Positions 1-64,000 of a stretch of DNA of 64,000 nucleotides are shown piece after piece. A program made the position numbers and the translations under genes. Every line of letters starts with the position of its first letter. Within the stretch, counting starts at the first letter, position 1. Source of the DNA: Alphaproteobacteria bacterium (GTDB taxonomy: Bacteria; Pseudomonadota; Alphaproteobacteria; UBA8366; GCA-2717185); contig JBBDQU010000085.1 in assembly GCA_040905865.1 (NCBI GenBank), forward strand, positions 112,295-176,294, read 5' to 3'. The notes beneath the pieces were generated by a model. That model saw only the letters and a program-made list of their open reading frames with translations, ran no database searches and was not told the origin of the DNA.

Positions 1-2
1 AC

Positions 3-227
3 AACATCACCGCCAACCAGGTCGTCGTCGGCGCCTATGACACCCGCGAGCCGGATGCGACGATGACGGCGGAGCAGATCCGGGCCCGCGTCAGCAAAAT
101 CCCCATGGGCCGCGAAGGCACGCCGCAGGACATGGCCGACCTGATCCGCTTCCTCGTCGGCCCCGGCGGCCATTACATTTCCGGCCAGACGATCCATTCC
201 AACGGCGCGGCCTTCATGAACGCCTGA
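3..227 (+). CDS. SDR family oxidoreductase, C-terminal fragment
   Basis: Open reading frame entering from the left edge; the last 74 residues are present. The fragment matches the C-terminal part of short-chain dehydrogenases/reductases: a segment reading IPMGREGTPQDMADLIRFLV followed by YISGQTIHSNG just before the end, which is the usual SDR C-terminal signature (G-R-x-G-x-P-x-D/E ... G-x-x-I-x-x-x-G). The Rossmann nucleotide-binding segment and the catalytic Ser-Tyr-Lys lie outside the window, so substrate cannot be inferred. A 14-bp palindrome (ACGCGAATTCGCGT) starts at the last base of the stop codon; it has no T-tract. comM starts about 100 bases downstream on the same strand. Confidence 0.85.
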   Translation, partial: NITANQVVVGAYDTREPDATMTAEQIRARVSKIPMGREGTPQDMADLIRFLVGPGGHYISGQTIHSNGAAFMNA

Positions 228-331
228 CGCGAATTCGCGTTATCGAGCCGCATTACCGGTTATACGCGCTGGCCAAACGCAACCATTCCCGGTAAAACAG
301 GATCATAACAGGAACATTTTCGGGTTTTGCG

Positions 332-1849
332 ATGGTCGCCAGGATCAATACGGTCGCCTTCCAGGGCGTGGATACGCTGGATATCGATGTGCAGGTGCAG
401 ATCGCCGGGGGCTTGCCGGCCTTCACCGTCGTCGGCCTGCCGGACAAGGCGGTGGCGGAAAGCCGGGAGCGGGTGCGCTCGGCGCTGGGCGCGCTGGGGC
501 TGGCGCTGCCGCCGAAGCGGATCACGGTCAACCTGTCGCCCGCCGACGTGCTGAAGGAAGGCAGCCATTTCGACCTGCCCATCGCGCTGGGGCTGCTGGT
601 CGCGATGGATGTGCTCCCGGGCGAGGACCTGATGGAGTACACGGCGCTGGGCGAACTGGCGCTGGACGGCGCGCTGACCCGGGTCGCGGGCGTCCTGCCC
701 GCCGCCATCGGCGCCGCCGCCAACGGGCGCGGGCTGATCTGCCCTGCGGCCTGCGGCGGGGAGGCGGCGTTCGCCGGGGAGCTTTCGGTGCTGGCCCCGC
801 CCACGCTGCTGGCGCTGATCAACCATTTCAAGGGCGTGCAGATCCTCGCGGCACCCGAACCGCAACTGGCCGAACCGGATGCGGCCTCGGCGCTCGACCT
901 CGCCGATATCAAGGGGCAGGAAACCGCCAAGCGGGCGCTGGAGGTGGCGGCGGCGGGCGCGCACAACCTGCTGATGATCGGCCCGCCCGGGTCGGGCAAG
1001 TCGATGCTGGCGGCGCGGCTGCCCGGCATCCTGCCGCCGATGGACCCGCGCGAGGCGCTGGACATCTCCATGGTGCATTCGGTCGCGGGGCTGCTGGCGG
1101 ACGGAAAACTCAGCCGCCAGCGGCCGTTTCGCGACCCGCATCATTCCGCCTCGCTGCCCGCCATGGTCGGCGGCGGCACGCGGGCGCAACCGGGGGAAAT
1201 CAGCCTCGCCCATAACGGGGTGCTGTTTCTCGACGAACTGCCGGAATTCGCAAGGCCCACGCTGGAGGCGCTGAGGCAGCCGATGGAAACCGGCCGCGCC
1301 GCCGTCGCGCGGGTCAACGCCCATGTCACCTACCCGGCGCGGTTCCAGATGATCGCGGCGATGAACCCCTGCCGCTGCGGCCATCTGGACGACGCGGAAC
1401 TGGCCTGCAGCCGCGCGCCGAAATGCGCCCGCGACTACCAGACGCGGATTTCCGGCCCGCTGTTCGACCGCATCGACCTGCACATGGATGTCCGCGCCGT
1501 CAGCGCCGCCGACCTGTCGCTGCCGCCGCCGGCGGAAGGCTCGGCCCAGGTGGCGGAACGGGTCGCCGCCGCCCGCGCCATCCAGTCCGCCCGCTACGCC
1601 GGAACCGACCCGCGCATCCGCACCAACGCCGAAGCCGACGGCGCGCTGCTGGAAAAGGTCGCCACCCCCGACGCGCCGGGCCGCACCCTGCTGACCGAGG
1701 CGGCGGAACGCATGAAACTGTCCGCGCGCGGCTACCACCGGGTGCTGCGGGTCGCGCGGACACTGGCCGATCTGGCTGGGGAGGAAGCGGTGCGGCGCAT
1801 CCATGTGGCGGAAGCGCTGTCGTACCGGCGGATCGCGCCGGTGGGGTGA
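332..1849 (+). CDS. comM: YifB/ComM family Mg-chelatase-like AAA ATPase
   Basis: A 505-residue protein of full family length. The N-terminal domain (about residues 1-175) is the ChlI-like/Lon-like fold. It is followed by an AAA+ module with Walker A GPPGSGKS (217-224) and Walker B VLFLDE (297-302), and then by a C-terminal Mg-chelatase domain ending RIHVAEALSYRRIAPVG. The Cys-rich MNPCRCGH insert is typical of the family. In naturally transformable bacteria ComM is a hexameric branch-migration helicase that helps integrate imported single-stranded DNA. The ATG start fits homologues beginning MVARINTVAFQG. Its 3' end is repeated imperfectly at 2330-2437. Confidence 0.95.
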   Translation: MVARINTVAFQGVDTLDIDVQVQIAGGLPAFTVVGLPDKAVAESRERVRSALGALGLALPPKRITVNLSPADVLKEGSHFDLPIALGLLVAMDVLPGEDLMEYTALGELALDGALTRVAGVLPAAIGAAANGRGLICPAACGGEAAFAGELSVLAPPTLLALINHFKGVQILAAPEPQLAEPDAASALDLADIKGQETAKRALEVAAAGAHNLLMIGPPGSGKSMLAARLPGILPPMDPREALDISMVHSVAGLLADGKLSRQRPFRDPHHSASLPAMVGGGTRAQPGEISLAHNGVLFLDELPEFARPTLEALRQPMETGRAAVARVNAHVTYPARFQMIAAMNPCRCGHLDDAELACSRAPKCARDYQTRISGPLFDRIDLHMDVRAVSAADLSLPPPAEGSAQVAERVAAARAIQSARYAGTDPRIRTNAEADGALLEKVATPDAPGRTLLTEAAERMKLSARGYHRVLRVARTLADLAGEEAVRRIHVAEALSYRRIAPVG

Positions 1850-1881
1850 GCCGCAGAAGCGCAAACAAGAGGGTAATTGCA

Positions 1882-2280
1882 ATGGCCGGAACGGCAATCG
1901 AGACATATCCGATTCACCTGGGTCGTGGCGCAACGGCGCAGCCCCAGCCCCGATATACCGGTGAGATGGGCTGGTACGAGGAATACGGGGAACGTCACGA
2001 CGATGACGGGGCCGAGGGCCGGCTGATGGCCATGCACCGCTTCACGAAGCCCTGGGACATGTGGGAGATGCATCCGCGCGGCAGCGAAGTGGTCCTGTGC
2101 ATCGCCGGATCGATCGCCCTGCTGCAGGAAATGGCGGACGGAAAGGTAAATACCGTCACGCTCGGCCCCGGCGAATACGCAATCAACGAGCCGGGAATCT
2201 GGCACACCGCCGATATCGACGGGGAAGCGACCGTGCTGTTCGTAACGGCGGGCCTGGACACGCAGCATCGGCCGCGATGA
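1882..2280 (+). CDS. Cupin domain protein
   Basis: A 132-residue single-domain protein. The central segment WEMHPRGSEVVLCIAGS (about residues 61-77) and the later PGEYAINEPGIWHTAD (96-111) look like the two cupin motifs, with His64, Glu69 and His108 as likely metal ligands. The substrate is unknown; small cupins of this shape are often annotated as epimerases, sensors or domains of unknown function. The ATG follows a weak ribosome-binding sequence (AAGAGGG). It lies between comM and a second, decayed copy of the comM 3' end, so it may have been captured together with that duplication. Confidence 0.75.
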   Translation: MAGTAIETYPIHLGRGATAQPQPRYTGEMGWYEEYGERHDDDGAEGRLMAMHRFTKPWDMWEMHPRGSEVVLCIAGSIALLQEMADGKVNTVTLGPGEYAINEPGIWHTADIDGEATVLFVTAGLDTQHRPR

Positions 2281-2329
2281 GGGCGGCGGCGCAACGTCAT
2301 TCAGTCAGAACGCTGCGCCGAACCGCCGA

Positions 2330-2437
2330 ATGCTCAGGGTCGCGCAGACGCTGGCCGATCTGGTGGGGGTGGAAACGGCGCGGCGCATCCATGTAGCGAA
2401 TGCGCTATCGTACCGGCGGATCGCGTCGGTGGGTTAA
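2330..2437 (+). pseudogene. Diverged duplicate of the comM 3' end
   Basis: This stretch encodes MLRVAQTLADLVG, then VETARRIHVANALSYRRIASVG and a stop codon. It parallels the last 36 codons of comM (VLRVARTLADLAG ... RRIHVAEALSYRRIAPVG). The match is clear in both nucleotides and reading frame over about 108 bases, and fades upstream of 2330. There is no ComM ATPase domain in front of it, so it is a remnant rather than a gene. It forms the boundary between normal high-GC sequence and the AT-rich pentapeptide-repeat gene that follows, as expected of an integration or recombination scar at the comM 3' end. Confidence 0.85.
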
Positions 2438-2488
2438 CTTAGACGGGTAAATTGCAAATATTTTTACATGCTTGAGATGAGAATATAC

Positions 2489-3682
2489 ATGGCAAATCAG
2501 GAACAACTTGAAAGACTATTAGAGGGAGTTGAAACTTGGAACAAATGGCGCATCCGAGAACCAGACACCATAATCGATCTCGTAAACGCTGATCTTAGAG
2601 ATGCATACTTACCAGGCATAAACTTACGAAACGCTCAACTCGCTCGGTGCGACTTACGCGACGCAGTTCTAGACGGCGCGAACGTTATTGAAGCTGTAGC
2701 CTCCAATGCGAACCTGACAGGGGCGCAATTACAAAATGCGGATTTTACTGGAGCAAACGCGAGATATCTAAACCTCACATCTGTTCAAGCAAAATTGGCT
2801 GTTTTCAATGGCGCACTATTACGGAACGCGATTTTAACAAGTGCGGACTTAGAGGGTGCCGATTTAAGTAACGTAAATTTGAAAGACGCGAATGCGGTTC
2901 GTACAAATTTAAGCAAAGCAAAATTAAAAAGCACTGACTTTCGAGATGCAAAGATGGATCATGCTGTATTTGATGCCGCCGAGATTGAGTATGGAGATTT
3001 TCGACGATGCAATTTAAATCGAGCAACATTTGTATTTGCAAAATTGAATTTTTCCCGCTTTCGAAACGCCAATTTACAAAGTATTGAATTACGCGGTGCA
3101 GATATAAAGAAGGCAGATTTTAGAAGAGCTAATAATTTAAGCTGCGAAATATTGTCATTGGCAAAAAATTGGGAACAGTCTTATCGAGACCACGAGTTAT
3201 CTTGTGGTGAAAGTATTCCCGAATTTCTTGAAGGCACTTTGATAGTATCTAACAATACGGATCAATTTTTTTCGGAAATGAGTTCGATATGGAATGAATC
3301 CATTCCAGATGAGCAAAGAGCAGATCAAGTATTACAATCAAGAACATCTCTTGAAGATCTTGTAGAGGAATTAGATACTTTTAATAATGTTCTTCGAGGA
3401 CGAATTGGACATAATAACCCGCCTGATTCTATGGTTTCTGAAGAAGTAATAAAGCAACTCAAGTCGGAAATTCTTGCGGGCATTGAACTTCATGCTGCTC
3501 CTCGTCCGAATAAACAATACCTTCGCACATTGAACCAAACCTTACATCAGTTCCGTCAGTGGTTGCAGCCAAGGATTGACAAGGCCGCAGACACAATAAT
3601 TGTTGCAGGCGCGGTGAGTTTGGTTGCTAAACTCAGCAAAGCTTGGGATGAAATCAAGGCGCTTATTGATATGCTTAACTAA
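2489..3682 (+). CDS. Pentapeptide-repeat protein with C-terminal IGHNNPPD motif, foreign origin
   Basis: A 397-residue protein. Residues 30-216 are tandem A(D/N)Lxx-type pentapeptide repeats (NADLR, NANLT, NADFT, GADLS, GADIK), expected to form a right-handed quadrilateral beta-helix. Residues 217-305 are a non-repetitive acidic region, and 306-313 read IGHNNPPD. The C-terminus (about 345-397) is helical with a hydrophobic stretch TIIVAGAVSLVA (369-380). I chose ATG 2489 because it gives the usual MANQEQLERLLEGVETWNKW beginning and has GAGATGAGA in front; an in-frame ATG at 2468 is the alternative. Base and codon use are strikingly AT-rich against all neighbours, so it was acquired by transfer. 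Molecular function unknown. Confidence 0.85.
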   Translation: MANQEQLERLLEGVETWNKWRIREPDTIIDLVNADLRDAYLPGINLRNAQLARCDLRDAVLDGANVIEAVASNANLTGAQLQNADFTGANARYLNLTSVQAKLAVFNGALLRNAILTSADLEGADLSNVNLKDANAVRTNLSKAKLKSTDFRDAKMDHAVFDAAEIEYGDFRRCNLNRATFVFAKLNFSRFRNANLQSIELRGADIKKADFRRANNLSCEILSLAKNWEQSYRDHELSCGESIPEFLEGTLIVSNNTDQFFSEMSSIWNESIPDEQRADQVLQSRTSLEDLVEELDTFNNVLRGRIGHNNPPDSMVSEEVIKQLKSEILAGIELHAAPRPNKQYLRTLNQTLHQFRQWLQPRIDKAADTIIVAGAVSLVAKLSKAWDEIKALIDMLN

Positions 3683-3720
3683 TAACTCGTTGAACTGACA
3701 ATAGCATTACAATACCCACC

Positions 3721-4659
3721 CTACCCAAACGGCGACACCACGCCCTTGCTTGCCGTAATCGCGCCGTAATAGTCCGGTTCGCGGTTGCCGGCGAAGTTCC
3801 AGCGGTTTTTCTGGATATCGGCGCACCAGTCGAGGTCGCATTTCGCCACGATCAACTCGTCGCCCATCGTCTGGCACTGCGCGATGATTTCGCCGGTCGG
3901 GGCGATGATGCAGCTTTCGCCGATCAGCTCGCAGCCTTCCTCCACCCCCGCCTTGGCGGTGCCGATCACGAAGGTGCCGTTCTGGTAGGCGCCGGCCTGC
4001 ATGACCAGGTGGTTGTGGAAATCGGCCAGGCGGTTGAGGCCCGGCGCCGGGGCGAAGAAGCGCGGGGTGTTGTAGCCGAGCATGATGACCTCCACCCCCT
4101 GCATGCCCATCACGCGGTAGGTTTCGGGCCAGCGGCGGTCGTTGCAGATGCACATGCCCATCACGCCGCCGAAGGCCTGGAACACCGGGAAGCCGAGATT
4201 GCCCGGTTCGAAATAGCGCTTTTCCAGATGCTGGAAGGGCCGTTCGGGTTCGTATTCCGCATGGCCGGGCAGGTGGGTCTTGCGGTATTTGCCGACGATG
4301 TCGCCGGATTTTTCGACCAGGATCGCGGTGTTGTAATGATGCACCGCGCCACCCTCGGTGACCTTTTCCGCGTAGCCGAGATAGAAGCCGACGCCACGTT
4401 TCCTGGCTTCGTCGAACAGCGGCTGCGTCGCCGCGTTCGGCATCTCGGTTTCGAACCAGGCATCGACCTCCGCCGGGTCGGTCATGTACCAGCGCGGGAA
4501 AAACGTCGTCAGCGTCAGTTCGGGAAACACGACCAGGTCGCAGCCCCGGTCCGCGCCCTGCCGCAGCATGGTGAGCAGCCGCTGCACCACCGCCTGCCGG
4601 CCTTCGTCCCTGGCAATGGGGCCCATCTGGGCGGAACCGATGGTGACGATGCGGGGCAT
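3721..4659 (-). CDS. N-carbamoyl-D-amino acid hydrolase (nitrilase superfamily)
   Basis: A 312-residue carbon-nitrogen hydrolase. The catalytic triad is in the family positions: Glu47 in FPELTLTT, Lys127 in KYRKTHLPG and Cys172 in CICNDRRWPE. Full length and these contexts match D-carbamoylases, which release a D-amino acid, CO2 and ammonia from N-carbamoyl-D-amino acids in hydantoin or pyrimidine breakdown. No hydantoinase gene is nearby. It is the last gene of a minus-strand run that begins with hisB and is separated from the HIT gene by about 18 bases. Other amidase substrates in the nitrilase superfamily remain possible. Confidence 0.88.
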   Translation of the reverse strand: MPRIVTIGSAQMGPIARDEGRQAVVQRLLTMLRQGADRGCDLVVFPELTLTTFFPRWYMTDPAEVDAWFETEMPNAATQPLFDEARKRGVGFYLGYAEKVTEGGAVHHYNTAILVEKSGDIVGKYRKTHLPGHAEYEPERPFQHLEKRYFEPGNLGFPVFQAFGGVMGMCICNDRRWPETYRVMGMQGVEVIMLGYNTPRFFAPAPGLNRLADFHNHLVMQAGAYQNGTFVIGTAKAGVEEGCELIGESCIIAPTGEIIAQCQTMGDELIVAKCDLDWCADIQKNRWNFAGNREPDYYGAITASKGVVSPFG

Positions 4660-4677
4660 GGCGGTGGTTCCTTCCGG

Positions 4678-5046
4678 TTACTGTTTCGGAATCATGCCGC
4701 CCATGTCGCGGCCGCCGAACACATGGATATGCAGGTGCGGGACCTCCTGGCGGCTGTCCTTCCCGTGATTGGCGAGGATGCGGTAGCCGCTGTCCGCCAC
4801 CCCGGCCTCGCGCGCGACCCTGCCGACCGCGCGCAGCAGCGCGGCCATTTCGGCGTCCGAGGCGTTTTCGGAAAAATCCGCCATCGAGACGTAACGGCCC
4901 TTCGGGATCACGAGGATGTGGGTCGGCGCCTGCGGGGCGATATCGCGGAAGGCGAGGGTGTGTTCGTCTTCATGCACCCTGTCGCAGGGGATTTCGCCGC
5001 GCAGGATTTTCGCGAAAATATTGTTGTCGTCGTAACTGTCGGCCAT
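4678..5046 (-). CDS. HIT (histidine triad) family protein
   Basis: A 122-residue HINT-type nucleotide hydrolase/transferase. The triad HLHIHVF (His104, His106, His108) lies near the C-terminus, as in the family. The N-terminal NNIFAKILRGEIPCDRV is the standard HINT beginning. Such proteins hydrolyse adenosine phosphoramidates and related nucleotides in the cytoplasm. The gene starts 12 bases after the hisE stop and so is probably cotranscribed with the his genes, an association that is common in alphaproteobacteria. Confidence 0.93.
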   Translation of the reverse strand: MADSYDDNNIFAKILRGEIPCDRVHEDEHTLAFRDIAPQAPTHILVIPKGRYVSMADFSENASDAEMAALLRAVGRVAREAGVADSGYRILANHGKDSRQEVPHLHIHVFGGRDMGGMIPKQ

Positions 5047-5058
5047 CGATACCCCCCT

Positions 5059-5397
5059 TCAGGATTTCCCGCGCGATTGCTTTTCGGCGATGCCGGAAAC
5101 ACCCTCGCGTTCGGCCAGCACCCGCCAGACCTCGGACGGGTCCAGCCCCCGGTCGGCCCAGAGCACCAGCAGGTGATACAGCAGGTCGGCGGATTCCCCG
5201 GCCAACGCGGCCCTGTCCTCGCCCAGCGCGGCGATGACGGTTTCCACCGCCTCCTCGCCCACCTTCTGCGCGATCTTTTCCGTGCCGCGGGTCAGCAGCT
5301 TCGCCGTGTAGCTGGCATCGGGGTCGCCGCCCTTGCGGCTTTCGATCACCGCGAACAGGCGCTCCAGCACCAGCGCATTTTCCCGTGCATTGCTCAT
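5059..5397 (-). CDS. hisE: Phosphoribosyl-ATP diphosphatase
   Basis: A 112-residue all-alpha pyrophosphohydrolase of the MazG-like fold. The segment QKVGEEAVETVIAA provides the metal-binding E-x-x-E, and ESADLLYHLLVLW supplies the downstream E-x-x-D. It converts phosphoribosyl-ATP to phosphoribosyl-AMP in step 2 of histidine synthesis. ATG 5397 gives the usual length; the longer upstream frame has no family similarity. It lies 43 bases downstream of hisF in the minus-strand his operon. hisI is separate and not in the window. Confidence 0.94.
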   Translation of the reverse strand: MSNARENALVLERLFAVIESRKGGDPDASYTAKLLTRGTEKIAQKVGEEAVETVIAALGEDRAALAGESADLLYHLLVLWADRGLDPSEVWRVLAEREGVSGIAEKQSRGKS

Positions 5398-5440
5398 GGC
5401 GTTCTGATTAGCAGATTTGTTTCGGGCTGTCAGGCGGTTG

Positions 5441-6199
5441 TCAGGTCCGCATCGGCACGCCGGCGGCGGCCATATGCGCCTTCGCCTCGCCGATGGAGAA
5501 TTCGCCGAAATGGAAGATCGAGGCGGCGAGCACCGCCGTCGCATGGCCTTCGCGAATGCCGTCCACCAGATGGTCCAGGGCGCCGACGCCGCCGCTGGCG
5601 ATCACCGGCACCGGGATCGCATCGGCCATGGCGCGGGTCAGCGGCAGGTCGAAGCCCTGGCGCGTGCCGTCGCGGTCCATCGAGGTCAGCAGGATTTCGC
5701 CGGCGCCGTTGGCGACCATGCGGCGCGCCCAGTCGATGGCGTCGATCCCGGTCCGTTCGCGCCCGCCATGGGTGAAGATTTCCCATTTGCCGGGGCCGGT
5801 GGATTTGGCGTCGATGGCGACGACGATGCATTGCGCGCCGAACCGTTCCGAGGCCGCGGCGACGAATTCCGGATGATGCACCGCGGCGGTATTGATCGAC
5901 ACCTTGTCCGCCCCGGCGAGCAGCAGCCTGCGGATATCCTCCACCGTGCGGACGCCGCCGCCGACGGTCAGCGGCATGAAACACTGCGAGGCCGTGCCCG
6001 CGACCACGTCGTAGATCGTGTCGCGGTTTTCATGGCTGGCGCCGATATCGAGGAAGCAGAGCTCGTCCGCGCCCGCCGCGTCGTAGACGCGCGCCTGTTC
6101 CACCGGGTCGCCCGCGTCGCGCAGGTCGACGAAGTTCACCCCCTTTACGACGCGGCCGTCCTTCACGTCCAGGCAGGGGATGACGCGCGCTTTCAGCAT
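5441..6199 (-). CDS. hisF: Imidazole glycerol phosphate synthase, cyclase subunit
   Basis: A 252-residue (beta/alpha)8 barrel with catalytic Asp11 ([11 protein letters not shown]) and Asp130 (CIVVAID) exactly in the family positions. With HisH it makes imidazole glycerol phosphate and AICAR from PRFAR and glutamine-derived ammonia. It begins one base after the hisA stop codon, so translation is likely coupled. A standard housekeeping copy with no missing residue seen. Confidence 0.97.
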
Positions 6200-6200
6200 C

Positions 6201-6923
6201 TCAGCTTTCCTTCAGGGCGGCGATGGCGGCGGCCAGATCGAGGCTGCCGTCATACAGCGCCCGGCCGCTGATCGCCCCGGCGATGCTGCCGCGCGCCTTC
6301 AGCGCCACAAGATCGTCCAGCGAGGCGACGCCGCCGCTGGCGATCACGGGAATGGACGTCGCCGCCGCCAGCGCCGCGGTGCCGTCCACATTCACGCCGC
6401 GCATCATGCCGTCGCGGTCGATATCGGTGTAGACAATCGCCGCCACCCCGGCGCCGGCGAAGCGCATGGCGAGGTCTTGCGCCGTCATTTCGCTCTGTTC
6501 GGCCCAGCCTTCGACCGCGACCCGGCCGCCACGCGCATCGATGCCGACCGCGACCCGGCCCGGCCATCGATCGCAGGCTTCGATCACCATCGCCGGGTTC
6601 TTCAGCGCGACGGTGCCGAGCACGATGCGGCTGACGCCGCGCGCGATCCAGTCCGCCGCCGTTTCCAGCGTGCGGATGCCGCCGCCCAGCTGCACCGGCA
6701 CATCGACCGCCGCCAGGATCGCATCGACCGCATCGCCGTTGACCGGTCGGCCGGCGAAGGCGCCGTTCAGGTCGACCACGTGAATCCATTCGCAGCCCGC
6801 ATCGGCGAACTGTTTCGCCTGCGCGCCGGGATCGTTGCTGAACACCGTGGCGTCATCCATTTCGCCGCGCCGCAGCCGGACGCAGGCGCCGTCCTTCAGG
6901 TCGATTGCCGGGTACAGGATCAT
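6201..6923 (-). CDS. hisA: Phosphoribosylformimino-AICAR ribotide isomerase
   Basis: A 240-residue (beta/alpha)8 barrel starting [12 protein letters not shown], with catalytic Asp8. The VDLNGAFAG and [12 protein letters not shown] phosphate-binding motifs are present, as is TDIDRDGM, which carries the second catalytic Asp. It catalyses the Amadori rearrangement of ProFAR to PRFAR. I chose ATG 6923 because it gives the canonical N-terminus and overlaps the stop of the upstream GNAT gene by 4 bases (ATGA arrangement), which implies translational coupling. Confidence 0.97.
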
Positions 6924-7447
6924 GCGCCGGCCTGCAGGTCCTTGTAGTAATAATAACCCTCGACCCATGCGCCGTTGACGAAGGCGTATTTGGGATGGGT
7001 CGCGAATTTTATGTAGCCCGCATGCTCATACAGGGCGATGGCCGCTTCCTGCGTGGCGCGCACATCGAGGTTGAGCACGAGGAATCCGTCCCGGCGCGCC
7101 TCTTCCTCGACCGTCCGGGTCAGCAGCCGGGCAAGCCCGTGCCCGCGCGCCCAGGGCGCCACGAAATTCGATGTCAGGGTCGCGGAGGACGCCTGCGCCT
7201 CGTTGTTGCGCGACGGGCGGACCAGCGTGGCGGAGCCGACGGTGACGCCGTCCAGCCGCCCGATGAACAGCGTGCGTTCCGGCACCAGCAGCGCGCCGCG
7301 CCAGAAATTTTCCAGCACCTGCCGCGGCGGCGCTTTCAGCCAGCCGAACCCGCCGCCTTCCGCGATTGCGGATTCGGCGGCGTCGCACAGTTCGTGCAGA
7401 TCCGACCCGTTGATTTCCCTGGCCTTGGATACTTCTATATTCGCCAT
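6920..7447 (-). CDS. GNAT family N-acetyltransferase in the his operon
   Basis: A 175-residue acetyltransferase-fold protein. The likely acetyl-CoA-binding motif A is [20 protein letters not shown] later segment, [21 protein letters not shown], is the typical GNAT beta5-alpha4 region. The acceptor is unknown. It lies between hisH and hisA, overlaps hisA by 4 bases and starts 14 bases downstream of hisH, so it is a member of the his transcript. A role tied to histidine metabolism is only suggested by this position. Confidence 0.85.
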
Positions 7448-7461
7448 TGCCCCGTCCCGGT

Positions 7462-8088
7462 TTACGGATTCCAGTTAAGGAAATTTTCGATCAGGCGCAA
7501 TCCCAGCGCCTGGCTCTTTTCCGGATGAAACTGCGTCCCCACAAAATTGTCCCGTCCGACGATGGCGGTGATCGCGCCGCCGTAATCGGCCGTCGCCAGA
7601 ACCTCGCCGTCATGCGCGGCGGCAAGATGATAGCTGTGCACAAAATACATATGGGGGTCCGGGCCGAGCCCCGCCACCAGCGGATGTGCGCCCCGGATCG
7701 AAAGATTGTTCCAGCCCATATGCGGAATCTTCAGCGCCGGATCGGCCGGCGCGATCGCCGCCACATCGCCCTCGATCCAGCCGAATCCGTCATGCACGCC
7801 GTGTTCGAGCCCGCGCGTCGCCATCAGCTGCATACCGACGCAGATGCCGAGAAACGGACGGCCGCCCCGGATCACCGTTTCCTCCAGCGCGTCCAGCATG
7901 CCGTCCAGCGCCAGCAGCCCGCGGCGGCAATCGCCGAAGGCGCCGACGCCGGGCAGGACGATCCGGTCCGCGCGGCGCACATCCGCCGCCCGCGCGGTGA
8001 CCAGCACGTCATGCCCGCCGACATGTTCGAACGCCTTCGCGGCGGAGCGCAGGTTACCCGAGCCGTAATCGATAATGGCGACCGTCAT
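7462..8088 (-). CDS. hisH: Imidazole glycerol phosphate synthase, glutamine amidotransferase subunit
   Basis: A 208-residue class I glutamine amidotransferase. The catalytic triad is Cys83 in GICVGMQLM and His188 and Glu190 in [10 protein letters not shown]. It hydrolyses glutamine and channels ammonia to HisF. It is second in the minus-strand operon, about 70 bases downstream of hisB. The start ATG gives the canonical [14 protein letters not shown] beginning. Confidence 0.97.
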
Positions 8089-8156
8089 CGGCCTGTCTGC
8101 TTTCCCACAAGGTTAACGGGCGGTCGGGCGGCCGCCGCAATGAAACGAAACGCGAA

Positions 8157-8756
8157 TTACATCGATCCGCCGAGCACGCCCTTTGTCGATGGAATGGCGT
8201 CAGCCTGTCTTGCGTCGATTTCAACCGCCTGGCGCAGCGCCCGCGCCAGCCCCTTGAAACAGGATTCGACGATATGGTGGTTGTTGTCGCCATACAGGTT
8301 TTCGACATGCAGCGTGATGCCGGCCGACTGCGCGAAGGCCTGGAACCATTCCTTGAACAGTTCGGTGTCCATATCGCCCAGTTTCGGCCGCGAGAAACCA
8401 ACCTTCCAGACAAGATAGGGCCGGTTCGAACAATCCAGCGCAACCCGCGTCAGCGTTTCATCCATCGGAATCAGCGCCGAACCGTAGCGGCGGATGCCGG
8501 CGCGGCCGCCCAGCGCCTTCGACACCGCCTCGCCGACCACATAGCCGGAATCCTCGGTCGTGTGATGGAAGTCGATATGCAGGTCGCCTTCGGCGCGCAG
8601 GGTCAGGTCGATCAGGCTGTGCCGCGAAAGCTGCTCCAGCATGTGGTCCAGGAACCCGATCCCGGTCTTCACGTCGTAGCGTCCGGTCCCGTCGAGATCG
8701 ATACTCGCGGAAATCCTGGTCTCCTTCGTATTACGTTCGACTGTCGCCGCCCGCAT
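8157..8756 (-). CDS. hisB: Imidazoleglycerol-phosphate dehydratase
   Basis: A 199-residue monofunctional IGPD, without the histidinol-phosphatase domain found in enterobacteria. It carries the duplicated His-rich metal motifs [14 protein letters not shown] and [18 protein letters not shown], which bind the manganese ions. It dehydrates imidazole glycerol phosphate to imidazole acetol phosphate. ATG 8756 gives the family start [15 protein letters not shown]; the very long upstream extension of the open frame is antisense to the neighbouring gene. This is the first gene of the his run, so its promoter should lie at 8757-8927, back to back with the M48 protease gene. Confidence 0.96.
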
Positions 8757-8927
8757 GACGCACCTCCAATGGCTGAATCGGGCGCTTTTTAACAGTGCCT
8801 GCGCCAAAGCGCCAGCAAGGAAGGGCGCGGCGGCCCGATTTCGGACGACACGGCGATGAGTTTTCGCGGTTTTCGGCGGCTCCCATAATGTGGCATAATT
8901 GCATAAGTCTTTTGGGGATACCGCATT

Positions 8928-10070
8928 ATGAGAAAGTTGTGTTTCATCCTGCCCATTGCGCTGGCCATCGGCGCCTGCGCCGGACCCGCATTTCAGAAAG
9001 CCGAGTTGTCGTCTGGCGCCATTGACGCCGAGACGGGGAAACAGGCCGCCGCCCTGCTGCAGCACCGCTACCGGCAAATCGAGCGGCTGCAGAATGTCGC
9101 CTATCCGATTCTCCGGGACGGTACGGAGCTGTGCGGCGAGAAAGTTGCCCGTTCGGCGGGCTTTATCGCCGCGACGGCATCCGGCTTTTCCGATGCCGAG
9201 CGGGACGCCGCGACGGAAGCCTTCGGGCTGGGCTCGCTGCCGGTCGTGATTACGGTCGTCAGGGAGTCGCCCGCCTGGAATGCCGGTCTGAGACCGGGGG
9301 ACACCATCGTATCCTTTGACGGGCTGCCGATCCGGACCGGCGATACCGCCTGGGACGATTTTGACGACAAGGTGACCGTTTTCAACGACAGCCGCAGCGA
9401 GGTATTCGCGCTTGGCATACGGCGCGGCGGCAAGCCGGATGAATTGTCGATTCGTCCCGACATCCTGTGCGACTACCCGGTGCGGTATATGGCCGATTCC
9501 ATGGTGAACGCATCGGCGGACGGCACAGTCATCTCCGTTGCCGCCGGCATGATGCGCTTTGCGGAAACAGACGACGAACTGGCGATCGTCATCGGTCACG
9601 AACTGGCCCACAACACGATGCGCCACATCCAGAAACGGCATACGAACTATGCGGTCGGCACCTTCGCCGGGCTGGCGCTGGATGTCCTGGCGGCCGCCGC
9701 AGGCGTCAATACCCAGGGCGCCTTTTCAAACGCCATGGGCGATATCGGGGGTCAGGCCTGGTCGCAGGATTTTGAATCCGAAGCCGATTACGTCGGCCTG
9801 CATTTCGTCGCCCGGGCCGGATACCGGATCGAACCCGCCGTTCTGTTCTGGCGGCGCATGGGTGCGGAGCGCAGAAACGTCAACGAACTGCACGTCGCGC
9901 ATTCGCACCCGACGTCCGCCGAACGGTTCCTGCGAATGGAAAAGGCCGCCGCGGAAATACAGACCAAGATCGCGGCGGGCCTGCCGCTGATCCCGGAACT
10001 CAAGGGCGAAGCGCCATGGCTGAAAAAGGAGCCGGCGCCTGTCACTGTCGTGGATGCCGATTCCGACTGA
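8928..10070 (+). CDS. M48 family metalloprotease lipoprotein with PDZ-like domain
   Basis: A 380-residue predicted lipoprotein. The signal peptide ends in lipobox IGAC with the acylated Cys at residue 17. A PDZ-like segment follows (about 98-178; [19 protein letters not shown]). The M48 zinc site is HELAH (His224, Glu225, His228), with the third ligand probably Glu285 in FESEAD. It is expected in the periplasm, attached to a membrane, acting on misfolded or envelope proteins like BepA/LoiP-type proteases, though this PDZ-first arrangement differs from those. It lies between the his operon and hslVU, preceded by an AT-rich patch with CATAAT hexamers that may be its promoter. Confidence 0.85.
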
Positions 10071-10222
10071 AGCCCTGCCGCAGCCGGCATTTCAGGCGGG
10101 ACGGGCAACGGGTTCAACCGCCGCCGGACCGCTTTCCCTCTTGACCTGAACGGTTCATTCGCCACATGGAAGGGGCTGGCGGTTCCTGCCGCCCCGATCC
10201 GATCCATCAGACGTGAGAATTC

Positions 10223-10765
10223 ATGAGCGATAATACCACCTGGCATGGCACTACCATCCTGTGCGTCCGCAAGGGCGGCGAGGTTGTCGTCGCCGGCGAC
10301 GGGCAGGTCACCTTGGGCCAGACCGTCATCAAGGCCAACGCCCGCAAGGTCCGGCGCATCGGCGACGGGTCGGTGGTCGGCGGGTTCGCCGGCGCGACGG
10401 CGGACGCCTTCACCCTGTTCGAGCGGCTGGAAGCGAAGCTCGAACAGTATCCGGGTCAGCTGACGCGCGCCTGCGTGGAACTGGCCAAGGACTGGCGCAC
10501 CGACCGTTACCTGCGCCGGCTGGAAGCGATGATGGCCGTGGCGGACAAATCCGTCAGCCTGGTGTTGTCCGGCAATGGCGATGTGCTGGAGCCGGAAGAC
10601 GGGCTGATCGGCATCGGGTCCGGCGGCTCCTACGCGCTGTCCGCCGCCCGCGCGATGATCGACGACGACAACCGCAGCGCCCGCGAGATCGCGGAGCGCG
10701 CGATGAAGATTGCCGCCGGTATCTGTATCTACACCAACGAAAACGTGATCATCGAAACGCTATGA
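10223..10765 (+). CDS. hslV: ATP-dependent protease subunit HslV
   Basis: A 180-residue proteasome-beta-like peptidase. The catalytic Thr is Thr10, exposed after cleavage in [12 protein letters not shown], so there is a nine-residue propeptide. [13 protein letters not shown] and ICIYTN near the end are conserved. It forms the two hexameric rings of the HslVU chamber, which degrades unfolded and regulatory proteins. Its TGA overlaps the hslU ATG by 4 bases. Confidence 0.97.
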
Positions 10766-12069
10766 GCATATTCAGCCCCCGCGAAACCGTCTCCGAACTC
10801 GACCGATACATCATCGGCCAGAACGACGCCAAGCGCGCCGTCGCCATCGCCCTGCGCAACCGCTGGCGGCGCCAGCAGCTGACCGACGAGATGCGCGACG
10901 AGGTCCTGCCGAAGAATATCCTGATGATCGGGCCGACCGGCGTGGGCAAGACCGAAATCGCCCGCCGGCTGGCGCGGCTGGCCGATGCGCCCTTCATCAA
11001 GGTGGAGGCGACCAAGTTCACCGAGGTCGGCTATGTCGGCCGCGACGTCGAACAGATCATCCGCGACCTGGTGGAAACCGCGATCCACATGACCCGCGAA
11101 CGCCAGCGCAAGGCGGTCACGGCGAAGGCGGAACTGGCGGCGGAAGAACGCGTCCTTGACGCGCTGGTCGGCGAGAACGCCAGCGAGAGCACGCGGCAGG
11201 CCTTTCGCAAGAAGCTGCGGCAGGGCGAACTGGACGACAAGGAGATCGAGCTGGAGGTCGCCGATCACGGCGGCGGCATGCCCAGCTTCGAAATTCCCGG
11301 CATGCCCGGCGCGCAGATGAGCATGCTGAATCTGGGCGAGATGTTCGGCAAGGCGCTGGGCCAGCGCACCAAGCCGCGCAAGATGACCGTCGTTGAATCC
11401 TACGATGTCCTGATCGCCGATGAGAGCGACAAGCTGCTGGACGAGGAAGCCATCGTCAAGGAATCCATCGAGTCGGTGGAGCAGAACGGCATCGTCTTTC
11501 TCGATGAGATCGACAAGATCTGCGCCCGGGCCGACCGGTCCGGCGCGGATGTCAGCCGCGAGGGCGTGCAGCGCGACCTGCTGCCGCTGATCGAGGGCAC
11601 GACGGTATCCACCAAGTACGGCCCGATCAAAACCGATTTCGTCCTGTTCATCGCGTCGGGCGCGTTTCACCAGGCCAAGCCGGCGGACCTGCTGCCGGAA
11701 CTGCAGGGCCGGCTGCCGATCCGGGTCGAGCTGAAGGCGCTGACGCGCGAGGATTTCGGCCGCATTCTGCGCGAGCCGGAAAACAGTCTGATAAAACAGT
11801 ATGTCGCGCTGATGGGCACCGAGGCGGTCACACTGGTCTTCGAGGAAGAGGCCATCGACACGCTCGCCTCGCTCGCCGCCGACATCAACATGAGTGTGGA
11901 GAATATCGGCGCCCGCCGCCTGCACACGGTGCTGGAACGGCTGCTGGAGGAAATCAGCTTCACCGCCACCGACCGCGGCGGGGAAACGATCACGATCACC
12001 GCCGGGGACGTTCAGGACCGGGTCGGCGAACTGGCCAAGGACGCCGACCTGAGCAAGTTCATCCTGTAA
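10762..12069 (+). CDS. hslU: ATP-dependent protease ATPase subunit HslU
   Basis: A 435-residue AAA+ unfoldase beginning [19 protein letters not shown]. Walker A is GPTGVGKT (57-64), Walker B is GIVFLDEID, and the pore-loop motif appears as GYVG. The I-domain between them (about 105-230) is complete. The C-terminus DADLSKFIL is the tail that docks into HslV and activates it. The start is fixed by the 4-base overlap with hslV and by the canonical N-terminus. Confidence 0.97.
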
Positions 12070-12123
12070 CGGTTCCGCGCCGGGGAATAGCCCGCCGACA
12101 TGATGCGGCGCGGAGAATGCCGG

Positions 12124-12477
12124 TTACGCGCCGCGCAGGTCGGCGAGCATTTTTTCGATCTTCGCTTTCGGCAGCTTGCGGATTTCCTGCGCGAGGCGGT
12201 TGGCGAGTTCGGTGGCGTCCGCGCCCAGCCCGGCGGTATCGACGATCACCCGGGGATGGCTCAGCGCCGCGAGCCGTTCGAGTTCTTCCGCATCGTCCCA
12301 GATGATGTTGAAATAGGCGCAGACCCGTTGCACATGCGCCCGGCTGGGGCGGCCGCGCCTGCCGTGCTCCAGCGCCGACAGATAGGCCGGCGAGATATCC
12401 ATCTCCGCCGCCATCTGTTTCAGCGTGACGCCGCGTTCGTTACGCATGGCGCGGATTTTCAGGCCGAAGGGAGTCAC
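12124..12477 (-). CDS. XRE-family helix-turn-helix regulator
   Basis: A 117-residue protein with an N-terminal Cro/C1-type HTH (residues 4-62). The two helices read TLKQMAAEMDIS and AYLSALEHGRRG. The C-terminal part (70-117) is helical and not assigned. It probably binds DNA as a dimer; targets are unknown. Its start overlaps the stop of the upstream Smr gene by 4 bases, so it ends the mltA-lut-smr transcript. This short regulator next to hslU and smr recurs in alphaproteobacteria. Confidence 0.85.
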   Translation of the reverse strand: MTPFGLKIRAMRNERGVTLKQMAAEMDISPAYLSALEHGRRGRPSRAHVQRVCAYFNIIWDDAEELERLAALSHPRVIVDTAGLGADATELANRLAQEIRKLPKAKIEKMLADLRGA

Positions 12478-13037
12478 CGCTTGCGTTTCAGCAGCACATA
12501 GAGCGCGCCGCTGCCGCCATCCTTCGGCTGGGCGTGACAGAAGGCGAGAACCCGCCGCCGGTTGTCGCCTTCGTTCAGCCAGCGCGGCACCGCGCCCTGC
12601 AGGACGCCCTCGCCCTTGCCGGTAATGACCAGCACGACCCGGCGGCCGCCCGACCAGGCGGCGGCCAGCGTGGCCGACAGGGCGTGGTGCGCGGGTTCGC
12701 GCGTCATGCCATGCAGGTCGAGGCGCATGTCGATCGGCAACCGGCCGCGGCGCAACCGTTCCGCCGTTCGCCGGTCCATATCCGGCGTCTCGCCATGCGC
12801 CAGCGGCGGCGTCTCGCCATGCGCCAGCGGCGGCGGCTTGCGCCGGACCGGACGCGCCGCCGGCGGGGCGGGCATGGCGGCGGCGATTGTCTGCCGCGCC
12901 GCCGGCGGCGGTACCGGCTTGACCTGTTCGGCCTTCTTCGGCGGCGGTTCCCGCCTGGTCAGCGGCGTGATATCGGCTGTCACCGTGCGCCAGAGCCGGA
13001 CATCGTCCTCATCGGGAAAACGGCGCCGGCGTCCCAT
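12474..13037 (-). CDS. Smr/MutS2 domain protein
   Basis: A 187-residue protein. The N-terminal half (1-95) is basic and proline-rich, and contains a perfect two-copy repeat of PLAHGETP encoded by a 24-base direct repeat at about 12786-12833. The C-terminal Smr domain (about 100-187) has the signature MRLDLHGMTREPAHHAL and VITGKGEG. Smr domains nick or cut DNA or RNA; free-standing versions of this type are linked to ribosome collision cleavage or recombination in other bacteria. Its first base overlaps the stop codon of lutC by 1 base. In relatives this gene usually directly follows mltA. Confidence 0.88.
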   Translation of the reverse strand: MGRRRRFPDEDDVRLWRTVTADITPLTRREPPPKKAEQVKPVPPPAARQTIAAAMPAPPAARPVRRKPPPLAHGETPPLAHGETPDMDRRTAERLRRGRLPIDMRLDLHGMTREPAHHALSATLAAAWSGGRRVVLVITGKGEGVLQGAVPRWLNEGDNRRRVLAFCHAQPKDGGSGALYVLLKRKR

Positions 13038-13711
13038 CAGACATCCTCGACCAGAATGATGTGCAGGCGGCGCGGGCCGTGCGCGCCCAGCATCAGCGTC
13101 TGTTCGATATCGCCGGAACGGGAAGGGCCGGTGATGAAATTCACCGCGCGCGGCATCGCGCCGGTCGCGCGCAGCCGGTCCCAGCCGTCTTCATAGGCGC
13201 CGGCAATCTGGCTGGCGCGCAACACCACGACATGATCGTCGGGCAGGAAATTCAGCGTCGTCGGACTCGCCGGGCCGGAATGCAGCATCAGCGTTCCGGT
13301 TTCGGCGATGCCCGCCAGCGCGGCGGTCACACTGACCTCGTCATCGCCGGCGCTGCCGCCGCGCGTGATTGTCAGGGTCGGGCGGTCCGCCCAGGGTATA
13401 TCGTCCAGCCGTTCGTCCGGCGCCATGCGGACATCGCTGCCGAGATTGTGCCGCGCCAGGTAATCGCCCAGCGCATCGGGCACATCCGCCGGGGCGGCGA
13501 CCCGCGCCACGGTGGTCTGCACCTTTTCAGCCATGTCGACGAACAGGTCGACCAGCGCCTTCGGCGCGAGGTTCGAGCGGTCCGGGATGATACCCCGCCG
13601 GTGGTCCCGCAGCCGCGATTCCAGTTCGGCCCGGCGGCTGTCATCGACCGGCCCCGCCCGGCCGAGACCCCGGCGAATCCGGCCGAGCACCGCATCGCGC
13701 GCCGCGCTCAT
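13037..13711 (-). CDS. lutC: Lactate utilization protein C (LUD domain)
   Basis: A 224-residue LUD-domain protein, the third subunit of the LutABC L-lactate dehydrogenase complex. Typical features are ITRGGSAGDDEVSVTAALAGIAETGTL (as segments) and the C-terminal ITGPSRSGDIEQTLMLGAHGPRRLHIILVE region (as segments). ATG 13711 was chosen because it overlaps the lutB stop by 4 bases; a start at 13747 would run further into lutB. It feeds electrons from lactate to the respiratory chain together with LutA and LutB. Confidence 0.9.
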   Translation of the reverse strand: MSAARDAVLGRIRRGLGRAGPVDDSRRAELESRLRDHRRGIIPDRSNLAPKALVDLFVDMAEKVQTTVARVAAPADVPDALGDYLARHNLGSDVRMAPDERLDDIPWADRPTLTITRGGSAGDDEVSVTAALAGIAETGTLMLHSGPASPTTLNFLPDDHVVVLRASQIAGAYEDGWDRLRATGAMPRAVNFITGPSRSGDIEQTLMLGAHGPRRLHIILVEDV

Positions 13712-15141
13712 TGTCCCGCATTCCGGCGGCCGCCGCGCGTCGACCATTGCTGCTGGAATGTCCGGCCCTGGGGTGCGGGGAAATCGCGATGCGCGGTCCA
13801 GCCGCCGGCGCCGGGCAGGCGGGAAAATTTTCCGCGCCGGCGGCCGAACGCGCCGAGCACCCGCATGGCCATGCCTGTCGCCAGACGGTACAGCGCCGGA
13901 CGCCGGGCCAGGAACGCCCAGACGCCAAGCCCGGCCCGTTCCGTCGCGGGGGTCAGTTTTTCCTCGAAGGCTTTTTCGCGGTGATGGCGCATCAGCTTCG
14001 GCAGGGGGATCCGCATCGGGCAGACCTGTTCGCAGCGGCCGCAGAAGGTCGAGGCATTGGGCAGGTGGCGCGCCTCGTCCACGCCGATCAGCGTCGGCGT
14101 GATCACCGAACCGATCGGACCGGGATAGACCCAGCCATAGGCGTGGCCGCCGATCGCGCCATAGACGGGACAGTGGTTCATGCAGGCGCCGCAGCGGATG
14201 CAGCGCAGCACCTCCTGCGATTCCGTGCCCAGCAATGCGCTGCGGCCGTTATCCAGCAGCACCACATGAAACTGTTCCGGCCCGTCCGGATCTTCGGCGC
14301 GGCGCGGGCCGTTTGAAAACGTCGTGTAGCTGGAATATTCCTGGCCGGTGGCGGAACGCGCCAGCACCCGCAGGATCGCGCTGGCATCCTCCAGCGTCGG
14401 CACGACCTTTTCCAGGCTGGCCACGACCACATGGATCTTCGGCAGGGTCTGGGTCAGGTCTCCGTTGCCTTCATTGGTGACGATGACCGTCGAACCGGTT
14501 TCGGCGATCAGGAAATTCGCGCCGGTGATGCCGACATCCGCATCGAGGAAGCGCTGCCGCAGGACGCTGCGCGCCTCGTCCAGCAATTCGCGCGGTTCCT
14601 CCAGCGAACGGTCCGGGTCGAATTGCGGGTGGGATTCCCTGAAGGTCTCGATGACCTGGTTCTTCACCACGTGTATCGCCGGCGCGATGATATGGCTCGG
14701 CGATTCATGGCGCAGCTGGATGATGTATTCGCCGAGGTCGGTTTCGACCGGCTCTATATCGTTCGCTTCGAGATATTCGTTGAGGCCGATTTCCTCGGCG
14801 ATCATCGACTTGCCCTTGGTCACGGTCTTCGCGTCCACCGAGCGGCAGATATCCAGCACGGTCCGCCGCGCATCCTCCGCCGTCGCGGCCCAGTGCACCA
14901 CGCCGCCCGAGGCGATGACATTCGCCTCGAATGTCTCCAGGTAGAAATCCAGGTTTTCGAGCGTATGGTTTTTTATGTCGCGAGCCTGGTCGCGCAGCGC
15001 CTCGAATTCCGGCAGGCGCGCGGCGGCGGTTGCGCGATTGGCGACGAATCCGGTTTCCATCTTGCCCAGCGCAGACTGCAGCGACGCGTTCGCCAGCGCG
15101 TCGCGGGCGTTCTGCGTAAACTGGCGGGTGGTCGGTTGCAT
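13708..15141 (-). CDS. lutB: Lactate utilization iron-sulfur protein B
   Basis: A 477-residue protein with an N-terminal LUD domain (about 60-290). A ferredoxin-like region follows with two 4Fe-4S motifs, CIRCGACMNHCP and CGRCEQVCP, and then a C-terminal helical extension. It is the central electron-transfer subunit of LutABC, oxidising L-lactate to pyruvate. The ATG at 15141 shares its last base with the lutA stop region, so the three lut genes are translationally coupled. Length is normal for the family. Confidence 0.93.
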   Translation of the reverse strand: MQPTTRQFTQNARDALANASLQSALGKMETGFVANRATAAARLPEFEALRDQARDIKNHTLENLDFYLETFEANVIASGGVVHWAATAEDARRTVLDICRSVDAKTVTKGKSMIAEEIGLNEYLEANDIEPVETDLGEYIIQLRHESPSHIIAPAIHVVKNQVIETFRESHPQFDPDRSLEEPRELLDEARSVLRQRFLDADVGITGANFLIAETGSTVIVTNEGNGDLTQTLPKIHVVVASLEKVVPTLEDASAILRVLARSATGQEYSSYTTFSNGPRRAEDPDGPEQFHVVLLDNGRSALLGTESQEVLRCIRCGACMNHCPVYGAIGGHAYGWVYPGPIGSVITPTLIGVDEARHLPNASTFCGRCEQVCPMRIPLPKLMRHHREKAFEEKLTPATERAGLGVWAFLARRPALYRLATGMAMRVLGAFGRRRGKFSRLPGAGGWTAHRDFPAPQGRTFQQQWSTRGGRRNAGQ

Positions 15142-15917
15142 CAGTCCTGCCCCTCGCCGATGGCGGCATCGCCGGTCATGCCGGCCAGCACCTCCGCGAC
15201 ATGCCGGACCCGGACCTTCGACCCCACGCGCGACAGCTTGCCGGCCATGTTCATCAGACAGCCGAGATCCCCCGCCAGCAGCATGTCCGCGCCGGTCATG
15301 TCGACATCCGTCGCCTTGTTGCCGACCATGCTGTTGGAAATTTCCGGGTACTTCACGCAGAACGATCCGCCGAACCCGCAGCACCGTTCCGCGCCCGGCA
15401 GTTCGACAAGCGACAGCCCGGCGACTTTTTCCAGCAGCGCGCGCGGCTGCGCCTTGATTCCCAGTTCGCGCAGCCCGGAACAGGAATCGTGATAGGTCGC
15501 GATTCCGTCACAGGCGGCGGCTACGTCCTGCACGCCCCGGACATCGACCAGGAAGGAAACCAGTTCATGCATGCGGCCGGAAAGGTCGCGCGCCCGCGCC
15601 GCCATGACGGGATCATCCGCGAACAGGTCGGGATAGTGTTTCACGATCATCCCGGCGCAGGAACCGGACGGGGCGACCACGTAATCATAGCCTTCAAACG
15701 CGTCGATCACCTGGGCGGCGATGGCCCGCGCATCGGCGCGGTCGCCGCTGTTGAACGCCGGCTGGCCGCAGCAGGTCTGCAGTTCGGGCACCGCGACAGT
15801 GCAACCCGCGCGTTCCAGCAGCGCCACCGCGGCGAATCCCACGCTGGGGCGAAAAAGGTCCACCAGACAGGTAACGAACAGCGCGACATCGGCGCGTTCG
15901 GAAGATTCGGTTTCCAC
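15141..15917 (-). CDS. lutA: Lactate utilization protein A (cysteine-rich CCG protein)
   Basis: A 258-residue protein with two CCG domains: CCGQPAFNSG in the first half and CCGFGGSFCVKYPE in the second. These bind an unusual iron-sulfur cluster in heterodisulfide-reductase/LutA-type subunits. The N-terminal VALFVTCLVDLFRPSVG is canonical. It starts 3 bases from the end of mltA, so it is probably read through from the mltA transcript. LutR or a lactate permease was not seen nearby. Confidence 0.93.
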   Translation of the reverse strand: METESSERADVALFVTCLVDLFRPSVGFAAVALLERAGCTVAVPELQTCCGQPAFNSGDRADARAIAAQVIDAFEGYDYVVAPSGSCAGMIVKHYPDLFADDPVMAARARDLSGRMHELVSFLVDVRGVQDVAAACDGIATYHDSCSGLRELGIKAQPRALLEKVAGLSLVELPGAERCCGFGGSFCVKYPEISNSMVGNKATDVDMTGADMLLAGDLGCLMNMAGKLSRVGSKVRVRHVAEVLAGMTGDAAIGEGQD

Positions 15918-15919
15918 TG

Positions 15920-17119
15920 TCAGCTTCCCGTCATCCGTTCAACCGCCGCGCGGGGCAGCAGCAGGAAATAGGCGCCCTGGCTTTTCATGCGTCCCGCGAA
16001 GGACAGCGCCTCGGCGCCGTAACCCCAGAAGAAATCGCCCCGGATCGGACCGCGAATGGCGCTGCCGGTATCCTGGGCGATCATCAGCCGGCGCAGCGGC
16101 TTTTCGGGCGCGTTCGGCCAGTTCGTATCGAGCCAGACCGGCGCGCCATAGGGGACGAAGCGGGGATCGACCGCGAGGCTGCGGCGCGGCGTCAGCGCCA
16201 CGCCCGCCGCGCCGATCGGCCCGTCGCCCTCGACTTCCCGGAAGAAAATATAGCGCGGGTTGACCGCCAGGAGCGCCGCCGCCTGGTCGCGATTGGTCTC
16301 GATCCAGCGCCGTATGTCGCCCCAGGAGGCGCCGCCGGCGGGCAGCGCGCCGCGATCGATCAGTTCGCGGCCGATCGACCGGTAGGGCAGGCCGTTATTG
16401 CCGGCATAGCCGATGCGGACCACGTTGCCGTCCGGCAGGATGACGCGGCCCGATCCCTGGACATGCAGCACGAAGACGTCGATGGCGTCGTCGACCCAGA
16501 TCAGTTCCTGCACCTTGCCCGACAGCGCGCCGCCGTCGATATCGCCGCGCGCATAATAGGGTTCCAGCCGGCCGGATTCGACCCGTCCGACGATCCGTTT
16601 GCCCGCGAGCGACGGATCGAATTTCGACAGGTCCACCGTGACATGGTCGTCCGGCAGCCTGTACAACGGCACGGTATACCGTCCGTCCTTCTGCCGGGCG
16701 CCGCGCAGTTCCGCCTCGAAATATCCGGTAAACAGGCCGGTGGTCCTGTCGCCATTGGCGACGCGGTAAGGCCGGAACCAGCGTTCGAAGAACGCGCGCA
16801 CCGCGGCATCGTCCGCAATGTCGAGGCCCTGCGCCGCCTGGCAGGGCCCGGCCCAGTCCGCCGCCAGGATGGCAACGGGCGGCGTCGCATCGATACGGCC
16901 CGGTTTCGGGCTGACGCATGATTTCCGGAGCGCGACGAGGGCCTCGCCCTGCCGGTCGGCCCGCCATCCCGGCAGAAGGCCGAACGTCACCGGGGTCAGA
17001 ACGACGGTCTCGGGTTTCGGCACCGGCGGCTTGGTGCAGGCAACGACAAGAAAGGCGAGCGCCAGAACGGCTGTCAGGAACCGGGCGAGGCTGCGCGGGA
17101 AGAGGGCCATCGGGAACAT
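15920..17119 (-). CDS. mltA: Membrane-bound lytic murein transglycosylase A
   Basis: A 399-residue lipoprotein. A signal peptide precedes lipobox VVAC at about residue 28. The MltA domain follows (FTGYFEAELRG, then VQGSGRVILPDG). The C-terminal 3D domain carries the catalytic Asp in LMIAQDTGSAIRGPIRGDFFWGYG (as segments). It cleaves peptidoglycan glycan strands to 1,6-anhydromuropeptides in the periplasm. The next ATG (residue 4) is an equally good start. It lies 10 bases downstream of the Tim44-like gene, the usual alphaproteobacterial neighbour. Confidence 0.93.
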   Translation of the reverse strand: MFPMALFPRSLARFLTAVLALAFLVVACTKPPVPKPETVVLTPVTFGLLPGWRADRQGEALVALRKSCVSPKPGRIDATPPVAILAADWAGPCQAAQGLDIADDAAVRAFFERWFRPYRVANGDRTTGLFTGYFEAELRGARQKDGRYTVPLYRLPDDHVTVDLSKFDPSLAGKRIVGRVESGRLEPYYARGDIDGGALSGKVQELIWVDDAIDVFVLHVQGSGRVILPDGNVVRIGYAGNNGLPYRSIGRELIDRGALPAGGASWGDIRRWIETNRDQAAALLAVNPRYIFFREVEGDGPIGAAGVALTPRRSLAVDPRFVPYGAPVWLDTNWPNAPEKPLRRLMIAQDTGSAIRGPIRGDFFWGYGAEALSFAGRMKSQGAYFLLLPRAAVERMTGS

Positions 17120-17129
17120 GACCCCTTGC

Positions 17130-17804
17130 TCAGGATGGGCTGCGGGTGGCGACCAGTTTCCAGTTCGGATCGCGCTGGCGCGTATCGCGGGAGAACGTCC
17201 AGATATCCGTCACGGTTATAACGGATGTCTTGTCGCCGTCGACAACCGTGTCGTCCGCATCCAGCGTCGCATTGATCTGGTCGCTGACAAACTTGACCGT
17301 CACGAAGGCATGTGTGCCCTTCATTTCCGCCTCCAGCAGAACCGCTTCGTCGATGCCGACGATGGTCGTTTCCAGCCGGTGGTTGGCAAGTTCGCGCTGC
17401 CGGATCGCGCTGGCGAAATTTTCATAGACATCTTCGGACAGCAGCATGTTGAGCGTCTTGCCGTCTCCTGTCGCGAAGGCGTTGATGATCATTTCAAAGG
17501 CCGCCTGCGCACCCTGCAGAAACGAGGCCTCGTCGAAATTCCGGTCCGCGATCTTGATCTGCGCGATCCCGGCGGCAAGCGGCGTATCGGGTTCAACCTC
17601 GGTGATCGGCGCCTTGCGGCTGTCGGGCAGGGCAATGACATTGTCCGAATCGCTCTCGGACTCCGCGTCGCGCGGCTTGAAAATATCGGTGCGGCGGTTT
17701 TCGTGACCGGTGCGTTTGCCGAGCACACTGCGCAGCCGATAGACCAGGAAGGCCGCCAGCATGGCAAACAGAATAATTTCAAACAGGCTGAAATTATTGC
17801 CCAT
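17130..17804 (-). CDS. Tim44/TimA-like domain protein
   Basis: A 224-residue protein. An N-terminal transmembrane helix (about 7-23, LFEIILFAMLAAFLVYRL) is followed by an acidic linker. The Tim44-like domain starts near residue 75 (IAQIKIADRNFDEASFLQGA) and ends with a beta-rich segment containing VTDIWTFSRD. It is anchored in the inner membrane with the domain in the cytoplasm. Mitochondrial Tim44 homologues act in protein import; the bacterial role is not settled. It is divergent from fxsA, so the 187-base gap at 17805-17991 should hold both promoters. Confidence 0.88.
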   Translation of the reverse strand: MGNNFSLFEIILFAMLAAFLVYRLRSVLGKRTGHENRRTDIFKPRDAESESDSDNVIALPDSRKAPITEVEPDTPLAAGIAQIKIADRNFDEASFLQGAQAAFEMIINAFATGDGKTLNMLLSEDVYENFASAIRQRELANHRLETTIVGIDEAVLLEAEMKGTHAFVTVKFVSDQINATLDADDTVVDGDKTSVITVTDIWTFSRDTRQRDPNWKLVATRSPS

Positions 17805-17991
17805 AGAAGGTTTCTCTCCAGTTCCGCCAGTGGGCTCCCGAATATCCGGACGGCTCGCGGTTGTCTGAGCGGGTCGGGAACCTTACGTTATCACATAGAT
17901 TGTTCGGCCATCTCGCGGGATATATACCCCCTGATGACCGTTTCGCCTCACCATCCGGTTTAGATAGGGCTTCCGGCACAAAAGGGCAAGC

Positions 17992-18531
17992 ATGGGGCTG
18001 ATTCTTCTTCTCGCGTTTATCGCGGTACCGATCATCGAAATCGCGCTGTTCATCCAGGCCGGCGAGCTTTTTGGGCTGTGGCCAACGCTCGGCGTTGTCA
18101 TCCTGACGGCAATTGCCGGTACCTGGCTGTTGCGCTGGCAGGGGCTGGCGACCTGGACGCGGGCGACGCAGAGCCTGCAGAACAACCAGTTTCCCATCGA
18201 GGAAGTATTTACCGGGTTATGCCTGGTGATCGCCGGCGCGCTGTTGCTGACGCCGGGGTTCATGACCGACACCATAGGGTTCGCGCTGTTTTTGCCGCCG
18301 GTGCGACGGGTGCTTGCCGGCATGCTGCGGCGCAGGTTGCAGCGGGGACAGGGACCTTCCGTCTGGATCAATGGCGAGGCGATGGATTTTTCGCACCGCA
18401 GGCAAAAACCGCCGGACAATGTCGTCGACGGAGAGTTCCAGGAAGTCGATCCCGAAGCGACGCGCCTGTCGCCGCTTGACGACGACGATACGCCGCCCAA
18501 TCCGAACAGCCCCTGGGCAGGAAAATCATGA
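17992..18531 (+). CDS. fxsA: FxsA family membrane protein
   Basis: A 179-residue membrane protein with the FxsA domain in the first 130 residues. Hydrophobic segments span about 4-19, 24-44 and 69-90. The loop WQGLATWTRATQSLQNNQFP and the segment GALLLTPGFMTDTIGFALFLPPVR are family signatures. The C-terminal 50 residues are polar and poorly conserved. FxsA overproduction relieves phage T7 exclusion by the F plasmid in E. coli; its normal role is unknown. Its stop overlaps the next gene's ATG by 4 bases. Confidence 0.9.
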   Translation: MGLILLLAFIAVPIIEIALFIQAGELFGLWPTLGVVILTAIAGTWLLRWQGLATWTRATQSLQNNQFPIEEVFTGLCLVIAGALLLTPGFMTDTIGFALFLPPVRRVLAGMLRRRLQRGQGPSVWINGEAMDFSHRRQKPPDNVVDGEFQEVDPEATRLSPLDDDDTPPNPNSPWAGKS

Positions 18532-19094
18532 TCCTGATCCGCCACGGCCAGTCGGATTTTAACGTCGTATACGGTGAAACGCGGCGGGACCCGGGAATCG
18601 TCGATCCGGGCCTGACCGAACTGGGCTACCGGCAGGCAACGGCGACAGCGAAAGCGCTGGCCGGGCGCGGGGCCCATACGCTGGTCGCAAGCCCGTACCG
18701 CCGCGCCATCCAGACGGCGCAGATCGTGGGCGAAGCCCTGAAGATTTCCATGACCATCGATCCGCTGATCGGGGAACGCGCCGCCTTCACCTGCGATGTC
18801 GGCACGCCGTGCTCGGAGCTGGTAACGCTGTGGCCGGAGCTGGATTTCGCCCATTTGCCCGAACTCTGGTGGCCGGATATCGAGGAAAGCGAGGAATCGC
18901 TGGACCTGCGCGGCCGCTCGTTTCGCGACCGCATGCGCGTCCATCGCGAATGGGACGGTGTCGTGGTCGTGACCCATTGGGGTTTTATCCGGTCCCTGAC
19001 CGGCCACAAGGTCGGCAACGGCACCGCCGTCCGGTTCGACCCGCGCACCGACCATCCCGGCGGCGGAACGGTTGAATCGGTACCTGATGTGTGA
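18528..19094 (+). CDS. Histidine phosphatase family protein
   Basis: A 188-residue phosphoglycerate-mutase-like phosphatase. The catalytic RHG (Arg5-His6-Gly7) opens the protein (MILIRHGQSDFN). The second catalytic His is in VVVVTHWGFIRSL, and an Arg lies in SPYRRAIQTAQIV. The substrate is unknown. It is coupled to fxsA by an ATGA overlap and followed 47 bases later by secB. Confidence 0.9.
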   Translation: MILIRHGQSDFNVVYGETRRDPGIVDPGLTELGYRQATATAKALAGRGAHTLVASPYRRAIQTAQIVGEALKISMTIDPLIGERAAFTCDVGTPCSELVTLWPELDFAHLPELWWPDIEESEESLDLRGRSFRDRMRVHREWDGVVVVTHWGFIRSLTGHKVGNGTAVRFDPRTDHPGGGTVESVPDV

Positions 19095-19141
19095 TAGCTC
19101 CGCATCGCGTTAAAGCGCACAACAACAGCAAGGAAAACCGC

Positions 19142-19618
19142 ATGTCCGAAACAGCCACCGACGCGGCGGGCGCGGCGCCATCGATTTCGATCGGTATAGC
19201 GCAGCAATACGTGAAGGACCTGTCCTTCGAAAGCCCCGCAACGCCGCAGGTCTTTCTGGAACAGGCGAAGCAGCCGGACATCAGCGTCAATTTCAACGTC
19301 GAGGCCAAAAATATCCGCGAGGATGTTTTCGAGGTCATCCTGAATGTCGAAATCAATTCGACGATCGACGGCAAGCCCGTTTTTATTGCCGAGCTGGCCT
19401 ATGCGGGGCTGTGCCAGATCAAGAGCACGTCGCCGGAAATCACCCAGCAGGCGCTGATGATCGAAGTGCCGCGGCAGCTTTTCCCCTTCGCCCGCGCCAT
19501 CATCGCCAATACGGTCCGCGATGGCGGATTCCCGCCGCTGATGCTGAATCCCATCGATTTCAACCAGTTCTACCGCAATCACCAGCAGAACGCCGCCGCA
19601 CCGGCCGATAGCGCCTGA
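19142..19618 (+). CDS. secB: Protein-export chaperone SecB
   Basis: A 158-residue cytosolic tetrameric chaperone that holds preproteins unfolded and delivers them to SecA. Family landmarks are YVKDLSFESP near the N-terminus, the EVILNVEI core strand and LMLNPIDFNQFYRN near the C-terminus. ATG 19142 follows AAGGAAAACC and gives the normal length. It is convergent with dnaQ, 44 bases apart. secB beside dnaQ-coaE-aroE matches the origin-proximal order known from Caulobacter. Confidence 0.96.
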   Translation: MSETATDAAGAAPSISIGIAQQYVKDLSFESPATPQVFLEQAKQPDISVNFNVEAKNIREDVFEVILNVEINSTIDGKPVFIAELAYAGLCQIKSTSPEITQQALMIEVPRQLFPFARAIIANTVRDGGFPPLMLNPIDFNQFYRNHQQNAAAPADSA

Positions 19619-19662
19619 AGCAGACGACCGTTAACCCGATGTCTCATTGGAGGCAGGGCGCA

Positions 19663-20337
19663 TCAGGTATTCCAGACCGGGTCCTGGATTTTTTTCAGCA
19701 GGGCGGCATGCGCCGCCCGTTCCGCCGGGCTTGCGGCGTGCGGCCGCGGCGCCCGTACCGGTCTGTCGCGACGCTCCGATACCGTAATGACGGTATTCGC
19801 CCGTGCGGAAAGATCCAGGCCCGGTTCGCGGGCGCCGATCAGATCGACATAGACGGCGGCGAGCAGGTCGGAATCGAGCAGGGCGCCATGCAGTGTACGC
19901 GACGTGTTATCGACGCCGAAACGGCGGCACAGATCGTCGAGACTGGCGCCGGCGCCCGGAAAGCGCCGCCGCGCGATCTGCACCGTATCGATGGCGCGGG
20001 ACATCGGTATCGGCGCGAAGCCAAGCCGTTCCAGTTCGGCGTTGACGAACTTGATGTCGAATCCGGCATTGTGGATGACCAGCTTGTCATTACCGATGAA
20101 CGCCAGGAATTCATCGACGATCTCCGCGAAGGTCGGATGGTCGCCCAGGAATGCTTCCGACAGCCCGTGTATCCGGAAAGACTCCGCGGGGATATCCCGT
20201 TCCGGATTGACGTACTGGTGATAGGTTTCGCCCGTCGGCATATGGTCAATCAGCTCAATACAGCCGATTTCGACGATCCGGTCGCCCGACGCCGGGTCAA
20301 GACCGGTTGTTTCAGTATCGAGGACGACTTCGCGCAT
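19663..20337 (-). CDS. dnaQ: DNA polymerase III epsilon subunit (proofreading exonuclease)
   Basis: A 224-residue DEDDh exonuclease. ExoI motif DTETTG (Asp7, Glu9), ExoII around VIHNAGFDIKFVN and ExoIII LHGALLDSDLLAAVYVDL are all present. It removes misincorporated nucleotides during replication. Start ATG 20337 gives the canonical MREVVLDTETTGLDP; it overlaps the coaE 3' end by 26 bases. Last gene of the PPSR-maf-aroE-coaE-dnaQ operon. Confidence 0.95.
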   Translation of the reverse strand: MREVVLDTETTGLDPASGDRIVEIGCIELIDHMPTGETYHQYVNPERDIPAESFRIHGLSEAFLGDHPTFAEIVDEFLAFIGNDKLVIHNAGFDIKFVNAELERLGFAPIPMSRAIDTVQIARRRFPGAGASLDDLCRRFGVDNTSRTLHGALLDSDLLAAVYVDLIGAREPGLDLSARANTVITVSERRDRPVRAPRPHAASPAERAAHAALLKKIQDPVWNT

Positions 20338-20980
20338 AATACCGGGGGGTTCTCCAACGGGGTTGCGGGGCGGGCGGCCAGTGTCGCGGCTTCCGGCGGG
20401 CAATCAGTCTGACGGCCTGCTCCAGGGCGCGCAAGGTTACATTTCGTCCCAGACCGGTTTCGGCGACGAATTCGGCGCGGCGGCGTTTTTCGCCATTGGG
20501 CATCTGCTGCCTGCGGATATTCTGCAGGCGTTCGAGGGTCATTCCGGGGCGGCGCATGACGCGGCCCTGCTGAATCATCGCCGGGGCGGAGACCAGAATC
20601 ACCGTGTCGCAGCGATCGGCGCCGCCGGTTTCATACAGCAGCGGCACGTCCAGAACGACCATCCGCAGCCGGCGCTGGGCAGACTGCCGCAGGAACCGGT
20701 CGCGGTCGCGGCCGACCAGCGGATGCACGATCCGTTCCAGCCGCCGCAGCGCCTCCGGGTTGCCGAACACGGCCTGGCCCAGCGCCGCGCGGTCGATGGC
20801 GCCATCCTTCACCACGCCGGGAAAGGCGGCATCGACCGGCGCGACCGCATCGCCGCCCCGGGTCATCAGGTTATGGACAATCGCGTCGGCGTCGCTTACC
20901 GGGATACCCATGCGGCGCAGCATGTTCGCCGCCGTCGATTTGCCCATCCCGATGGAGCCCGTCAGGCCGATGACGATCAT
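20312..20980 (-). CDS. coaE: Dephospho-CoA kinase
   Basis: A 222-residue P-loop kinase beginning MIVIGLTGSIGMGKST, with the Walker A at about residues 8-15. VLDVPLLYETG and the lid region RRPGMTLERLQNIRRQQMP are conserved. It makes the last step of coenzyme A synthesis. It overlaps aroE by 4 bases at its start and dnaQ by 26 bases at its end; the last 20 residues are Arg/Pro-rich and encoded in the overlap region. Confidence 0.95.
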   Translation of the reverse strand: MIVIGLTGSIGMGKSTAANMLRRMGIPVSDADAIVHNLMTRGGDAVAPVDAAFPGVVKDGAIDRAALGQAVFGNPEALRRLERIVHPLVGRDRDRFLRQSAQRRLRMVVLDVPLLYETGGADRCDTVILVSAPAMIQQGRVMRRPGMTLERLQNIRRQQMPNGEKRRRAEFVAETGLGRNVTLRALEQAVRLIARRKPRHWPPAPQPRWRTPRYYARSRPRY

Positions 20981-21813
20981 TCCGTCTCCATGACGAAGTC
21001 GCGCAATTCCCCGGTGACTTCGGTCCTGACGCCGAACCAGGCTTCGAAACCCGGACGCGCCTGATGCAGCAGCATGCCCAGCCCGTCGACGACTTCATTG
21101 CCGCGCGCCCGCGCCGCGGCCAGCAATCCGGTTTCGAGCGGGACATAGACGATATCGTTCACCACCGCGTCGCCGGGCAGGGCATCGAGATCGATGTCCA
21201 GCGGCGGTTGCCCGGTCATGCCGAGCGAGGTGGTATTGACGAGCATCGTCGCATCCGCCAGCAGATCGGCGCGCCGGGACCAGTCGGCCACGACCAGCGG
21301 GCGGCCAAGATCCCGGGCGAGCGCGTCGGCGCGTTCCCGCGTGCGGTTCAGGACACGGATTTCGGTAACGCCCGCATCGATCAGCGCGACGCAAACGGCG
21401 CGGGCGGCGCCCCCCGCGCCCAGTACGACCGCAACGCCGCCGGATCGCCAGCGTGAGTTCTGGCGGATATTTTCAACAAAACCGAAGGCATCGGTGTTGC
21501 TGCCGTGCATCTTGCCGTCATCGCCGAAGACGATCGTGTTTACCGCCCCGATCCGCCGGGCATTGTCGTCGATGGTATCGCAGGCGGCATAGACCGCCAG
21601 CTTGTGCGGCAGGGTGACATTGAGGCCCCGGAATCCCGCCGCCGCGAGTCCCTTCAGGGCTGTTTCGATATTTTCCGGCGCAATCGCAAGCGGCACATAG
21701 GCGCCGTCGATCCGGTGCCGGTCGAGCCAGAAGCCGTGCAGCCGGGGTGACCGGGAATGGGCGATCGGCCAGCCGATCACCCCCGCCAGTTTTGCCTTGC
21801 CTGTCAGGATCAT
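20977..21813 (-). CDS. aroE: Shikimate dehydrogenase (NADP+)
   Basis: A 278-residue enzyme. The substrate-binding SRSPRLH motif, catalytic Lys in NVTLPHKLAVY, Asp in SNTDAFGF, and NADP-binding VLGAGGAARAV followed by NRTRERA are all intact. It reduces 3-dehydroshikimate in the aromatic amino-acid pathway. ATG 21813 overlaps the maf stop by 4 bases. The long open frame upstream of this ATG is out-of-frame maf sequence. Confidence 0.95.
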   Translation of the reverse strand: MILTGKAKLAGVIGWPIAHSRSPRLHGFWLDRHRIDGAYVPLAIAPENIETALKGLAAAGFRGLNVTLPHKLAVYAACDTIDDNARRIGAVNTIVFGDDGKMHGSNTDAFGFVENIRQNSRWRSGGVAVVLGAGGAARAVCVALIDAGVTEIRVLNRTRERADALARDLGRPLVVADWSRRADLLADATMLVNTTSLGMTGQPPLDIDLDALPGDAVVNDIVYVPLETGLLAAARARGNEVVDGLGMLLHQARPGFEAWFGVRTEVTGELRDFVMETE

Positions 21814-22430
21814 TTTTTTACAACGCCATGGTTCGAGAGGAATTCCAGTACGGCCAGAAGCGGCAGGCCCAGGATGGTGAAGAAATCGCCTTCGATCCGG
21901 GCAAACAGCTGCGCGCCCAGGCCTTCCAGCTGATAGGCGCCGACGGACCGGCAAACATCCTCGCCGACGGCATCCACATAGGCCTCCAGGAAAGCGTCGC
22001 TGAAGGGTCGCATCGTCATGCGGGCGCTTTCCAGGTGCCGCCACAGGCATTCGCCGTCGCGCACCACGCAGACCGCGGCGAACAGTTCGTGCATCCGCCC
22101 GCGCAATGCCCGCAGATGGCCCAGCGCGTGATTCCGGTCGACGGGTTTGTCGAACCACATCCCGCCGCATTGCAGCATCTGGTCGGCGCCGATCACGAGG
22201 CGTCCCGGATGGCGGGCCGAAACGCGCAGCGCTTTCAGTTCCGCCAGGCGGTGGGCGACATCCGCCACGGAACGCCCGGCTCCGCGCATCGATTCCTTGA
22301 TGGAATCCTCATCGATATCGGCGGGATCCTGTTCGATGCGGACACCCGCATTGGACAGGACCGCTGCCCGCGACCGGCTGGCGGAGGCGAGAATGACCGG
22401 CACGCCGGAGGCGAGGGCATTATCCGTCAT
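21810..22430 (-). CDS. maf: Maf-like nucleoside triphosphate pyrophosphatase
   Basis: A 206-residue Maf/HAM1-fold protein. The N-terminal VILASASRSRAAVLSNAG motif and the central VIGADQML with its catalytic Asp are intact. It hydrolyses non-canonical or modified NTPs to NMPs as a house-cleaning enzyme. I chose ATG 22430; an in-frame TTG at 22445 would add 5 residues. The ATG lies 11 bases inside the PPSR gene's end, so the two are translationally coupled. Confidence 0.92.
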   Translation of the reverse strand: MTDNALASGVPVILASASRSRAAVLSNAGVRIEQDPADIDEDSIKESMRGAGRSVADVAHRLAELKALRVSARHPGRLVIGADQMLQCGGMWFDKPVDRNHALGHLRALRGRMHELFAAVCVVRDGECLWRHLESARMTMRPFSDAFLEAYVDAVGEDVCRSVGAYQLEGLGAQLFARIEGDFFTILGLPLLAVLEFLSNHGVVKK

Positions 22431-23235
22431 CGCGCCGGTCGGCAAGCAATTGCATGATCGCGGCGGCGGATTCCTCGATCGAGCGGCGGGTTACGTCGAT
22501 GACCGGCCAGTTGTTTTCGGTGCAGAGCCGGCGCGCCATGGTCACTTCCCGCCGCACGACCTCGGGATCGATATAATTGATTTCATGTTTTTCAGCGAGC
22601 AGGTGCAGGCGATTGCGGCGGATCTGCACAAGGCTTTCCACCTCCTTGGTCAGGCCGACAATCAGGGGCCCTTTCCGCCTGTCCAGCGCGAAAAGCTCCT
22701 GCGGCAGGGGAACATCGGGGACAATCGGAATATTGGCGGCATTGATGCCGCGATTGGCCAGATACATGCATGTCGGCGTCTTCGAACTGCGGGAAACGCC
22801 GACCAGGATGACATCGGCATCCGCCATATCCCAGGTCATCTGGCCGTCGTCATGATTGAGAGCGAACGTCATCGCGTCAATGCGGTGGAAATATTCCGCG
22901 TCGAGTTCATGCTGGCGGCCGGGCAGGCCCCGGCTGGGCAGGCCCAGGTAACTGGTCAGCGATGCCAGCACCGGATCGAGCACCGGAATGCAAGGTACCT
23001 GCAGCCGCCGGCAGCCATCATGCAGGGTGCGGCGCAGGGAGTCGTTGACGATGGTGCACATGACGACACCGGGATTTTCGGCGATACTCTTCAGGACCTT
23101 TTCGAGCTGGCCCGTCGTCCGGATCAGTGTCCAGTTGTGTTCCTCGGCATCGACGCCTTCGAACTGTGCAAAGCACGCGCGCGCCACGCTGTGAATGGTC
23201 TCGCCGGTCGCGTCGGAAACGAGGTGAAGATGCAC
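22420..23235 (-). CDS. Pyruvate, water/phosphate dikinase regulatory protein (DUF299)
   Basis: A 271-residue bifunctional kinase/pyrophosphorylase of the PPSR family, which regulates PEP synthase or pyruvate phosphate dikinase by threonine phosphorylation. The N-terminal HLHLVSDATGETIHSVARA, the P-loop-like VGVSRSSKTPT and the C-terminal IDVTRRSIEE are family landmarks. The first codon is GTG (CAC on the plus strand at 23233-23235). It is the first gene of the leftward operon and flanks the putative replication origin, exactly as the DUF299 gene does at the Caulobacter origin. Confidence 0.92.
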   Translation of the reverse strand: MHLHLVSDATGETIHSVARACFAQFEGVDAEEHNWTLIRTTGQLEKVLKSIAENPGVVMCTIVNDSLRRTLHDGCRRLQVPCIPVLDPVLASLTSYLGLPSRGLPGRQHELDAEYFHRIDAMTFALNHDDGQMTWDMADADVILVGVSRSSKTPTCMYLANRGINAANIPIVPDVPLPQELFALDRRKGPLIVGLTKEVESLVQIRRNRLHLLAEKHEINYIDPEVVRREVTMARRLCTENNWPVIDVTRRSIEESAAAIMQLLADRRDDG

Positions 23236-23640
23236 ACGAATAACCGTTACTCCCTGTCACGCCTGGCGGTGCGCAAATTGGGGATAAAACCCCGAATCAA
23301 AGATCGGCCGGCGTTTAGGCAGGCTCGCCCGAAAACGATACATCCTGTTATCCCGTGCGTATAACTGATCCTTGCCGGTGATCGTTGACGGGATAAAGCA
23401 ATCGTAAGCCAGGATTATACATCTTATACACATGGATGAATCGACACGAAACACCCCTTTTTGAGACGTTCATGCACAGTGTGGACTGGCGGGGCGGGGA
23501 GGCGGTGTGTAACTCCGGGAAAACTAATAATCCCCCGTATCCACACCACAACCTCCACTACATCTTTTTCAAAATGAAAAAAATTAGTGTAGTGATGCCG
23601 TGTATAACCATGCCCGTGTCGCAATCGGAACATCGAACGA
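23236..23640. other. Putative chromosomal replication origin (oriC)
   Basis: A 405-base non-coding gap between PPSR (leftward) and hemE (rightward), noticeably AT-richer than its surroundings. DnaA-box-like 9-mers: TTATACACA at 23424-23432 (fits TTATNCACA), GTATCCACA at 23537-23545 (8/9), and on the minus strand TTATCCCCA at 23279-23287 (8/9) and TTATACACG at 23599-23607 (8/9). An AT-rich inverted repeat lies at 23556-23594 (arms CACTACA/TGTAGTG and TTTTTCA/TGAAAAA), a candidate unwinding element. GANTC sites occur at 23294 and 23438. The Caulobacter origin sits between hemE and the DUF299 gene, the same pair as here. Promoters for both flanking genes must also be in this gap. Confidence 0.75.
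23556..23594. repeat. AT-rich inverted repeat inside putative oriC
   Basis: Outer arms CACTACA (23556-23562) and TGTAGTG (23588-23594) enclose inner arms TTTTTCA (23565-23571) and TGAAAAA (23575-23581), with a 3-base AAA loop. The internal spacers are unequal (2 and 6 bases). It could extrude as a cruciform or melt easily. It is not followed by a T-tract in either direction, so a terminator role is unlikely. Confidence 0.7.
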
Positions 23641-24678
23641 ATGACTGAAAAGAAGCTGCTCCGCGCCCTCGCCGGTGAAGCACTGGCGCAACCCCCGATC
23701 TGGCTGATGCGGCAGGCGGGACGGTATCTGCCGGAATACCGTAAGGTCAGGGCGGAGGCCGGTTCCTTCCTCGACCTGTGTTACAGTCCCAGGCTTGCGG
23801 TAGAGGTTACCATGCAACCGATCCGGCGGTTCGGGTTCGATGCCGCGATCCTGTTTTCAGATATCCTTGTGGTGCCGCACGGGCTTGGACAGGATGTCTG
23901 GTTCGTCGAAAACGAGGGGCCGAAGCTGTCGCCGGTCCGGGATACGGCATCGTTGAAGGCGCTGGATATTACCGGGATGGCGGCGCGGCTGGCGCCGGTG
24001 TACCAGGCGGTTGCCGATCTGACCGTTGCCCTGCCGCGGGACGTGACGCTGATCGGGTTTTCCGGCGCGCCCTGGACTGTCGCGACCTATATGGTTGAAG
24101 GGGGCAGTAGCCGGGATTTCGCGGCGACAAAGGGGTGGGGCTTCGCCGACCCTGCCGGATTTGGTGCGCTGATCGATCTGTTGACCGAAGCGATATCGCA
24201 GCACCTTTGTGCACAGATCGAAGCGGGGGCGGAGGTGGTGCAGCTGTTCGACAGTTGGGCGGGCGTTCTGCCGGATACAGCATTCCGGCGATGGATTATC
24301 GAGCCGACGCGCCGGATTGTGGATTCGGTGCGGCGGCGTTATCCGGATGTGCCTGTTATCGGGTTTCCACGCGGCGCCGGGCTGTATTATGCGGAATATG
24401 CCGCGATGACGGGCGTCACGGCGATCAGCCTGGACACGACGGTGCCGACCGGCTGGGCCGCGAGTTCACTGCAGGAAAAACTGCCGGTTCAGGGTAATCT
24501 GGATCCGATGCTGCTGCTGGAGGGAGGACAGCCAATGGAAGACGGTATCAGCCATATCCTTGACGACCTTGGCCACGGACCGTTTATTTTCAACCTGGGT
24601 CACGGGATCATCAAGGAAACGCCGCCGGCGCATGTGGAGCAGATGATTGGTTTCGTTCGGCGGAGTTTTATCCGATGA
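23641..24678 (+). CDS. hemE: Uroporphyrinogen decarboxylase
   Basis: A 345-residue enzyme. The N-terminal WLMRQAGRYLPEYR motif and the active-site Asp in FSDILVVPHGLG are present, as is LFDSWAGVLP. It converts uroporphyrinogen III to coproporphyrinogen III in haem synthesis. It is the first rightward gene next to the putative origin, with hemH overlapping its end by 4 bases. Confidence 0.96.
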   Translation: MTEKKLLRALAGEALAQPPIWLMRQAGRYLPEYRKVRAEAGSFLDLCYSPRLAVEVTMQPIRRFGFDAAILFSDILVVPHGLGQDVWFVENEGPKLSPVRDTASLKALDITGMAARLAPVYQAVADLTVALPRDVTLIGFSGAPWTVATYMVEGGSSRDFAATKGWGFADPAGFGALIDLLTEAISQHLCAQIEAGAEVVQLFDSWAGVLPDTAFRRWIIEPTRRIVDSVRRRYPDVPVIGFPRGAGLYYAEYAAMTGVTAISLDTTVPTGWAASSLQEKLPVQGNLDPMLLLEGGQPMEDGISHILDDLGHGPFIFNLGHGIIKETPPAHVEQMIGFVRRSFIR

Positions 24679-25721
24679 GCCGCAAGACGGCCGTCGTCCT
24701 GTTCAATCTGGGCGGTCCGGACAGTCTGGATGCCGTGCGCCCGTTCCTGTTCAACCTGTTTAACGATCCGGCGATCATCAACCTGTCGCGGCCCATGCGC
24801 TGGTTGCTGGCGAAGGTCATTTCGAGCCGCCGGGCGCCGGTGGCGCAGGACATCTACCGGCGGATCGGCGGATCGTCTCCCTTGCTCGAGAATACGAAAT
24901 TGCAGGCGCGGGCCCTTGAAAAGCGGTTGAACGATCCTGCCGATACGGGGGAATTCCGGTGTTTTATCGCGATGCGATACTGGCATCCCATGGCCGATGA
25001 GACCGTTGCCGCGGTGAAGGCGTTTGCGCCGGACCGTATCGTCCTGCTGCCGCTGTATCCGCAGTATTCGGGTACGACAACGGGTTCGTCGCTCGGCAAC
25101 TGGCGGGAAGCCGCGGCCAGGGGCGGGTTGACGGTCGAGACACGGACCGTGTGTTGTTATCCGCGCAATGCCGGGTTTGTGCAGTCCGTCGCGTCGCTGG
25201 TGCGGCAGGCGGTGGAAAAGACTGGTTCATCGGGCGGCGTGCCCCGTGTGCTGTTTTCCGCCCATGGTCTGCCGAAGAAATTTGTCGAAGCGGGCGATCC
25301 GTATCAGTGGCAGGTGGAAGAAACGGTCAGGAGCGTCGTTGCGGAAATTGGCGACGACAGTCTGGACTGGCAGATATGTTTTCAGAGCAGGGTGGGTAGC
25401 CTGGAATGGCTGCGTCCCTATACGGAGGACGCGCTGGCGCAGGCGGGACGGGATAATGTTCCTGTTGTAATGGTGCCGATCGCCTTTACATCCGAACATT
25501 CCGAAACCCTGGTGGAGCTGGATATCGAATATCGCGAATTGGCGGAAAAGGCCGGGGTTCCGCATTATTACCGGGTCAGCACGGTTTGCGCGGATGCGGT
25601 ATTCATCAGTGGACTGGCGAAATCGGTCCGGCGTGTCCTGAAGGGATCCGCCTGTCTGGTCAGCGGCGAGGGCCGCCGGATATGTCCGGCCAATCTGGGC
25701 GTCTGCGCCTTTTCGAAATAG
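24675..25721 (+). CDS. hemH: Ferrochelatase
   Basis: A 348-residue enzyme inserting ferrous iron into protoporphyrin IX. The active-site His is in LFSAHGLPKKFVEAGDPY and the second conserved His/Glu region is PIAFTSEHSETLVELD. It starts at ATG 24675 in a 4-base overlap with hemE and is followed by hemJ, giving three consecutive late-haem genes. Confidence 0.96.
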   Translation: MSRKTAVVLFNLGGPDSLDAVRPFLFNLFNDPAIINLSRPMRWLLAKVISSRRAPVAQDIYRRIGGSSPLLENTKLQARALEKRLNDPADTGEFRCFIAMRYWHPMADETVAAVKAFAPDRIVLLPLYPQYSGTTTGSSLGNWREAAARGGLTVETRTVCCYPRNAGFVQSVASLVRQAVEKTGSSGGVPRVLFSAHGLPKKFVEAGDPYQWQVEETVRSVVAEIGDDSLDWQICFQSRVGSLEWLRPYTEDALAQAGRDNVPVVMVPIAFTSEHSETLVELDIEYRELAEKAGVPHYYRVSTVCADAVFISGLAKSVRRVLKGSACLVSGEGRRICPANLGVCAFSK

Positions 25722-25736
25722 GGATGGGCGGGACCG

Positions 25737-26183
25737 GTGGCAGCGTATTACGAGTGGATAAAGGCGCTCCATATAATCGCCGTGATCGCCTGGATGGCGG
25801 GTTTGCTGTATCTGCCGCGGCTGTTTATTTATCATTGCGCGGCGGAAGCGGGTTCTGAGAAATCCGAGACCTTCAAGGTCATGGAACGCCGTCTGCTGCG
25901 CGCGATCATGAATCCGGCGATGATCGTTGTCTGGATCAGCGGTTCTGCACTGGCATGGATCGGCGACTTCTGGACCGAGCCATGGCTGCTGGCCAAGCTG
26001 GCCCTTGTCGTCATCCTGTCGGGAATGCACCATGCGTTCGGCCGCTGGCGCAAGGCATTCGAGGCCGACCGGAACGTGCGAAGCGAGAGGTTTTATCGGA
26101 TCGCCAATGAGGCGCCGACCGTCGCCATGATTCTGATAGTTGTCCTGGTTGTCGTGAAACCTTTCCCGGCCTATTTCAGTTAG
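25737..26183 (+). CDS. hemJ: Protoporphyrinogen oxidase HemJ
   Basis: A 148-residue inner-membrane protein with four transmembrane segments, oxidising protoporphyrinogen IX to protoporphyrin IX. Family signatures are WIKALHIIAVIAWMAGLLYLPRLF (as segments, with conserved His12) and LVVILSGMHHAFGRW. Start codon is GTG. It lies 15 bases downstream of hemH, so hemE-hemH-hemJ is one operon. Confidence 0.93.
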   Translation: MAAYYEWIKALHIIAVIAWMAGLLYLPRLFIYHCAAEAGSEKSETFKVMERRLLRAIMNPAMIVVWISGSALAWIGDFWTEPWLLAKLALVVILSGMHHAFGRWRKAFEADRNVRSERFYRIANEAPTVAMILIVVLVVVKPFPAYFS

Positions 26184-26212
26184 TGTAAAAAGCGATGATA
26201 AAGTAGTGCTTG

Positions 26213-26237
26213 AAATACGGGAAATGAATCCGTATTT
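26213..26237. repeat. Stem-loop between hemJ and rho
   Basis: An 8-bp perfect inverted repeat, AAATACGG (26213-26220) and CCGTATTT (26230-26237), with a 9-base loop, in the 232-base gap between hemJ and rho. No T-tract follows. It might end the hem transcript or form part of the rho leader, where autoregulation by early termination is known in other bacteria. The rest of the gap shows nothing I can assign. Confidence 0.4.
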
Positions 26238-26415
26238 AACGATGAGGATAGCGGTCCGGCATGGAGCGTTGTTTATGCTGGCTGTGCGCTGGCGTTTTGG
26301 TCTCAGCACATTAATCCGTACACTTCAGACGACAGCTCGAATCAGAGTGGTCTAGACGCGTTTCAAGCGCTTGTGGCGGTTTTCCACCCGATTCCCCTTC
26401 ATCTGTGATGGCGAT

Positions 26416-27672
26416 ATGCAACTTCAGGATTTGAAAGAAAAGACTCCGGCAGCGCTTCTGGCGTTTGCCGAGGAACTTGAAATCGAGAATGCAAGCGTCC
26501 TGCGCAAGCAGGACATGATGTTCGCGATTCTAAAACAGCTGGCGACGAACGATGTCGCCATTTTCGGGGATGGTGTTATCGAGGTCCTGTCGGACGGTTT
26601 CGGCTTTCTGCGGTCGCCGGAATCGAACTATCTGCCCGGCCCGGACGACATCTATGTCAGTCCGAACCAGATCCGGCGGTTCGGGTTGCGGACCGGCGAT
26701 ACGGTCGACGGCCAGATCCGCGCGCCGAAGGATGGCGAGCGGTACTTCGCCCTGTTGACCGTCAACAAGATCAATTTCGACGAACCCGATACAGTGCGGC
26801 ATCGGATCAATTTCGATAACCTGACGCCGCTGTATCCCGATGAACGCCTGAAACTTGAACGCGACGATCCGGAAAACAAGGATATGTCGGCGCGGGTCAT
26901 CGAACTGATCGCGCCGCTTGGCAAGGGCCAGCGCGCGCTTATCGTGGCGCAGCCGCGAACCGGCAAGACCGTGATGCTGCAGAGCATCGCGGATGCGATT
27001 ACCAGGAACAACAAGGAAATCTATCTGATTGTCCTGCTGATCGACGAACGGCCGGAAGAAGTTACGGACATGCAACGCTCGGTGCGGGGCGAGGTCGTGA
27101 GTTCGACCTTCGACGAACCAGCGCAGCGCCATGTCCAGGTCGCCGAAATGGTGATTCAGAAGGCAAAGCGGCTGGTTGAGCACAAGCGCGATGTTGTCAT
27201 TCTGCTTGATTCCATCACGCGCCTTGCGCGGGCCTATAATACCGTCGTGCCGAGTTCGGGCAAGGTCCTGACCGGCGGCGTGGACGCCAACGCGCTGCAG
27301 CGCCCGAAGCGTTTTTTCGGCGCGGCCCGGAATATCGAGGAAGGCGGATCGCTGACGATTATCGCCACGGCGCTGATCGATACCGGCAGCCGGATGGACG
27401 AAGTGATTTTCGAGGAATTCAAGGGCACCGGTAACGCGGAAATCGTCCTCGACCGGAAATTGTCCGACAAGCGGGTCTTTCCGTCCATCGATATCACGAA
27501 ATCGGGCACTCGCAAGGAAGAGCTTATCGTCGACAAGGGCGAAATGGCCAAGATGTGGATGCTGCGGCGGATCCTCAACCCGATGGGGGTCAATGACAGC
27601 ATGGAGTTCCTGCTGGAGAAGCTCAAGCGGACGAAGAACAACGCCGAATTCTTCGATTCGATGAACCAGTAG
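26416..27672 (+). CDS. rho: Transcription termination factor Rho
   Basis: A 418-residue hexameric RNA helicase. It has the N-terminal helical and cold-shock RNA-binding domains ([23 protein letters not shown], as segments). Walker A is AQPRTGKT, Walker B is [17 protein letters not shown], and the Q/R-loop region is [19 protein letters not shown] (as segments). ATG 26416 gives the canonical [15 protein letters not shown]; the open frame continues upstream without similarity. It stands alone between a 232-base leader and a 290-base downstream gap. Confidence 0.97.
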
Positions 27673-27776
27673 GTTCCGTCAGGGCGTTTCGGTTCTGATG
27701 TGCTCCAGGGATTTCGCCTAAGTCTGGTGATAATCCGGTCGCTTCCCACTATATGTATATTTATTCCGGTTAATGG

Positions 27777-27812
27777 CGCCCTTATTAACTTCATATGAAG
27801 TTAATAAGGGCG
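27777..27812. repeat. 36-bp perfect palindrome downstream of rho
   Basis: CGCCCTTATTAACTTCAT is followed immediately by its exact reverse complement, with no spacer. It lies about 105 bases after the rho stop, in a gap that is otherwise featureless. Because there is no loop and no T-tract it is not an ordinary intrinsic terminator. It could be a protein-binding site, a cruciform or a DNA-processing site. The rest of the 27673-27900 gap shows nothing recognisable. Confidence 0.9.
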
Positions 27813-27900
27813 GGCTGTGTGTCATGCATAGTTCGCAACCGCCGCCGCCGTGTCCCGCATGCAAACCGCTCGGGAAGGCCTGTGCGCCCGGATTGCCATG

Positions 27901-27939
27901 AAAACAAGAAAAAGGGGTAGTGCATTAGGCGCCACCCCT
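27901..27939 (-). terminator. Rho-independent terminator of the quinone oxidoreductase gene
   Basis: Read on the minus strand: stem AGGGGT, a 15-base loop containing GGCGCC, stem ACCCCT, then TTTTTCTTGTTTT. The stem is plus-strand 27913-27918 with 27934-27939, and the T-rich tail is 27912 down to 27901. It lies about 25 bases beyond the stop codon of the minus-strand gene at 27963-28934. Confidence 0.7.
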
Positions 27940-27962
27940 AATTCCGCCCCGATTCAGCGGGT

Positions 27963-28934
27963 TTACGGTAACAGAATCGTCGATCCGGTGGTCTTCCGGC
28001 CTTCCAGGTCACGGTGTGACTGTGCGGCGTCCTGCAATGCGTAGCGCTGGTTGATTTCGATTTTCAGGCCCCTGGCGACCGCGTCGAACAGGGCGGTGGC
28101 GCTTTCCTTCAGGTCCGCCGGCGTGCTCGTATACGATACAAGGCTGGGACGGGTCAGGTACAGCGATCCCTTGGCGGCAAGCTGGCCGACATCGAAGTTC
28201 TTGATCGGGCCCGACGCATTGCCGAAGGAAACGAACATGCCGCGGGGTGACAGGCAATCGAGCGTGCCCTGGTAGGTGTCGTTGCCGATCGAATCGTAGA
28301 CGACCGGAACGCCCTTGCCGCCGGTGATTTCGCGTACCCGTTCCGGGAAGTTCTCCCGCGTGTAGACAATAGGATGATCGCAGCCATGCGCCTGGGCGAT
28401 TGCCGCCTTCTCGTCGGATCCGACGGTGCCGATGACCGTGGCGCCGATCTGTTTCAGCCATTGGCACGCGATCAGGCCGACGCCGCCGGCGGCCGCGTGG
28501 AACAGCACGATGTCGCCGGATTTTACGGCATAGGTGCGGCGGATCAGGTATTCGACCGTCATGCCCTGCAGCATCATCGCGGCCGCCGTTTCATCCGAAA
28601 TGTCGTCCGGCAGTTTGACGACCTTGGCGGCCTCGATGACCCGCTTCTCGGCATAGGATCCTGGCGGGCCGGCGGCATAGGCGACCCGGTCGCCGGTATT
28701 GACGCTGGTGACGCCGTCGCCGACGGCCTCGACAATACCGGCGGCTTCCATGCCGATGCCGGCGGGCATCGGCAGGGGATACAGGCCGCTGCGGTGGTAG
28801 CAATCGATATAGTTCAGGCCCACGGCTGTGTGCGCGATGCTGACCTGCCCCGGTCCGGGTGCGGCCACATCGACTTCCTCCCATTTCATAACCTCGGGGC
28901 CGCCCTGTTCGTGAATGCGTATTGCGTGCGTCAT
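27963..28934 (-). CDS. NADPH:quinone oxidoreductase (zinc-free MDR family)
   Basis: A 323-residue medium-chain reductase. The nucleotide-binding motif is HAAAGGVGLIACQWLKQIGA and the quinone-reductase signature is NYIDCYHRSGLYPLPMPAG (as segments). The zinc ligands of true alcohol dehydrogenases are absent. It probably performs NADPH-dependent one-electron quinone reduction in the cytoplasm. A terminator follows. A 52-base gap separates it from the dienelactone hydrolase gene upstream. Confidence 0.9.
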   Translation of the reverse strand: MTHAIRIHEQGGPEVMKWEEVDVAAPGPGQVSIAHTAVGLNYIDCYHRSGLYPLPMPAGIGMEAAGIVEAVGDGVTSVNTGDRVAYAAGPPGSYAEKRVIEAAKVVKLPDDISDETAAAMMLQGMTVEYLIRRTYAVKSGDIVLFHAAAGGVGLIACQWLKQIGATVIGTVGSDEKAAIAQAHGCDHPIVYTRENFPERVREITGGKGVPVVYDSIGNDTYQGTLDCLSPRGMFVSFGNASGPIKNFDVGQLAAKGSLYLTRPSLVSYTSTPADLKESATALFDAVARGLKIEINQRYALQDAAQSHRDLEGRKTTGSTILLP

Positions 28935-28986
28935 GGATATTCCCTGTCTGTTGGCCTGCTTGTCTGGTCTGTAAACTTACACGGAG

Positions 28987-29679
28987 CTAGCGCAGCGCCG
29001 CGGAAAAAGCCGCCGCCGTCCGGTCATGCGCAAGTTTCGCGGCGGCTTCGTCGTAGTGGACGCCGTTGTTTCGGGTAAAGGCGTGATTGACGCCCGGATA
29101 GCTGTAGCAGGTCACGTCCGGATGACCGGCCAGGCCTTTTTTGATGGCGTCCTGCGCCGCCGTGTCGACAAATTCGTCCTCTTCGGCAATATGCAGGATC
29201 GTCGGCGCTGTGATCTTTTTGGCCAGATCCAGCTTCTCGTTAATGCCGACTCCGTAGTAACTGACGTTGCAATCCGCGTCCGTTTCGCAGGCCATGAGAT
29301 AGGCCAGCAGCCCGCCGAGGCAGAAACCGACCGTGCCGGCCTTGCCGTTGCAGCCGTCGACGCCGCGCAGATGGGCCAGCGTCGCCTTCAGGTCCTCGAC
29401 GCCCTTGTCCACATCGAAGCCCTGGTACAGCTTGAAGGCCTGCTGCCATTCCGCCTCGCTCTGGTCGGTAATCTGGATTCCAGGTTCCTGGCGCCAGAAG
29501 AGGTCGGGGCTGATTGCGATATAGCCCATGGCGGCAAACCGGTCGCAGTGCGCGCGCATATCGGCATTGACGCCGAATATTTCCTGGATGGCGATAATGC
29601 CCGGTCCTTGTCCGCCGGAAGGCATCGCCAGATAGGCTGAAAAGTCGCCATCGGGGCCGTGTATCGTGATGTCAGGCAT
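28987..29679 (-). CDS. Dienelactone hydrolase family protein
   Basis: A 230-residue alpha/beta hydrolase. The nucleophile motif is GTVGFCLGGLLAYL (Cys nucleophile). The remaining triad members are probably the Asp/Glu in EEDEFVD and the His in YPGVNHAFTR. QEIFGVNADMRAHCDRFAAMGY (as segments) is typical of the family. It likely hydrolyses a carboxymethylenebutenolide-like ester or another unknown substrate. ATG 29679 fits the conserved N-terminus PDITIHGPDGDF. Confidence 0.88.
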   Translation of the reverse strand: MPDITIHGPDGDFSAYLAMPSGGQGPGIIAIQEIFGVNADMRAHCDRFAAMGYIAISPDLFWRQEPGIQITDQSEAEWQQAFKLYQGFDVDKGVEDLKATLAHLRGVDGCNGKAGTVGFCLGGLLAYLMACETDADCNVSYYGVGINEKLDLAKKITAPTILHIAEEDEFVDTAAQDAIKKGLAGHPDVTCYSYPGVNHAFTRNNGVHYDEAAAKLAHDRTAAAFSAALR

Positions 29680-29767
29680 GCGTTTGGTCTCCCGTCTTTT
29701 TCCGTCTTTGGATAACCCTCCGGCAGAGTATCGCCGTGATCGGACGATGTCATCCTGTTGCAGCGAT

Positions 29768-30226
29768 TCACGCGAAGATAGCGCCGGCCTCATGCGCGAG
29801 GAGTGCGCGTTTCGTGGGTGTCCCGTCGCCGCCGGAAAAGCCGCCGATGGCGCCGCCGGCGGCGAGAACCCTGTGGCACGGGACGATGATCGGGACCGGG
29901 TTATGGGCGCAGGCCTGACCCACGGCGCGGGCGACGCCGCCGATCTGCTTCGCGAGGGCGCCATAGGAGATGGTCTCGCCATAGGGAATGGCGATCATGG
30001 CTGCGCGGACCCTGACCTGGAACGGGGTTTCCGGCGGGACAAGCGGCAGGTCGAATGTCCGGGCGGCGCCGGCGAAATAGCCGGTCAGCTGGTCCGCGGC
30101 GCGGCGCAGCAGCGATGTTTCCCGGGTTTCCGCCGGGCCGGTACCGATTGAGATCCTGTGGATGACGGCGGCATCGGCCGTCACATGAACGGGGCCGACA
30201 GGGCTGTGAAGGACAATGGTTTCCAT
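29768..30226 (-). CDS. ogt: Methylated-DNA--protein-cysteine methyltransferase
   Basis: A 152-residue suicide DNA-repair protein removing alkyl groups from O6-guanine. The acceptor Cys is in IIVPCHRVLAAGGAIGGFSGG (as segments). The recognition helix region IPYGETISYGALAKQIGGVARAVG (as segments) carries the Arg finger. There is no AraC-like Ada domain, so this is the Ogt-type short form. It lies 11 bases downstream of the YyaL-like gene. Confidence 0.93.
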   Translation of the reverse strand: METIVLHSPVGPVHVTADAAVIHRISIGTGPAETRETSLLRRAADQLTGYFAGAARTFDLPLVPPETPFQVRVRAAMIAIPYGETISYGALAKQIGGVARAVGQACAHNPVPIIVPCHRVLAAGGAIGGFSGGDGTPTKRALLAHEAGAIFA

Positions 30227-30237
30227 CTCCGGGCTCT

Positions 30238-32256
30238 CTACCGGGTAGCGAGGTCGGTCCGGAGGTCGCCGGCGTCGGTCAGGGGCGGTGAACAGATCAT
30301 GCCCTGGCAGACATAGGCAGCGGGCCGGCCGTCGACCATGCCCTTTCCATGGGCAGGATGGGTGGCAGGCAGGTCGGTATCCGGCGGCAGAACGGTGAGG
30401 ATGCGGTTGGGCAGGCAGACATCGGTCACGGCACGGCGCAATGTCTGCGTATCGTCGGCATCGGGCGCACCGGCAATCACGACCTGTACCGCGTTGCGCA
30501 GCAGGTCGTTGGCGTTCAGCAGGGTCGAGAGCGGAAAGACGTTGCGGTCCAGTTCGCCCGAAAAAGCGGCGATGATGCCCTGCGCGCGGTCCAGGTACGA
30601 CTTGTCGCCGGTCAGGTAGTACAGTCGGGCGAACACCGCGGTCAGCATCCCGTTGCCGGACGGCACCGCATTATCCGCGGCCGATTTGGTGCGGGCGATC
30701 AGGCCGGGCGTATCGTCCGCCGCGAGGAAGTAACCGCCGCCCGTCGTATCGGCGTAATGCCGTTCGACGATTTCGAGCCAGGCCGTCGCGGCGGCGCGAT
30801 AGGCCGGGTCACCGCGGACCTCGGACAGGGCCAGCGCTGCCCGGCACATTGCCGCGTAATCGTCCAGCGTGGCCGGGTGATTGAGTTTTCCGGCGCGCCA
30901 GGCGTGGCGCAGCCTGCCGTCGACGCTCATCCGGTCATGTACGAAGGCGAAGGCGCGGGCGCCGGCGTCGATCCAGTCCTGGCGCCCGAATGCCGCCCCC
31001 GCGTTCACCAGCGCGGCGATCATCAGGCCGTTCCAGTCCGCGAGGACCTTGTCGTCCTTGCCGGGCTGGATCCGGGCCTCGCGGATGGCTAGCAGGGTGC
31101 GCCGGCAGGAAGCCAGGATGGCTTCGATTTCGTCATTGGCCAGTTCAATATTATTCAGCCTGTTCAGTATGTTATGGCCTTCCCAGTTTCCTGCGGCGGA
31201 AACGTCGTAGTATTTCTTGAACAGTGTCGCGTCGGGGCCCAGCGCGGCATCGATTTCCGCCTCGGACCAGACGCAGAACCTGCCTTCCTCGCCTTCGCTG
31301 TCCGCGTCCAGGGAGCTGTAGAAGGCGCCGTCGGGGTCGGTCATATCGCCCAAGACCCAGTCGACTGTTTCGGCGACGCGCTGCGCGAACAGTGGATCGC
31401 GGGTTTCCTGCCACAGCAATGTCAGCAGATCGACCAGCTGCGCGTTGTCGTACAGCATTTTTTCAAAATGGGGCGCGAGCCAGCGCTCGTCGGTCGAATA
31501 ACGGGCCAGGCCCCCGCGCAAATGGTCGTAGATGCCGCCCTGGCACATCCGGACCGCCGACAGCAGCACCGCGTCCGCATAGGTTTTCTGGCCGGTGCGT
31601 TTATAGGCGCGCCAGAGTTGTTCGAGGAAGGAAGGCTGGGGGAATTTCGGGGCGCCGCCGATACCGCCATGCACAGGGTCGACTTCGCGGACCAGCCGTT
31701 CGGCGACCATGTTCATGCGGGCGGACGGGATTTCGCCGCCGGATTCCGACTGGCCCAGACGCTTCAGGCCATCAACCAGCGCGGTTGTGTTGTTCCGGAC
31801 CCGTTCGGGGTCTTCCCTGTAGACGCCGGCGATCCCCTTCAGGACATCGGTAAAGGCCGGGCGGCCGAAACGGGGTGTCGCGGGAAAGTAAGTGCCGCCC
31901 CAGAACGGTTCGCCCGCATCGTTCAGGAACATCGTCAGGGGCCAGCCGCCCTGTTCGCCGAGCATCTGGAGGGCGGCCTGATAGATCACGTCGATATCGG
32001 GCCGTTCCTCGCGGTCGACCTTGATGTTGATAAACAGCTCATTCATGACAGAAGCGATGTCGGCGTTTTCAAAACTTTCATGCGCCATCACATGGCACCA
32101 GTGGCAGGCGGCATAACCAATAGATAAGAGGATCGGTTTTCCGGTTTCCTTCGACGCGGCCAGCGCCTCCTCGCCCCATGGTCGCCAGTGGACCGGGTTA
32201 TCCTTGTGTTGCAGGAGGTACGGGCTGGTTTCCTCGGCGAGGTAATTGCGTGTCAT
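30238..32256 (-). CDS. Thioredoxin-domain protein YyaL/SPATA20 family
   Basis: A 672-residue protein. The N-terminal DsbH-like thioredoxin domain (1-160) has the CHWCHVM active-site motif and a VDREERPDID loop. A long alpha/alpha-barrel, glycosidase-like domain (about 200-620) follows, with FEKMLYDNAQL and AFYSSLDADSEGEEG as signatures. The function is not firmly established in bacteria. Its start is the first ATG and agrees with family members beginning NYLAEETSPYLLQHKDNPVHW (as segments). First gene of a four-gene minus-strand run. Confidence 0.9.
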   Translation of the reverse strand: MTRNYLAEETSPYLLQHKDNPVHWRPWGEEALAASKETGKPILLSIGYAACHWCHVMAHESFENADIASVMNELFINIKVDREERPDIDVIYQAALQMLGEQGGWPLTMFLNDAGEPFWGGTYFPATPRFGRPAFTDVLKGIAGVYREDPERVRNNTTALVDGLKRLGQSESGGEIPSARMNMVAERLVREVDPVHGGIGGAPKFPQPSFLEQLWRAYKRTGQKTYADAVLLSAVRMCQGGIYDHLRGGLARYSTDERWLAPHFEKMLYDNAQLVDLLTLLWQETRDPLFAQRVAETVDWVLGDMTDPDGAFYSSLDADSEGEEGRFCVWSEAEIDAALGPDATLFKKYYDVSAAGNWEGHNILNRLNNIELANDEIEAILASCRRTLLAIREARIQPGKDDKVLADWNGLMIAALVNAGAAFGRQDWIDAGARAFAFVHDRMSVDGRLRHAWRAGKLNHPATLDDYAAMCRAALALSEVRGDPAYRAAATAWLEIVERHYADTTGGGYFLAADDTPGLIARTKSAADNAVPSGNGMLTAVFARLYYLTGDKSYLDRAQGIIAAFSGELDRNVFPLSTLLNANDLLRNAVQVVIAGAPDADDTQTLRRAVTDVCLPNRILTVLPPDTDLPATHPAHGKGMVDGRPAAYVCQGMICSPPLTDAGDLRTDLATR

Positions 32257-32436
32257 GGAAGACGGTTTCCTTGCAGGCAGCGGATGGGCGATTAAAGATG
32301 CACCCTCTCATGCTATATATAGAGGTATCATCGTTTTTCGACCCGGCGGGCCATATCCCTGTTATCGTACTGGAACGGGGCGGTAAAATCGACCGGGCAC
32401 ACAAACCTTTGATAATGGACTGCGAGGATATCGGCT

Positions 32437-32679
32437 ATGAAATTCCAGATAGAAGTTGATTGCACGCCCGATGAGGCGCGCCAGTTTCTCGGTCTTCCGG
32501 ATGTCGCGCCGATGCAGGAAGCCCTGATGCTGCAGCTTCAGGACCGGCTGTCGGACGCGCTGGCGGGGCGCGATACGGAGGCCCTGCTGAAGGCGTGGCT
32601 GCCGGCCGGCGTCCAGGGACTCGAACAGATGCAGAAGGCGTTCTGGTCTCAGTTTTCCGGCGGCAAGAGCGACAAATAG
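32437..32679 (+). CDS. DUF6489 family small protein
   Basis: An 80-residue protein beginning MKFQIEVDCTPDEARQFLGLPDV, with an amphipathic helical middle and a KAFWSQFSGG ending. I recognise it as the small conserved protein of Rhodospirillales that lies directly before mnmE (DUF6489). Function unknown; the GLEQMQKAFW segment resembles phasin-like helices, which is only an impression. It ends 20 bases before mnmE. The 180 bases upstream (32257-32436) should carry the promoter for this run. Confidence 0.85.
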   Translation: MKFQIEVDCTPDEARQFLGLPDVAPMQEALMLQLQDRLSDALAGRDTEALLKAWLPAGVQGLEQMQKAFWSQFSGGKSDK

Positions 32680-32699
32680 GGCAGTTTGCGGCCGTTTCC

Positions 32700-34031
32700 A
32701 TGAGTGACACCATCTTCGCCTTGTCGAGCGGATCCGGCCGCGCCGGCGTTGCCGTCATACGGCTGTCCGGTCCGTCGGCAGGCGCGGCCTGTACAGCCTT
32801 TTCGGGCAGGCCGCTGCCGGCGCCCCGGGTTGCGACGAGGGTCCGGCTGCGCGATCCGGACAGCGGCGATGCGCTGGACGACGGTCTGGCGCTCTGGTTC
32901 CCGGCGCCGGGGAGCTTTACGGGCGAGGATGTGCTGGAACTGCATATTCATGGCGGCCAGGCGGTTATCGGGGGGGTGCTCGCCGCGCTGTCGCGGCAAC
33001 CGGATCTGGTCATGGCGGGGCCCGGTGATTTTACCCGGCGCGCGTTTCTTGCCGGGAAGCTCGATCTTACCGAAGCCGAGGGGCTGATCGACCTGATCGA
33101 CGCCGATACGGAAGCCCAGAGGCGACAGGCGTTGCGGCAGAGCAGCGGCGCCCTGGGTGCACTGTATGAGGGCTGGCGGGCCCGCCTTGTGCGGGTGCTG
33201 GCGCATGTCGAGGCGCTGATCGATTTTCCCGACGAGGAATTGCCGGAGTCGGTCATGACCGCTGCCGAACAGGGTATATTGGGCGTCACCGATGAACTAT
33301 CCCTACATTTAGCGGATAATCGTCGCGGGGAACGGCTTCGTGATGGCGTCCAGATCGCGATTCTCGGCGCGCCCAATGTCGGGAAGTCGAGCCTGCTGAA
33401 CCTGTTGTCTCGGCGCGACGCGGCGATCGTGTCAGCCCAGGCGGGGACGACGCGGGATATTGTCGAGGTGCATCTGGATATGGGCGGTTTTCCCGTGGTG
33501 CTGGCGGATACCGCCGGGATCCGGGAGTCCGGCGATGCGGTCGAGGCCGAAGGGGTGCTGCGGGCGCGGGCGCGGGCGCGGGATGTGGACCTGAAACTGG
33601 TCGTCTGCGACGCGGCGATGCCGGCGGAATTCGGGGCGGCCGATCTGGTCGATGGGGATACCATTCTCGTGGTGAACAAGATCGATCTTTGTCCGGTAAG
33701 GGAGGATCCGGTCTTCGCGTCCCCTGCCCTCGCCGTGTGTCCGGTGTCGGTCCGTAGCGGCGCCGGAATCGATTGTTTGCTGGCGGTACTTGGCAAGGCC
33801 GTCGCGGATCGCTTTGACGTCTCCGGCGCGCCCATGATCACCCGGGTTCGCCATCGCCGGGCGATCGAGGATTGCCGGGATGCGCTGGTCCGGGCCGCGT
33901 CGGCGCCGTTGCCGGAACTGGCGGCGGAGGATCTTCGGCTGGCGGTGCGGGCGCTGGGGCGGATCACCGGGACGGTGGATGTCGAGGATCTGCTGGATGT
34001 GATCTTCCGGGAGTTCTGTATCGGCAAGTGA
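32700..34031 (+). CDS. mnmE: tRNA modification GTPase MnmE
   Basis: A 443-residue protein. The N-terminal folate-binding domain (ALSSGSGRAGVAVIRLSG ... HGGQAVI) is followed by a GTPase domain with G1 GAPNVGKSS, G2/G3 AGTTRDIVE and DTAGIRES, and G4 NKID. The C-terminus is CIGK, carrying the invariant Cys. With MnmG it installs the cmnm5 group on wobble uridine of tRNAs. A parS site lies 10 bases past its stop codon. Confidence 0.96.
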   Translation: MSDTIFALSSGSGRAGVAVIRLSGPSAGAACTAFSGRPLPAPRVATRVRLRDPDSGDALDDGLALWFPAPGSFTGEDVLELHIHGGQAVIGGVLAALSRQPDLVMAGPGDFTRRAFLAGKLDLTEAEGLIDLIDADTEAQRRQALRQSSGALGALYEGWRARLVRVLAHVEALIDFPDEELPESVMTAAEQGILGVTDELSLHLADNRRGERLRDGVQIAILGAPNVGKSSLLNLLSRRDAAIVSAQAGTTRDIVEVHLDMGGFPVVLADTAGIRESGDAVEAEGVLRARARARDVDLKLVVCDAAMPAEFGAADLVDGDTILVVNKIDLCPVREDPVFASPALAVCPVSVRSGAGIDCLLAVLGKAVADRFDVSGAPMITRVRHRRAIEDCRDALVRAASAPLPELAAEDLRLAVRALGRITGTVDVEDLLDVIFREFCIGK

Positions 34032-34040
34032 GCGCGATGG

Positions 34041-34056
34041 TGTTTCACGTGAAACA
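34041..34056. promoter_or_regulatory. parS site 1 (ParB-binding)
   Basis: TGTTTCACGTGAAACA, a perfect 16-bp palindrome equal to the consensus chromosomal parS. It lies in the short gap between mnmE and mnmG, about 10.5 kb from the putative origin. ParB nucleates here and spreads to form the partition complex. Confidence 0.95.
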
Positions 34057-34121
34057 ATTGGCGGTTTGAATGCGCCATCAGGGCTTTGACTTGTTTTGGG
34101 ACCGGCAGTAGATTGCGCGCC

Positions 34122-35981
34122 ATGTTACATTGGGATGTCATTGTTGTGGGTGGCGGTCACGCCGGGTGTGAGGCGGCGGCAGCCGCGGCGCGTATTGGCG
34201 CGCGGACCCTGCTGGCGACGCACAGGCCGGAAACCATCGGCGAAATGTCGTGCAACCCGGCCATCGGCGGCCTCGGCAAGGGGCATCTGGTCCGCGAAAT
34301 CGACGCGCTGGATGGGGTTATGAGCCGCGTCATCGACCGTGCCGGTATCCAGTTCCGGATGCTGAACCAGCGAAAGGGTCCTGCGGTGCGCGGTCCCCGG
34401 GCCCAGGCGGATCGCAAGCTGTATCGCGAGGCGATGCAGGACGGCATCGCCCTGCAGGCGAACCTTGAAATCCGGGGAGCGGCGGTAGAGGACCTGCTGC
34501 TCGACGATAGCGGCCGGGTTTGCGGGATCGTCACGGCAGACGGGGCGCGTCTTTCGGCCCGGGCAGTCGTGCTGACAACGGGGACGTTTCTGGGCGGGCT
34601 GATTCATATCGGTGACGAGAAAATTCCAGCCGGCCGTGTCGGCGAAGCGCCGTCCACCGGCCTGTCGGCCACGCTGGCCCGGTTCGGGTTTCCGCTCGGC
34701 CGGCTGAAGACCGGGACGCCGCCGCGGCTGGATGGCCGTACCATCGACTATACCGGGCTGACCGTACAGCCTGGCGACGACAGGCCGGTACCGTTTTCGA
34801 CCCTGACGGATCGCATCACGCAGCGGCAGGTCAACTGCCATATCACCACGACGACCCCTGCGGGCCATGACCTGATCCGGGCAAACCTTGATCGCGCGCC
34901 AATGTATTCCGGCCAGATTGCGGGCACCGGTCCGCGCTATTGCCCGTCGATCGAGGACAAGGTCGTCCGCTTCGCTGACAAGTCCGGGCATCAGATATTC
35001 CTGGAGCCGGAGGGGCTGGACGATTTCACGGTCTATCCAAATGGAATTTCGACCTCCCTGCCCCGTGACGTGCAACTGGCTTTGCTGAAGACGATTTCGG
35101 GACTGGAAAATGCGGTCATGATCCGGCCGGGGTATGCGATTGAATATGACTATGTGGATCCGCGCGCGTTGAACCATTCGCTGGAGACCCGCAAGATTCC
35201 GGGGCTTTATTTTGCGGGGCAGATTAATGGTACGACGGGGTATGAAGAAGCCGCGGCGCAGGGGCTGATGGCGGGGCTGAATGCGGCGCTGGCCGTCGCG
35301 GGGCGGGAGCCTTTAATCCTGGACCGGGCCGATGCGTATATCGGGGTCCTGATCGACGATCTCGTCACCCGAGGCGCGAACGAACCTTATCGCATGTTCA
35401 CCTCTCGGGCCGAATACCGGTTGCGGTTGCGGGCGGACAACGCGGATCAGCGCCTGAGCCCGATCGGCGCGGCTATCGGCTGCCTGTCGGAGGTCCGGCT
35501 CGCGGCATGGCATCGCAAGGAGCGGGCTTTGGCGGCGGCGCGCGACCTGGCGCGGTCCCTGCGGGCGAGTCCAAACATGCTGGCCCGGCACGGCATCGCG
35601 GTGAAGGCGGATGGCGTGGTCCGGGACGTGACGGCGCTCCTCGGATTTCCGGAGATCGATCTCGACCGGCTGGCCGGTATCTGGCCGGCGCTGGGATCGC
35701 TTGCGCCGGAGATTGCCGAACAGCTGACCATCGACGGGCGGTATAGCGGATATATGGCGCGACAGGACGCGGATATCCTCGCCTACCGGCGTGACGACCA
35801 GCTCGTTCTGCCGTCCGGTATCGATTACGAATCGGTCGGCGGCCTTTCCACGGAAGTGCGGCAGAAACTCCAGGCGGCACGGCCGCGTACACTGGGCGCG
35901 GCGGCGCGGATTTCCGGTGTGACGCCTGCGGCCACGATTGCCCTGCTGCGATATGTCCAGCGCGGCGCCGCCCGTGTCTGA
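34122..35981 (+). CDS. mnmG: tRNA uridine-5-carboxymethylaminomethyl modification enzyme MnmG
   Basis: A 619-residue FAD-dependent partner of MnmE. The dinucleotide-binding motif [14 protein letters not shown] is at the N-terminus, and [15 protein letters not shown] and [13 protein letters not shown] are family signatures. The C-terminal helical domain is complete. ATG 34122 gives the canonical start; an alternative in-frame start 12 codons upstream is not supported. It overlaps the start region of rsmG. Confidence 0.96.
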
Positions 35982-36600
35982 CGAATCCGGTTTGGCGGCA
36001 TTCCGGGCCGCCACCGATGTTTCACGTGAAACACTTGACCGGCTCGCCGCCTATGCGGACCTGCTACGGAAATGGTCGAAGCGAATCAATCTTGTCGGCG
36101 CGTCGACCCTGGACGATTTGTGGACCCGCCATATGCTCGACTCGGCCCAATTGCGGCGACATATCCCCGAGGACGCGCGGGTCCTGGTGGATTTCGGCAG
36201 CGGCGCGGGCTTTCCCGGCATGGTGCTTGCCATCATGGGCATGCCCGAAACCCATCTGATCGAATCGAACCACCGAAAAGGCGCTTTCCTGCGCGAGGCC
36301 GCGCGTATTACGGGGGCGCCCGTGACGGTTCATACGGCCCGCGCGGAGGCGCTGACAGGCTGGAAAGCGGATGTTGTCACGGCGCGGGCCCTTGCGCCTC
36401 TGCCAATTCTTCTGGAATATGCCGAATCCTTTGTGACATCCGACACTCTCTGTCTCTTTTTGAAAGGGCGCCGTGTCGATGATGAATTGACGGAAACGCA
36501 AAAAAGATGGAACATTACGTATGATATCTTTTCCAGCCTGACAGATCCCGAAGGCAGTATTGTGCGATTGGAGGCTATATCCCGTGTCCACCCTCATTGA
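35956..36600 (+). CDS. rsmG: 16S rRNA (guanine-527-N7)-methyltransferase
   Basis: A 214-residue class I methyltransferase. The SAM motif is [16 protein letters not shown]. The segment [22 protein letters not shown] and the later VTARALAPL are characteristic. It methylates G527 of 16S rRNA, and its loss gives low-level streptomycin resistance elsewhere. ATG 35956 ([12 protein letters not shown]) is preferred over an in-frame ATG at 35938, but both overlap the end of mnmG. The parS site at 36018 lies inside the gene and encodes part of DVSRETL. Confidence 0.93.
36018..36033. promoter_or_regulatory. parS site 2 inside rsmG
   Basis: A second perfect TGTTTCACGTGAAACA, in frame within rsmG where it encodes V-S-R-E-T. 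Many bacteria carry parS at this same place in rsmG. It lies about 550 bases before parA and 12.4 kb from the putative origin. Confidence 0.95.
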
Positions 36601-37426
36601 AGATCTGGCGCCGGCCTCCGTCACGGCCCCGGCACCGACGACAGGGAAGCGCACCCGTATCCTGGCGGTCGCCAATCAGAAGGGCGGCGTCGGCAAAACC
36701 ACGACGACGGTCAATCTCGCGACCGCGATGGCGGCGACAAACAAGAAAGTACTTATTATCGACCTCGACCCGCAGGGTAATGCGAGCACCGGGCTCGGTA
36801 TCGAACGTAATGCGCGCAGCGTCACGACCTATGACCTGTTGCTGGGCAATGCGCAACTGGCGGACGCGGTGCGCGACACAATTGTTCCCGGTCTCGCGAT
36901 CATTCCCTCTTCCGTCGATCTCGCCGGCGCCGAGCTTGAGCTGATTTCGATGCCGGAACGGGAATATCGGCTGGTCAACGCGATCCGGCCGGACTGTTTC
37001 GACTATGATTTCGTGCTGATCGACTGCCCGCCCGCGCTGGGCCTGCTGACGCTGAATGCCTTGTGCCTGGCGGATGCGGTGCTGGTGCCGCTGCAATGCG
37101 AATATTACGCGCTGGAGGGGTTGAGCCATCTGGTCCGCACCATCGAGCGGATCAGGCGCGCCTTCAACCCGGCCCTTGAGATCCAGGGGGTCGTGCTGAC
37201 CATGTATGACGGCCGCAACAACCTGTCCGATATGGTGGCGGCCGATGTGCGCGAACATTTCGGCGACAAGGTCTACCGCACTGTCATCCCCCGGAATGTA
37301 CGGGTTTCCGAGGCGCCGTCGCATGGCCGGCCCGTCCTGCTGTATGACTGGCGCTGCGCCGGCAGCCAGGCCTATATCCATCTGGCGGGCGAAATGCTGC
37401 GCCGGGAACGGAAAGCGGCGGCATGA
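36584..37426 (+). CDS. parA: Chromosome partitioning ATPase ParA
   Basis: A 280-residue deviant-Walker ATPase. The KGGVGKTTTTVNLA motif, DLDPQGNAS and DCPPALGLLTLNAL segments are intact. It forms the nucleoid-bound gradient that pulls ParB-parS complexes apart. GTG 36584 is preferred because GGAGG lies 9 bases before it and it yields the [10 protein letters not shown] beginning; this start is inside the last codons of rsmG. ParA and parB overlap by 4 bases. Confidence 0.95.
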   Translation: MSTLIEDLAPASVTAPAPTTGKRTRILAVANQKGGVGKTTTTVNLATAMAATNKKVLIIDLDPQGNASTGLGIERNARSVTTYDLLLGNAQLADAVRDTIVPGLAIIPSSVDLAGAELELISMPEREYRLVNAIRPDCFDYDFVLIDCPPALGLLTLNALCLADAVLVPLQCEYYALEGLSHLVRTIERIRRAFNPALEIQGVVLTMYDGRNNLSDMVAADVREHFGDKVYRTVIPRNVRVSEAPSHGRPVLLYDWRCAGSQAYIHLAGEMLRRERKAAA

Positions 37427-38325
37427 TGGCGGCGGACGAAGCCAGGCGGCGCGGCCTGGGCCGGGGCCTTTCGGCCCTTCTCGGTGACGAGGAGGAGGAT
37501 TACGCGTCGCTCGACCGGTTACGGACCTCCAAGACGGTGCCGGTCGAACTGCTGCACCCGGGGTCGAGCCAGCCCCGGAAACGATTCGAGTCAGACTCCA
37601 TCGCGGCGCTGGTGGAATCGGTCCGCGAAAAGGGCATCCTGCAGCCATTGCTGGTGCGCCGGCACCCGGTACAGCCGAACGCGTACGAAATTGTCGCCGG
37701 CGAACGACGCTGGCGCGCGGCGCAGCAGGCATTGCTGCGCGAGGTTCCGGTGGTCATCAAGGAGCTGACCGACCGGGAAGCACTGGAAATCGCGCTGGTC
37801 GAGAATATCCAGCGCGAGGACCTGACGCCGATTGAGGAAGCGCGCGGTTATCAGCGGCTGATGGACGAATTCAACCATACCCAGGACGCCCTGGCGCAGG
37901 CTGTCGGCAAGAGCCGCAGCCACATCGCCAATCTGCTGCGGCTGCTGACCCTGCCCGCGCGGGTGCAGGAGCAGGTGAACGAGGGCGTCCTGTCCGCGGG
38001 GCATGCGCGTACGCTCGTAACGGCGGAAAATCCCGAAGACCTGGCGCGGCAGATCGTACAGCGCGGGCTGAACGTCCGACAGGCGGAGCAATTGGCAAAG
38101 TCGGGAAAACCGGCGACGGCCCGCGCCCGGCGCCTGCCGGACAAGGACCCCAATACAGCGGCGCTGGAAAACAACCTGTCGCAGCTTCTGGGGCTGAAGG
38201 TCAGTATCCAGATACGCGGCGAGGGCGGATCGCTGAAAGTTGACTACGAAACCCTGGACCAGCTGGACGATGTGCTGCACCGGCTGACCCATGGTCCCCG
38301 GCATCACCGCGGCGCCGATTCCTGA
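37423..38325 (+). CDS. parB: Chromosome partitioning protein ParB
   Basis: A 300-residue CTP-dependent DNA-sliding clamp. The N-terminal RRRGLGRGLSALLGD binds ParA. The CTP-binding region carries EIVAGERRWRAAQ and ALVENIQREDLTPIEEA. The helix-turn-helix (KSRSHIANLLRLLTLP) reads parS, and a C-terminal dimerisation segment completes it. Two perfect parS sites lie within 3.5 kb upstream. A palindromic repeat element begins just after its stop. Confidence 0.96.
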   Translation: MMAADEARRRGLGRGLSALLGDEEEDYASLDRLRTSKTVPVELLHPGSSQPRKRFESDSIAALVESVREKGILQPLLVRRHPVQPNAYEIVAGERRWRAAQQALLREVPVVIKELTDREALEIALVENIQREDLTPIEEARGYQRLMDEFNHTQDALAQAVGKSRSHIANLLRLLTLPARVQEQVNEGVLSAGHARTLVTAENPEDLARQIVQRGLNVRQAEQLAKSGKPATARARRLPDKDPNTAALENNLSQLLGLKVSIQIRGEGGSLKVDYETLDQLDDVLHRLTHGPRHHRGADS

Positions 38326-38336
38326 TGTGCTCTATT

Positions 38337-38411
38337 TTCAATAAGATAGGTCAGATTCACGTGATTGTCGAATCGCCACAGGCGATTTCAACAAACCACG
38401 ATCTGATCTAA
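38337..38411 (-). repeat. Palindromic intergenic repeat, copy A
   Basis: One of three related ~75-base elements. Read on the minus strand it starts TTAGATCAGATCG, contains the central hairpin ATCGCC/GGCGAT with a 3-base loop, and ends near ATCTTATTGAA. The holA stop codon (TAG) is the TAG of the element's first bases. It lies between the convergent parB and holA genes. Copies B (62039) and C (45709) share the order and most bases. Confidence 0.85.
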
Positions 38412-39439
38412 CCGCGCGCCCGCGGGGCGCCCAGGCGGGAAATCTGCAGGGTCACGCGGCTGCACAGGGATTCGGCCGGCGCACCGGTTCGCTTGCACTG
38501 CTGTTCCGCTTCCAGAACCAGACTAAGGGCCTGCGCCAGCCGGCCCATGTTCCAGCCGCGCAACTGGCTCAGGAACGATGGGACCGCCTTGAAGAAGATC
38601 GGCGGCCGTATTGCCTTTACGGCCACGTCCGGAGCCGCGCCGGAATCGATATGCGCCCGCGCCAGTTGAAGCCTTATCAGGTGCCGCGCCAAGGCCCGCA
38701 ACACCGTGACCGGGTTGACGCCTTCCTGATAGCTGCGGGTCAGGGCGCGATCCGCGGCCATGGCATCGCCGCCGGCCGCGGCCATGACGACGTTGTCCAG
38801 CGATAACGCGCTGGAATTGCCGACGGCCGCGGCGGCGTCGGCAAGGGTCACCTCCGTGCCCGGCCCCGCATACAGCGCCAGTTTTTCCAGTTCGGACCGG
38901 CTGAGGCCGCGATCGGCGCCGAGATTGGCGCAGAGGTACGCCATGGCGTCCGGGGTGACGCGTATCTTCTCCGCGGCCAGCGTATCGCGGATGACCCGTT
39001 CCAGCGCGCGTTCGTCGTCAACGTAACAGGGAATGGCGGCCGCGTTCGGCGCGGCCTCGAAAATCTTCCGCAGGGCGGCGCGGGGGTTGATATCGCCGGC
39101 CTGGACAATGACAAGCGCGTCGCCGGGCGAGTCTTCCAGAAACTGTTCCAGCGGGACCGCGATGGCGTCGGTCCCCTCGCGAATCCGGACGACGCGGCGT
39201 CCTCCGGTCAGGGCAATCGCCGCCGCCTCGTCCGCGATCAGCGTCGGGATATCGCGAAGCTGCGACGGCGACAGTTCGGCGACCAGGAAAGGGTCTGCAA
39301 TATCCGCCACAACGGTCCGGGCGAGGATATCCGCCCGTTCGCGGACCAGTCCGGTATCGGGACCATAGACCAGAATGGCGCGGGCGGCGCTATCCGGTGC
39401 GCGCAAAAAAGCATCGATCCGCCCGACCGCAACCTTCAT
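38408..39439 (-). CDS. holA: DNA polymerase III subunit delta
   Basis: A 343-residue clamp-loader subunit of the alphaproteobacterial type. The N-terminal domain (MKVAVGRIDAFLRAPDSAARAILVYGPDTGLV, as segments) replaces the usual AAA fold entry, and the C-terminal helical collar domain contains SYQEGVNPVTVLRALARHLIRL (as segments). It opens the beta sliding clamp. The stop codon is formed by the edge of an intergenic repeat. The start at 39439 lies 13 bases from the end of lptE. Confidence 0.92.
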   Translation of the reverse strand: MKVAVGRIDAFLRAPDSAARAILVYGPDTGLVRERADILARTVVADIADPFLVAELSPSQLRDIPTLIADEAAAIALTGGRRVVRIREGTDAIAVPLEQFLEDSPGDALVIVQAGDINPRAALRKIFEAAPNAAAIPCYVDDERALERVIRDTLAAEKIRVTPDAMAYLCANLGADRGLSRSELEKLALYAGPGTEVTLADAAAAVGNSSALSLDNVVMAAAGGDAMAADRALTRSYQEGVNPVTVLRALARHLIRLQLARAHIDSGAAPDVAVKAIRPPIFFKAVPSFLSQLRGWNMGRLAQALSLVLEAEQQCKRTGAPAESLCSRVTLQISRLGAPRARG

Positions 39440-39452
39440 GCCCTTCTCCCGT

Positions 39453-39971
39453 CTATTCGCCTGTCTTGAAGAATATCCCGAGACGGATTCGGATCGCCTC
39501 GCTGACCTCGCGCGCGGCGCGCTCAAGAGCGTCGTTTTCGGCGCTCTTCGTCGCAAATTCCGAATCCACGATATTGAAACTGTTTGTCGATCGCGCCGAA
39601 GCGGCGAACAGTTCCCGATCCGTGGCGGATTCAAGCAGGGAATACCGCACATGCAGCAGCAGCAGCGCCCGAGTTGCCGTTTCATCCCGTTTGATGCCGA
39701 GTTCCGTAATGGATATGGTTGGTTCGACGGTCAGACGGTATGCCGGGCGCGCGGGTTGCCCGTAGGGGTTCAGCCGGTCGAGCAGGAAATTGCGGATCTG
39801 CTGTCCGATCCGGTCGGGGATCGGATCCACGTGAATCTGCTGGTACTGTTCGGTCACGCCGCCACTCGAGGCTGTGGTTCCGTACAACGGCTGAAACCCG
39901 CAGCCCGCCAGCAACGCGAGGGCGACAAGCAGGGCGCCGCCACGTGCCGAATAGCGGTCAGACGACCACAT
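39453..39971 (-). CDS. lptE: LPS-assembly lipoprotein LptE
   Basis: A 172-residue outer-membrane lipoprotein. The signal peptide ends LLAGC, followed directly by the typical GFQPLYG. It plugs the LptD barrel and takes part in lipopolysaccharide insertion. It overlaps the 3' end of leuS by 14 bases and precedes holA, the same leuS-lptE-holA order as in most proteobacteria. Confidence 0.92.
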
Positions 39972-42522
39972 TGACGACCTTGTTCGGCACGACGATTATC
40001 CGCTTCGGTGTAACCCCATTGGTGATCTTCTGAACCTGCTCCAGCGCGAGCGCCGATTTCTCCACCAGCGCCTTGTCCGCGTCCCGCGGCATGTCGATCG
40101 TGCCACGAAGCTTGCCCATGACCTGTACGGCAATGGTGATCGTATCCTCGACCAGCATCGACGGGTCTGCCCGGGGCCAGGGCGTATCCGCCAGCAGTTG
40201 AGAATATCCCAGTTCCTGCCACAATTCCTCCGTCAGATGCGGCATCATCGGGCCGAGCAACTGAACGGTCGTTTCGAACCCGAAACGCCGAACCCAGTCA
40301 TGGCCCGGCGCATCGCCGTTGAAATCGCCCAGGGCATTGGTGAGTTCACGGACCAGCGCCACGGCGCGATTGAACCGGAACTGTTCCAGCGAATCGGTTA
40401 CTTCCGAAATCGAGCGATGGATAATCCGCTCCATCTTTGCGGCGGCTTCATCCAGGGTTGCGGGCCGAACCGCGCCCCGTGGCGCGACGGGGGCATCGGG
40501 GCTGACGATCAGGCGCCAGACCCGGTTGACGTAACGCCAGGCGCCTTCGATGCCGGCCTCGGTCCATTCCAGGTCGCGCTCCGGCGGACTGTCGGACATC
40601 ATGAAAAGCCGGCCGGAATCCGCGCCATAGGTCTCCAGGATGACTTCCGGATCGACGACGTTGCGCCGTGATTTGCTCATCTTCTCGGACCGCCCGACAG
40701 TGACGGGCGCGCCCGAGCCAACGTCGACCATGCGGCCATCCGCGTCCGCCGACACCTGATCGGGGAACAACCAGCCGCCCTTCTCGCTACGGTAGGTTTC
40801 GTGGCACACCATGCCCTGGGTAAACAGCCCGGCAAAAGGCTCGTCCACGCCCAGATAACCGCACTTTCGCAACGCCCGGGTAAAGAACCGGGCATAGAGC
40901 AGGTGCAGGACCGCATGCTCGACCCCGCCGATATACTGATCGACGGGCAGCCAGTAATCGACCGCCGCGCGGGGAAAGGGCGCATCGGCGACCGGCCCGC
41001 AGAACCGCGCGAAATACCAGGAGGATTCGACGAAGGTGTCGAAGGTATCCGTCTCGCGCGTCGCGGCGGCGCCGCAGGCCGGGCAGTTCACATGTTTCCA
41101 GGTGGGGTGCCGGTCCAGCGGATTGCCCGGCGCGTCGAAGGTCACATCCTCCGGCAATGTCACGGGCAGATCCCTTGCGGGTACGGGAACGATACCGCAA
41201 TCCGGACAGTGAATCACGGGAACGGGACAGCCCCAGTAGCGTTGCCGGGAAACGCCCCAGTCGCGCAACCGGTAATTCACCGTCCCTTCGCCATCGCCCT
41301 GTTCCACGAGAGTGCGGACGGCGGTCGACAACGCTGTTTTGACGTCCATGCCGTCCAGGAAGCCGGAATTGATCAGCGTGCCGTCATCGACATAGGCTTC
41401 GTCGCCAATCGCGAAACTCGCGGGGTCGGCGTCCCGCGGACAGACGACCGGGACCACCGGCAGACCGTATTTCCGGGCGAAATCCAGGTCGCGCTGGTCA
41501 TGGGCCGGGCAGCCGAAAATGGCGCCGGCGCCGTATTCCATCAGCACGAAGTTCGCCACATAGACCGGCAGGGTCACACCGTCCCTGAACGGGTGCCTGG
41601 CGCGCAATCCGGTGTCGTAACCCTTCTTTTCCGCCGATTCCAGGGCCGCCTCGCTGGTGCCCATGCGCCCGCATTCGGCAAGGAATTCCGCCAGTGCCGG
41701 GTCGTTCGCGCCGCATTCCACGGCCAGCGGATGGTTGGGCGACAGGGCGCAGAACGACGCGCCGAACAGCGTATCGGGCCGCGTGGTGAAAACCTCCAGC
41801 CGGTCGGTGCGTCCGTCCAGCGCGAAGAACACCTTCGCCCCTTCCGAACGGTTGATCCAGTTGGTCTGCATCAGCCGGACCTTTTCCGGCCAGCGGTCCA
41901 GCGTTCCGATCCCTTCCAGCAGGTCGTCGGCAAAATCGGTGATCCTGAAGAACCATTGCGACAGAAGCTTCTTCTGGACCTCCGCGCCCGAGCGCCAGCC
42001 GCGACCGTCGATGACCTGTTCATTGGCCAGAACGGTGTCTTCGACCGGGTCCCAGTTAACCCAGGATTCCTTGCGGTAGGCCAGGCCGGCCTGCAGGAAG
42101 TCGAGGAACATCTTCTGTTCCCAGGCGTAGTATTCCGGCTCGCAGGTTGAGATTTCGCGGCTCCAGTCGATCGACAGCCCCATCGATTTGAGCTGATCGC
42201 GCATGGCGGCGACGTTCTCGCGCGTCCATTTGGCCGGATGGACGTTGTTCTCGAATGCGGCGTTTTCCGCCGGAAGCCCGAATGAATCCCAGCCCATCGG
42301 ATGCAGGACGTTGTATCCCTGCGCGCGCTTGAACCGCGCGGTTACATCGCCCATCGTGTAATTGCGGACATGGCCCATATGAATCCGGCCCGACGGGTAC
42401 GGGAACATTTCAAGAACATAATATTTTTCCCGGCGGGAGTCTTCGGAAACTTCGAAAACGCGCCGGTCCTGCCAAACGCGCTGCCATTTGGCTTCGTTTT
42501 CCCTGACGTTGTAACGACTCAT
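39958..42522 (-). CDS. leuS: Leucyl-tRNA synthetase
   Basis: An 854-residue class I synthetase. The HIGH-type motif lies in [18 protein letters not shown] and the KMSKS motif in [17 protein letters not shown]. The CP1 editing domain (about 225-420) is present with the T-rich editing region [12 protein letters not shown] 42522 gives the normal [17 protein letters not shown] start. It lies 65 bases downstream of the DUF3576 gene. Confidence 0.97.
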
Positions 42523-42587
42523 GGTCTGCTGTTTTTCCTTAACCGGCGATCCGCTGGCGGCGCCGCAGGGCGGATTTGCACCCGGCG

Positions 42588-43106
42588 TCAATTGCTGCGG
42601 TTATTGGTGATCCGTAATTCCCGCGCACGCTTCAGGATCGCATTCTCCAGATCCTGGACCGTTTCCGGGTCCACCGCCGCTTCCTGCCACTGGTTGCTCG
42701 ACAGCATCTGGCGGAAGACCGAAATCCGCAATCCGTCGGCGCGGAGCTGCCGGTCGAGGATATAGATGTTCACCTTGACGCGCTCGTTCGGCGCTTCGGG
42801 GGGCGAATACCAGTCGGTGATGATGACGCCGCCGAACGGGTCCGCCGAACTGAGCGGCATGAACGACATCGTATCGAGTGACGCGCGCCAGAGGAAGCTG
42901 TTTACCGCAATTCCACTACCGCCGCCGGCAGCGCCGGCGTCGCTGCCGCCAAACAGGGTCTCGATCAACCCGCCATTGGCTCCCGAGGACGGGCCGGGAT
43001 TCTCGGGCGGGGGCGGCGGATCGGGCACGAGGCCGATACTCTCGCAGGCGGTCAGGGACAACGCGATGGCCAGAACGGCCGCAATTTTCAAAAGAGATGT
43101 TATCAT
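42588..43106 (-). CDS. DUF3576 lipoprotein
   Basis: A 172-residue predicted lipoprotein: signal peptide ending LSLTAC, then a Pro/Gly-rich linker (about 25-65) and the DUF3576 domain ([33 protein letters not shown], as segments). The protein is probably anchored to the outer membrane and is widespread in alphaproteobacteria directly before leuS. Function unknown. The 130 bases upstream separate it from divergent yggS and should carry both promoters. Confidence 0.88.
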
Positions 43107-43236
43107 GAACGATTTATGCCTGAATATCCGGGGTCATATCCAGCATAATGTCGTTATACACAGGATGTCGTGCAACGGGTTCCTTGCCACCGCGAACCAA
43201 AATCCGGCAGCCGCACCGCCAGGAGGATTACGGGAC

Positions 43237-43917
43237 ATGACTGAATCGATCGATTTCGCCGCCATGCTGAGCGATGTCCGACGCGAAATAGCCGAGGCCG
43301 CGCGGGAAGCCGCGCGCGATCCCGCTTCGGTCACGCTCGTCGCCGTCGGCAAGGGGCACCCCGCCGAACGGTCGCGCGCCATACTGGCCGCGGGCCATCG
43401 CGTGTTCGGCGAAAACCGTGTGCAGGAGGCAGCGGAAAAATGGCCGGAACTGAAAGCGGCATTCCCCGATGCGCGGATCCATCTGATCGGGCCGCTGCAG
43501 ACCAACAAGGTCCGGCAGGCCGTCGCCCTGTTCGATGCGATCGAAACCGTGGACCGTTCGCGCCTGGCGCAGGCCCTGGCGCGGGAATTCGACCGCAGCG
43601 GCCGGCAATTGCCCTGCTATATCCAGGTGAATACCGGCGCCGAACCCCAGAAGTCGGGCATTCTGCCGGAAGACGCCGACAGTTTTATTGCGCAATGCCG
43701 GGATGAATTCGGCCTGCCTGTCGAAGGGCTGATGTGCATCCCCCCGCTTGACGAGGAACCGTCGCTGCATTTCGCCCTGCTGCGCGAGATCGCCAAACGT
43801 CATGATCTCAAGGGGCTCAGCATGGGCATGTCCGCGGATTACAGGATCGCGATTGCCTTCGGTGCGACCCTGGTGCGAGTCGGAACGGCTATTTTCGGGA
43901 CCCGGCCGGCGCACTGA
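43237..43917 (+). CDS. YggS family PLP-binding protein
   Basis: A 226-residue PLP homeostasis protein of alanine-racemase fold type. The PLP-binding Lys is in VTLVAVGKGHPAERSRAIL (usually VSKTKP, here GKGHP), and the phosphate-binding end is LSMGMSADYRIAIAFGATLVRVGTAIFG (as segments). It has no known catalytic reaction. ATG 43237 follows a strong AGGAGG with good spacing. Its 3' end overlaps the convergent L,D-transpeptidase gene by 29 bases. Confidence 0.92.
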   Translation: MTESIDFAAMLSDVRREIAEAAREAARDPASVTLVAVGKGHPAERSRAILAAGHRVFGENRVQEAAEKWPELKAAFPDARIHLIGPLQTNKVRQAVALFDAIETVDRSRLAQALAREFDRSGRQLPCYIQVNTGAEPQKSGILPEDADSFIAQCRDEFGLPVEGLMCIPPLDEEPSLHFALLREIAKRHDLKGLSMGMSADYRIAIAFGATLVRVGTAIFGTRPAH

Positions 43918-44404
43918 TACAGACTCTGTCGCCGGGCCCGCATCGGCGCAGGACGTCCAGCAGGTCGTCAATCGCCAGCGCGACGCAACCTTCCGTCGGG
44001 GCGTATCCGGGTCTGGCGACATGCATGAAAATGGCGCTGCCCTTTCCGGCGACGGGCGGATCGTCGTTGTGACCCAGAACAACGACCACATCGTACAGCC
44101 CGTCATCCCGCCACAGGGATTCCGCGCTGGCGGGATAGGGCAGCGTTACCGGCCGGTTATAGGCCGGATCGTCCGGCGCGTCGCACCACCCGTCCTGCGG
44201 GGCGATGGCCGCGAGCGCGAGACCGGTTTCCGGCGGCGGGAGCCGGTCCGCCCGGTACAGGACCCGCCGCAGCGCGTAACAGCCACGCGGCGTGGCGCCG
44301 TCGCCTTCGGTCTTTGCGTCGCGGATGCCCGACCGCCCCAGCGCACATCGCAAACGCGCCGCGCCGGCCTGCAGGGTGCCGTCCGCCATTACCTTTAAAT
44401 CCAT
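43889..44404 (-). CDS. L,D-transpeptidase (YkuD domain) family protein
   Basis: A 171-residue protein with the YkuD catalytic signature: HVARPGYAPTEGCVAL, where His and Cys are the active-site pair. No signal peptide is visible at the N-terminus (MDLKVMADGTLQAG), so export is unclear. YkuD enzymes cross-link peptidoglycan or attach proteins to it; short leaderless forms of this type are common in alphaproteobacteria and unassigned. It overlaps the convergent yggS end by 29 bases. Confidence 0.88.
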   Translation of the reverse strand: MDLKVMADGTLQAGAARLRCALGRSGIRDAKTEGDGATPRGCYALRRVLYRADRLPPPETGLALAAIAPQDGWCDAPDDPAYNRPVTLPYPASAESLWRDDGLYDVVVVLGHNDDPPVAGKGSAIFMHVARPGYAPTEGCVALAIDDLLDVLRRCGPGDRVCISAPAGSRK

Positions 44405-44457
44405 GGGGATACTCTACCGCAATCCCGATATTTCGGGGAATGCTGTGCGCGACTGCC

Positions 44458-45543
44458 TCAACCGGGCGAAACCTCCGCCTGCTTCATCTGCCGGTACCGG
44501 TCGAGCGTCTCCAGCATGTTCTGTGGAATCAGGGCCGGCGGCACGATCTGCCTGTCCTGCGTCGCTACCGAGGTTTCCCGATTCTCGAACGGATTGTCCT
44601 CTTTTTCATCCGGCTTTTTATCGATCCGGTCCGGCGGCGCCGTTTGCGCCGACAGCGCGGTCAGTTTGTCGGCCAGCCGTGAACTGATATTCGGAACAGG
44701 CGCCTGCCGTCCCAGGGGCGTCTGCACCATGCCGCCAAGGCCCGCGATCGGTCCGGCGGCCGGTACGGCGGCGCGGGCTTGCAGAATAGCGCCGACCGGG
44801 TCTTCCGTCTGGTTCTGCAACTGCGTGAAGGGCAGCGCCCCCATGCCGCCGAACGGTTTGCGGCTTGCGGCAGGCGTGATTGCAGCGGCCTGCGGTGGCG
44901 CGGTTTCCGGCCGCCCGGCGTTGTGTGCGGCGGGTGCGGTTCGGGCCAGCGCCAGCGCCAGCGTTGTATCCGGCGGTAAAGGCGACGCGGGCAGCGCCGG
45001 ACCCGGATTCGCCGCCGTCAGCGCGCTGACGGTTGCGCCGGCCGGCGTAACCGCGCCGGCGGCAGCGACGGCCACGGACTCATCGGCGGTACCGGAACCG
45101 GTCAGCGCCGCAAGAACCGTTTCCCCGATATCCTCGCCGGTCGACGCTTCCACGGCCGCGTTGACGATGGCGATGCCGGCGCCGATGGGGCCGCCGAACA
45201 GTGCGCCGCCGGCAATACGGGCGCCGGGCGCAATCTCATCCCCGGTAAGCGCGCGGTAAATCGTCGAGACGATCGGGATATGCTGGAGCGGATTAATGAT
45301 GTCGAGAAAATCGCCGAAGGTCAGGCCGTCTTCGCCGAAGAAGCTGGAATCTTCCGGATTCGCCTCGGGCAGCGATATGATGCCTTCGATGCCGAGGTCT
45401 TCCGGGCGGTGATGATAGGCGATCACATCGGGTACGGCGGACCCGTCCGCGTAGAATTGCTGCGGCCTGCCATTGCTGGCCAGCGGCGGTTTCGCGGCGG
45501 GAATGGACGCCGGGCTGGCGCCCGAGATGACGGCATCGACCAT
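44458..45543 (-). CDS. Conserved hypothetical Ala/Pro-rich protein
   Basis: A 361-residue protein I do not recognise by function. A moderately hydrophobic, glycine/alanine-rich segment (about 77-150) reads INPLQHIPIVSTIYRALTGDE, then ARIAGGALFGGPIGAGIAIV and VNAAVEASTGEDIGETVLAALTG (as segments). This is a motif I associate with uncharacterised proteins of this bacterial group. The rest is low-complexity Ala/Pro/Thr, probably disordered, with a charged Lys/Asp/Glu patch near the end (DKKPDEKEDNPFENRE). No signal peptide. ATG 45543 has GGAGGAG in front. It is transcribed alone on the minus strand. Confidence 0.8.
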   Translation of the reverse strand: MVDAVISGASPASIPAAKPPLASNGRPQQFYADGSAVPDVIAYHHRPEDLGIEGIISLPEANPEDSSFFGEDGLTFGDFLDIINPLQHIPIVSTIYRALTGDEIAPGARIAGGALFGGPIGAGIAIVNAAVEASTGEDIGETVLAALTGSGTADESVAVAAAGAVTPAGATVSALTAANPGPALPASPLPPDTTLALALARTAPAAHNAGRPETAPPQAAAITPAASRKPFGGMGALPFTQLQNQTEDPVGAILQARAAVPAAGPIAGLGGMVQTPLGRQAPVPNISSRLADKLTALSAQTAPPDRIDKKPDEKEDNPFENRETSVATQDRQIVPPALIPQNMLETLDRYRQMKQAEVSPG

Positions 45544-45708
45544 GGAAACTCCTCCACCCGGAATCGTGTGCAAGCACGATGCCATGGCGGGAATGCCCGG
45601 ATACCGGGGTTTTCAGAAGCTTTCGCGCCGCCCGCCGCCGCCCGCTGGCAAATATTGCCCGCTTCGCCGGAGAGTTCTGCCGGTCAGGCGCGAAGGGGCG
45701 CCGCCTTT

Positions 45709-45781
45709 CCATAAGGTCAATCAGAGTCACATGGTTTGCGGATCGCCGGTGCCGGTTCCAGCAATCCACGGTCTGATCTAA
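45709..45781 (-). repeat. Palindromic intergenic repeat, copy C
   Basis: Third, most diverged copy. On the minus strand it reads TTAGATCAGACCG at the ribA end. The central hairpin has decayed (ACCGGCACCGGCGAT) and the far side reads AACCATGTGACTCTGATTG. The ribA stop codon TAG is again the element's own first bases, as in copy A. The remaining part of the 45544-45777 gap shows nothing I can assign. Confidence 0.75.
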
Positions 45782-46890
45782 AACAGGTGGCCGCTTCGCG
45801 CCGCCTTGGTCTGGAGGTAATGCTCGTTATGGCCGTTTGCCGGAAACGTATGGGTCACGCGGTCGATGACCTCGATGCCATGTTCCGCCAGCGCCGACAC
45901 CTTGGCGGGATTGTTGGTCATCAGCCGGATGCGGCTGAAGCCGAGCCGGTGCAGCATGCCCGCCGCCGGCCCGTAGACCCGTTCATCGGCGCCGAAGCCC
46001 AGTTCCTCGTTCGCGTCGATGGTATCGAACCCGCTGTCCTGCAGGCGGTAGGCGCGCAGCTTGTTGGCCAGTCCGATACCGCGGCCTTCCTGCGCCAGGT
46101 ACAGCAGCAGCCCGCCGCCATCCGCGGCAATGGCATCCACCGCGCCGCGCAGCTGGTCGCCGCAGTCGCAGCGCAGGCTGCCCAGAAGGTCCCCGGTAAA
46201 GCATTCCGAATGCAGCCGCGTCAGGACCGGCTCCGCAGGATCCGGATTGCCGATGACGATGGCGACGTGGGTCTTGCCGCCATCGGCCGGCCGGAACGCG
46301 ATGAACCTGGCGTTTTCGGCGCCTTCCAGGGGAATATCGGCGGCAATTTCGGACAGTGACAGCTCGGCGGCGGCATAGCGGTATCCCTCGACATCCTCGG
46401 CGCCGGCGGTCAGGAAATCATGCTGCGCCGCAAAAGCCGCCGCGTCACCGGTAATCGCCGTTGTCAGCGCCGTGGGCAGCAGCCGCGCAAATTTCATCAG
46501 ATCGACGGCGGATTCCTGCAGGGGCTGCCCGAACGACGAAATCGTGACGACCGGTCGCGTGCTGTTCAGCGTCGCGCCGGCGATTTCGGTCGTGCTGGCG
46601 ATTGTCAGGCCGCCGGCCGGCATGATGGAAACAGCCCTGGCCTCCATCGGGTCGAGGCCGAGCGCGATTGCGCGCAGGGCGGTCGTCACGCAGGAAACCG
46701 CGTTTCCGCTCAGCCCGCGCAACATGGCGGGATCGATGCCGAACTCCGCCGCCGCGACGAGCAGCGCGAGCTTGCCGCCGCGCAGGACGACGGGCCGGCC
46801 CCGCCGCAGGTCGCCGATCACGCGGCTGATGGCGTTTACGCCGGGAAGGGAAACGGGTGCGGAAAAGATTGATTCGGTATTACGCGGCAT
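45778..46890 (-). CDS. ribA: GTP cyclohydrolase II with degenerate N-terminal RibB-like domain
   Basis: A 370-residue protein. The C-terminal half (about 180-370) is a complete GTP cyclohydrolase II: zinc ligands in LHSECFTGDLLGSLRCDCGDQL (as segments), catalytic LYLAQEGRGIGLANKLRAY, and LMTNNPAKVSALAEHGIEV. It opens the imidazole ring of GTP, releasing formate and pyrophosphate. The N-terminal half begins AISRVIGDLRRGRPVVLRGG, where true DHBP synthases have the acidic DDEDREnEGD loop; that loop is missing, so RibB activity is unlikely. It lies 5 bases after the CDP-alcohol phosphatidyltransferase gene and so belongs to the pterin-like cluster. Confidence 0.9.
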   Translation of the reverse strand: MPRNTESIFSAPVSLPGVNAISRVIGDLRRGRPVVLRGGKLALLVAAAEFGIDPAMLRGLSGNAVSCVTTALRAIALGLDPMEARAVSIMPAGGLTIASTTEIAGATLNSTRPVVTISSFGQPLQESAVDLMKFARLLPTALTTAITGDAAAFAAQHDFLTAGAEDVEGYRYAAAELSLSEIAADIPLEGAENARFIAFRPADGGKTHVAIVIGNPDPAEPVLTRLHSECFTGDLLGSLRCDCGDQLRGAVDAIAADGGGLLLYLAQEGRGIGLANKLRAYRLQDSGFDTIDANEELGFGADERVYGPAAGMLHRLGFSRIRLMTNNPAKVSALAEHGIEVIDRVTHTFPANGHNEHYLQTKAARSGHLF

Positions 46891-46895
46891 CTGAT

Positions 46896-47687
46896 TTAAC
46901 GGTTACCTTTGTATTGCTGTTCGGCGGTCCGACCGGCTTCGGGATCGGGCCCGGCAGCCAACCATAATGTGTCCCGCCCAAAGGACAAGCACAGCATTGT
47001 GAGGGCGATACCGCCTATAACGGTCGCGGCGTTGCTTGTCACCACGGGAAGCAGGCATATCACCAGCGCGCCGACCTGAATCGCGCAAACGGCGCGCCGG
47101 AAGGCGCTATAGGGCAGCGGGCGGGTCAGTCTTGGCCAGATCCAGCCCGCCGCGACGAATATATAGCGCAATGCGCCGACCGCGAGAATCCACAGGCCCG
47201 TTTTATCGGAGAGCCCGATCAGAAGGCTTAACACCAGAATCAGCGCTGCGTCGGTTTCCATGTCGAACCGGGCGCCGAAGGTCGTGCACGCGGCGTAGCG
47301 GCGCGCCAGATACCCGTCAATTCCGTCCAGCGCCAGGGCGACCCCCGCCAGCGCCGCGATAACCCACCAGTTTACGAGGGTCGGGGTGTCGGTTCCGGCC
47401 AGAGCTCCGGCGACGATAACGGTCAGGGCCACGCGGATCCAGGTCACGCGGTTGGCGTGGCCGAACCGCAGCATCTGGCCCGCCCGCGCGGCGCAGAACA
47501 TCAGCGCGATTGCCGCCAGCCCGTACATCGCCAGTGTCAGTATAAAGGTATCCCAGGTCGGCAGTACGGCGGCGCCCAGCAGAATGACGGGCAGCGCCGT
47601 AAGGGCGACCATCAGGCGGGCATCGTTGGCGATGGCGGAAACGCGTAGCCAGCGGTTTCCGGAAGCCGTCAGTCGGTCACGATACAT
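46896..47687 (-). CDS. CDP-alcohol phosphatidyltransferase family protein
   Basis: A 263-residue integral membrane protein with about six to seven transmembrane segments. The CDP-alcohol transferase signature is complete: DGIDGYLARRYAACTTFGAR then FDMETD, giving DGxxDGxxAR-x(8)-G-x(3)-D-x(3)-D. It transfers a phospho-alcohol from a CDP-activated donor in the membrane. Acceptor unknown. ATG 47687 is preferred; an in-frame GTG at 47702 would add 5 residues. It is divergent from the RibD-like gene and 5 bases upstream of ribA. Confidence 0.87.
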   Translation of the reverse strand: MYRDRLTASGNRWLRVSAIANDARLMVALTALPVILLGAAVLPTWDTFILTLAMYGLAAIALMFCAARAGQMLRFGHANRVTWIRVALTVIVAGALAGTDTPTLVNWWVIAALAGVALALDGIDGYLARRYAACTTFGARFDMETDAALILVLSLLIGLSDKTGLWILAVGALRYIFVAAGWIWPRLTRPLPYSAFRRAVCAIQVGALVICLLPVVTSNAATVIGGIALTMLCLSFGRDTLWLAAGPDPEAGRTAEQQYKGNR

Positions 47688-47880
47688 TGTTGCGGTCCAC
47701 AATAGACGTTCAAGTCCCGTCGTACTTCATATATGGTCGCCTACAGTAAAACGGTAGCGAAACTGTAAAGAGAAATCAGAAACACCGTTTTGGGCACTGG
47801 TTTTCCTTGCGATTTGGGGGTCGCGCCGGAGTTGTTGGAAGGATACGAAAATTACCGAAAACGAAGCCTGGGGCGTCATT

Positions 47881-48741
47881 TTGGCCTTCGTAAGGCGGTC
47901 CCGTCGCGCGGTACCCTGCGCCGCCGGCAAGACATGGACCGTAAATCAGACATCTGAGTCGCTGACCGTTTATTCCGGCGCGAACCCCGCAACCGCAAAG
48001 GAACTGGCCGCCGTCGACCGGCACGGCACGGTGACGATCGACGGCGGCCTGCCGGAACCCGTTGCCATGCTGTTCCGGCTGTACCTGCCATTGTGCCTGC
48101 CGCAGGGCTCCTTCACGGTCGGCCATCTGGGGCAAAGCCTCGACGGGCGCATCGCGGCTGAAAACGGCGCGTCTCATTATGTCACCGGCTCGGCGGATAT
48201 CCTGCACAACCACCGCATGCGCGCCCTGTTCGACGCGATCATCGTCGGCGCGGGAACAGCGATGCATGACGACCCCCAACTGACGGTGCGGGAATGCGAG
48301 GGGGAAAATCCCGTCCGTGTCGTGATCGATACGGAACGGCGCCTGCCGGTGGCGCTGGGCCTTTTCCAGGATGAGGCCACGCCGACATTGCTGCTTTGCG
48401 CGCCGGACCGGGTGAATGGAAGCGCACGCCACGGCGCGGCGGAAATCGTTCCCGTCGCCCGGGATTCGGAAAGCCTCTCACCACACGCGATTCGCGCCAC
48501 GCTGGCCGGGCGCGGGCTGCAACGGCTGTATATCGAAGGCGGCGGCGTGACCGTGTCGCGGTTTCTCAAGGCGGAATGCCTCGACCGGTTGCAGGTGACG
48601 GTTTCGCCGCTCATCATCGGATCGGGCCGGCCCGCCATCGTGCTGCCGGAAGTGACCAGCCTGGCGGAGGGGCTGCGGCCCGTGACGCGCCGTTTCGACC
48701 TTGGCGAGGATGTCATGTTCGAATGCCGTTTTCATGAATGA
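47881..48741 (+). CDS. RibD-like reductase (RibG C-terminal/DHFR-like domain)
   Basis: A protein of about 286 residues. The domain from about residue 78 begins [19 protein letters not shown], continues [18 protein letters not shown] and later [18 protein letters not shown], the reductase domain of RibD. The cytidine-deaminase half (HAE, PCxxC) is absent, replaced by about 75 unassigned residues. It should reduce a ribosylamino-pyrimidine-like substrate with NADPH. The start is uncertain: TTG 47881 is used here, but a strong GGAAGGA at 47837-47843 points to ATT 47851, in frame, giving [13 protein letters not shown]. The frame stays open to 47770 without any ATG or GTG. It overlaps the next gene by 8 bases. 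Confidence 0.85.
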
Positions 48742-49687
48742 GCGCGCCTTCTGGGTCGCGGCTCCGGGCCGGGGCGAAATCCGAACGGCGCCCGGTCGCG
48801 ACGCCGGACCGGGCGAAGTCGCGGTTCGGGCGCTGGCCAGCGGCATCAGCCGGGGCACGGAGGCGCTGGTGTTTCAGGGCCGGGTGCCGGAAAGTCAGTA
48901 CAGTGTCATGCGCTGCCCGTTTCAGGCCGGCGATTTTCCGGGGCCGGTGAAATACGGCTATGCGTCGGTCGGGGCGCTGGAACGCGACGGCACGCGCGTA
49001 TTCTGCCTGCATCCGCATCAGGACCGCTATATCGTGCCGGCGGAAATGGTGGTCCCGGTGCCCGATGACGTGCCGGACGGCCGCGCCGTGCTTGCCGCCA
49101 ATATGGAAACGGCGGTCAACGCGATGTGGGATGCGGGGCCGCGCATCGGCGACCGAATCGCGGTGGTCGGCGGCGGTGTCGTCGGCTGTTTCGTCGCCGC
49201 CCTGTCGGCGCGCCTGCCGGGCGTGTCGGTCGAACTGGTCGATATCAACCCGGCGCGGGCCGGTATCGCGGCGAAACTCGGCGTCGGTTTCGCCGCCCCC
49301 GCCACGGCGGCCGGCGACCGCGACATCGTGGTGCACGCCAGCGGCGCGCCGGCCGGGCTGACAACGGCGCTGGGCCTGGCGGGGTTCGAGGCCACGGTGC
49401 TGGAAATGAGCTGGTATGGCGACCGGATGGTGCCGGCGCCATTGGGCGAAGCGTTTCATTCGCGTCGGCTGACCCTGCGGTCCAGCCAGGTCGGACATGT
49501 CGCGACCAGCCGGCGCGCGCGCCGTACGCATCGCGACCGTATGGCGCTCGGGCTGGAACTGCTGCGCGATCCGGCCTTCGACTGTCTGCTCAGCGAGACC
49601 TCGGCTTTCGCGGATCTGCCGCAAACCATGGCGCGGCTCGCGGAAAATCCCGGCGACACGCTCTGCCACGTCGTAACATACCCGTAA
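48734..49687 (+). CDS. BchC-like medium-chain dehydrogenase
   Basis: A 317-residue MDR-family protein. The N-terminal half has [21 protein letters not shown] where alcohol dehydrogenases have their catalytic zinc Cys, so the zinc site seems absent. The Rossmann motif is [16 protein letters not shown], with the acidic end of the second strand [12 protein letters not shown] predicting NAD preference. It resembles the dehydrogenases annotated as zinc-binding alcohol dehydrogenase or BchC-like that accompany 6-carboxytetrahydropterin synthase genes. The ATG overlaps the RibD-like stop by 8 bases and the PTPS gene follows after 25 bases. Confidence 0.85.
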
Positions 49688-49712
49688 TATTCAAAAACGA
49701 CAGGAATTCAAT

Positions 49713-50120
49713 ATGTTCAGCATTACCGTCCGCGACAGTGTCATGATCGCCCACTCCCTGAAAGGCGCGGTCTTCGGCCCCGCCCAGCGACTGCACGGGG
49801 CAACATTCGTTATTGAGGTGACCCTGCGCCGCGCGAAACTGGATGAAAACGGGATTGTCGCGGATATCGGCCGCGCAACGACGCTGCTCGGCGAAATACT
49901 GGAAACGTACGCGTACAGAAATCTGGACGATCTGCCTGAATTCGCGGGCCGGAATTCCACCACCGAGGTCCTGGCGAAGGAAATCCATGACCGCTATGCC
50001 GGCGGCATCCGCGCCGGCCGGCTGGATGGCGACGCGCATGAAACAATCGTTTCGCTGGGCGTGGTCCTGCGGGAAAATCCCGATGCCTGGGCCGGATACG
50101 ACGCACCGCTGCAGGGCTGA
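49713..50120 (+). CDS. 6-pyruvoyl-tetrahydropterin synthase/QueD family protein with altered active site
   Basis: A 135-residue T-fold protein. The family segments IAHSL (His14), LHGATFVIEV, NSTTEVLAKEIHDRY and VVLRENPDAWAGY are recognisable. Compared with QueD (KCGRLHGHSF), the catalytic Cys is Ala24 and the last zinc His is Ala30; the DHH motif that carries the catalytic His is also absent. The conserved substrate-binding Glu in TTEVLA and the one in LRENP remain. It therefore probably does not perform the classic PTPS or QueD reaction. It sits between the BchC-like dehydrogenase and the glycosyltransferase, 1 base before the latter's start. Confidence 0.88.
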   Translation: MFSITVRDSVMIAHSLKGAVFGPAQRLHGATFVIEVTLRRAKLDENGIVADIGRATTLLGEILETYAYRNLDDLPEFAGRNSTTEVLAKEIHDRYAGGIRAGRLDGDAHETIVSLGVVLRENPDAWAGYDAPLQG

Positions 50121-50121
50121 T

Positions 50122-51189
50122 ATGGATGGCGCATCGCTGATCTTCGTTGTTCCCGGTTCGATCGAGCAACGCACCGGCGGCACCCTGTACGACCGGCGCA
50201 TCATCGACGGTATGCGGGCAATCGGCCAGCCGGTCACGCTGGTGGAGCTTCCCGGCCGCTTTCCGGTATGCGACCCGGTTGCGAAATCAGCAGCCGACTC
50301 CGTTCTCCACGCGGCGCCCGACGGCACACGGATAGTCATCGACGGACTCGCCCTGCCAGGCTTCGCGGAATCCCTGTCGGATCACCGGGACCGGCTGCGG
50401 CTGACGGCGCTGATCCATCACCCGCTGGCGGCGGAATCCGGCCTCGACGACGGTACCCGTGACGCCCTTTTCGCGCTGGAACGCGCCATGCTGCGCGACG
50501 TCGGCGGCATTATCACGACCAGCCCCGCGACGGCCCGGATGCTGGCCGGTTACGATGTCGCGGCGGACCGGCTCGCCACCGTCCTGCCGGGCACCGACCC
50601 GGCCCCGCGGGCAACGGGCTCGAACGGCGGCCCGGTGCGGCTGCTCTGCGTCGCTACCCTGATCGCCCGGAAAGGCCATATACGGTTGATTTCCGCCCTT
50701 GCGGACTGCGCCGGACTGGACTGGCGGCTCGATTGCCTCGGCGCGGCGGACCGCGACCCGGCGGTCACGGCGGCCATTCGCACCGAAATCGCGGCACGGA
50801 GTTTCGCCGACCGGGTCGTGCTGCATGGCGAAGCGGACGCGGCGGCGTTGGCGGCGGCCTATGACGCGGCGGATATTTTCGTGCTGGCCTCCGCGCTCGA
50901 AGGCTACGGCATGGCCTTTGCCGAAGCGCTGGCGCATGGCCTGCCGGTGATCGCCAGTGGCGACGGCGCGGTACGTGACACCGTGCCGCCAATGGCCGGG
51001 ATTATCGTGCCGGTCGGCGATCACGACGCCCTCGTCGCGGCGCTGACGCGGATGATCGCGGATCCGGCGTTGCGCGCGGAAAAGGCCGCGGGCGCGCGGG
51101 CGGCCGGGTCGCGGTTGCCCGACTGGCCGGCGGCGGCGCGGCAGTTCACTCAGGCGCTCGGACTCGTCCCGGCGCATAATACGCCATGA
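50122..51189 (+). CDS. Glycosyltransferase family 4 protein
   Basis: A 355-residue GT-B fold enzyme. The C-terminal nucleotide-sugar half has LLCVATLIARKGHIRLISAL, the pair of carboxylates in FVLASALEGYGMAFAEALAHGLPVIAS (as segments; E-x7-E motif) and GIIVPVGDHDALVAAL. The N-terminal half is the acceptor domain. No transmembrane helix, so cytosolic. The sugar and acceptor are unknown; the context suggests it glycosylates the product of the preceding pterin-like genes. Its stop overlaps the next ATG by 4 bases. Confidence 0.88.
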   Translation: MDGASLIFVVPGSIEQRTGGTLYDRRIIDGMRAIGQPVTLVELPGRFPVCDPVAKSAADSVLHAAPDGTRIVIDGLALPGFAESLSDHRDRLRLTALIHHPLAAESGLDDGTRDALFALERAMLRDVGGIITTSPATARMLAGYDVAADRLATVLPGTDPAPRATGSNGGPVRLLCVATLIARKGHIRLISALADCAGLDWRLDCLGAADRDPAVTAAIRTEIAARSFADRVVLHGEADAAALAAAYDAADIFVLASALEGYGMAFAEALAHGLPVIASGDGAVRDTVPPMAGIIVPVGDHDALVAALTRMIADPALRAEKAAGARAAGSRLPDWPAAARQFTQALGLVPAHNTP

Positions 51190-51953
51190 CCGAAGGATTC
51201 GATGCTGACTGGCTGGCGCTGCGCGAACCCGCGGATATCGCCGCCCGGTCCGCCGCGCTGGCCGATGCGTTCCTCGATGGCCTGCCGCCCCGGCCCCGGA
51301 TCATGGATCTGGGGGCGGGCACGGGATCGAACGCCCGGTACCTGAATACCCGCGCCGAAAAGCGCGGCATGCGGATCGACTGGGTGCTTGTCGACGGGGA
51401 CCCAACCCTGCTGGACCGGGCCGCGCTGCCGGTGTTCGACCGCCGGGTGCTCGATTTCGCCGCCGATCCGGCCACGATCGATCTTGCGGGCATCGACGCC
51501 GTCAGCGCCTCGGCATTGTTCGATCTGGTATCCGAAGACTGGTTCTCCCGCTTTGTGGCGCTGCTGGGGTCCCGCCCGCTGCTGGCGGCGCTGACGGCGA
51601 GCGACGGGCATTGCTGGGCGCCGGCCGATCCGGACGACCCGGCGGTGGAACACCGGTTTGCCGCCGATATGCGACGCGACAAGGGATTCGGACCGGCCAT
51701 GGGGCTGGCGGCGCCGGCCGCCATGGCGACCCGCGTGGCCAGCGCCGGATTTGCCGTACGTCAGGCCGATACGCCCTGGCGGCTGGGGCCCGATTACCCG
51801 GCGCTCGCGGCGGCGATGATCGACGGGATCGCGGCGGCGGTCACCGGTTACGACGGTGCGTCCGGCTGGCGGTCGCGGCGGCATGCGGCGCTGGACAAGG
51901 GAATTCTGCGCCTCACCGTCGGTCATCGGGACCTGCTGGCGATGCCGCAATAA
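51186..51953 (+). CDS. Class I SAM-dependent methyltransferase
   Basis: A 255-residue protein. SAM-binding motif I is IMDLGAGTGSNARYLN (about 39-54), with the acidic end of strand 2 in VLVDGDPTLLDR. No other domain. The target is unknown; the location as the last gene of the RibD-dehydrogenase-PTPS-glycosyltransferase run suggests methylation of the cluster's small molecule. Coupled to the glycosyltransferase by a 4-base overlap. Confidence 0.85.
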   Translation: MTEGFDADWLALREPADIAARSAALADAFLDGLPPRPRIMDLGAGTGSNARYLNTRAEKRGMRIDWVLVDGDPTLLDRAALPVFDRRVLDFAADPATIDLAGIDAVSASALFDLVSEDWFSRFVALLGSRPLLAALTASDGHCWAPADPDDPAVEHRFAADMRRDKGFGPAMGLAAPAAMATRVASAGFAVRQADTPWRLGPDYPALAAAMIDGIAAAVTGYDGASGWRSRRHAALDKGILRLTVGHRDLLAMPQ

Positions 51954-52078
51954 CGCCGACCGCTCTTGCCTGCCGGGCGATCAACAACAATTTATATGAA
52001 TTGAACCCGCAGCGGCAAAACGCCACGCCGATACATGCTATAATATACTGGCGCACCCGCTGCTCATGGCGGGGCGGC

Positions 52079-52783
52079 ATGACTATCGGGGGTACCGTGG
52101 CCAGCAAGAAAATCCTCATCGTGGATGACGACGCCGTATTGTGTGAATCGCTGTGCGAACAGCTGCAGCTGCATGAGGAGTTCGAGACCGTCGTTTCCGG
52201 AACGGCGCGCGACGCGCTGGAAGAGGTCAAAAACCTCTATCTGGACGCGGTGCTGCTCGATGTCGGCCTGCCGGACATGGATGGTCGCGAGGCCTGCCGG
52301 CTGATGCGGCGGGCCGGTGTCAAGGTGCCGATCATCATGCTAACGGGCGCGGATACCGATGCGGATACGATCCTCGGGCTCGACGCCGGCGCCAACGACT
52401 ACATCACCAAGCCCTTCCGGCTCGGCGTGCTGCTCGCCCGTCTGCGCGCCCAGTTGCGCCAGCATGAACAGAGCGAGGACGCGGTTTTTTCAATCGGCCC
52501 CTATACGTTCCAGCCCAGCGGCAAGCTGCTGCTGGATGAGGCGTCGCAGAAGAAGGTCCGCCTGACCGAGAAGGAGACCTCGATCCTGAAATACCTGTTC
52601 CGTTCCGGCGCGAAGGCGGTCGACCGGGATACGCTGCTGGGAGAGGTCTGGGGCTATAACGCCGGTGTGACCACGCATACGCTGGAAACCCACGTCTACC
52701 GCCTGCGCCAGAAGATCGAGGCAGATCCGTCCAATGCGGTTATCCTGGTGACCGAACCCGGCGGCTACCGGCTGGTGCCTTAA
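52079..52783 (+). CDS. OmpR-family response regulator
   Basis: A 234-residue two-domain regulator. The receiver domain has ILIVDDDA, phosphorylatable Asp in LDAVLLDVGLPDMDG, Thr in MLTGAD and Lys in YITKPF. The winged-helix DNA-binding domain ends ETHVYRLRQKIE and GGYRLVP. No histidine kinase gene is adjacent. ATG 52079 or GTG 52097 (VASKKILIVDDD, with GGGGG close in front) could be the start. Its stop TAA shares its bases with the convergent next gene's stop (TTAA at 52780-52783). Confidence 0.9.
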   Translation: MTIGGTVASKKILIVDDDAVLCESLCEQLQLHEEFETVVSGTARDALEEVKNLYLDAVLLDVGLPDMDGREACRLMRRAGVKVPIIMLTGADTDADTILGLDAGANDYITKPFRLGVLLARLRAQLRQHEQSEDAVFSIGPYTFQPSGKLLLDEASQKKVRLTEKETSILKYLFRSGAKAVDRDTLLGEVWGYNAGVTTHTLETHVYRLRQKIEADPSNAVILVTEPGGYRLVP

Positions 52784-53772
52784 CCGAAGGCGGGCATCAC
52801 GTCGCGGGCGAAGCGGCGCAGCGATTCCTGATCGCGCGACGACAGCAGCACATATCCCACGCCCTGCGCCTCCATAAGCTTCAGCCGTTCGACGATGGCG
52901 TCCGGCGCGCCCAGCAAGACGCCGTCGACGGCGGCCTTGCGCAGGTCGGAATCCGAAACCATGCTGGATTTCTCCCTGCCGTCCGCCGTCTGGCCGAAGG
53001 CATTCATTACCTCCAGCTGTTTGATGCGCTGGCCAATGGCGGCTTCGCGCGCGGCGTCCGTATCCGCGATCATCAGCCCCCGCGCCACGCCGACACCCAG
53101 CGGGTCGTAGGTCCGGCCCGCCGCCGCCAGCGCGTCCCGAAAAATCCGCAAGCGTTCGAATATGACCTCCAGCGTCTGGAACTGGTCGAGGAACAGGTTG
53201 TAATGCTCGCGCGCCGCATACCGCAGCGATTCCGGCCGCCCGGCGGCGAGCCATAGCGGCGGGTGGGGCCGCTGCACGGGCTCGGGTTCCAGGACGATAT
53301 CCTCGTAATGCCAGCGCTTGCCGTGGTGGGAAAACCGGCCCTGCGTGGTCCAGGCCTTGCGGATGACGGTCATTGCCTCTTCGAACCGCTCGGTCGATTC
53401 CGCGATGGGAATGCAGAACCCGGCGAATTCGTTGTGGCGATAACCCTTGCCGACGCCGAAATCGAAGCGCCCCCGGGACAGCAGGTCCAGCGTCGCCGCC
53501 TGTTCGGCCACGAGCACCGGGTTGTGCCAGGGCAGGACAACCACGGCGGTGCCGAGCCGGATGACCGATGTCTTTGCGGCCAGATAGGACAGCAGGTTCA
53601 GCGAGGCCGACACCTGCCCCATGCCGCTGAAATGGTGTTCCACCAGAAAACTGCTGTAAAAGCCGAGATCCTCGGCTTCGATAACCGAATCGATATAGGC
53701 GTCATAGCCTTCGCGGTAACCGTCCTCAATCCCGGGCGCCGACCGCGCGCCGCCGAATATACCGAATTTCAC
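52780..53772 (-). CDS. LLM-class flavin-dependent oxidoreductase
   Basis: A 330-residue luciferase-like monooxygenase. VKFGIFGG starts the barrel, and VEHHFSGMGQVSASLNLLSYLAAKT and GTAVVVLPWHNPVLVAEQAATLDLLS (as segments) are signature regions, with GVGKGYRHNEFAG near the flavin site. It probably uses FMN or F420; the substrate is unknown. GTG 53772 is chosen because it gives the canonical N-terminus and sits 19 bases after the upstream gene. Confidence 0.88.
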   Translation of the reverse strand: MKFGIFGGARSAPGIEDGYREGYDAYIDSVIEAEDLGFYSSFLVEHHFSGMGQVSASLNLLSYLAAKTSVIRLGTAVVVLPWHNPVLVAEQAATLDLLSRGRFDFGVGKGYRHNEFAGFCIPIAESTERFEEAMTVIRKAWTTQGRFSHHGKRWHYEDIVLEPEPVQRPHPPLWLAAGRPESLRYAAREHYNLFLDQFQTLEVIFERLRIFRDALAAAGRTYDPLGVGVARGLMIADTDAAREAAIGQRIKQLEVMNAFGQTADGREKSSMVSDSDLRKAAVDGVLLGAPDAIVERLKLMEAQGVGYVLLSSRDQESLRRFARDVMPAFG

Positions 53773-53791
53773 CGACCTGTCCCCCTGCCCG

Positions 53792-54271
53792 TCATTCAAA
53801 AAACGGCACGCCATGCGCGCCGGCAATCGCCCCCAGCACCGTCACCAGGCTGACCGACAGCAGCAGCCAGTGCAGCCGCGCCAGGGATGCCAGCGTCCCT
53901 TCCGGGTCCCGGTCAAGGCGGCGGCGAAACCATTCATGCAGAAACAGCGGCTCCAGGACGAACAGCACCAGCGTAAACAGGATCCAGATGGCGGTCATGG
54001 CATGGATCCACCAGTACTGGATCTGCGCATAGCGGGACCAGGCGTCCAGCACGTGCAACATGTAGAAACCCGTCGCCCCGGCCAGCAATACCGCCAGCCG
54101 CGCCCAGGGCGCGAAGCGTTGCTCGATATCCTCGAACATCCGGCCCGCCGCATGCGGATCCTTCATGCGGCGCAGCGCCGGCAGGACCGCCAGCGTCTCC
54201 ATGGCAACGCCGCCGATCCACACCACGACCGCCAGCACATGCAGCGCCCGCGCCAGCACTTCCGAATCCAC
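53792..54271 (-). CDS. Hypothetical four-helix membrane protein
   Basis: A 159-residue protein with about four transmembrane segments (about 7-25, 48-66, 82-103 and 131-150). His10 in ARALHVLAVVVWIGGVAME, plus further His/Trp residues in WWIHAMTAIWILF, resembles the CopD/HemJ-like membrane fold, which binds haem or copper. Function not established. Start GTG 54271 gives VDSEVLARALHV; the longer frame is not supported. First of two genes on the minus strand here. Confidence 0.7.
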   Translation of the reverse strand: MDSEVLARALHVLAVVVWIGGVAMETLAVLPALRRMKDPHAAGRMFEDIEQRFAPWARLAVLLAGATGFYMLHVLDAWSRYAQIQYWWIHAMTAIWILFTLVLFVLEPLFLHEWFRRRLDRDPEGTLASLARLHWLLLSVSLVTVLGAIAGAHGVPFFE

Positions 54272-54709
54272 CGACCCCTCCCAGAATATTCGTCCAACCG
54301 CGCCGCGGGATGGACTGTAAACGGAAGGGCCGCAGTCTGGCAAAGGACGTCGTGGCCAGACACCTGGCGACAAACGGTCAGGTTGGCCGGTAAGGTGCTA
54401 TTTCGGGCGTGGCGTGTGACAACTTTTAGGTGTTACATGTGCTTGGTTAGGCTTGGTACACAATATGGCGAAGCAGGACAGGCAACCTGATCCGCAGCAG
54501 AAACCTTTGTAAAGGCGTTGAAGAATCCGGCGGTGTCCTGCAACGCATTCGGCTCGCGATAAATCGTCGGGGGCCGTATACCGGAACCTTCAGAATTCCC
54601 GGAATGACCCGCCGCAAAAAATTTTCTTGCCGGGATGGCCGCGCGCATAAGACCAGCGCAATCAAAGCGCCGCCGCTCCGGCCGGGTTCCAATAAGGGGA
54701 CTGGGAAAA
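54272..54709. other. 438-base gap with no recognised gene
   Basis: No frame here has coding character or homology that I recognise, and I see no convincing promoter or repeat. Short open frames (for example 54433-54735 minus) are low in coding signal and overlap the tRNA. Confidence 0.6.
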
Positions 54710-54785
54710 TGGTGCCGCGTGGGTGACTTGAACACCCGACCCCCGCATTACGAATGCGATGCTCTACCAGCTGAGCTAACGCGGC
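54710..54785 (-). tRNA. tRNA-Thr (anticodon CGT)
   Basis: A 76-base cloverleaf on the minus strand: acceptor GCCGCGT pairing ACGCGGC, D arm GCTCAGCTGGTAGAGC, anticodon stem TCGCA/TGCGG around loop TTCGTAA (anticodon CGT, reading ACG codons), T arm GGGTGTTCAAGTCACCC, discriminator A and encoded CCA end (TGG on plus at 54710-54712). Confidence 0.95.
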
Positions 54786-54924
54786 ATATCGGCGCGCAAA
54801 ATAGGCCGGGTCGATCAACAACGCAAGCCCGCAGGCGCATGCCGGACCGGAATCGGGGATGCAGCCGTCCTCGGGTAATAAAACGGCGCTTGTGACTACC
54901 GTCACTGCGCGATCCGCGAATGCC

Positions 54925-55015
54925 GGATAAACTTCGGCTCAACAGTTCACACACTGTTGCTCTCTCTCCTCCCTTATCCTGGGGCCGGCAGATTACAAGA
55001 TGCCGGCCCTTTTTC
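54925..55015 (+). ncRNA. Candidate small RNA with CUCCUCCC loop
   Basis: Two hairpins on the plus strand. The first is CAACAG (54940-54945)/CTGTTG (54954-54959) with an 8-base loop. The second is a strong terminator hairpin at 54982-55009 followed by TTTTT. Between them is an unpaired pyrimidine-rich stretch, CTCTCTCTCCTCCC (54961-54973), complementary to Shine-Dalgarno sequences. GGATAA at 54925 is a possible -10 element. There is no plus-strand protein gene whose transcript this terminator would end. This is the layout of alphaproteobacterial anti-Shine-Dalgarno sRNAs; a family name cannot be assigned from sequence alone. Confidence 0.5.
54982..55015 (+). terminator. Rho-independent terminator, plus strand
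   Basis: GGGCCGGCA (54982-54990), a 10-base loop, TGCCGGCCC (55001-55009), then TTTTTC. It is a textbook intrinsic terminator in the rightward direction. It has no rightward protein gene upstream, only the candidate sRNA. Confidence 0.9.
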
Positions 55016-55080
55016 TGTGTGTAGGCTGTGCCAGGACCGGGCGGCGCGGATGGCGGCACGAACGTGCGGCTGGTTTGCCG

Positions 55081-56484
55081 CTAATGTTGCCGGGCCGGCA
55101 ACGTCGCCGGGCTGACAGGGCTGAGTTTTCCCGGCAGTGCGGCAGCGGCCGCTGTTGGCGCATTATCCGGCGGCGCAATCTGCAAGGTGCCTGCGCCCGG
55201 CGGCAGAGTCCATTTCAGGCTGTCGAAGCTGCTGCAGTTGTCGCAGCACGGCGCCCATGCACCGGCGACGGCGCCGCATTCCGAACAATACCATGCCTCG
55301 CCCGGCGGCGCGGAGACCGCCCGGTCTAGCCAGTGGCGGGTCACTTCCAGATTGCCGGTTTCCCTTTCCTCGAGTTCCGCCATCAGACGGCAGTGGCGCG
55401 CGGTCGGACGGTCGCCGGCTGCCGTTTCCAGATGCCGGCGCGCCTCGCCCCACAGATCCGCCGCCAGCGAGACCTCGGCCAGGGCGTAATGGCTTTCGGG
55501 ACGGTCCGGCCGAATACTGCAGAGCCGCTGGAACCGCTTGACGCGTGCCAGCGGGGGTTCGTCTTCGCCGCCGAGCCCCTTATAGGCCGCGGCGATATCC
55601 GGATGCGGTTCCAGCGCCCAGGCGGATTCGGTCAGTTTCACCGCCCGCCGCATCTTTCCAGCCGCCGCCAGGCAACGCATATACACGACCGTCGCGGCAA
55701 CCAGATCCGGCGCCAGGTCATGCGCCACGCGCGCCTGTTTCAGTGCAGTGGCGGAATCGCCGGCTCTTGCGGCCGCATCGCTCAGCGCGACGGCAAGCAC
55801 CGCCCGGCGCCGCCGGCCGGCATCCTGTGTGATGACGCCGGCGCGGACTGCCCGTTGCGTGGTATCGTTCGCTTCCGACCATTTCCCGGCGGCGACCTGC
55901 AGGCTGAACAGGCGGGTGAGCACCCAGGGGGTATCGGGCCGCAACTGGAACGCCCGCTCCGCGAGCCGCAGCGCCTCGCCCCTGTCGTCCCGCCGCACTG
56001 CCTGCATGAGCAGCCCGCGCAGGCCGAGAAACGCCATATCCGGCTTCTTCAACATTTCCTCGAAATACCGCCGGGCGGCGCCCTCGTCGCCTTCCAGCTG
56101 CGCCGCCTGCGCCGACAGCAGCATCGTCAATGGCGGCTCCTTCAGCAGTACATCGGCCTTGCGGGCGAATTTCTTTGCTTCATCCGCATCGCCGGCGGCG
56201 ACGGCGACCATGCCCTGCGTCAGCGCCTGATAGCCGCGCTGGCGACGGCCGGCCCGTCGGTGATCCAGCAACCCGCCAGGAACGTACCGGATGAACCGCC
56301 ACAGCCGGTACAGCACCGCCGCCACGACGATGACGACCACGAGTCCCAGCACGAAAATTCCGGCCTGTGTCCTGATCTGCAGCCCGGCAATCCGGATATC
56401 CACATAACCCGGGTTCCCCGCGAACCAGACCGCCAGCCACACGAAACAACCGATCAGGACGAAGATGAATGCGGCGCGGATCAT
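55081..56484 (-). CDS. hemY: HemY-like TPR membrane protein with C-terminal zinc-ribbon
   Basis: A 467-residue protein. Two transmembrane helices lie in the HemY N-terminal domain (about 3-21 and 42-64), with NPGYVDIRIAGLQIRTQAGIF between them (as segments). Tetratricopeptide-like repeats follow (about 80-360), then a Cys-rich segment CSECGAVAGAWAPCCDNCSSF (as segments) that looks like a zinc ribbon, and a Pro/Ala tail. HemY proteins assist late haem synthesis in unknown ways. It overlaps the Mic60 gene by 4 bases, completing the hemC-hemD-mic60-hemY order. Confidence 0.9.
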   Translation of the reverse strand: MIRAAFIFVLIGCFVWLAVWFAGNPGYVDIRIAGLQIRTQAGIFVLGLVVVIVVAAVLYRLWRFIRYVPGGLLDHRRAGRRQRGYQALTQGMVAVAAGDADEAKKFARKADVLLKEPPLTMLLSAQAAQLEGDEGAARRYFEEMLKKPDMAFLGLRGLLMQAVRRDDRGEALRLAERAFQLRPDTPWVLTRLFSLQVAAGKWSEANDTTQRAVRAGVITQDAGRRRRAVLAVALSDAAARAGDSATALKQARVAHDLAPDLVAATVVYMRCLAAAGKMRRAVKLTESAWALEPHPDIAAAYKGLGGEDEPPLARVKRFQRLCSIRPDRPESHYALAEVSLAADLWGEARRHLETAAGDRPTARHCRLMAELEERETGNLEVTRHWLDRAVSAPPGEAWYCSECGAVAGAWAPCCDNCSSFDSLKWTLPPGAGTLQIAPPDNAPTAAAAALPGKLSPVSPATLPARQH

Positions 56485-57854
56485 TGCGGCGCACCCGACT
56501 CGGCCATACCCTTGCCCAGCATTTCAACGGCATGAACCCGCAGGGCCGCGACCGCCCTTTCCGCCGCGATATGGCGCTTCGCATCCCGGACCCAGTCGGC
56601 GGCCGCACCCGTCGCATCCGCCAGCGCATCGACGGCGGCCTGCAGGTCGCCGCGCGCGACGGCCAGTTCCGCCTGTCGCGCCGGCAGGATATTCCCCGCG
56701 CTGTCCTCGATACGCCGTACGGCGATAACCGAGTCGACTTTCTGGAGCATCCGGTCGACCCAGCCGGTGCCGGTCTCCGCCCAAAGCGGCTCGCCGAGCG
56801 TCGCCGCAACCGCATCGAACCGCTTGATCAGGGTCGCCGCGGACGGGATGCCCGTCGCGGCATCCGGCGCCAGGACCGCTATCGACGACGCCACAACCGG
56901 ATCGTCATCCGCCAGCCGTTCGATTGCCGTCAACAACCCGGCAAAGGGCGCGCCGTCGAGTACTGCCCGCTCCAGCGATACGACGGCAAGCGCCAGCCCG
57001 GTCGTCCGTCCCGCAACCGCGGCTTCCCGTGCGTCCAATGCCGTCACTTTGCCGGTGAGGGTCGATACCTCCTCGCGCAAAGCGGCGAAATCCGCCTTCA
57101 ATGCGGCGATATCCGCCTTCATTGATTCAGATGCCGCCAGGGAATCGCCCCGTACTTCCGCGATGCTGCGTTCCGATTCACCGATACGCGCCGCCAGCTG
57201 CTCCGTCTTCGCGATGCCTTGCGCCAGGTCCTGCGACAGTCGATCCAGCTGCGCCGAAAGTTCAGGCGCCGGCCCGCTGTCGGTCGGTAACGCGTTAAGC
57301 GCTGCCTCCAGTGAATCGAGCCGCGCCGTGACGGGGCCGAGCGAGGGACCGGGCGGTTCGGCCTCCAGCGCGTCCAGCCGTGTGAAAACATCCTCCGGAA
57401 CCGCCTGCGACGACGGTCCGTAAACCAGCGGCGCCCATTTCGGCTGCGTTGCCAGCGCGATGCCCGCGCCGGCGGCGACTATCAGGGCCAGCCAGGCGAT
57501 AGCCTGGCCGCCGCGCTTCTGCGGTGCGGCGGGCTCCGGCGGTGAATCGGCGGCCACGGATTGTTCGCCCGGTTCTGCAGCAGCGGCTTGCGACACCGCT
57601 TCCGTTTCCGTCGGCGCCGCGGCACCGGTCGACTCCGGCAGGTTGTCCAGGTCGATCCCGGCCGCCGCCGCCGCGTCGCGGACTTCCTGCCGCCGCGGCG
57701 GCGGGACGCTGCCCCGGCTCTTCCAGCCCTGGATCGTCGTCGCGGCGACGCCGAGCGTTGACGCCATGGGGCGCACGCCGCCAAAGGCATCTATGATGGA
57801 CGCCGCATCGGGAAACGGGTCGTCCTGGTCAAACGTATCGCTGTTGTCGGTCAT
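56481..57854 (-). CDS. Alphaproteobacterial Mic60/mitofilin-like protein with N-terminal HTH
   Basis: A 457-residue protein. Residues 18-60 (SIIDAFGGVRPMASTLGVAATTIQGWKSRG, as segments) look like a helix-turn-helix of the Cro/YdaS type. An acidic Ala/Pro/Glu linker follows, then one transmembrane helix (about 117-136), a coiled coil (about 155-310), and a C-terminal mitofilin-like region (LWAETGTGWVDRMLQKVDSVIAVRR, as segments). Mic60 in alphaproteobacteria shapes intracytoplasmic or envelope membranes and lies between hemD and hemY, as here. ATG 57854 overlaps the hemD stop by 4 bases. Confidence 0.85.
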   Translation of the reverse strand: MTDNSDTFDQDDPFPDAASIIDAFGGVRPMASTLGVAATTIQGWKSRGSVPPPRRQEVRDAAAAAGIDLDNLPESTGAAAPTETEAVSQAAAAEPGEQSVAADSPPEPAAPQKRGGQAIAWLALIVAAGAGIALATQPKWAPLVYGPSSQAVPEDVFTRLDALEAEPPGPSLGPVTARLDSLEAALNALPTDSGPAPELSAQLDRLSQDLAQGIAKTEQLAARIGESERSIAEVRGDSLAASESMKADIAALKADFAALREEVSTLTGKVTALDAREAAVAGRTTGLALAVVSLERAVLDGAPFAGLLTAIERLADDDPVVASSIAVLAPDAATGIPSAATLIKRFDAVAATLGEPLWAETGTGWVDRMLQKVDSVIAVRRIEDSAGNILPARQAELAVARGDLQAAVDALADATGAAADWVRDAKRHIAAERAVAALRVHAVEMLGKGMAESGAPQ

Positions 57855-58600
57855 TGCCTGTGGAGTCTTTCGTCGAGTGTGTCCAGAAGGGCGTCTTGTA
57901 CCGGACGGGGCGCAATCATGACCCGCCGCCACATGATCGGATCGGCCGCTTCAGCAACAGCCTTGCTCAAACAGAGTATCTCTAGCCTTTCACAGGCCTT
58001 TTCAAGTCCGGCGCGCCTGGCCAGGGACACGAAGGTTGCCGCCGACCGGGGCGAATACAACAATGCCAGATCGATCAGGTGCTGCGAAAGCGCCAGCGCG
58101 ACCTCCGGACTGAACGCGGTAGCCGCCTGCGCATGGTAAAGGACCGCCCGCCGAACTGCAAAACCCGCCGCTCCCAGCCGGCCAGCCAGATCGCCCGCCA
58201 CATCCGATCCCGCGGGATGCAGCAACGCGCCTGAATCCGGTGTGCACCTGTCGCGCACCAGCCGCACCAGGCTGTCGACATCGCCGCCGGCGCTTTCAAC
58301 CGTGCTGAATCCGGCTTCCCGGGCGGCCGCCGATGTCCTGTCGCCAACCGCGAAGACCGGCAGGTCGCGGCGCGGCGCCACCTTCGCGAAGGCGCGGACC
58401 CCGTTTGCCGAAGTAAAGAGAACGGCCTGAACGCCCGCGAGATCGGGTTCAGGCCCGCGATTCAGAACGATCGACAGCATCGGACAGATAAAGACCTCAA
58501 TGCCGCGGCCTTCCAGTGCGCCGACAAGGGCGGCCGAATCTTCCAGCGGTCTGGTTACGAGCGCGCGAATAGCGTCCTCCCGGCTGAAAACAGTCAACAT
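57851..58600 (-). CDS. hemD: Uroporphyrinogen-III synthase
   Basis: A 249-residue two-domain protein. Landmarks are ALVTRPLEDSAALVGALEGRGIEVFICPML (as segments), LFTSANGVRAFAKV and LLYSPRSAATFVSLARRAG. It closes hydroxymethylbilane to uroporphyrinogen III. Family sequence conservation is low, so the assignment relies partly on position directly after hemC. Its start codon shares one base with the hemC stop. Confidence 0.9.
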   Translation of the reverse strand: MLTVFSREDAIRALVTRPLEDSAALVGALEGRGIEVFICPMLSIVLNRGPEPDLAGVQAVLFTSANGVRAFAKVAPRRDLPVFAVGDRTSAAAREAGFSTVESAGGDVDSLVRLVRDRCTPDSGALLHPAGSDVAGDLAGRLGAAGFAVRRAVLYHAQAATAFSPEVALALSQHLIDLALLYSPRSAATFVSLARRAGLEKACERLEILCLSKAVAEAADPIMWRRVMIAPRPVQDALLDTLDERLHRQ

Positions 58601-59514
58601 CAGCCAAAAAAATCGGGCCCCATATGATCGCGCAACGACCGTCCCGCGTCGACCCCCATTGCCTCCGCCGTCGCCGCCGGACCGTCGCGGGTGACCTCGT
58701 GCACGGTGGTCCCGTCAGGGCTGGCGACAAGGCCGCGAAGCCGGAGCGTATCCGGCCCGGTGAATTCCGCCAGCGCCGCGATGGGCGTGCGGCAGGATCC
58801 ATCCAGCTCGGCCAGCATCGCCCGTTCCGCCAGGACCCGGCGCGCCGTCTCCCCGTCGTTCAGCGGCAACAGATACGCCTGGACGACGGAATCGTTGATC
58901 CGGACTTCGATGCCGACAGCCCCCTGCGCGACCGCCGGCAGCATTTCCGCCGGATCCATCAGATGGGTCGCGACATCGGCCATACCCAGCCGCCGCAGCC
59001 CGGCATAGGCCAGGAAGGTCGCATCCACGTCACCGGAATGCAGTTTGTCCAGCCGGGTCTGGACATTGCCCCGCAGCGGCACGACGTCCAGGTCGGGCCG
59101 CAGGTACTTAACCTGCGCCTTGCGGCGCAGAGAGGAGGTTCCGACAATCGCGCCGGCGGGCAGTTCGGCCAGCGTCGGCGCCCGCAATGAAATGAAGGCG
59201 TCGCGCGGGTCTTCGCGCGGCAGGATCGTGGAGATGCCGAGCCCGTCCGGCAGCCGCGTTTCGACGTCCTTCATCGAATGCACCGCGAGGTCGATATCGC
59301 CGCTGAACAGCGCCTCCTCGATTTCCTTGGTAAAAAGGCCCTTGCCGCCGATTTCCGCCAGGGGACGGTCCTGAACCTGGTCTCCCGTCGTCCGAATGAC
59401 GACGATATCGACCTGAAGTCCCTTGTGCGCCGCCAGCAGGCGATCCCGCACGTCATTTGCCTGCACCAGCGCCAGCGGCGACCCGCGCGTCCCGATTTTC
59501 AGTATCTGCGTCAT
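58600..59514 (-). CDS. hemC: Hydroxymethylbilane synthase
   Basis: A 304-residue porphobilinogen deaminase. The N-terminal [21 protein letters not shown] (as segments), catalytic Asp in [12 protein letters not shown], and the dipyrromethane-attachment Cys in [15 protein letters not shown] are all intact. It polymerises four porphobilinogens. First gene of the leftward hem block, divergent from the small membrane protein gene at 59655; the promoters must lie in the 140 bases between. Confidence 0.96.
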
Positions 59515-59654
59515 GCGCCTTCTGTACCCGCTTCGCGGCCGGCCTCAAAGCGCTTTTCGGCGCCACGGGCGCAAGCCGGCAAGGGACATGCCGCACGGGG
59601 CATGTTACAAACCGCCCGTCACCGATCACCGAACAGATAGCGGGCCTTTCCGGC

Positions 59655-59978
59655 ATGGCGCTGACGATTGCTGCCATCACCATTATCTTCATCCTTTGCC
59701 TGCTGGTCGCCGTCAAAGCGGCGAAAAACCCGCCTGTCTTCACGGACGAGCAATTGCTGAACCAGCACCGGCGGTTTCTGGGCGACCTCGAGGCCTCGCG
59801 CAAATATATCGGCGCCGGCTATCTCAATGCCAGGGAGAAGGGCTCCGCCGCGGAACGGGAACTGGTCCTGCGGGGTTACGATGTCGGCAGGCTTCTGGCC
59901 GAGCGGTTTGCGGCGGAACGGGACGGCAGGCCCATGGACTGGCAGGCCTGCCGCACGGTAAAAGGGCCCCCATCATGA
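59655..59978 (+). CDS. Hypothetical single-pass membrane protein
   Basis: A 107-residue protein: one N-terminal transmembrane helix ([19 protein letters not shown], about 2-20), followed by a charged cytoplasmic or periplasmic part with [21 protein letters not shown] and [21 protein letters not shown] do not recognise a family. ATG 59655 was chosen because it opens directly into the helix; the longer frame overlaps the divergent hemC. It overlaps tsaD by 4 bases, so it is cotranscribed with tsaD and gpsA. Confidence 0.75.
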
Positions 59979-61018
59979 TCGTTCTCGGTATTGAATCATC
60001 CTGCGACGAAACCGCCGCCTCCGTGGTCAGCGAAGACCGCCGCATTCTGTCCAGCGTCGTGTTTTCGCAGATCGACGAACACCGGCCCTATGGCGGCGTC
60101 GTTCCGGAAATTGCCGCGCGCAGCCACCTCGATCATATCGATGGCATCGTGCAACGGGCGATGGACCAGGCAGGCGTCGGGTTTTCCGACCTCGATGGTA
60201 TCGCCGCGACAGGCGGGCCGGGGCTGATCGGCGGCGTGCTGGTCGGTATGATGACGGCGAAATCCATCGCGCTCGTCCACGGCCTGCCGCTGGTGGCGGT
60301 CAATCACCTGGAAGGCCATGCGTTGACGGCGCGGCTGACCGACGGGTTGCCGTTTCCCTACCTGCTGCTGCTGGTGTCCGGCGGCCATTGCGAACTGCTG
60401 TCGGTCAACGGCCCCGGACAATACACGCGATATGGCGGAACGCTCGACGACGCCGTCGGCGAAGCTTTCGACAAGACCGCCAAACTGCTCGGCCTGCCCT
60501 ATCCCGGCGGGCCGGCGGTGGAACGGGCCGCCCGGCGCGGAAACGCCGCCCGGTTCGCCTTTCCCCGGCCGATGCGCGGCCGCGACGACTGCGATTTTTC
60601 CTTCTCGGGCCTCAAGACCGCGGTCGTCCGCACGATCCGGAGCCTGCCGGACGCAACAGTGTCCGACACGGACGCCGCGGATGCCGCCGCCTCGTTTCAG
60701 GCCGCCGTTGCGGATGTCCTGGTCGACCGGGCGCATCGCGCGATCGACCGGTTCCGGGCCGAACATGGGACGGGCGGTGCGCTGGTCGTCGCCGGCGGCG
60801 TCGCGGCGAACGCGGCGCTGCGCGAAAGCCTGGCGGCCCTGGCCGGTGAGACCGGGTTCCGCTTCGTCGCGCCGCCCCCAGCGCTCTGCACGGATAACGC
60901 CGCCATGATCGCCTGGGCCGGGATCGAACGGTTGCGGCTGGGGCTGACCGACGACCTGAATTTTGCGCCGCGCCCGCGATGGCCACTGGACGAACCGCGT
61001 CGGAACGCGGCGTCATGA
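59975..61018 (+). CDS. tsaD: tRNA N6-adenosine threonylcarbamoyltransferase TsaD
   Basis: A 347-residue ASKHA-fold metalloprotein. The [13 protein letters not shown] start, metal-binding [13 protein letters not shown], and the nucleotide loop [13 protein letters not shown] are intact. With TsaB and TsaE it forms t6A37 in ANN-reading tRNAs. ATG 59975 gives the canonical N-terminus. Overlaps gpsA by 4 bases. Confidence 0.96.
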
Positions 61019-62019
61019 GCCGAATCGCCGTCATCGGGGCCGGCGCCTGGGGAACGGCGCTGGCCTGCGTCGCCCGGCGGGCAGAAAATGAAACGATCCT
61101 GTGGGCGCGCGATCCGGCCGTGGCGGCGGCGATCAACGCCAGCGCGGAAAACCCGAACTACCTGCCCGATATCCCGCTGGTCAGCGGGATAAGCGCCACG
61201 GAAGATCTCTCCGCCGCGATGGCCGGGGCCACGGCCGTGCTGCTGGTTGTGCCGGCGCAGTTCCTGCGCAGCGTCGCACGCGAAATGACGCCCAACCTGC
61301 GCGCCGGCACGCTGGTGGCGATCTGCGCCAAGGGCGTCGAACAGGGTACGCTGGCCCTGATGAGCGAAGTTCTGGCGGACGTGCTGCCGCAGGCCGAACA
61401 GGTCGTTCTGTCGGGCCCGACCTTTGCGCAGGAAGTTGCGCGCGGTCTGCCGACGGCGGTGACGCTTGCCGCCGCGACCACGGATATCGCCGCGCGGATG
61501 AGCGACCTGATCGGCACGGCGCGGTTCCGCCCCTATCTGTCGAATGACCCCGTCGGGGCGGAAATCGGCGGCGCGGTCAAGAACGTGATGGCGATCGGTT
61601 GCGGCATCATTTCCGGATTACGGCTGGGCGATAACGGCCGCGCCGCGCTGATCACACGGGGCCTTACGGAAATCACGCGCCTTGCCGTCGCCAAGGGCGG
61701 CCGGGCGGAAACCCTGATGGGCCTGTCGGGACTGGGCGACCTGACGCTGACCTGCAACGCCATGCAGTCGCGCAATTTTTCGCTGGGCGTCGCTCTCGGC
61801 GAAGGGCGGGCGCTGCGCGACATCCTGTCCGAACGGCGCGCCGTGACCGAGGGCGTGTTTTCCGCCGGCGCTGTCGTCGCCCTGGCGGCGCGGCTCGGCG
61901 TGGAAATGCCGATCTGCCAGGCTGTCGACCAGGTTGTGAATCACGGCGCGGAAATCGACAGGACGATCCAGGCATTGCTGTCGCGGCCCTTCACACGCGA
62001 AACCGGCGCCGCCGATTGA
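61015..62019 (+). CDS. gpsA: Glycerol-3-phosphate dehydrogenase [NAD(P)+]
   Basis: A 334-residue enzyme. The Rossmann motif [32 protein letters not shown] and the catalytic Lys in [14 protein letters not shown] are intact. It makes glycerol-3-phosphate for phospholipid synthesis. ATG 61015 overlaps the tsaD stop. An intergenic repeat and a long hairpin follow the stop codon. Confidence 0.96.
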
Positions 62020-62038
62020 CCTTACCCTCGCGGATTGC

Positions 62039-62112
62039 TTAGATCAGATCATTGGCTGGAATCGCCTTTGGCGATCCACAACAACCATGTGAATCTGATC
62101 TGTCTTATTGAA
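62039..62112 (+). repeat. Palindromic intergenic repeat, copy B
   Basis: The best-preserved copy: TTAGATCAGATC at the gpsA end, central hairpin ATCGCC TTT GGCGAT, then CCATGTGAATCTGATC and CTTATTGAA. The outer arms (GATCAGAT / ATCTGATC) are inverted repeats of each other, so the whole element can fold into a long imperfect hairpin. Unlike copies A and C it lies 19 bases after the stop of the adjacent gene (gpsA). Confidence 0.88.
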
Positions 62113-62127
62113 GATATAGCGCCTTCA

Positions 62128-62167
62128 CAGGTTTAAAGGGAACCTGTTCCGGTTCCCTTTAAACCTG
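62128..62167. repeat. 17-bp perfect inverted repeat downstream of gpsA
   Basis: Arms 62128-62144 (CAGGTTTAAAGGGAACC) and 62151-62167, exact reverse complements around TGTTCC. A further TATAGC (62115-62120) pairs with GCTATA (62172-62177), extending the structure. No T-tract follows. It may terminate transcripts or be part of the neighbouring repeat. Confidence 0.85.
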
Positions 62168-62210
62168 ATGTGCTATAAGTCCGCGGGAACCAACAGGGGA
62201 GATCCGAACC

Positions 62211-62513
62211 ATGTTTTACGCTGTCTATTGTGTCGACAAGCCCAATTCCAAGGAACTGCGGCTGAAACTGCGGCCGGCCCACCAGGATTACCTGAAGACG
62301 CAATCCGGTATCATCGTCGTCGCCGGGGCGACCCAGACCGATGACGGGGAAACCGCCACCGGCAGCATGTTCATCGTCAATGTCGACGGGCGCGAACAGG
62401 CGGAAGCCTTCGCCGCGGGCGATCCGTTCAACAGCGGCGGGCTGTTCGAAAGCGTCGTGGTAACCCGCATGCGCAAGGGGCACTGGCATCCGGAAAACGC
62501 CGACGGCGCATAA
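62211..62513 (+). CDS. YciI family protein (first of two)
   Basis: A 100-residue dimeric ferredoxin-like fold protein: MFYAVYCVDKPNSKELRLKL, then HQDYLKTQSGIIVVAGATQTDDGE (as segments), and DPFNSGGLFESVVVTRM. The family has a putative His/Asp active site but mostly unknown functions. A second YciI gene follows 24 bases later, and both run with an EVE and a Rieske gene. Confidence 0.88.
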   Translation: MFYAVYCVDKPNSKELRLKLRPAHQDYLKTQSGIIVVAGATQTDDGETATGSMFIVNVDGREQAEAFAAGDPFNSGGLFESVVVTRMRKGHWHPENADGA

Positions 62514-62537
62514 AGCGGCGCAAGGATTATCGGTCCG

Positions 62538-62831
62538 ATGTGGTATATGATCCACAATATCAACGCGCCCGACGCATTGGCGCGCCGCCCGGCATTCGAG
62601 CAGGCCCATTGGGATTACCTGCGCGCGGCGCAGGACCGCATGATCACGGCCGGTCCCTATTTCAGCAGCGACGGCAGAACGCGGATCGGGTCGATCTTCA
62701 TCGTCGACTTTCCCGACGCCGTCGCGGCGGCGGCCTGGATCGCCGAAGAACCCTTCACGAAACAAGGGCTCTACGCCCGCCACACGATCCATGTCTACGA
62801 ACATCGCTGGCCCAAGGACAACGAACCCTGA
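62538..62831 (+). CDS. YciI family protein (second of two)
   Basis: A 97-residue YciI-fold protein: MWYMIHNINAPDALARRPAF, then HWDYLRAAQDRMITAGPYFSSDG (as segments) and EEPFTKQGLYARHTIHVYEH. It is only distantly similar to its neighbour, so the pair is an old duplication or two independent acquisitions. It ends 13 bases before the EVE-domain gene. Confidence 0.87.
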   Translation: MWYMIHNINAPDALARRPAFEQAHWDYLRAAQDRMITAGPYFSSDGRTRIGSIFIVDFPDAVAAAAWIAEEPFTKQGLYARHTIHVYEHRWPKDNEP

Positions 62832-62844
62832 TCGGAGATTTCCA

Positions 62845-63258
62845 ATGGCTTACTGGCTGATCAAATCGGAGCCCGGCGCCTGGTCCTGGGAAGATCACCT
62901 CAGGAAGGGTGTAGAGCCCTGGCACGGCGTGCGAAACTACCAGGCCGCCAACAACATGAAGGCGATGAAAATCGGCGACCGCGCCTTCTTTTACCATTCC
63001 GTCAAGGAAAAGCGGATCGTCGGCATCGTCGAGGTGTGCAAGCTGTATTATCCCGATCACACCGACGAGACGGGCCGTTTCGGCATGGTCGACTTCAAGG
63101 CGGTCAGATCCGTCGAAAAGCCGGTCACGCTGGCCGATATCAAGGCGACGCCGGAACTGCAGGACATGGCGCTGGTCAGGCAGTCCCGTCTGTCCGTCTG
63201 CCCGGTAACGCCCAGGGAGTGGAAGACGATCCTGAAAATGTCCGGCACGAAACTCTAG
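62845..63258 (+). CDS. EVE domain (thymocyte nuclear protein 1-like) protein
   Basis: A 137-residue EVE/PUA-like protein beginning MAYWLIKSEPGAWSWEDHL, continuing WHGVRNYQAANNMKAMKIGDRAFFYHS (as segments). EVE domains recognise modified bases in DNA or RNA. ATG 62845 matches the family start and has GGAGA in front. It sits in a run with the YciI pair and a Rieske protein. Confidence 0.93.
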   Translation: MAYWLIKSEPGAWSWEDHLRKGVEPWHGVRNYQAANNMKAMKIGDRAFFYHSVKEKRIVGIVEVCKLYYPDHTDETGRFGMVDFKAVRSVEKPVTLADIKATPELQDMALVRQSRLSVCPVTPREWKTILKMSGTKL

Positions 63259-63261
63259 ATC

Positions 63262-63612
63262 GTGACAGGCGACCCGATCTGCCGGCTGGAGGATATTCCG
63301 GATGGCGAAGGCAGGGGCCTGATCGTCCAGACAAAGGCCGGCGAACGGGAAATCATGGTCATCCGCAAGGGCGGCCGGGTCTTTGGCTACCTCAATTCCT
63401 GTCCGCATGCCTGGGTGCAGCTCGACGGGTCGCCGGATCGTTTCATGAACCGCGACAGGAGCCACATCATGTGCGCGATGCACGGTGCGATGTTCGACAT
63501 TGAAACCGGCCACTGCGTCGCCGGGCCGTGCCTCGGTGACCGCCTGATGCCGTTTCCGGTCGATGTGGTCGGCGGGAACGTGGTCGCGGTTCGGGACCAG
63601 GGACCGCAATAG
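63262..63612 (+). CDS. Rieske 2Fe-2S protein
   Basis: A 116-residue single-domain Rieske protein. Ligand motifs are CPHAWV (CxH, about 46-51) and CAMHGAMF (CxxH). This is the small, soluble, nitrite-reductase NirD-like type used as a ferredoxin or as a component of an oxygenase. Start codon GTG, 3 bases after the EVE stop. Partner oxygenase not seen in the window. Confidence 0.9.
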   Translation: MTGDPICRLEDIPDGEGRGLIVQTKAGEREIMVIRKGGRVFGYLNSCPHAWVQLDGSPDRFMNRDRSHIMCAMHGAMFDIETGHCVAGPCLGDRLMPFPVDVVGGNVVAVRDQGPQ

Positions 63613-63698
63613 GTCCAGAATCGACTTGGTTGCGCACGCCACGAGACGATATGGTGGCGCAGATACGCGATAATTCGCCCTGGGAGGACGTATTCACC

Positions 63699-64000
63699 AT
63701 GTCGGAACAACACATATATCCGGTCCCCGCCGACATCGCGGCGGCAGCCTATGTCGACAACGACAAATACCTGGCCATGTACAAACAGTCCGTTGACGAT
63801 CCGGAAGGATTCTGGGGCGAACAGGGCAAGCGGCTCGACTGGTTCACGCCCTATACAAAGGTCAAGGACGTTTCCTACAACCTGCCGGACGTCCATGTGA
63901 AATGGTACGAGGACGGCGCGCTGAACGCGTCCCATAACTGCCTCGACCGCCACCTGGCGACGCGCGGCGATCAGACCGCCATCATCTGGGAAGGCGACGA
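63699..64000 (+). CDS. acsA: Acetyl-CoA synthetase, N-terminal part
   Basis: The first 100 residues of a protein cut by the right edge. It begins [23 protein letters not shown], followed by [27 protein letters not shown] (as segments) and a section ending [22 protein letters not shown] (as segments), the standard N-terminus of AMP-forming acetyl-CoA synthetase. GGGAGGA lies in front of the ATG. The adenylation motifs are beyond the window. Confidence 0.92.
   Translation, partial: [100 protein letters not shown]

Follow-up and report, generated by a model that had tools for sequence, protein, structure and literature searches.

A widespread PTPS-IV gene cluster and a proposed route from GTP to a glycosylated, methylated and possibly lipid-linked diaminopyrimidine or pterin

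Profile searches around a PTPS-family protein revealed an association of gene families that is far beyond chance across 140 loci. It includes seven adjacent genes at positions 45778-51953 of the window, the whole 64,000-nucleotide stretch of alphaproteobacterial DNA analyzed here. We consider it moderately likely that these genes form a dedicated pathway, which would diverge from the riboflavin route at its opening steps and end in a diaminopyrimidine or pterin that is glycosylated, methylated and probably anchored to a lipid. The pathway is real, widespread and partly noticed before; its early steps can be argued well, its late ones from family names only. Our direct observations concern gene content, gene order, a gene fusion, conserved residues and a pattern connecting RibA with creatininase-family genes.

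The cluster in the window consists of two divergent runs of genes, with the following features:

45778..46890, minus strand: RibA-type GTP cyclohydrolase II (GCH II), 370 aa (PF00925, 1e-57; E. coli GCH II 2bz0, 2e-55)
46896..47702, minus strand: CDP-alcohol phosphatidyltransferase (CDPA), a membrane protein (PF01066, 4e-15; start codon uncertain, TTG at 47702)
47703..47880, no strand: divergent intergenic region, presumed from the gene layout to be a shared promoter region
47881..48741, plus strand: RibD-like reductase with no deaminase domain (PF01872, 2e-32; start codon uncertain, TTG at 47881)
48701..49687, plus strand: BchC-like MDR oxidoreductase (TIGR01202, 3e-9; true start probably at about 48734)
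49713..50120, plus strand: PTPS-IV protein with an FGPAQ..HGAT motif (PF01242, 2e-21; 3d7j, SCO6650, 6e-39)
50122..51189, plus strand: GT4 glycosyltransferase, 355 aa (PF00534, 2e-22)
51186..51953, plus strand: class I SAM-dependent methyltransferase (MT), 255 aa (weak Pfam methyltransferase matches; AlphaFold model)

The first-pass annotation had described seven adjacent, tightly spaced, divergent genes. This layout and the seven family names were confirmed by Pfam and NCBIfam searches, with the weaker assignments (MT and MDR) upheld by profile or model. The sole correction concerns the GT4 gene, whose annotated open reading frame start at 49843 is wrong; the gene begins at about 50122 (MDGASLIF...), 1 base past the PTPS stop. 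Elsewhere the spacing is equally close: 5 bases separate the end of RibA from CDPA, the RibD-like and MDR genes overlap, the MDR-PTPS gap is 25 bases, and GT4 and MT overlap by 4 bases. A scan of the 178-base divergent region between 47702 and 47881 returned no sigma-70-type promoter match and no Rfam match.

Whether these families occur together in other genomes had been left as a check on the idea of a dedicated pathway, and their co-occurrence is borne out over two large phyla and beyond. A scan of a collection holding one genome per species yielded at least 579 confirmed relatives of the PTPS protein; the taxa among 80 of these matches comprise Actinomycetota, alpha-, beta- and gammaproteobacteria, and MAGs of Gemmatimonadota and Acidobacteria. 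The protein is present in 27 of 144 genomes of the window's relatives, in 30 of 397 sampled Pseudomonadota genomes and in 9 of 296 genomes from the phylum of a Streptomyces locus. To count partners, the six-frame translations of the 140 distinct loci, each centred on a PTPS homologue, were searched with profiles; the counts are minimum values because some loci end at contig edges. The MDR oxidoreductase was found in 138 loci, GT4 in 137-138 (the match in locus L172 is really a methyltransferase), MT in 122, CDPA in 101, the RibD-like reductase in 94 and RibA in 81. Unbiased clustering of all neighbours brought two further families to the surface, a PF03706 membrane protein (76/140 loci) and a creatininase-family gene (46/140 loci), neither of which is present at the window's own locus.

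Gene order was similarly conserved, with MDR-PTPS-GT4-MT near-constant across these loci, which come from Pseudomonadota, Actinomycetota and two other phyla. Same-strand adjacency links MDR to PTPS in 133 of the 140 loci, PTPS to GT4 in 132 and GT4 to MT in 106, and nine loci carry GT4 and MT as one fused open frame. CDPA, usually right beside MDR, lies on the opposite strand to it in 92 of 101 loci, and the PF03706 gene stands directly 3′ of MT in 61 of 68. Chance or inherited synteny, in which the genes hitchhike together and share no pathway, could in principle produce such an arrangement, and within the family and order to which the window belongs, conservation does extend to the genes flanking the cluster. 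However, the same families recur in Actinomycetota, betaproteobacteria and gammaproteobacteria, where the genes further out are entirely different, and the loci differ in gene order and in the GT4-MT fusion; these cross-phylum data refute the synteny explanation, to which we assign a negligible probability.

Two neighbours were rejected as cluster members. A 373-aa "family" proved to be a shadow of MT, and a response regulator at about 52 kb keeps its adjacency in the window's family and in some related alphaproteobacteria but not beyond, its matches in actinobacteria lying at other places. Separately, a 589-aa sulfatase/LTA-synthase-like neighbour group was found to be a mixed cluster of open reading frames.

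The marker protein of these loci belongs to the PTPS (T-fold) family, as its PF01242 and 3d7j matches indicate. It carries the FGPAQ signature, of which G22 and A24 are invariant and P23 and Q25 nearly so over about 140 loci; passages of the AGeNNT study assign this signature to PTPS-IV, a subfamily of COG0720 (PMC5445326). The hallmarks of canonical PTPS/QueD enzymes, a catalytic Cys and the zinc-binding HGH, are absent from the window protein. Aligned with E. coli QueD by MAFFT, it has Phe21 at the catalytic position, beside a gap; counting back from HGH instead places Ala24 there. The third zinc His (the second His of HGH) is replaced by Ala30, invariant in about 140 loci, and the conserved C-terminal Glu is retained. 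Because this loss of catalytic residues is itself conserved, the protein is more likely to have taken on another reaction or a binding function than to have decayed. A queuosine/QueD role was rejected, given the lost catalytic residues, and no second PTPS was found in the window's genome.

The window's RibA combines a C-terminal catalytic domain with an N-terminal extension of about 180 residues; its aligned catalytic residues read CCC, Y, D, R and K, so that the three Cys ligands and the Tyr aligned with E. coli Tyr105 are kept. The zinc cysteines are kept in all aligned cluster RibAs, the sole exception being a mis-hit in locus L056. In Streptomyces coelicolor, the GCH II homologue encoded with SCO6650 is SCO6655, which reportedly makes FAPy and goes no further because Met replaces E. 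coli Tyr105; we therefore read the Tyr105-aligned residue in all loci. By comparison with SCO6655, the window copy keeps the Tyr and has no adjoining creatininase-family gene. Met, His or Gln occupies the position in 33 RibAs, and all 33 of their loci hold a creatininase-family gene, as against 5 of the 46 loci with Tyr-type RibAs; 36 of the loci were added once this rule had been noticed, and they contributed 5 Tyr-less and 14 Tyr-type proteins. Since the Tyr-less RibAs form one clade, which is actinobacterial, the pattern represents a single evolutionary event. A statistical covariation between RibA residue and creatininase-family gene was accordingly rejected, there being only one independent pair. 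By functional logic rather than statistics, the pattern points to a route through 2,5-diamino-6-ribosylamino-4(3H)-pyrimidinone 5′-phosphate (DARPP).

A precedent for the creatininase-family partner exists in BrbF, a proven formamidase of AFRPP (FAPy) in alphaproteobacteria (PMC9478397). The related clusters resemble that system in that a creatininase-family gene (PF02633, 3e-59) shares the locus with Tyr-less RibAs. They differ in that BrbF serves riboflavin whereas the clustered homologue would serve this cluster, and the window's cluster holds none. RibA was not seen in 59 of the 140 loci, with about 30 state changes on the backbone tree, which indicates that it can be supplied from elsewhere.

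The best solved relative of the RibD-like protein is 2,5-diamino-6-ribosylamino-4(3H)-pyrimidinone 5′-phosphate reductase (6p8c), and the deaminase motif is absent from all 97 RibD-like rows. Taken together, the reductase likeness, the missing deaminase and the intact RibA zinc ligands point to a ribitylamino-diaminopyrimidine whose 2-amino group is retained, as it is in pterins. For the MDR protein, the nearest NCBIfam model is TIGR01202 (BchC), matched far below the model cut-off; among solved structures, polyol and alcohol dehydrogenases are distantly related to it. It carries an SGxSxGTE motif, and the absence of Cys from the residues conserved in 138 relatives suggests a zinc-independent enzyme.

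RibA and the RibD-like reductase also allow the cluster to be read as a riboflavin supply module, an extra or main source of GCH II and reductase with the other genes as passengers. RibA and RibD families are indeed both present, and a search of the window's genome found no zinc-competent PF00925 protein other than the cluster RibA: an nrdR-ribD-ribE-ribBA-ribH operon lies on another contig (C80), yet its RibBA, as read from the sequence, has no GCH II zinc cysteines, and no GCH IIb was found in that genome. Because the operon RibBA lacks these cysteines, riboflavin synthesis may draw on the cluster RibA as well. Several observations speak against a supply module, which we judge improbable. 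Searches by gene content and family found no deaminase, RibB, RibE or RibH among the seven genes, as had been claimed; the complete-looking rib operon encodes a complete bifunctional RibD, so the cluster's RibD-like gene is not the only RibD; and what persists across loci is MDR-PTPS-GT4, not RibA. Moreover, an unlinked creatininase-family gene elsewhere in the genome hints at a BrbF route that could serve riboflavin. The first-pass annotation had staked the dedicated pathway on the cluster genes not being the genome's only ribA and ribD, a point only half borne out, since RibD has a second copy while no other zinc-competent RibA was found. Its broader preference for a secondary metabolite or membrane cofactor over riboflavin is supported by the co-occurrence data, the separate rib operon and the missing Rib functions, and is qualified by the possible contribution of RibA to riboflavin.

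A part in the synthesis of the deazaflavin cofactor F420 was considered as well, since an unpublished archaeal role of PTPS-IV in this pathway is mentioned by Zallot et al. 2016 (PMC5041015). CofD is encoded in the window's genome and is commoner where the cluster is present (14/27 cluster-bearing relatives versus 24/117; Fisher p 0.003), an enrichment that comes largely from the window's own family. However, CofD is missing from 13 of the 27 cluster-bearing genomes, among them the single-contig, 100%-complete genome G070 and several that are 97-100% complete. An obligate F420 role was rejected on this basis; because complete cluster-bearing genomes lack CofD, F420 is not the cluster's purpose in bacteria generally, and we regard even a partial involvement as very improbable.

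The remaining families bear on the fate of the product. CDPA keeps the motif D..DG..AR...G.RFD.E.DA in 30 diverse aligned relatives and shows both the DG(x)2AR(x)8G(x)3D(x)3D motif and the fold of CDP-alcohol phosphatidyltransferases, its model (pLDDT 89.6) matching PgsA best (Z 15.8), followed by PIPS, PSS and DIPPS. By profile, GT4 comes closest to sucrose-phosphate synthase (SPS), MshA and PimB/PimA, whose acceptors are phosphorylated or phosphatidyl, and it also matches the UDP-glucose:tetrahydrobiopterin glucosyltransferase 5ze7/5zer weakly. The CDPA motif and fold, together with the GT4 profile, favour a lipid-linked product, and the membrane theme raised in the earlier annotation gains from the frequent PF03706 membrane protein. 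The MT model (pLDDT 95.9) matches many class I methyltransferases, a fold that gives no clue to the substrate.

Biopterin glycosides of cyanobacteria offer the comparison for a different outcome, a soluble glycosylated, methylated pterin or pyrimidine, with CDPA and PF03706 devoted to another task or to a sugar carrier. The weak tetrahydrobiopterin glucosyltransferase match agrees with such a product, and the invariant core comprises only MDR-PTPS-GT4(-MT), CDPA and PF03706 being missing from many loci (CDPA was not seen in 39/140, some of these cut by contig ends). The fixed placement of CDPA opposite MDR and of PF03706 after MT is nevertheless too regular for unrelated neighbours, and GT4 is closer to SPS, MshA and PimB, which act on phosphorylated or phosphatidyl acceptors, so that we consider a soluble product rather unlikely.

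In the dedicated, probably lipid-directed pathway that we favour, family knowledge suggests that RibA would convert GTP to DARPP; in one actinobacterial clade, it would probably stop at the formylamino compound FAPy (AFRPP), and the clustered creatininase-family formamidase would complete the step. The deaminase-less RibD-like enzyme would then, by family, reduce the ribose to a ribityl chain while the 2-amino group stays on the ring. Every step past this reductase we infer. MDR and PTPS-IV might remodel the side chain or, alternatively, form a second ring of the pterin type. GT4 would add a sugar of speculative identity, MT (fused to GT4 in some loci) would methylate at a speculative site, and CDPA could attach a phospholipid or phospho-alcohol, the lipid link being likewise speculative. 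The PF03706 protein, absent from the window's locus, would move the product across the membrane, and the order of these late steps is speculative. A point against this reading is that its lipid link rests on two membrane-protein families.

In its fullest form, the product would be a glycosylated, methylated phospholipid with a GTP-derived diaminopyrimidine or pterin as head group, an undescribed class of bacterial membrane molecule that we put forward only tentatively. If true, such a heterocycle-bearing glycolipid would extend the known bacterial lipids or membrane cofactors by a further class. Should the product instead be a soluble pterin glycoside, this too would give a function to the PTPS-IV family, together with genes that currently carry riboflavin or queuosine annotations. 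The one-genome-per-species scan places the marker gene at 579 or more sites in no fewer than two large phyla, and the family includes a protein of solved structure to which no function is assigned.

Our literature search on the cluster genes found no functional study and no paper assigning a product. This agrees with the earlier statement that the gene set has no assigned product, although the SCO6650 structure and the 2017 co-occurrence of PTPS-IV with PF00925 and PF01872 had already been noticed. Among known systems, SCO6650 (3D7J) of Streptomyces coelicolor is the closest solved structure to the window's PTPS protein, and earlier work on the SCO6650/SCO6655 locus reportedly left its physiological role open. 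Toxoflavin-type 7-azapteridine clusters likewise devote a second GCH II, together with a methyltransferase and an enzyme of the RibD type, to secondary metabolism; they are not known to contain PTPS-IV, GT4, MDR or CDPA. The AGeNNT study of 2017 printed a PTPS-IV neighbourhood (cluster-node 62) with PF00925 and PF01872, and its PTPS-IV passages mistake PF00925 for folate-type FolE2 (GTP cyclohydrolase I) (PMC5445326). The likeness to the window cluster lies in FGPAQ, PF00925 and PF01872, whereas those passages name no MDR, GT4, methyltransferase, CDPA, creatininase or PF03706 partners and no product (PMC5445326). With the bacterial riboflavin pathway (RibBA, RibD, RibE and RibH), the cluster shares GTP ring opening and ribose reduction. 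In contrast to that pathway, it has no RibB, deaminase, lumazine synthase or riboflavin synthase, and it adds MDR, PTPS-IV, GT4, MT and CDPA.

The riboflavin operon of the window's own genome (G000), located on contig C80 (locus L058), encodes a RibBA (7324-8463) whose GCH II domain lacks the zinc cysteines, and GCH IIb was not found in this genome. Together, these two observations suggest that GTP opening for flavin synthesis is performed either by the cluster RibA or by another enzyme together with a BrbF-like formamidase. Further features of this genome are:

G000:C81:20551-21279 (locus L178), creatininase-family gene, unlinked to the cluster
Window 45778-46890, cluster RibA gene; residues 1-180 form an N-terminal extension
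Window 44458-45585, proline/alanine-rich protein, adjoining the cluster

The creatininase-family protein shares 40-48% identity with the creatininases of most proteobacterial cluster copies; its gene is a candidate BrbF (AFRPP (FAPy) formamidase). The RibA extension is present in proteobacterial cluster RibAs and mostly missing from their actinobacterial counterparts.

Alphaproteobacterial relatives retain the proline/alanine-rich protein next to the cluster (11 loci; neighbor cluster C13). Also near the cluster, an ORF at 52780-53826 appears, on an impression from sequence, to resemble a luciferase-like flavin- or F420-dependent monooxygenase. Elsewhere in the window, a tRNA-like gene called by ARAGORN at 30952-31042, whose predicted anticodon has four bases (ggtg), is probably spurious.

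Among the loci compared, the cluster's glycosyltransferase (GT4) and methyltransferase form a single open frame of ~640-850 codons in L080, L094, L070, L154, L158, L160, L156, L149, and L157.
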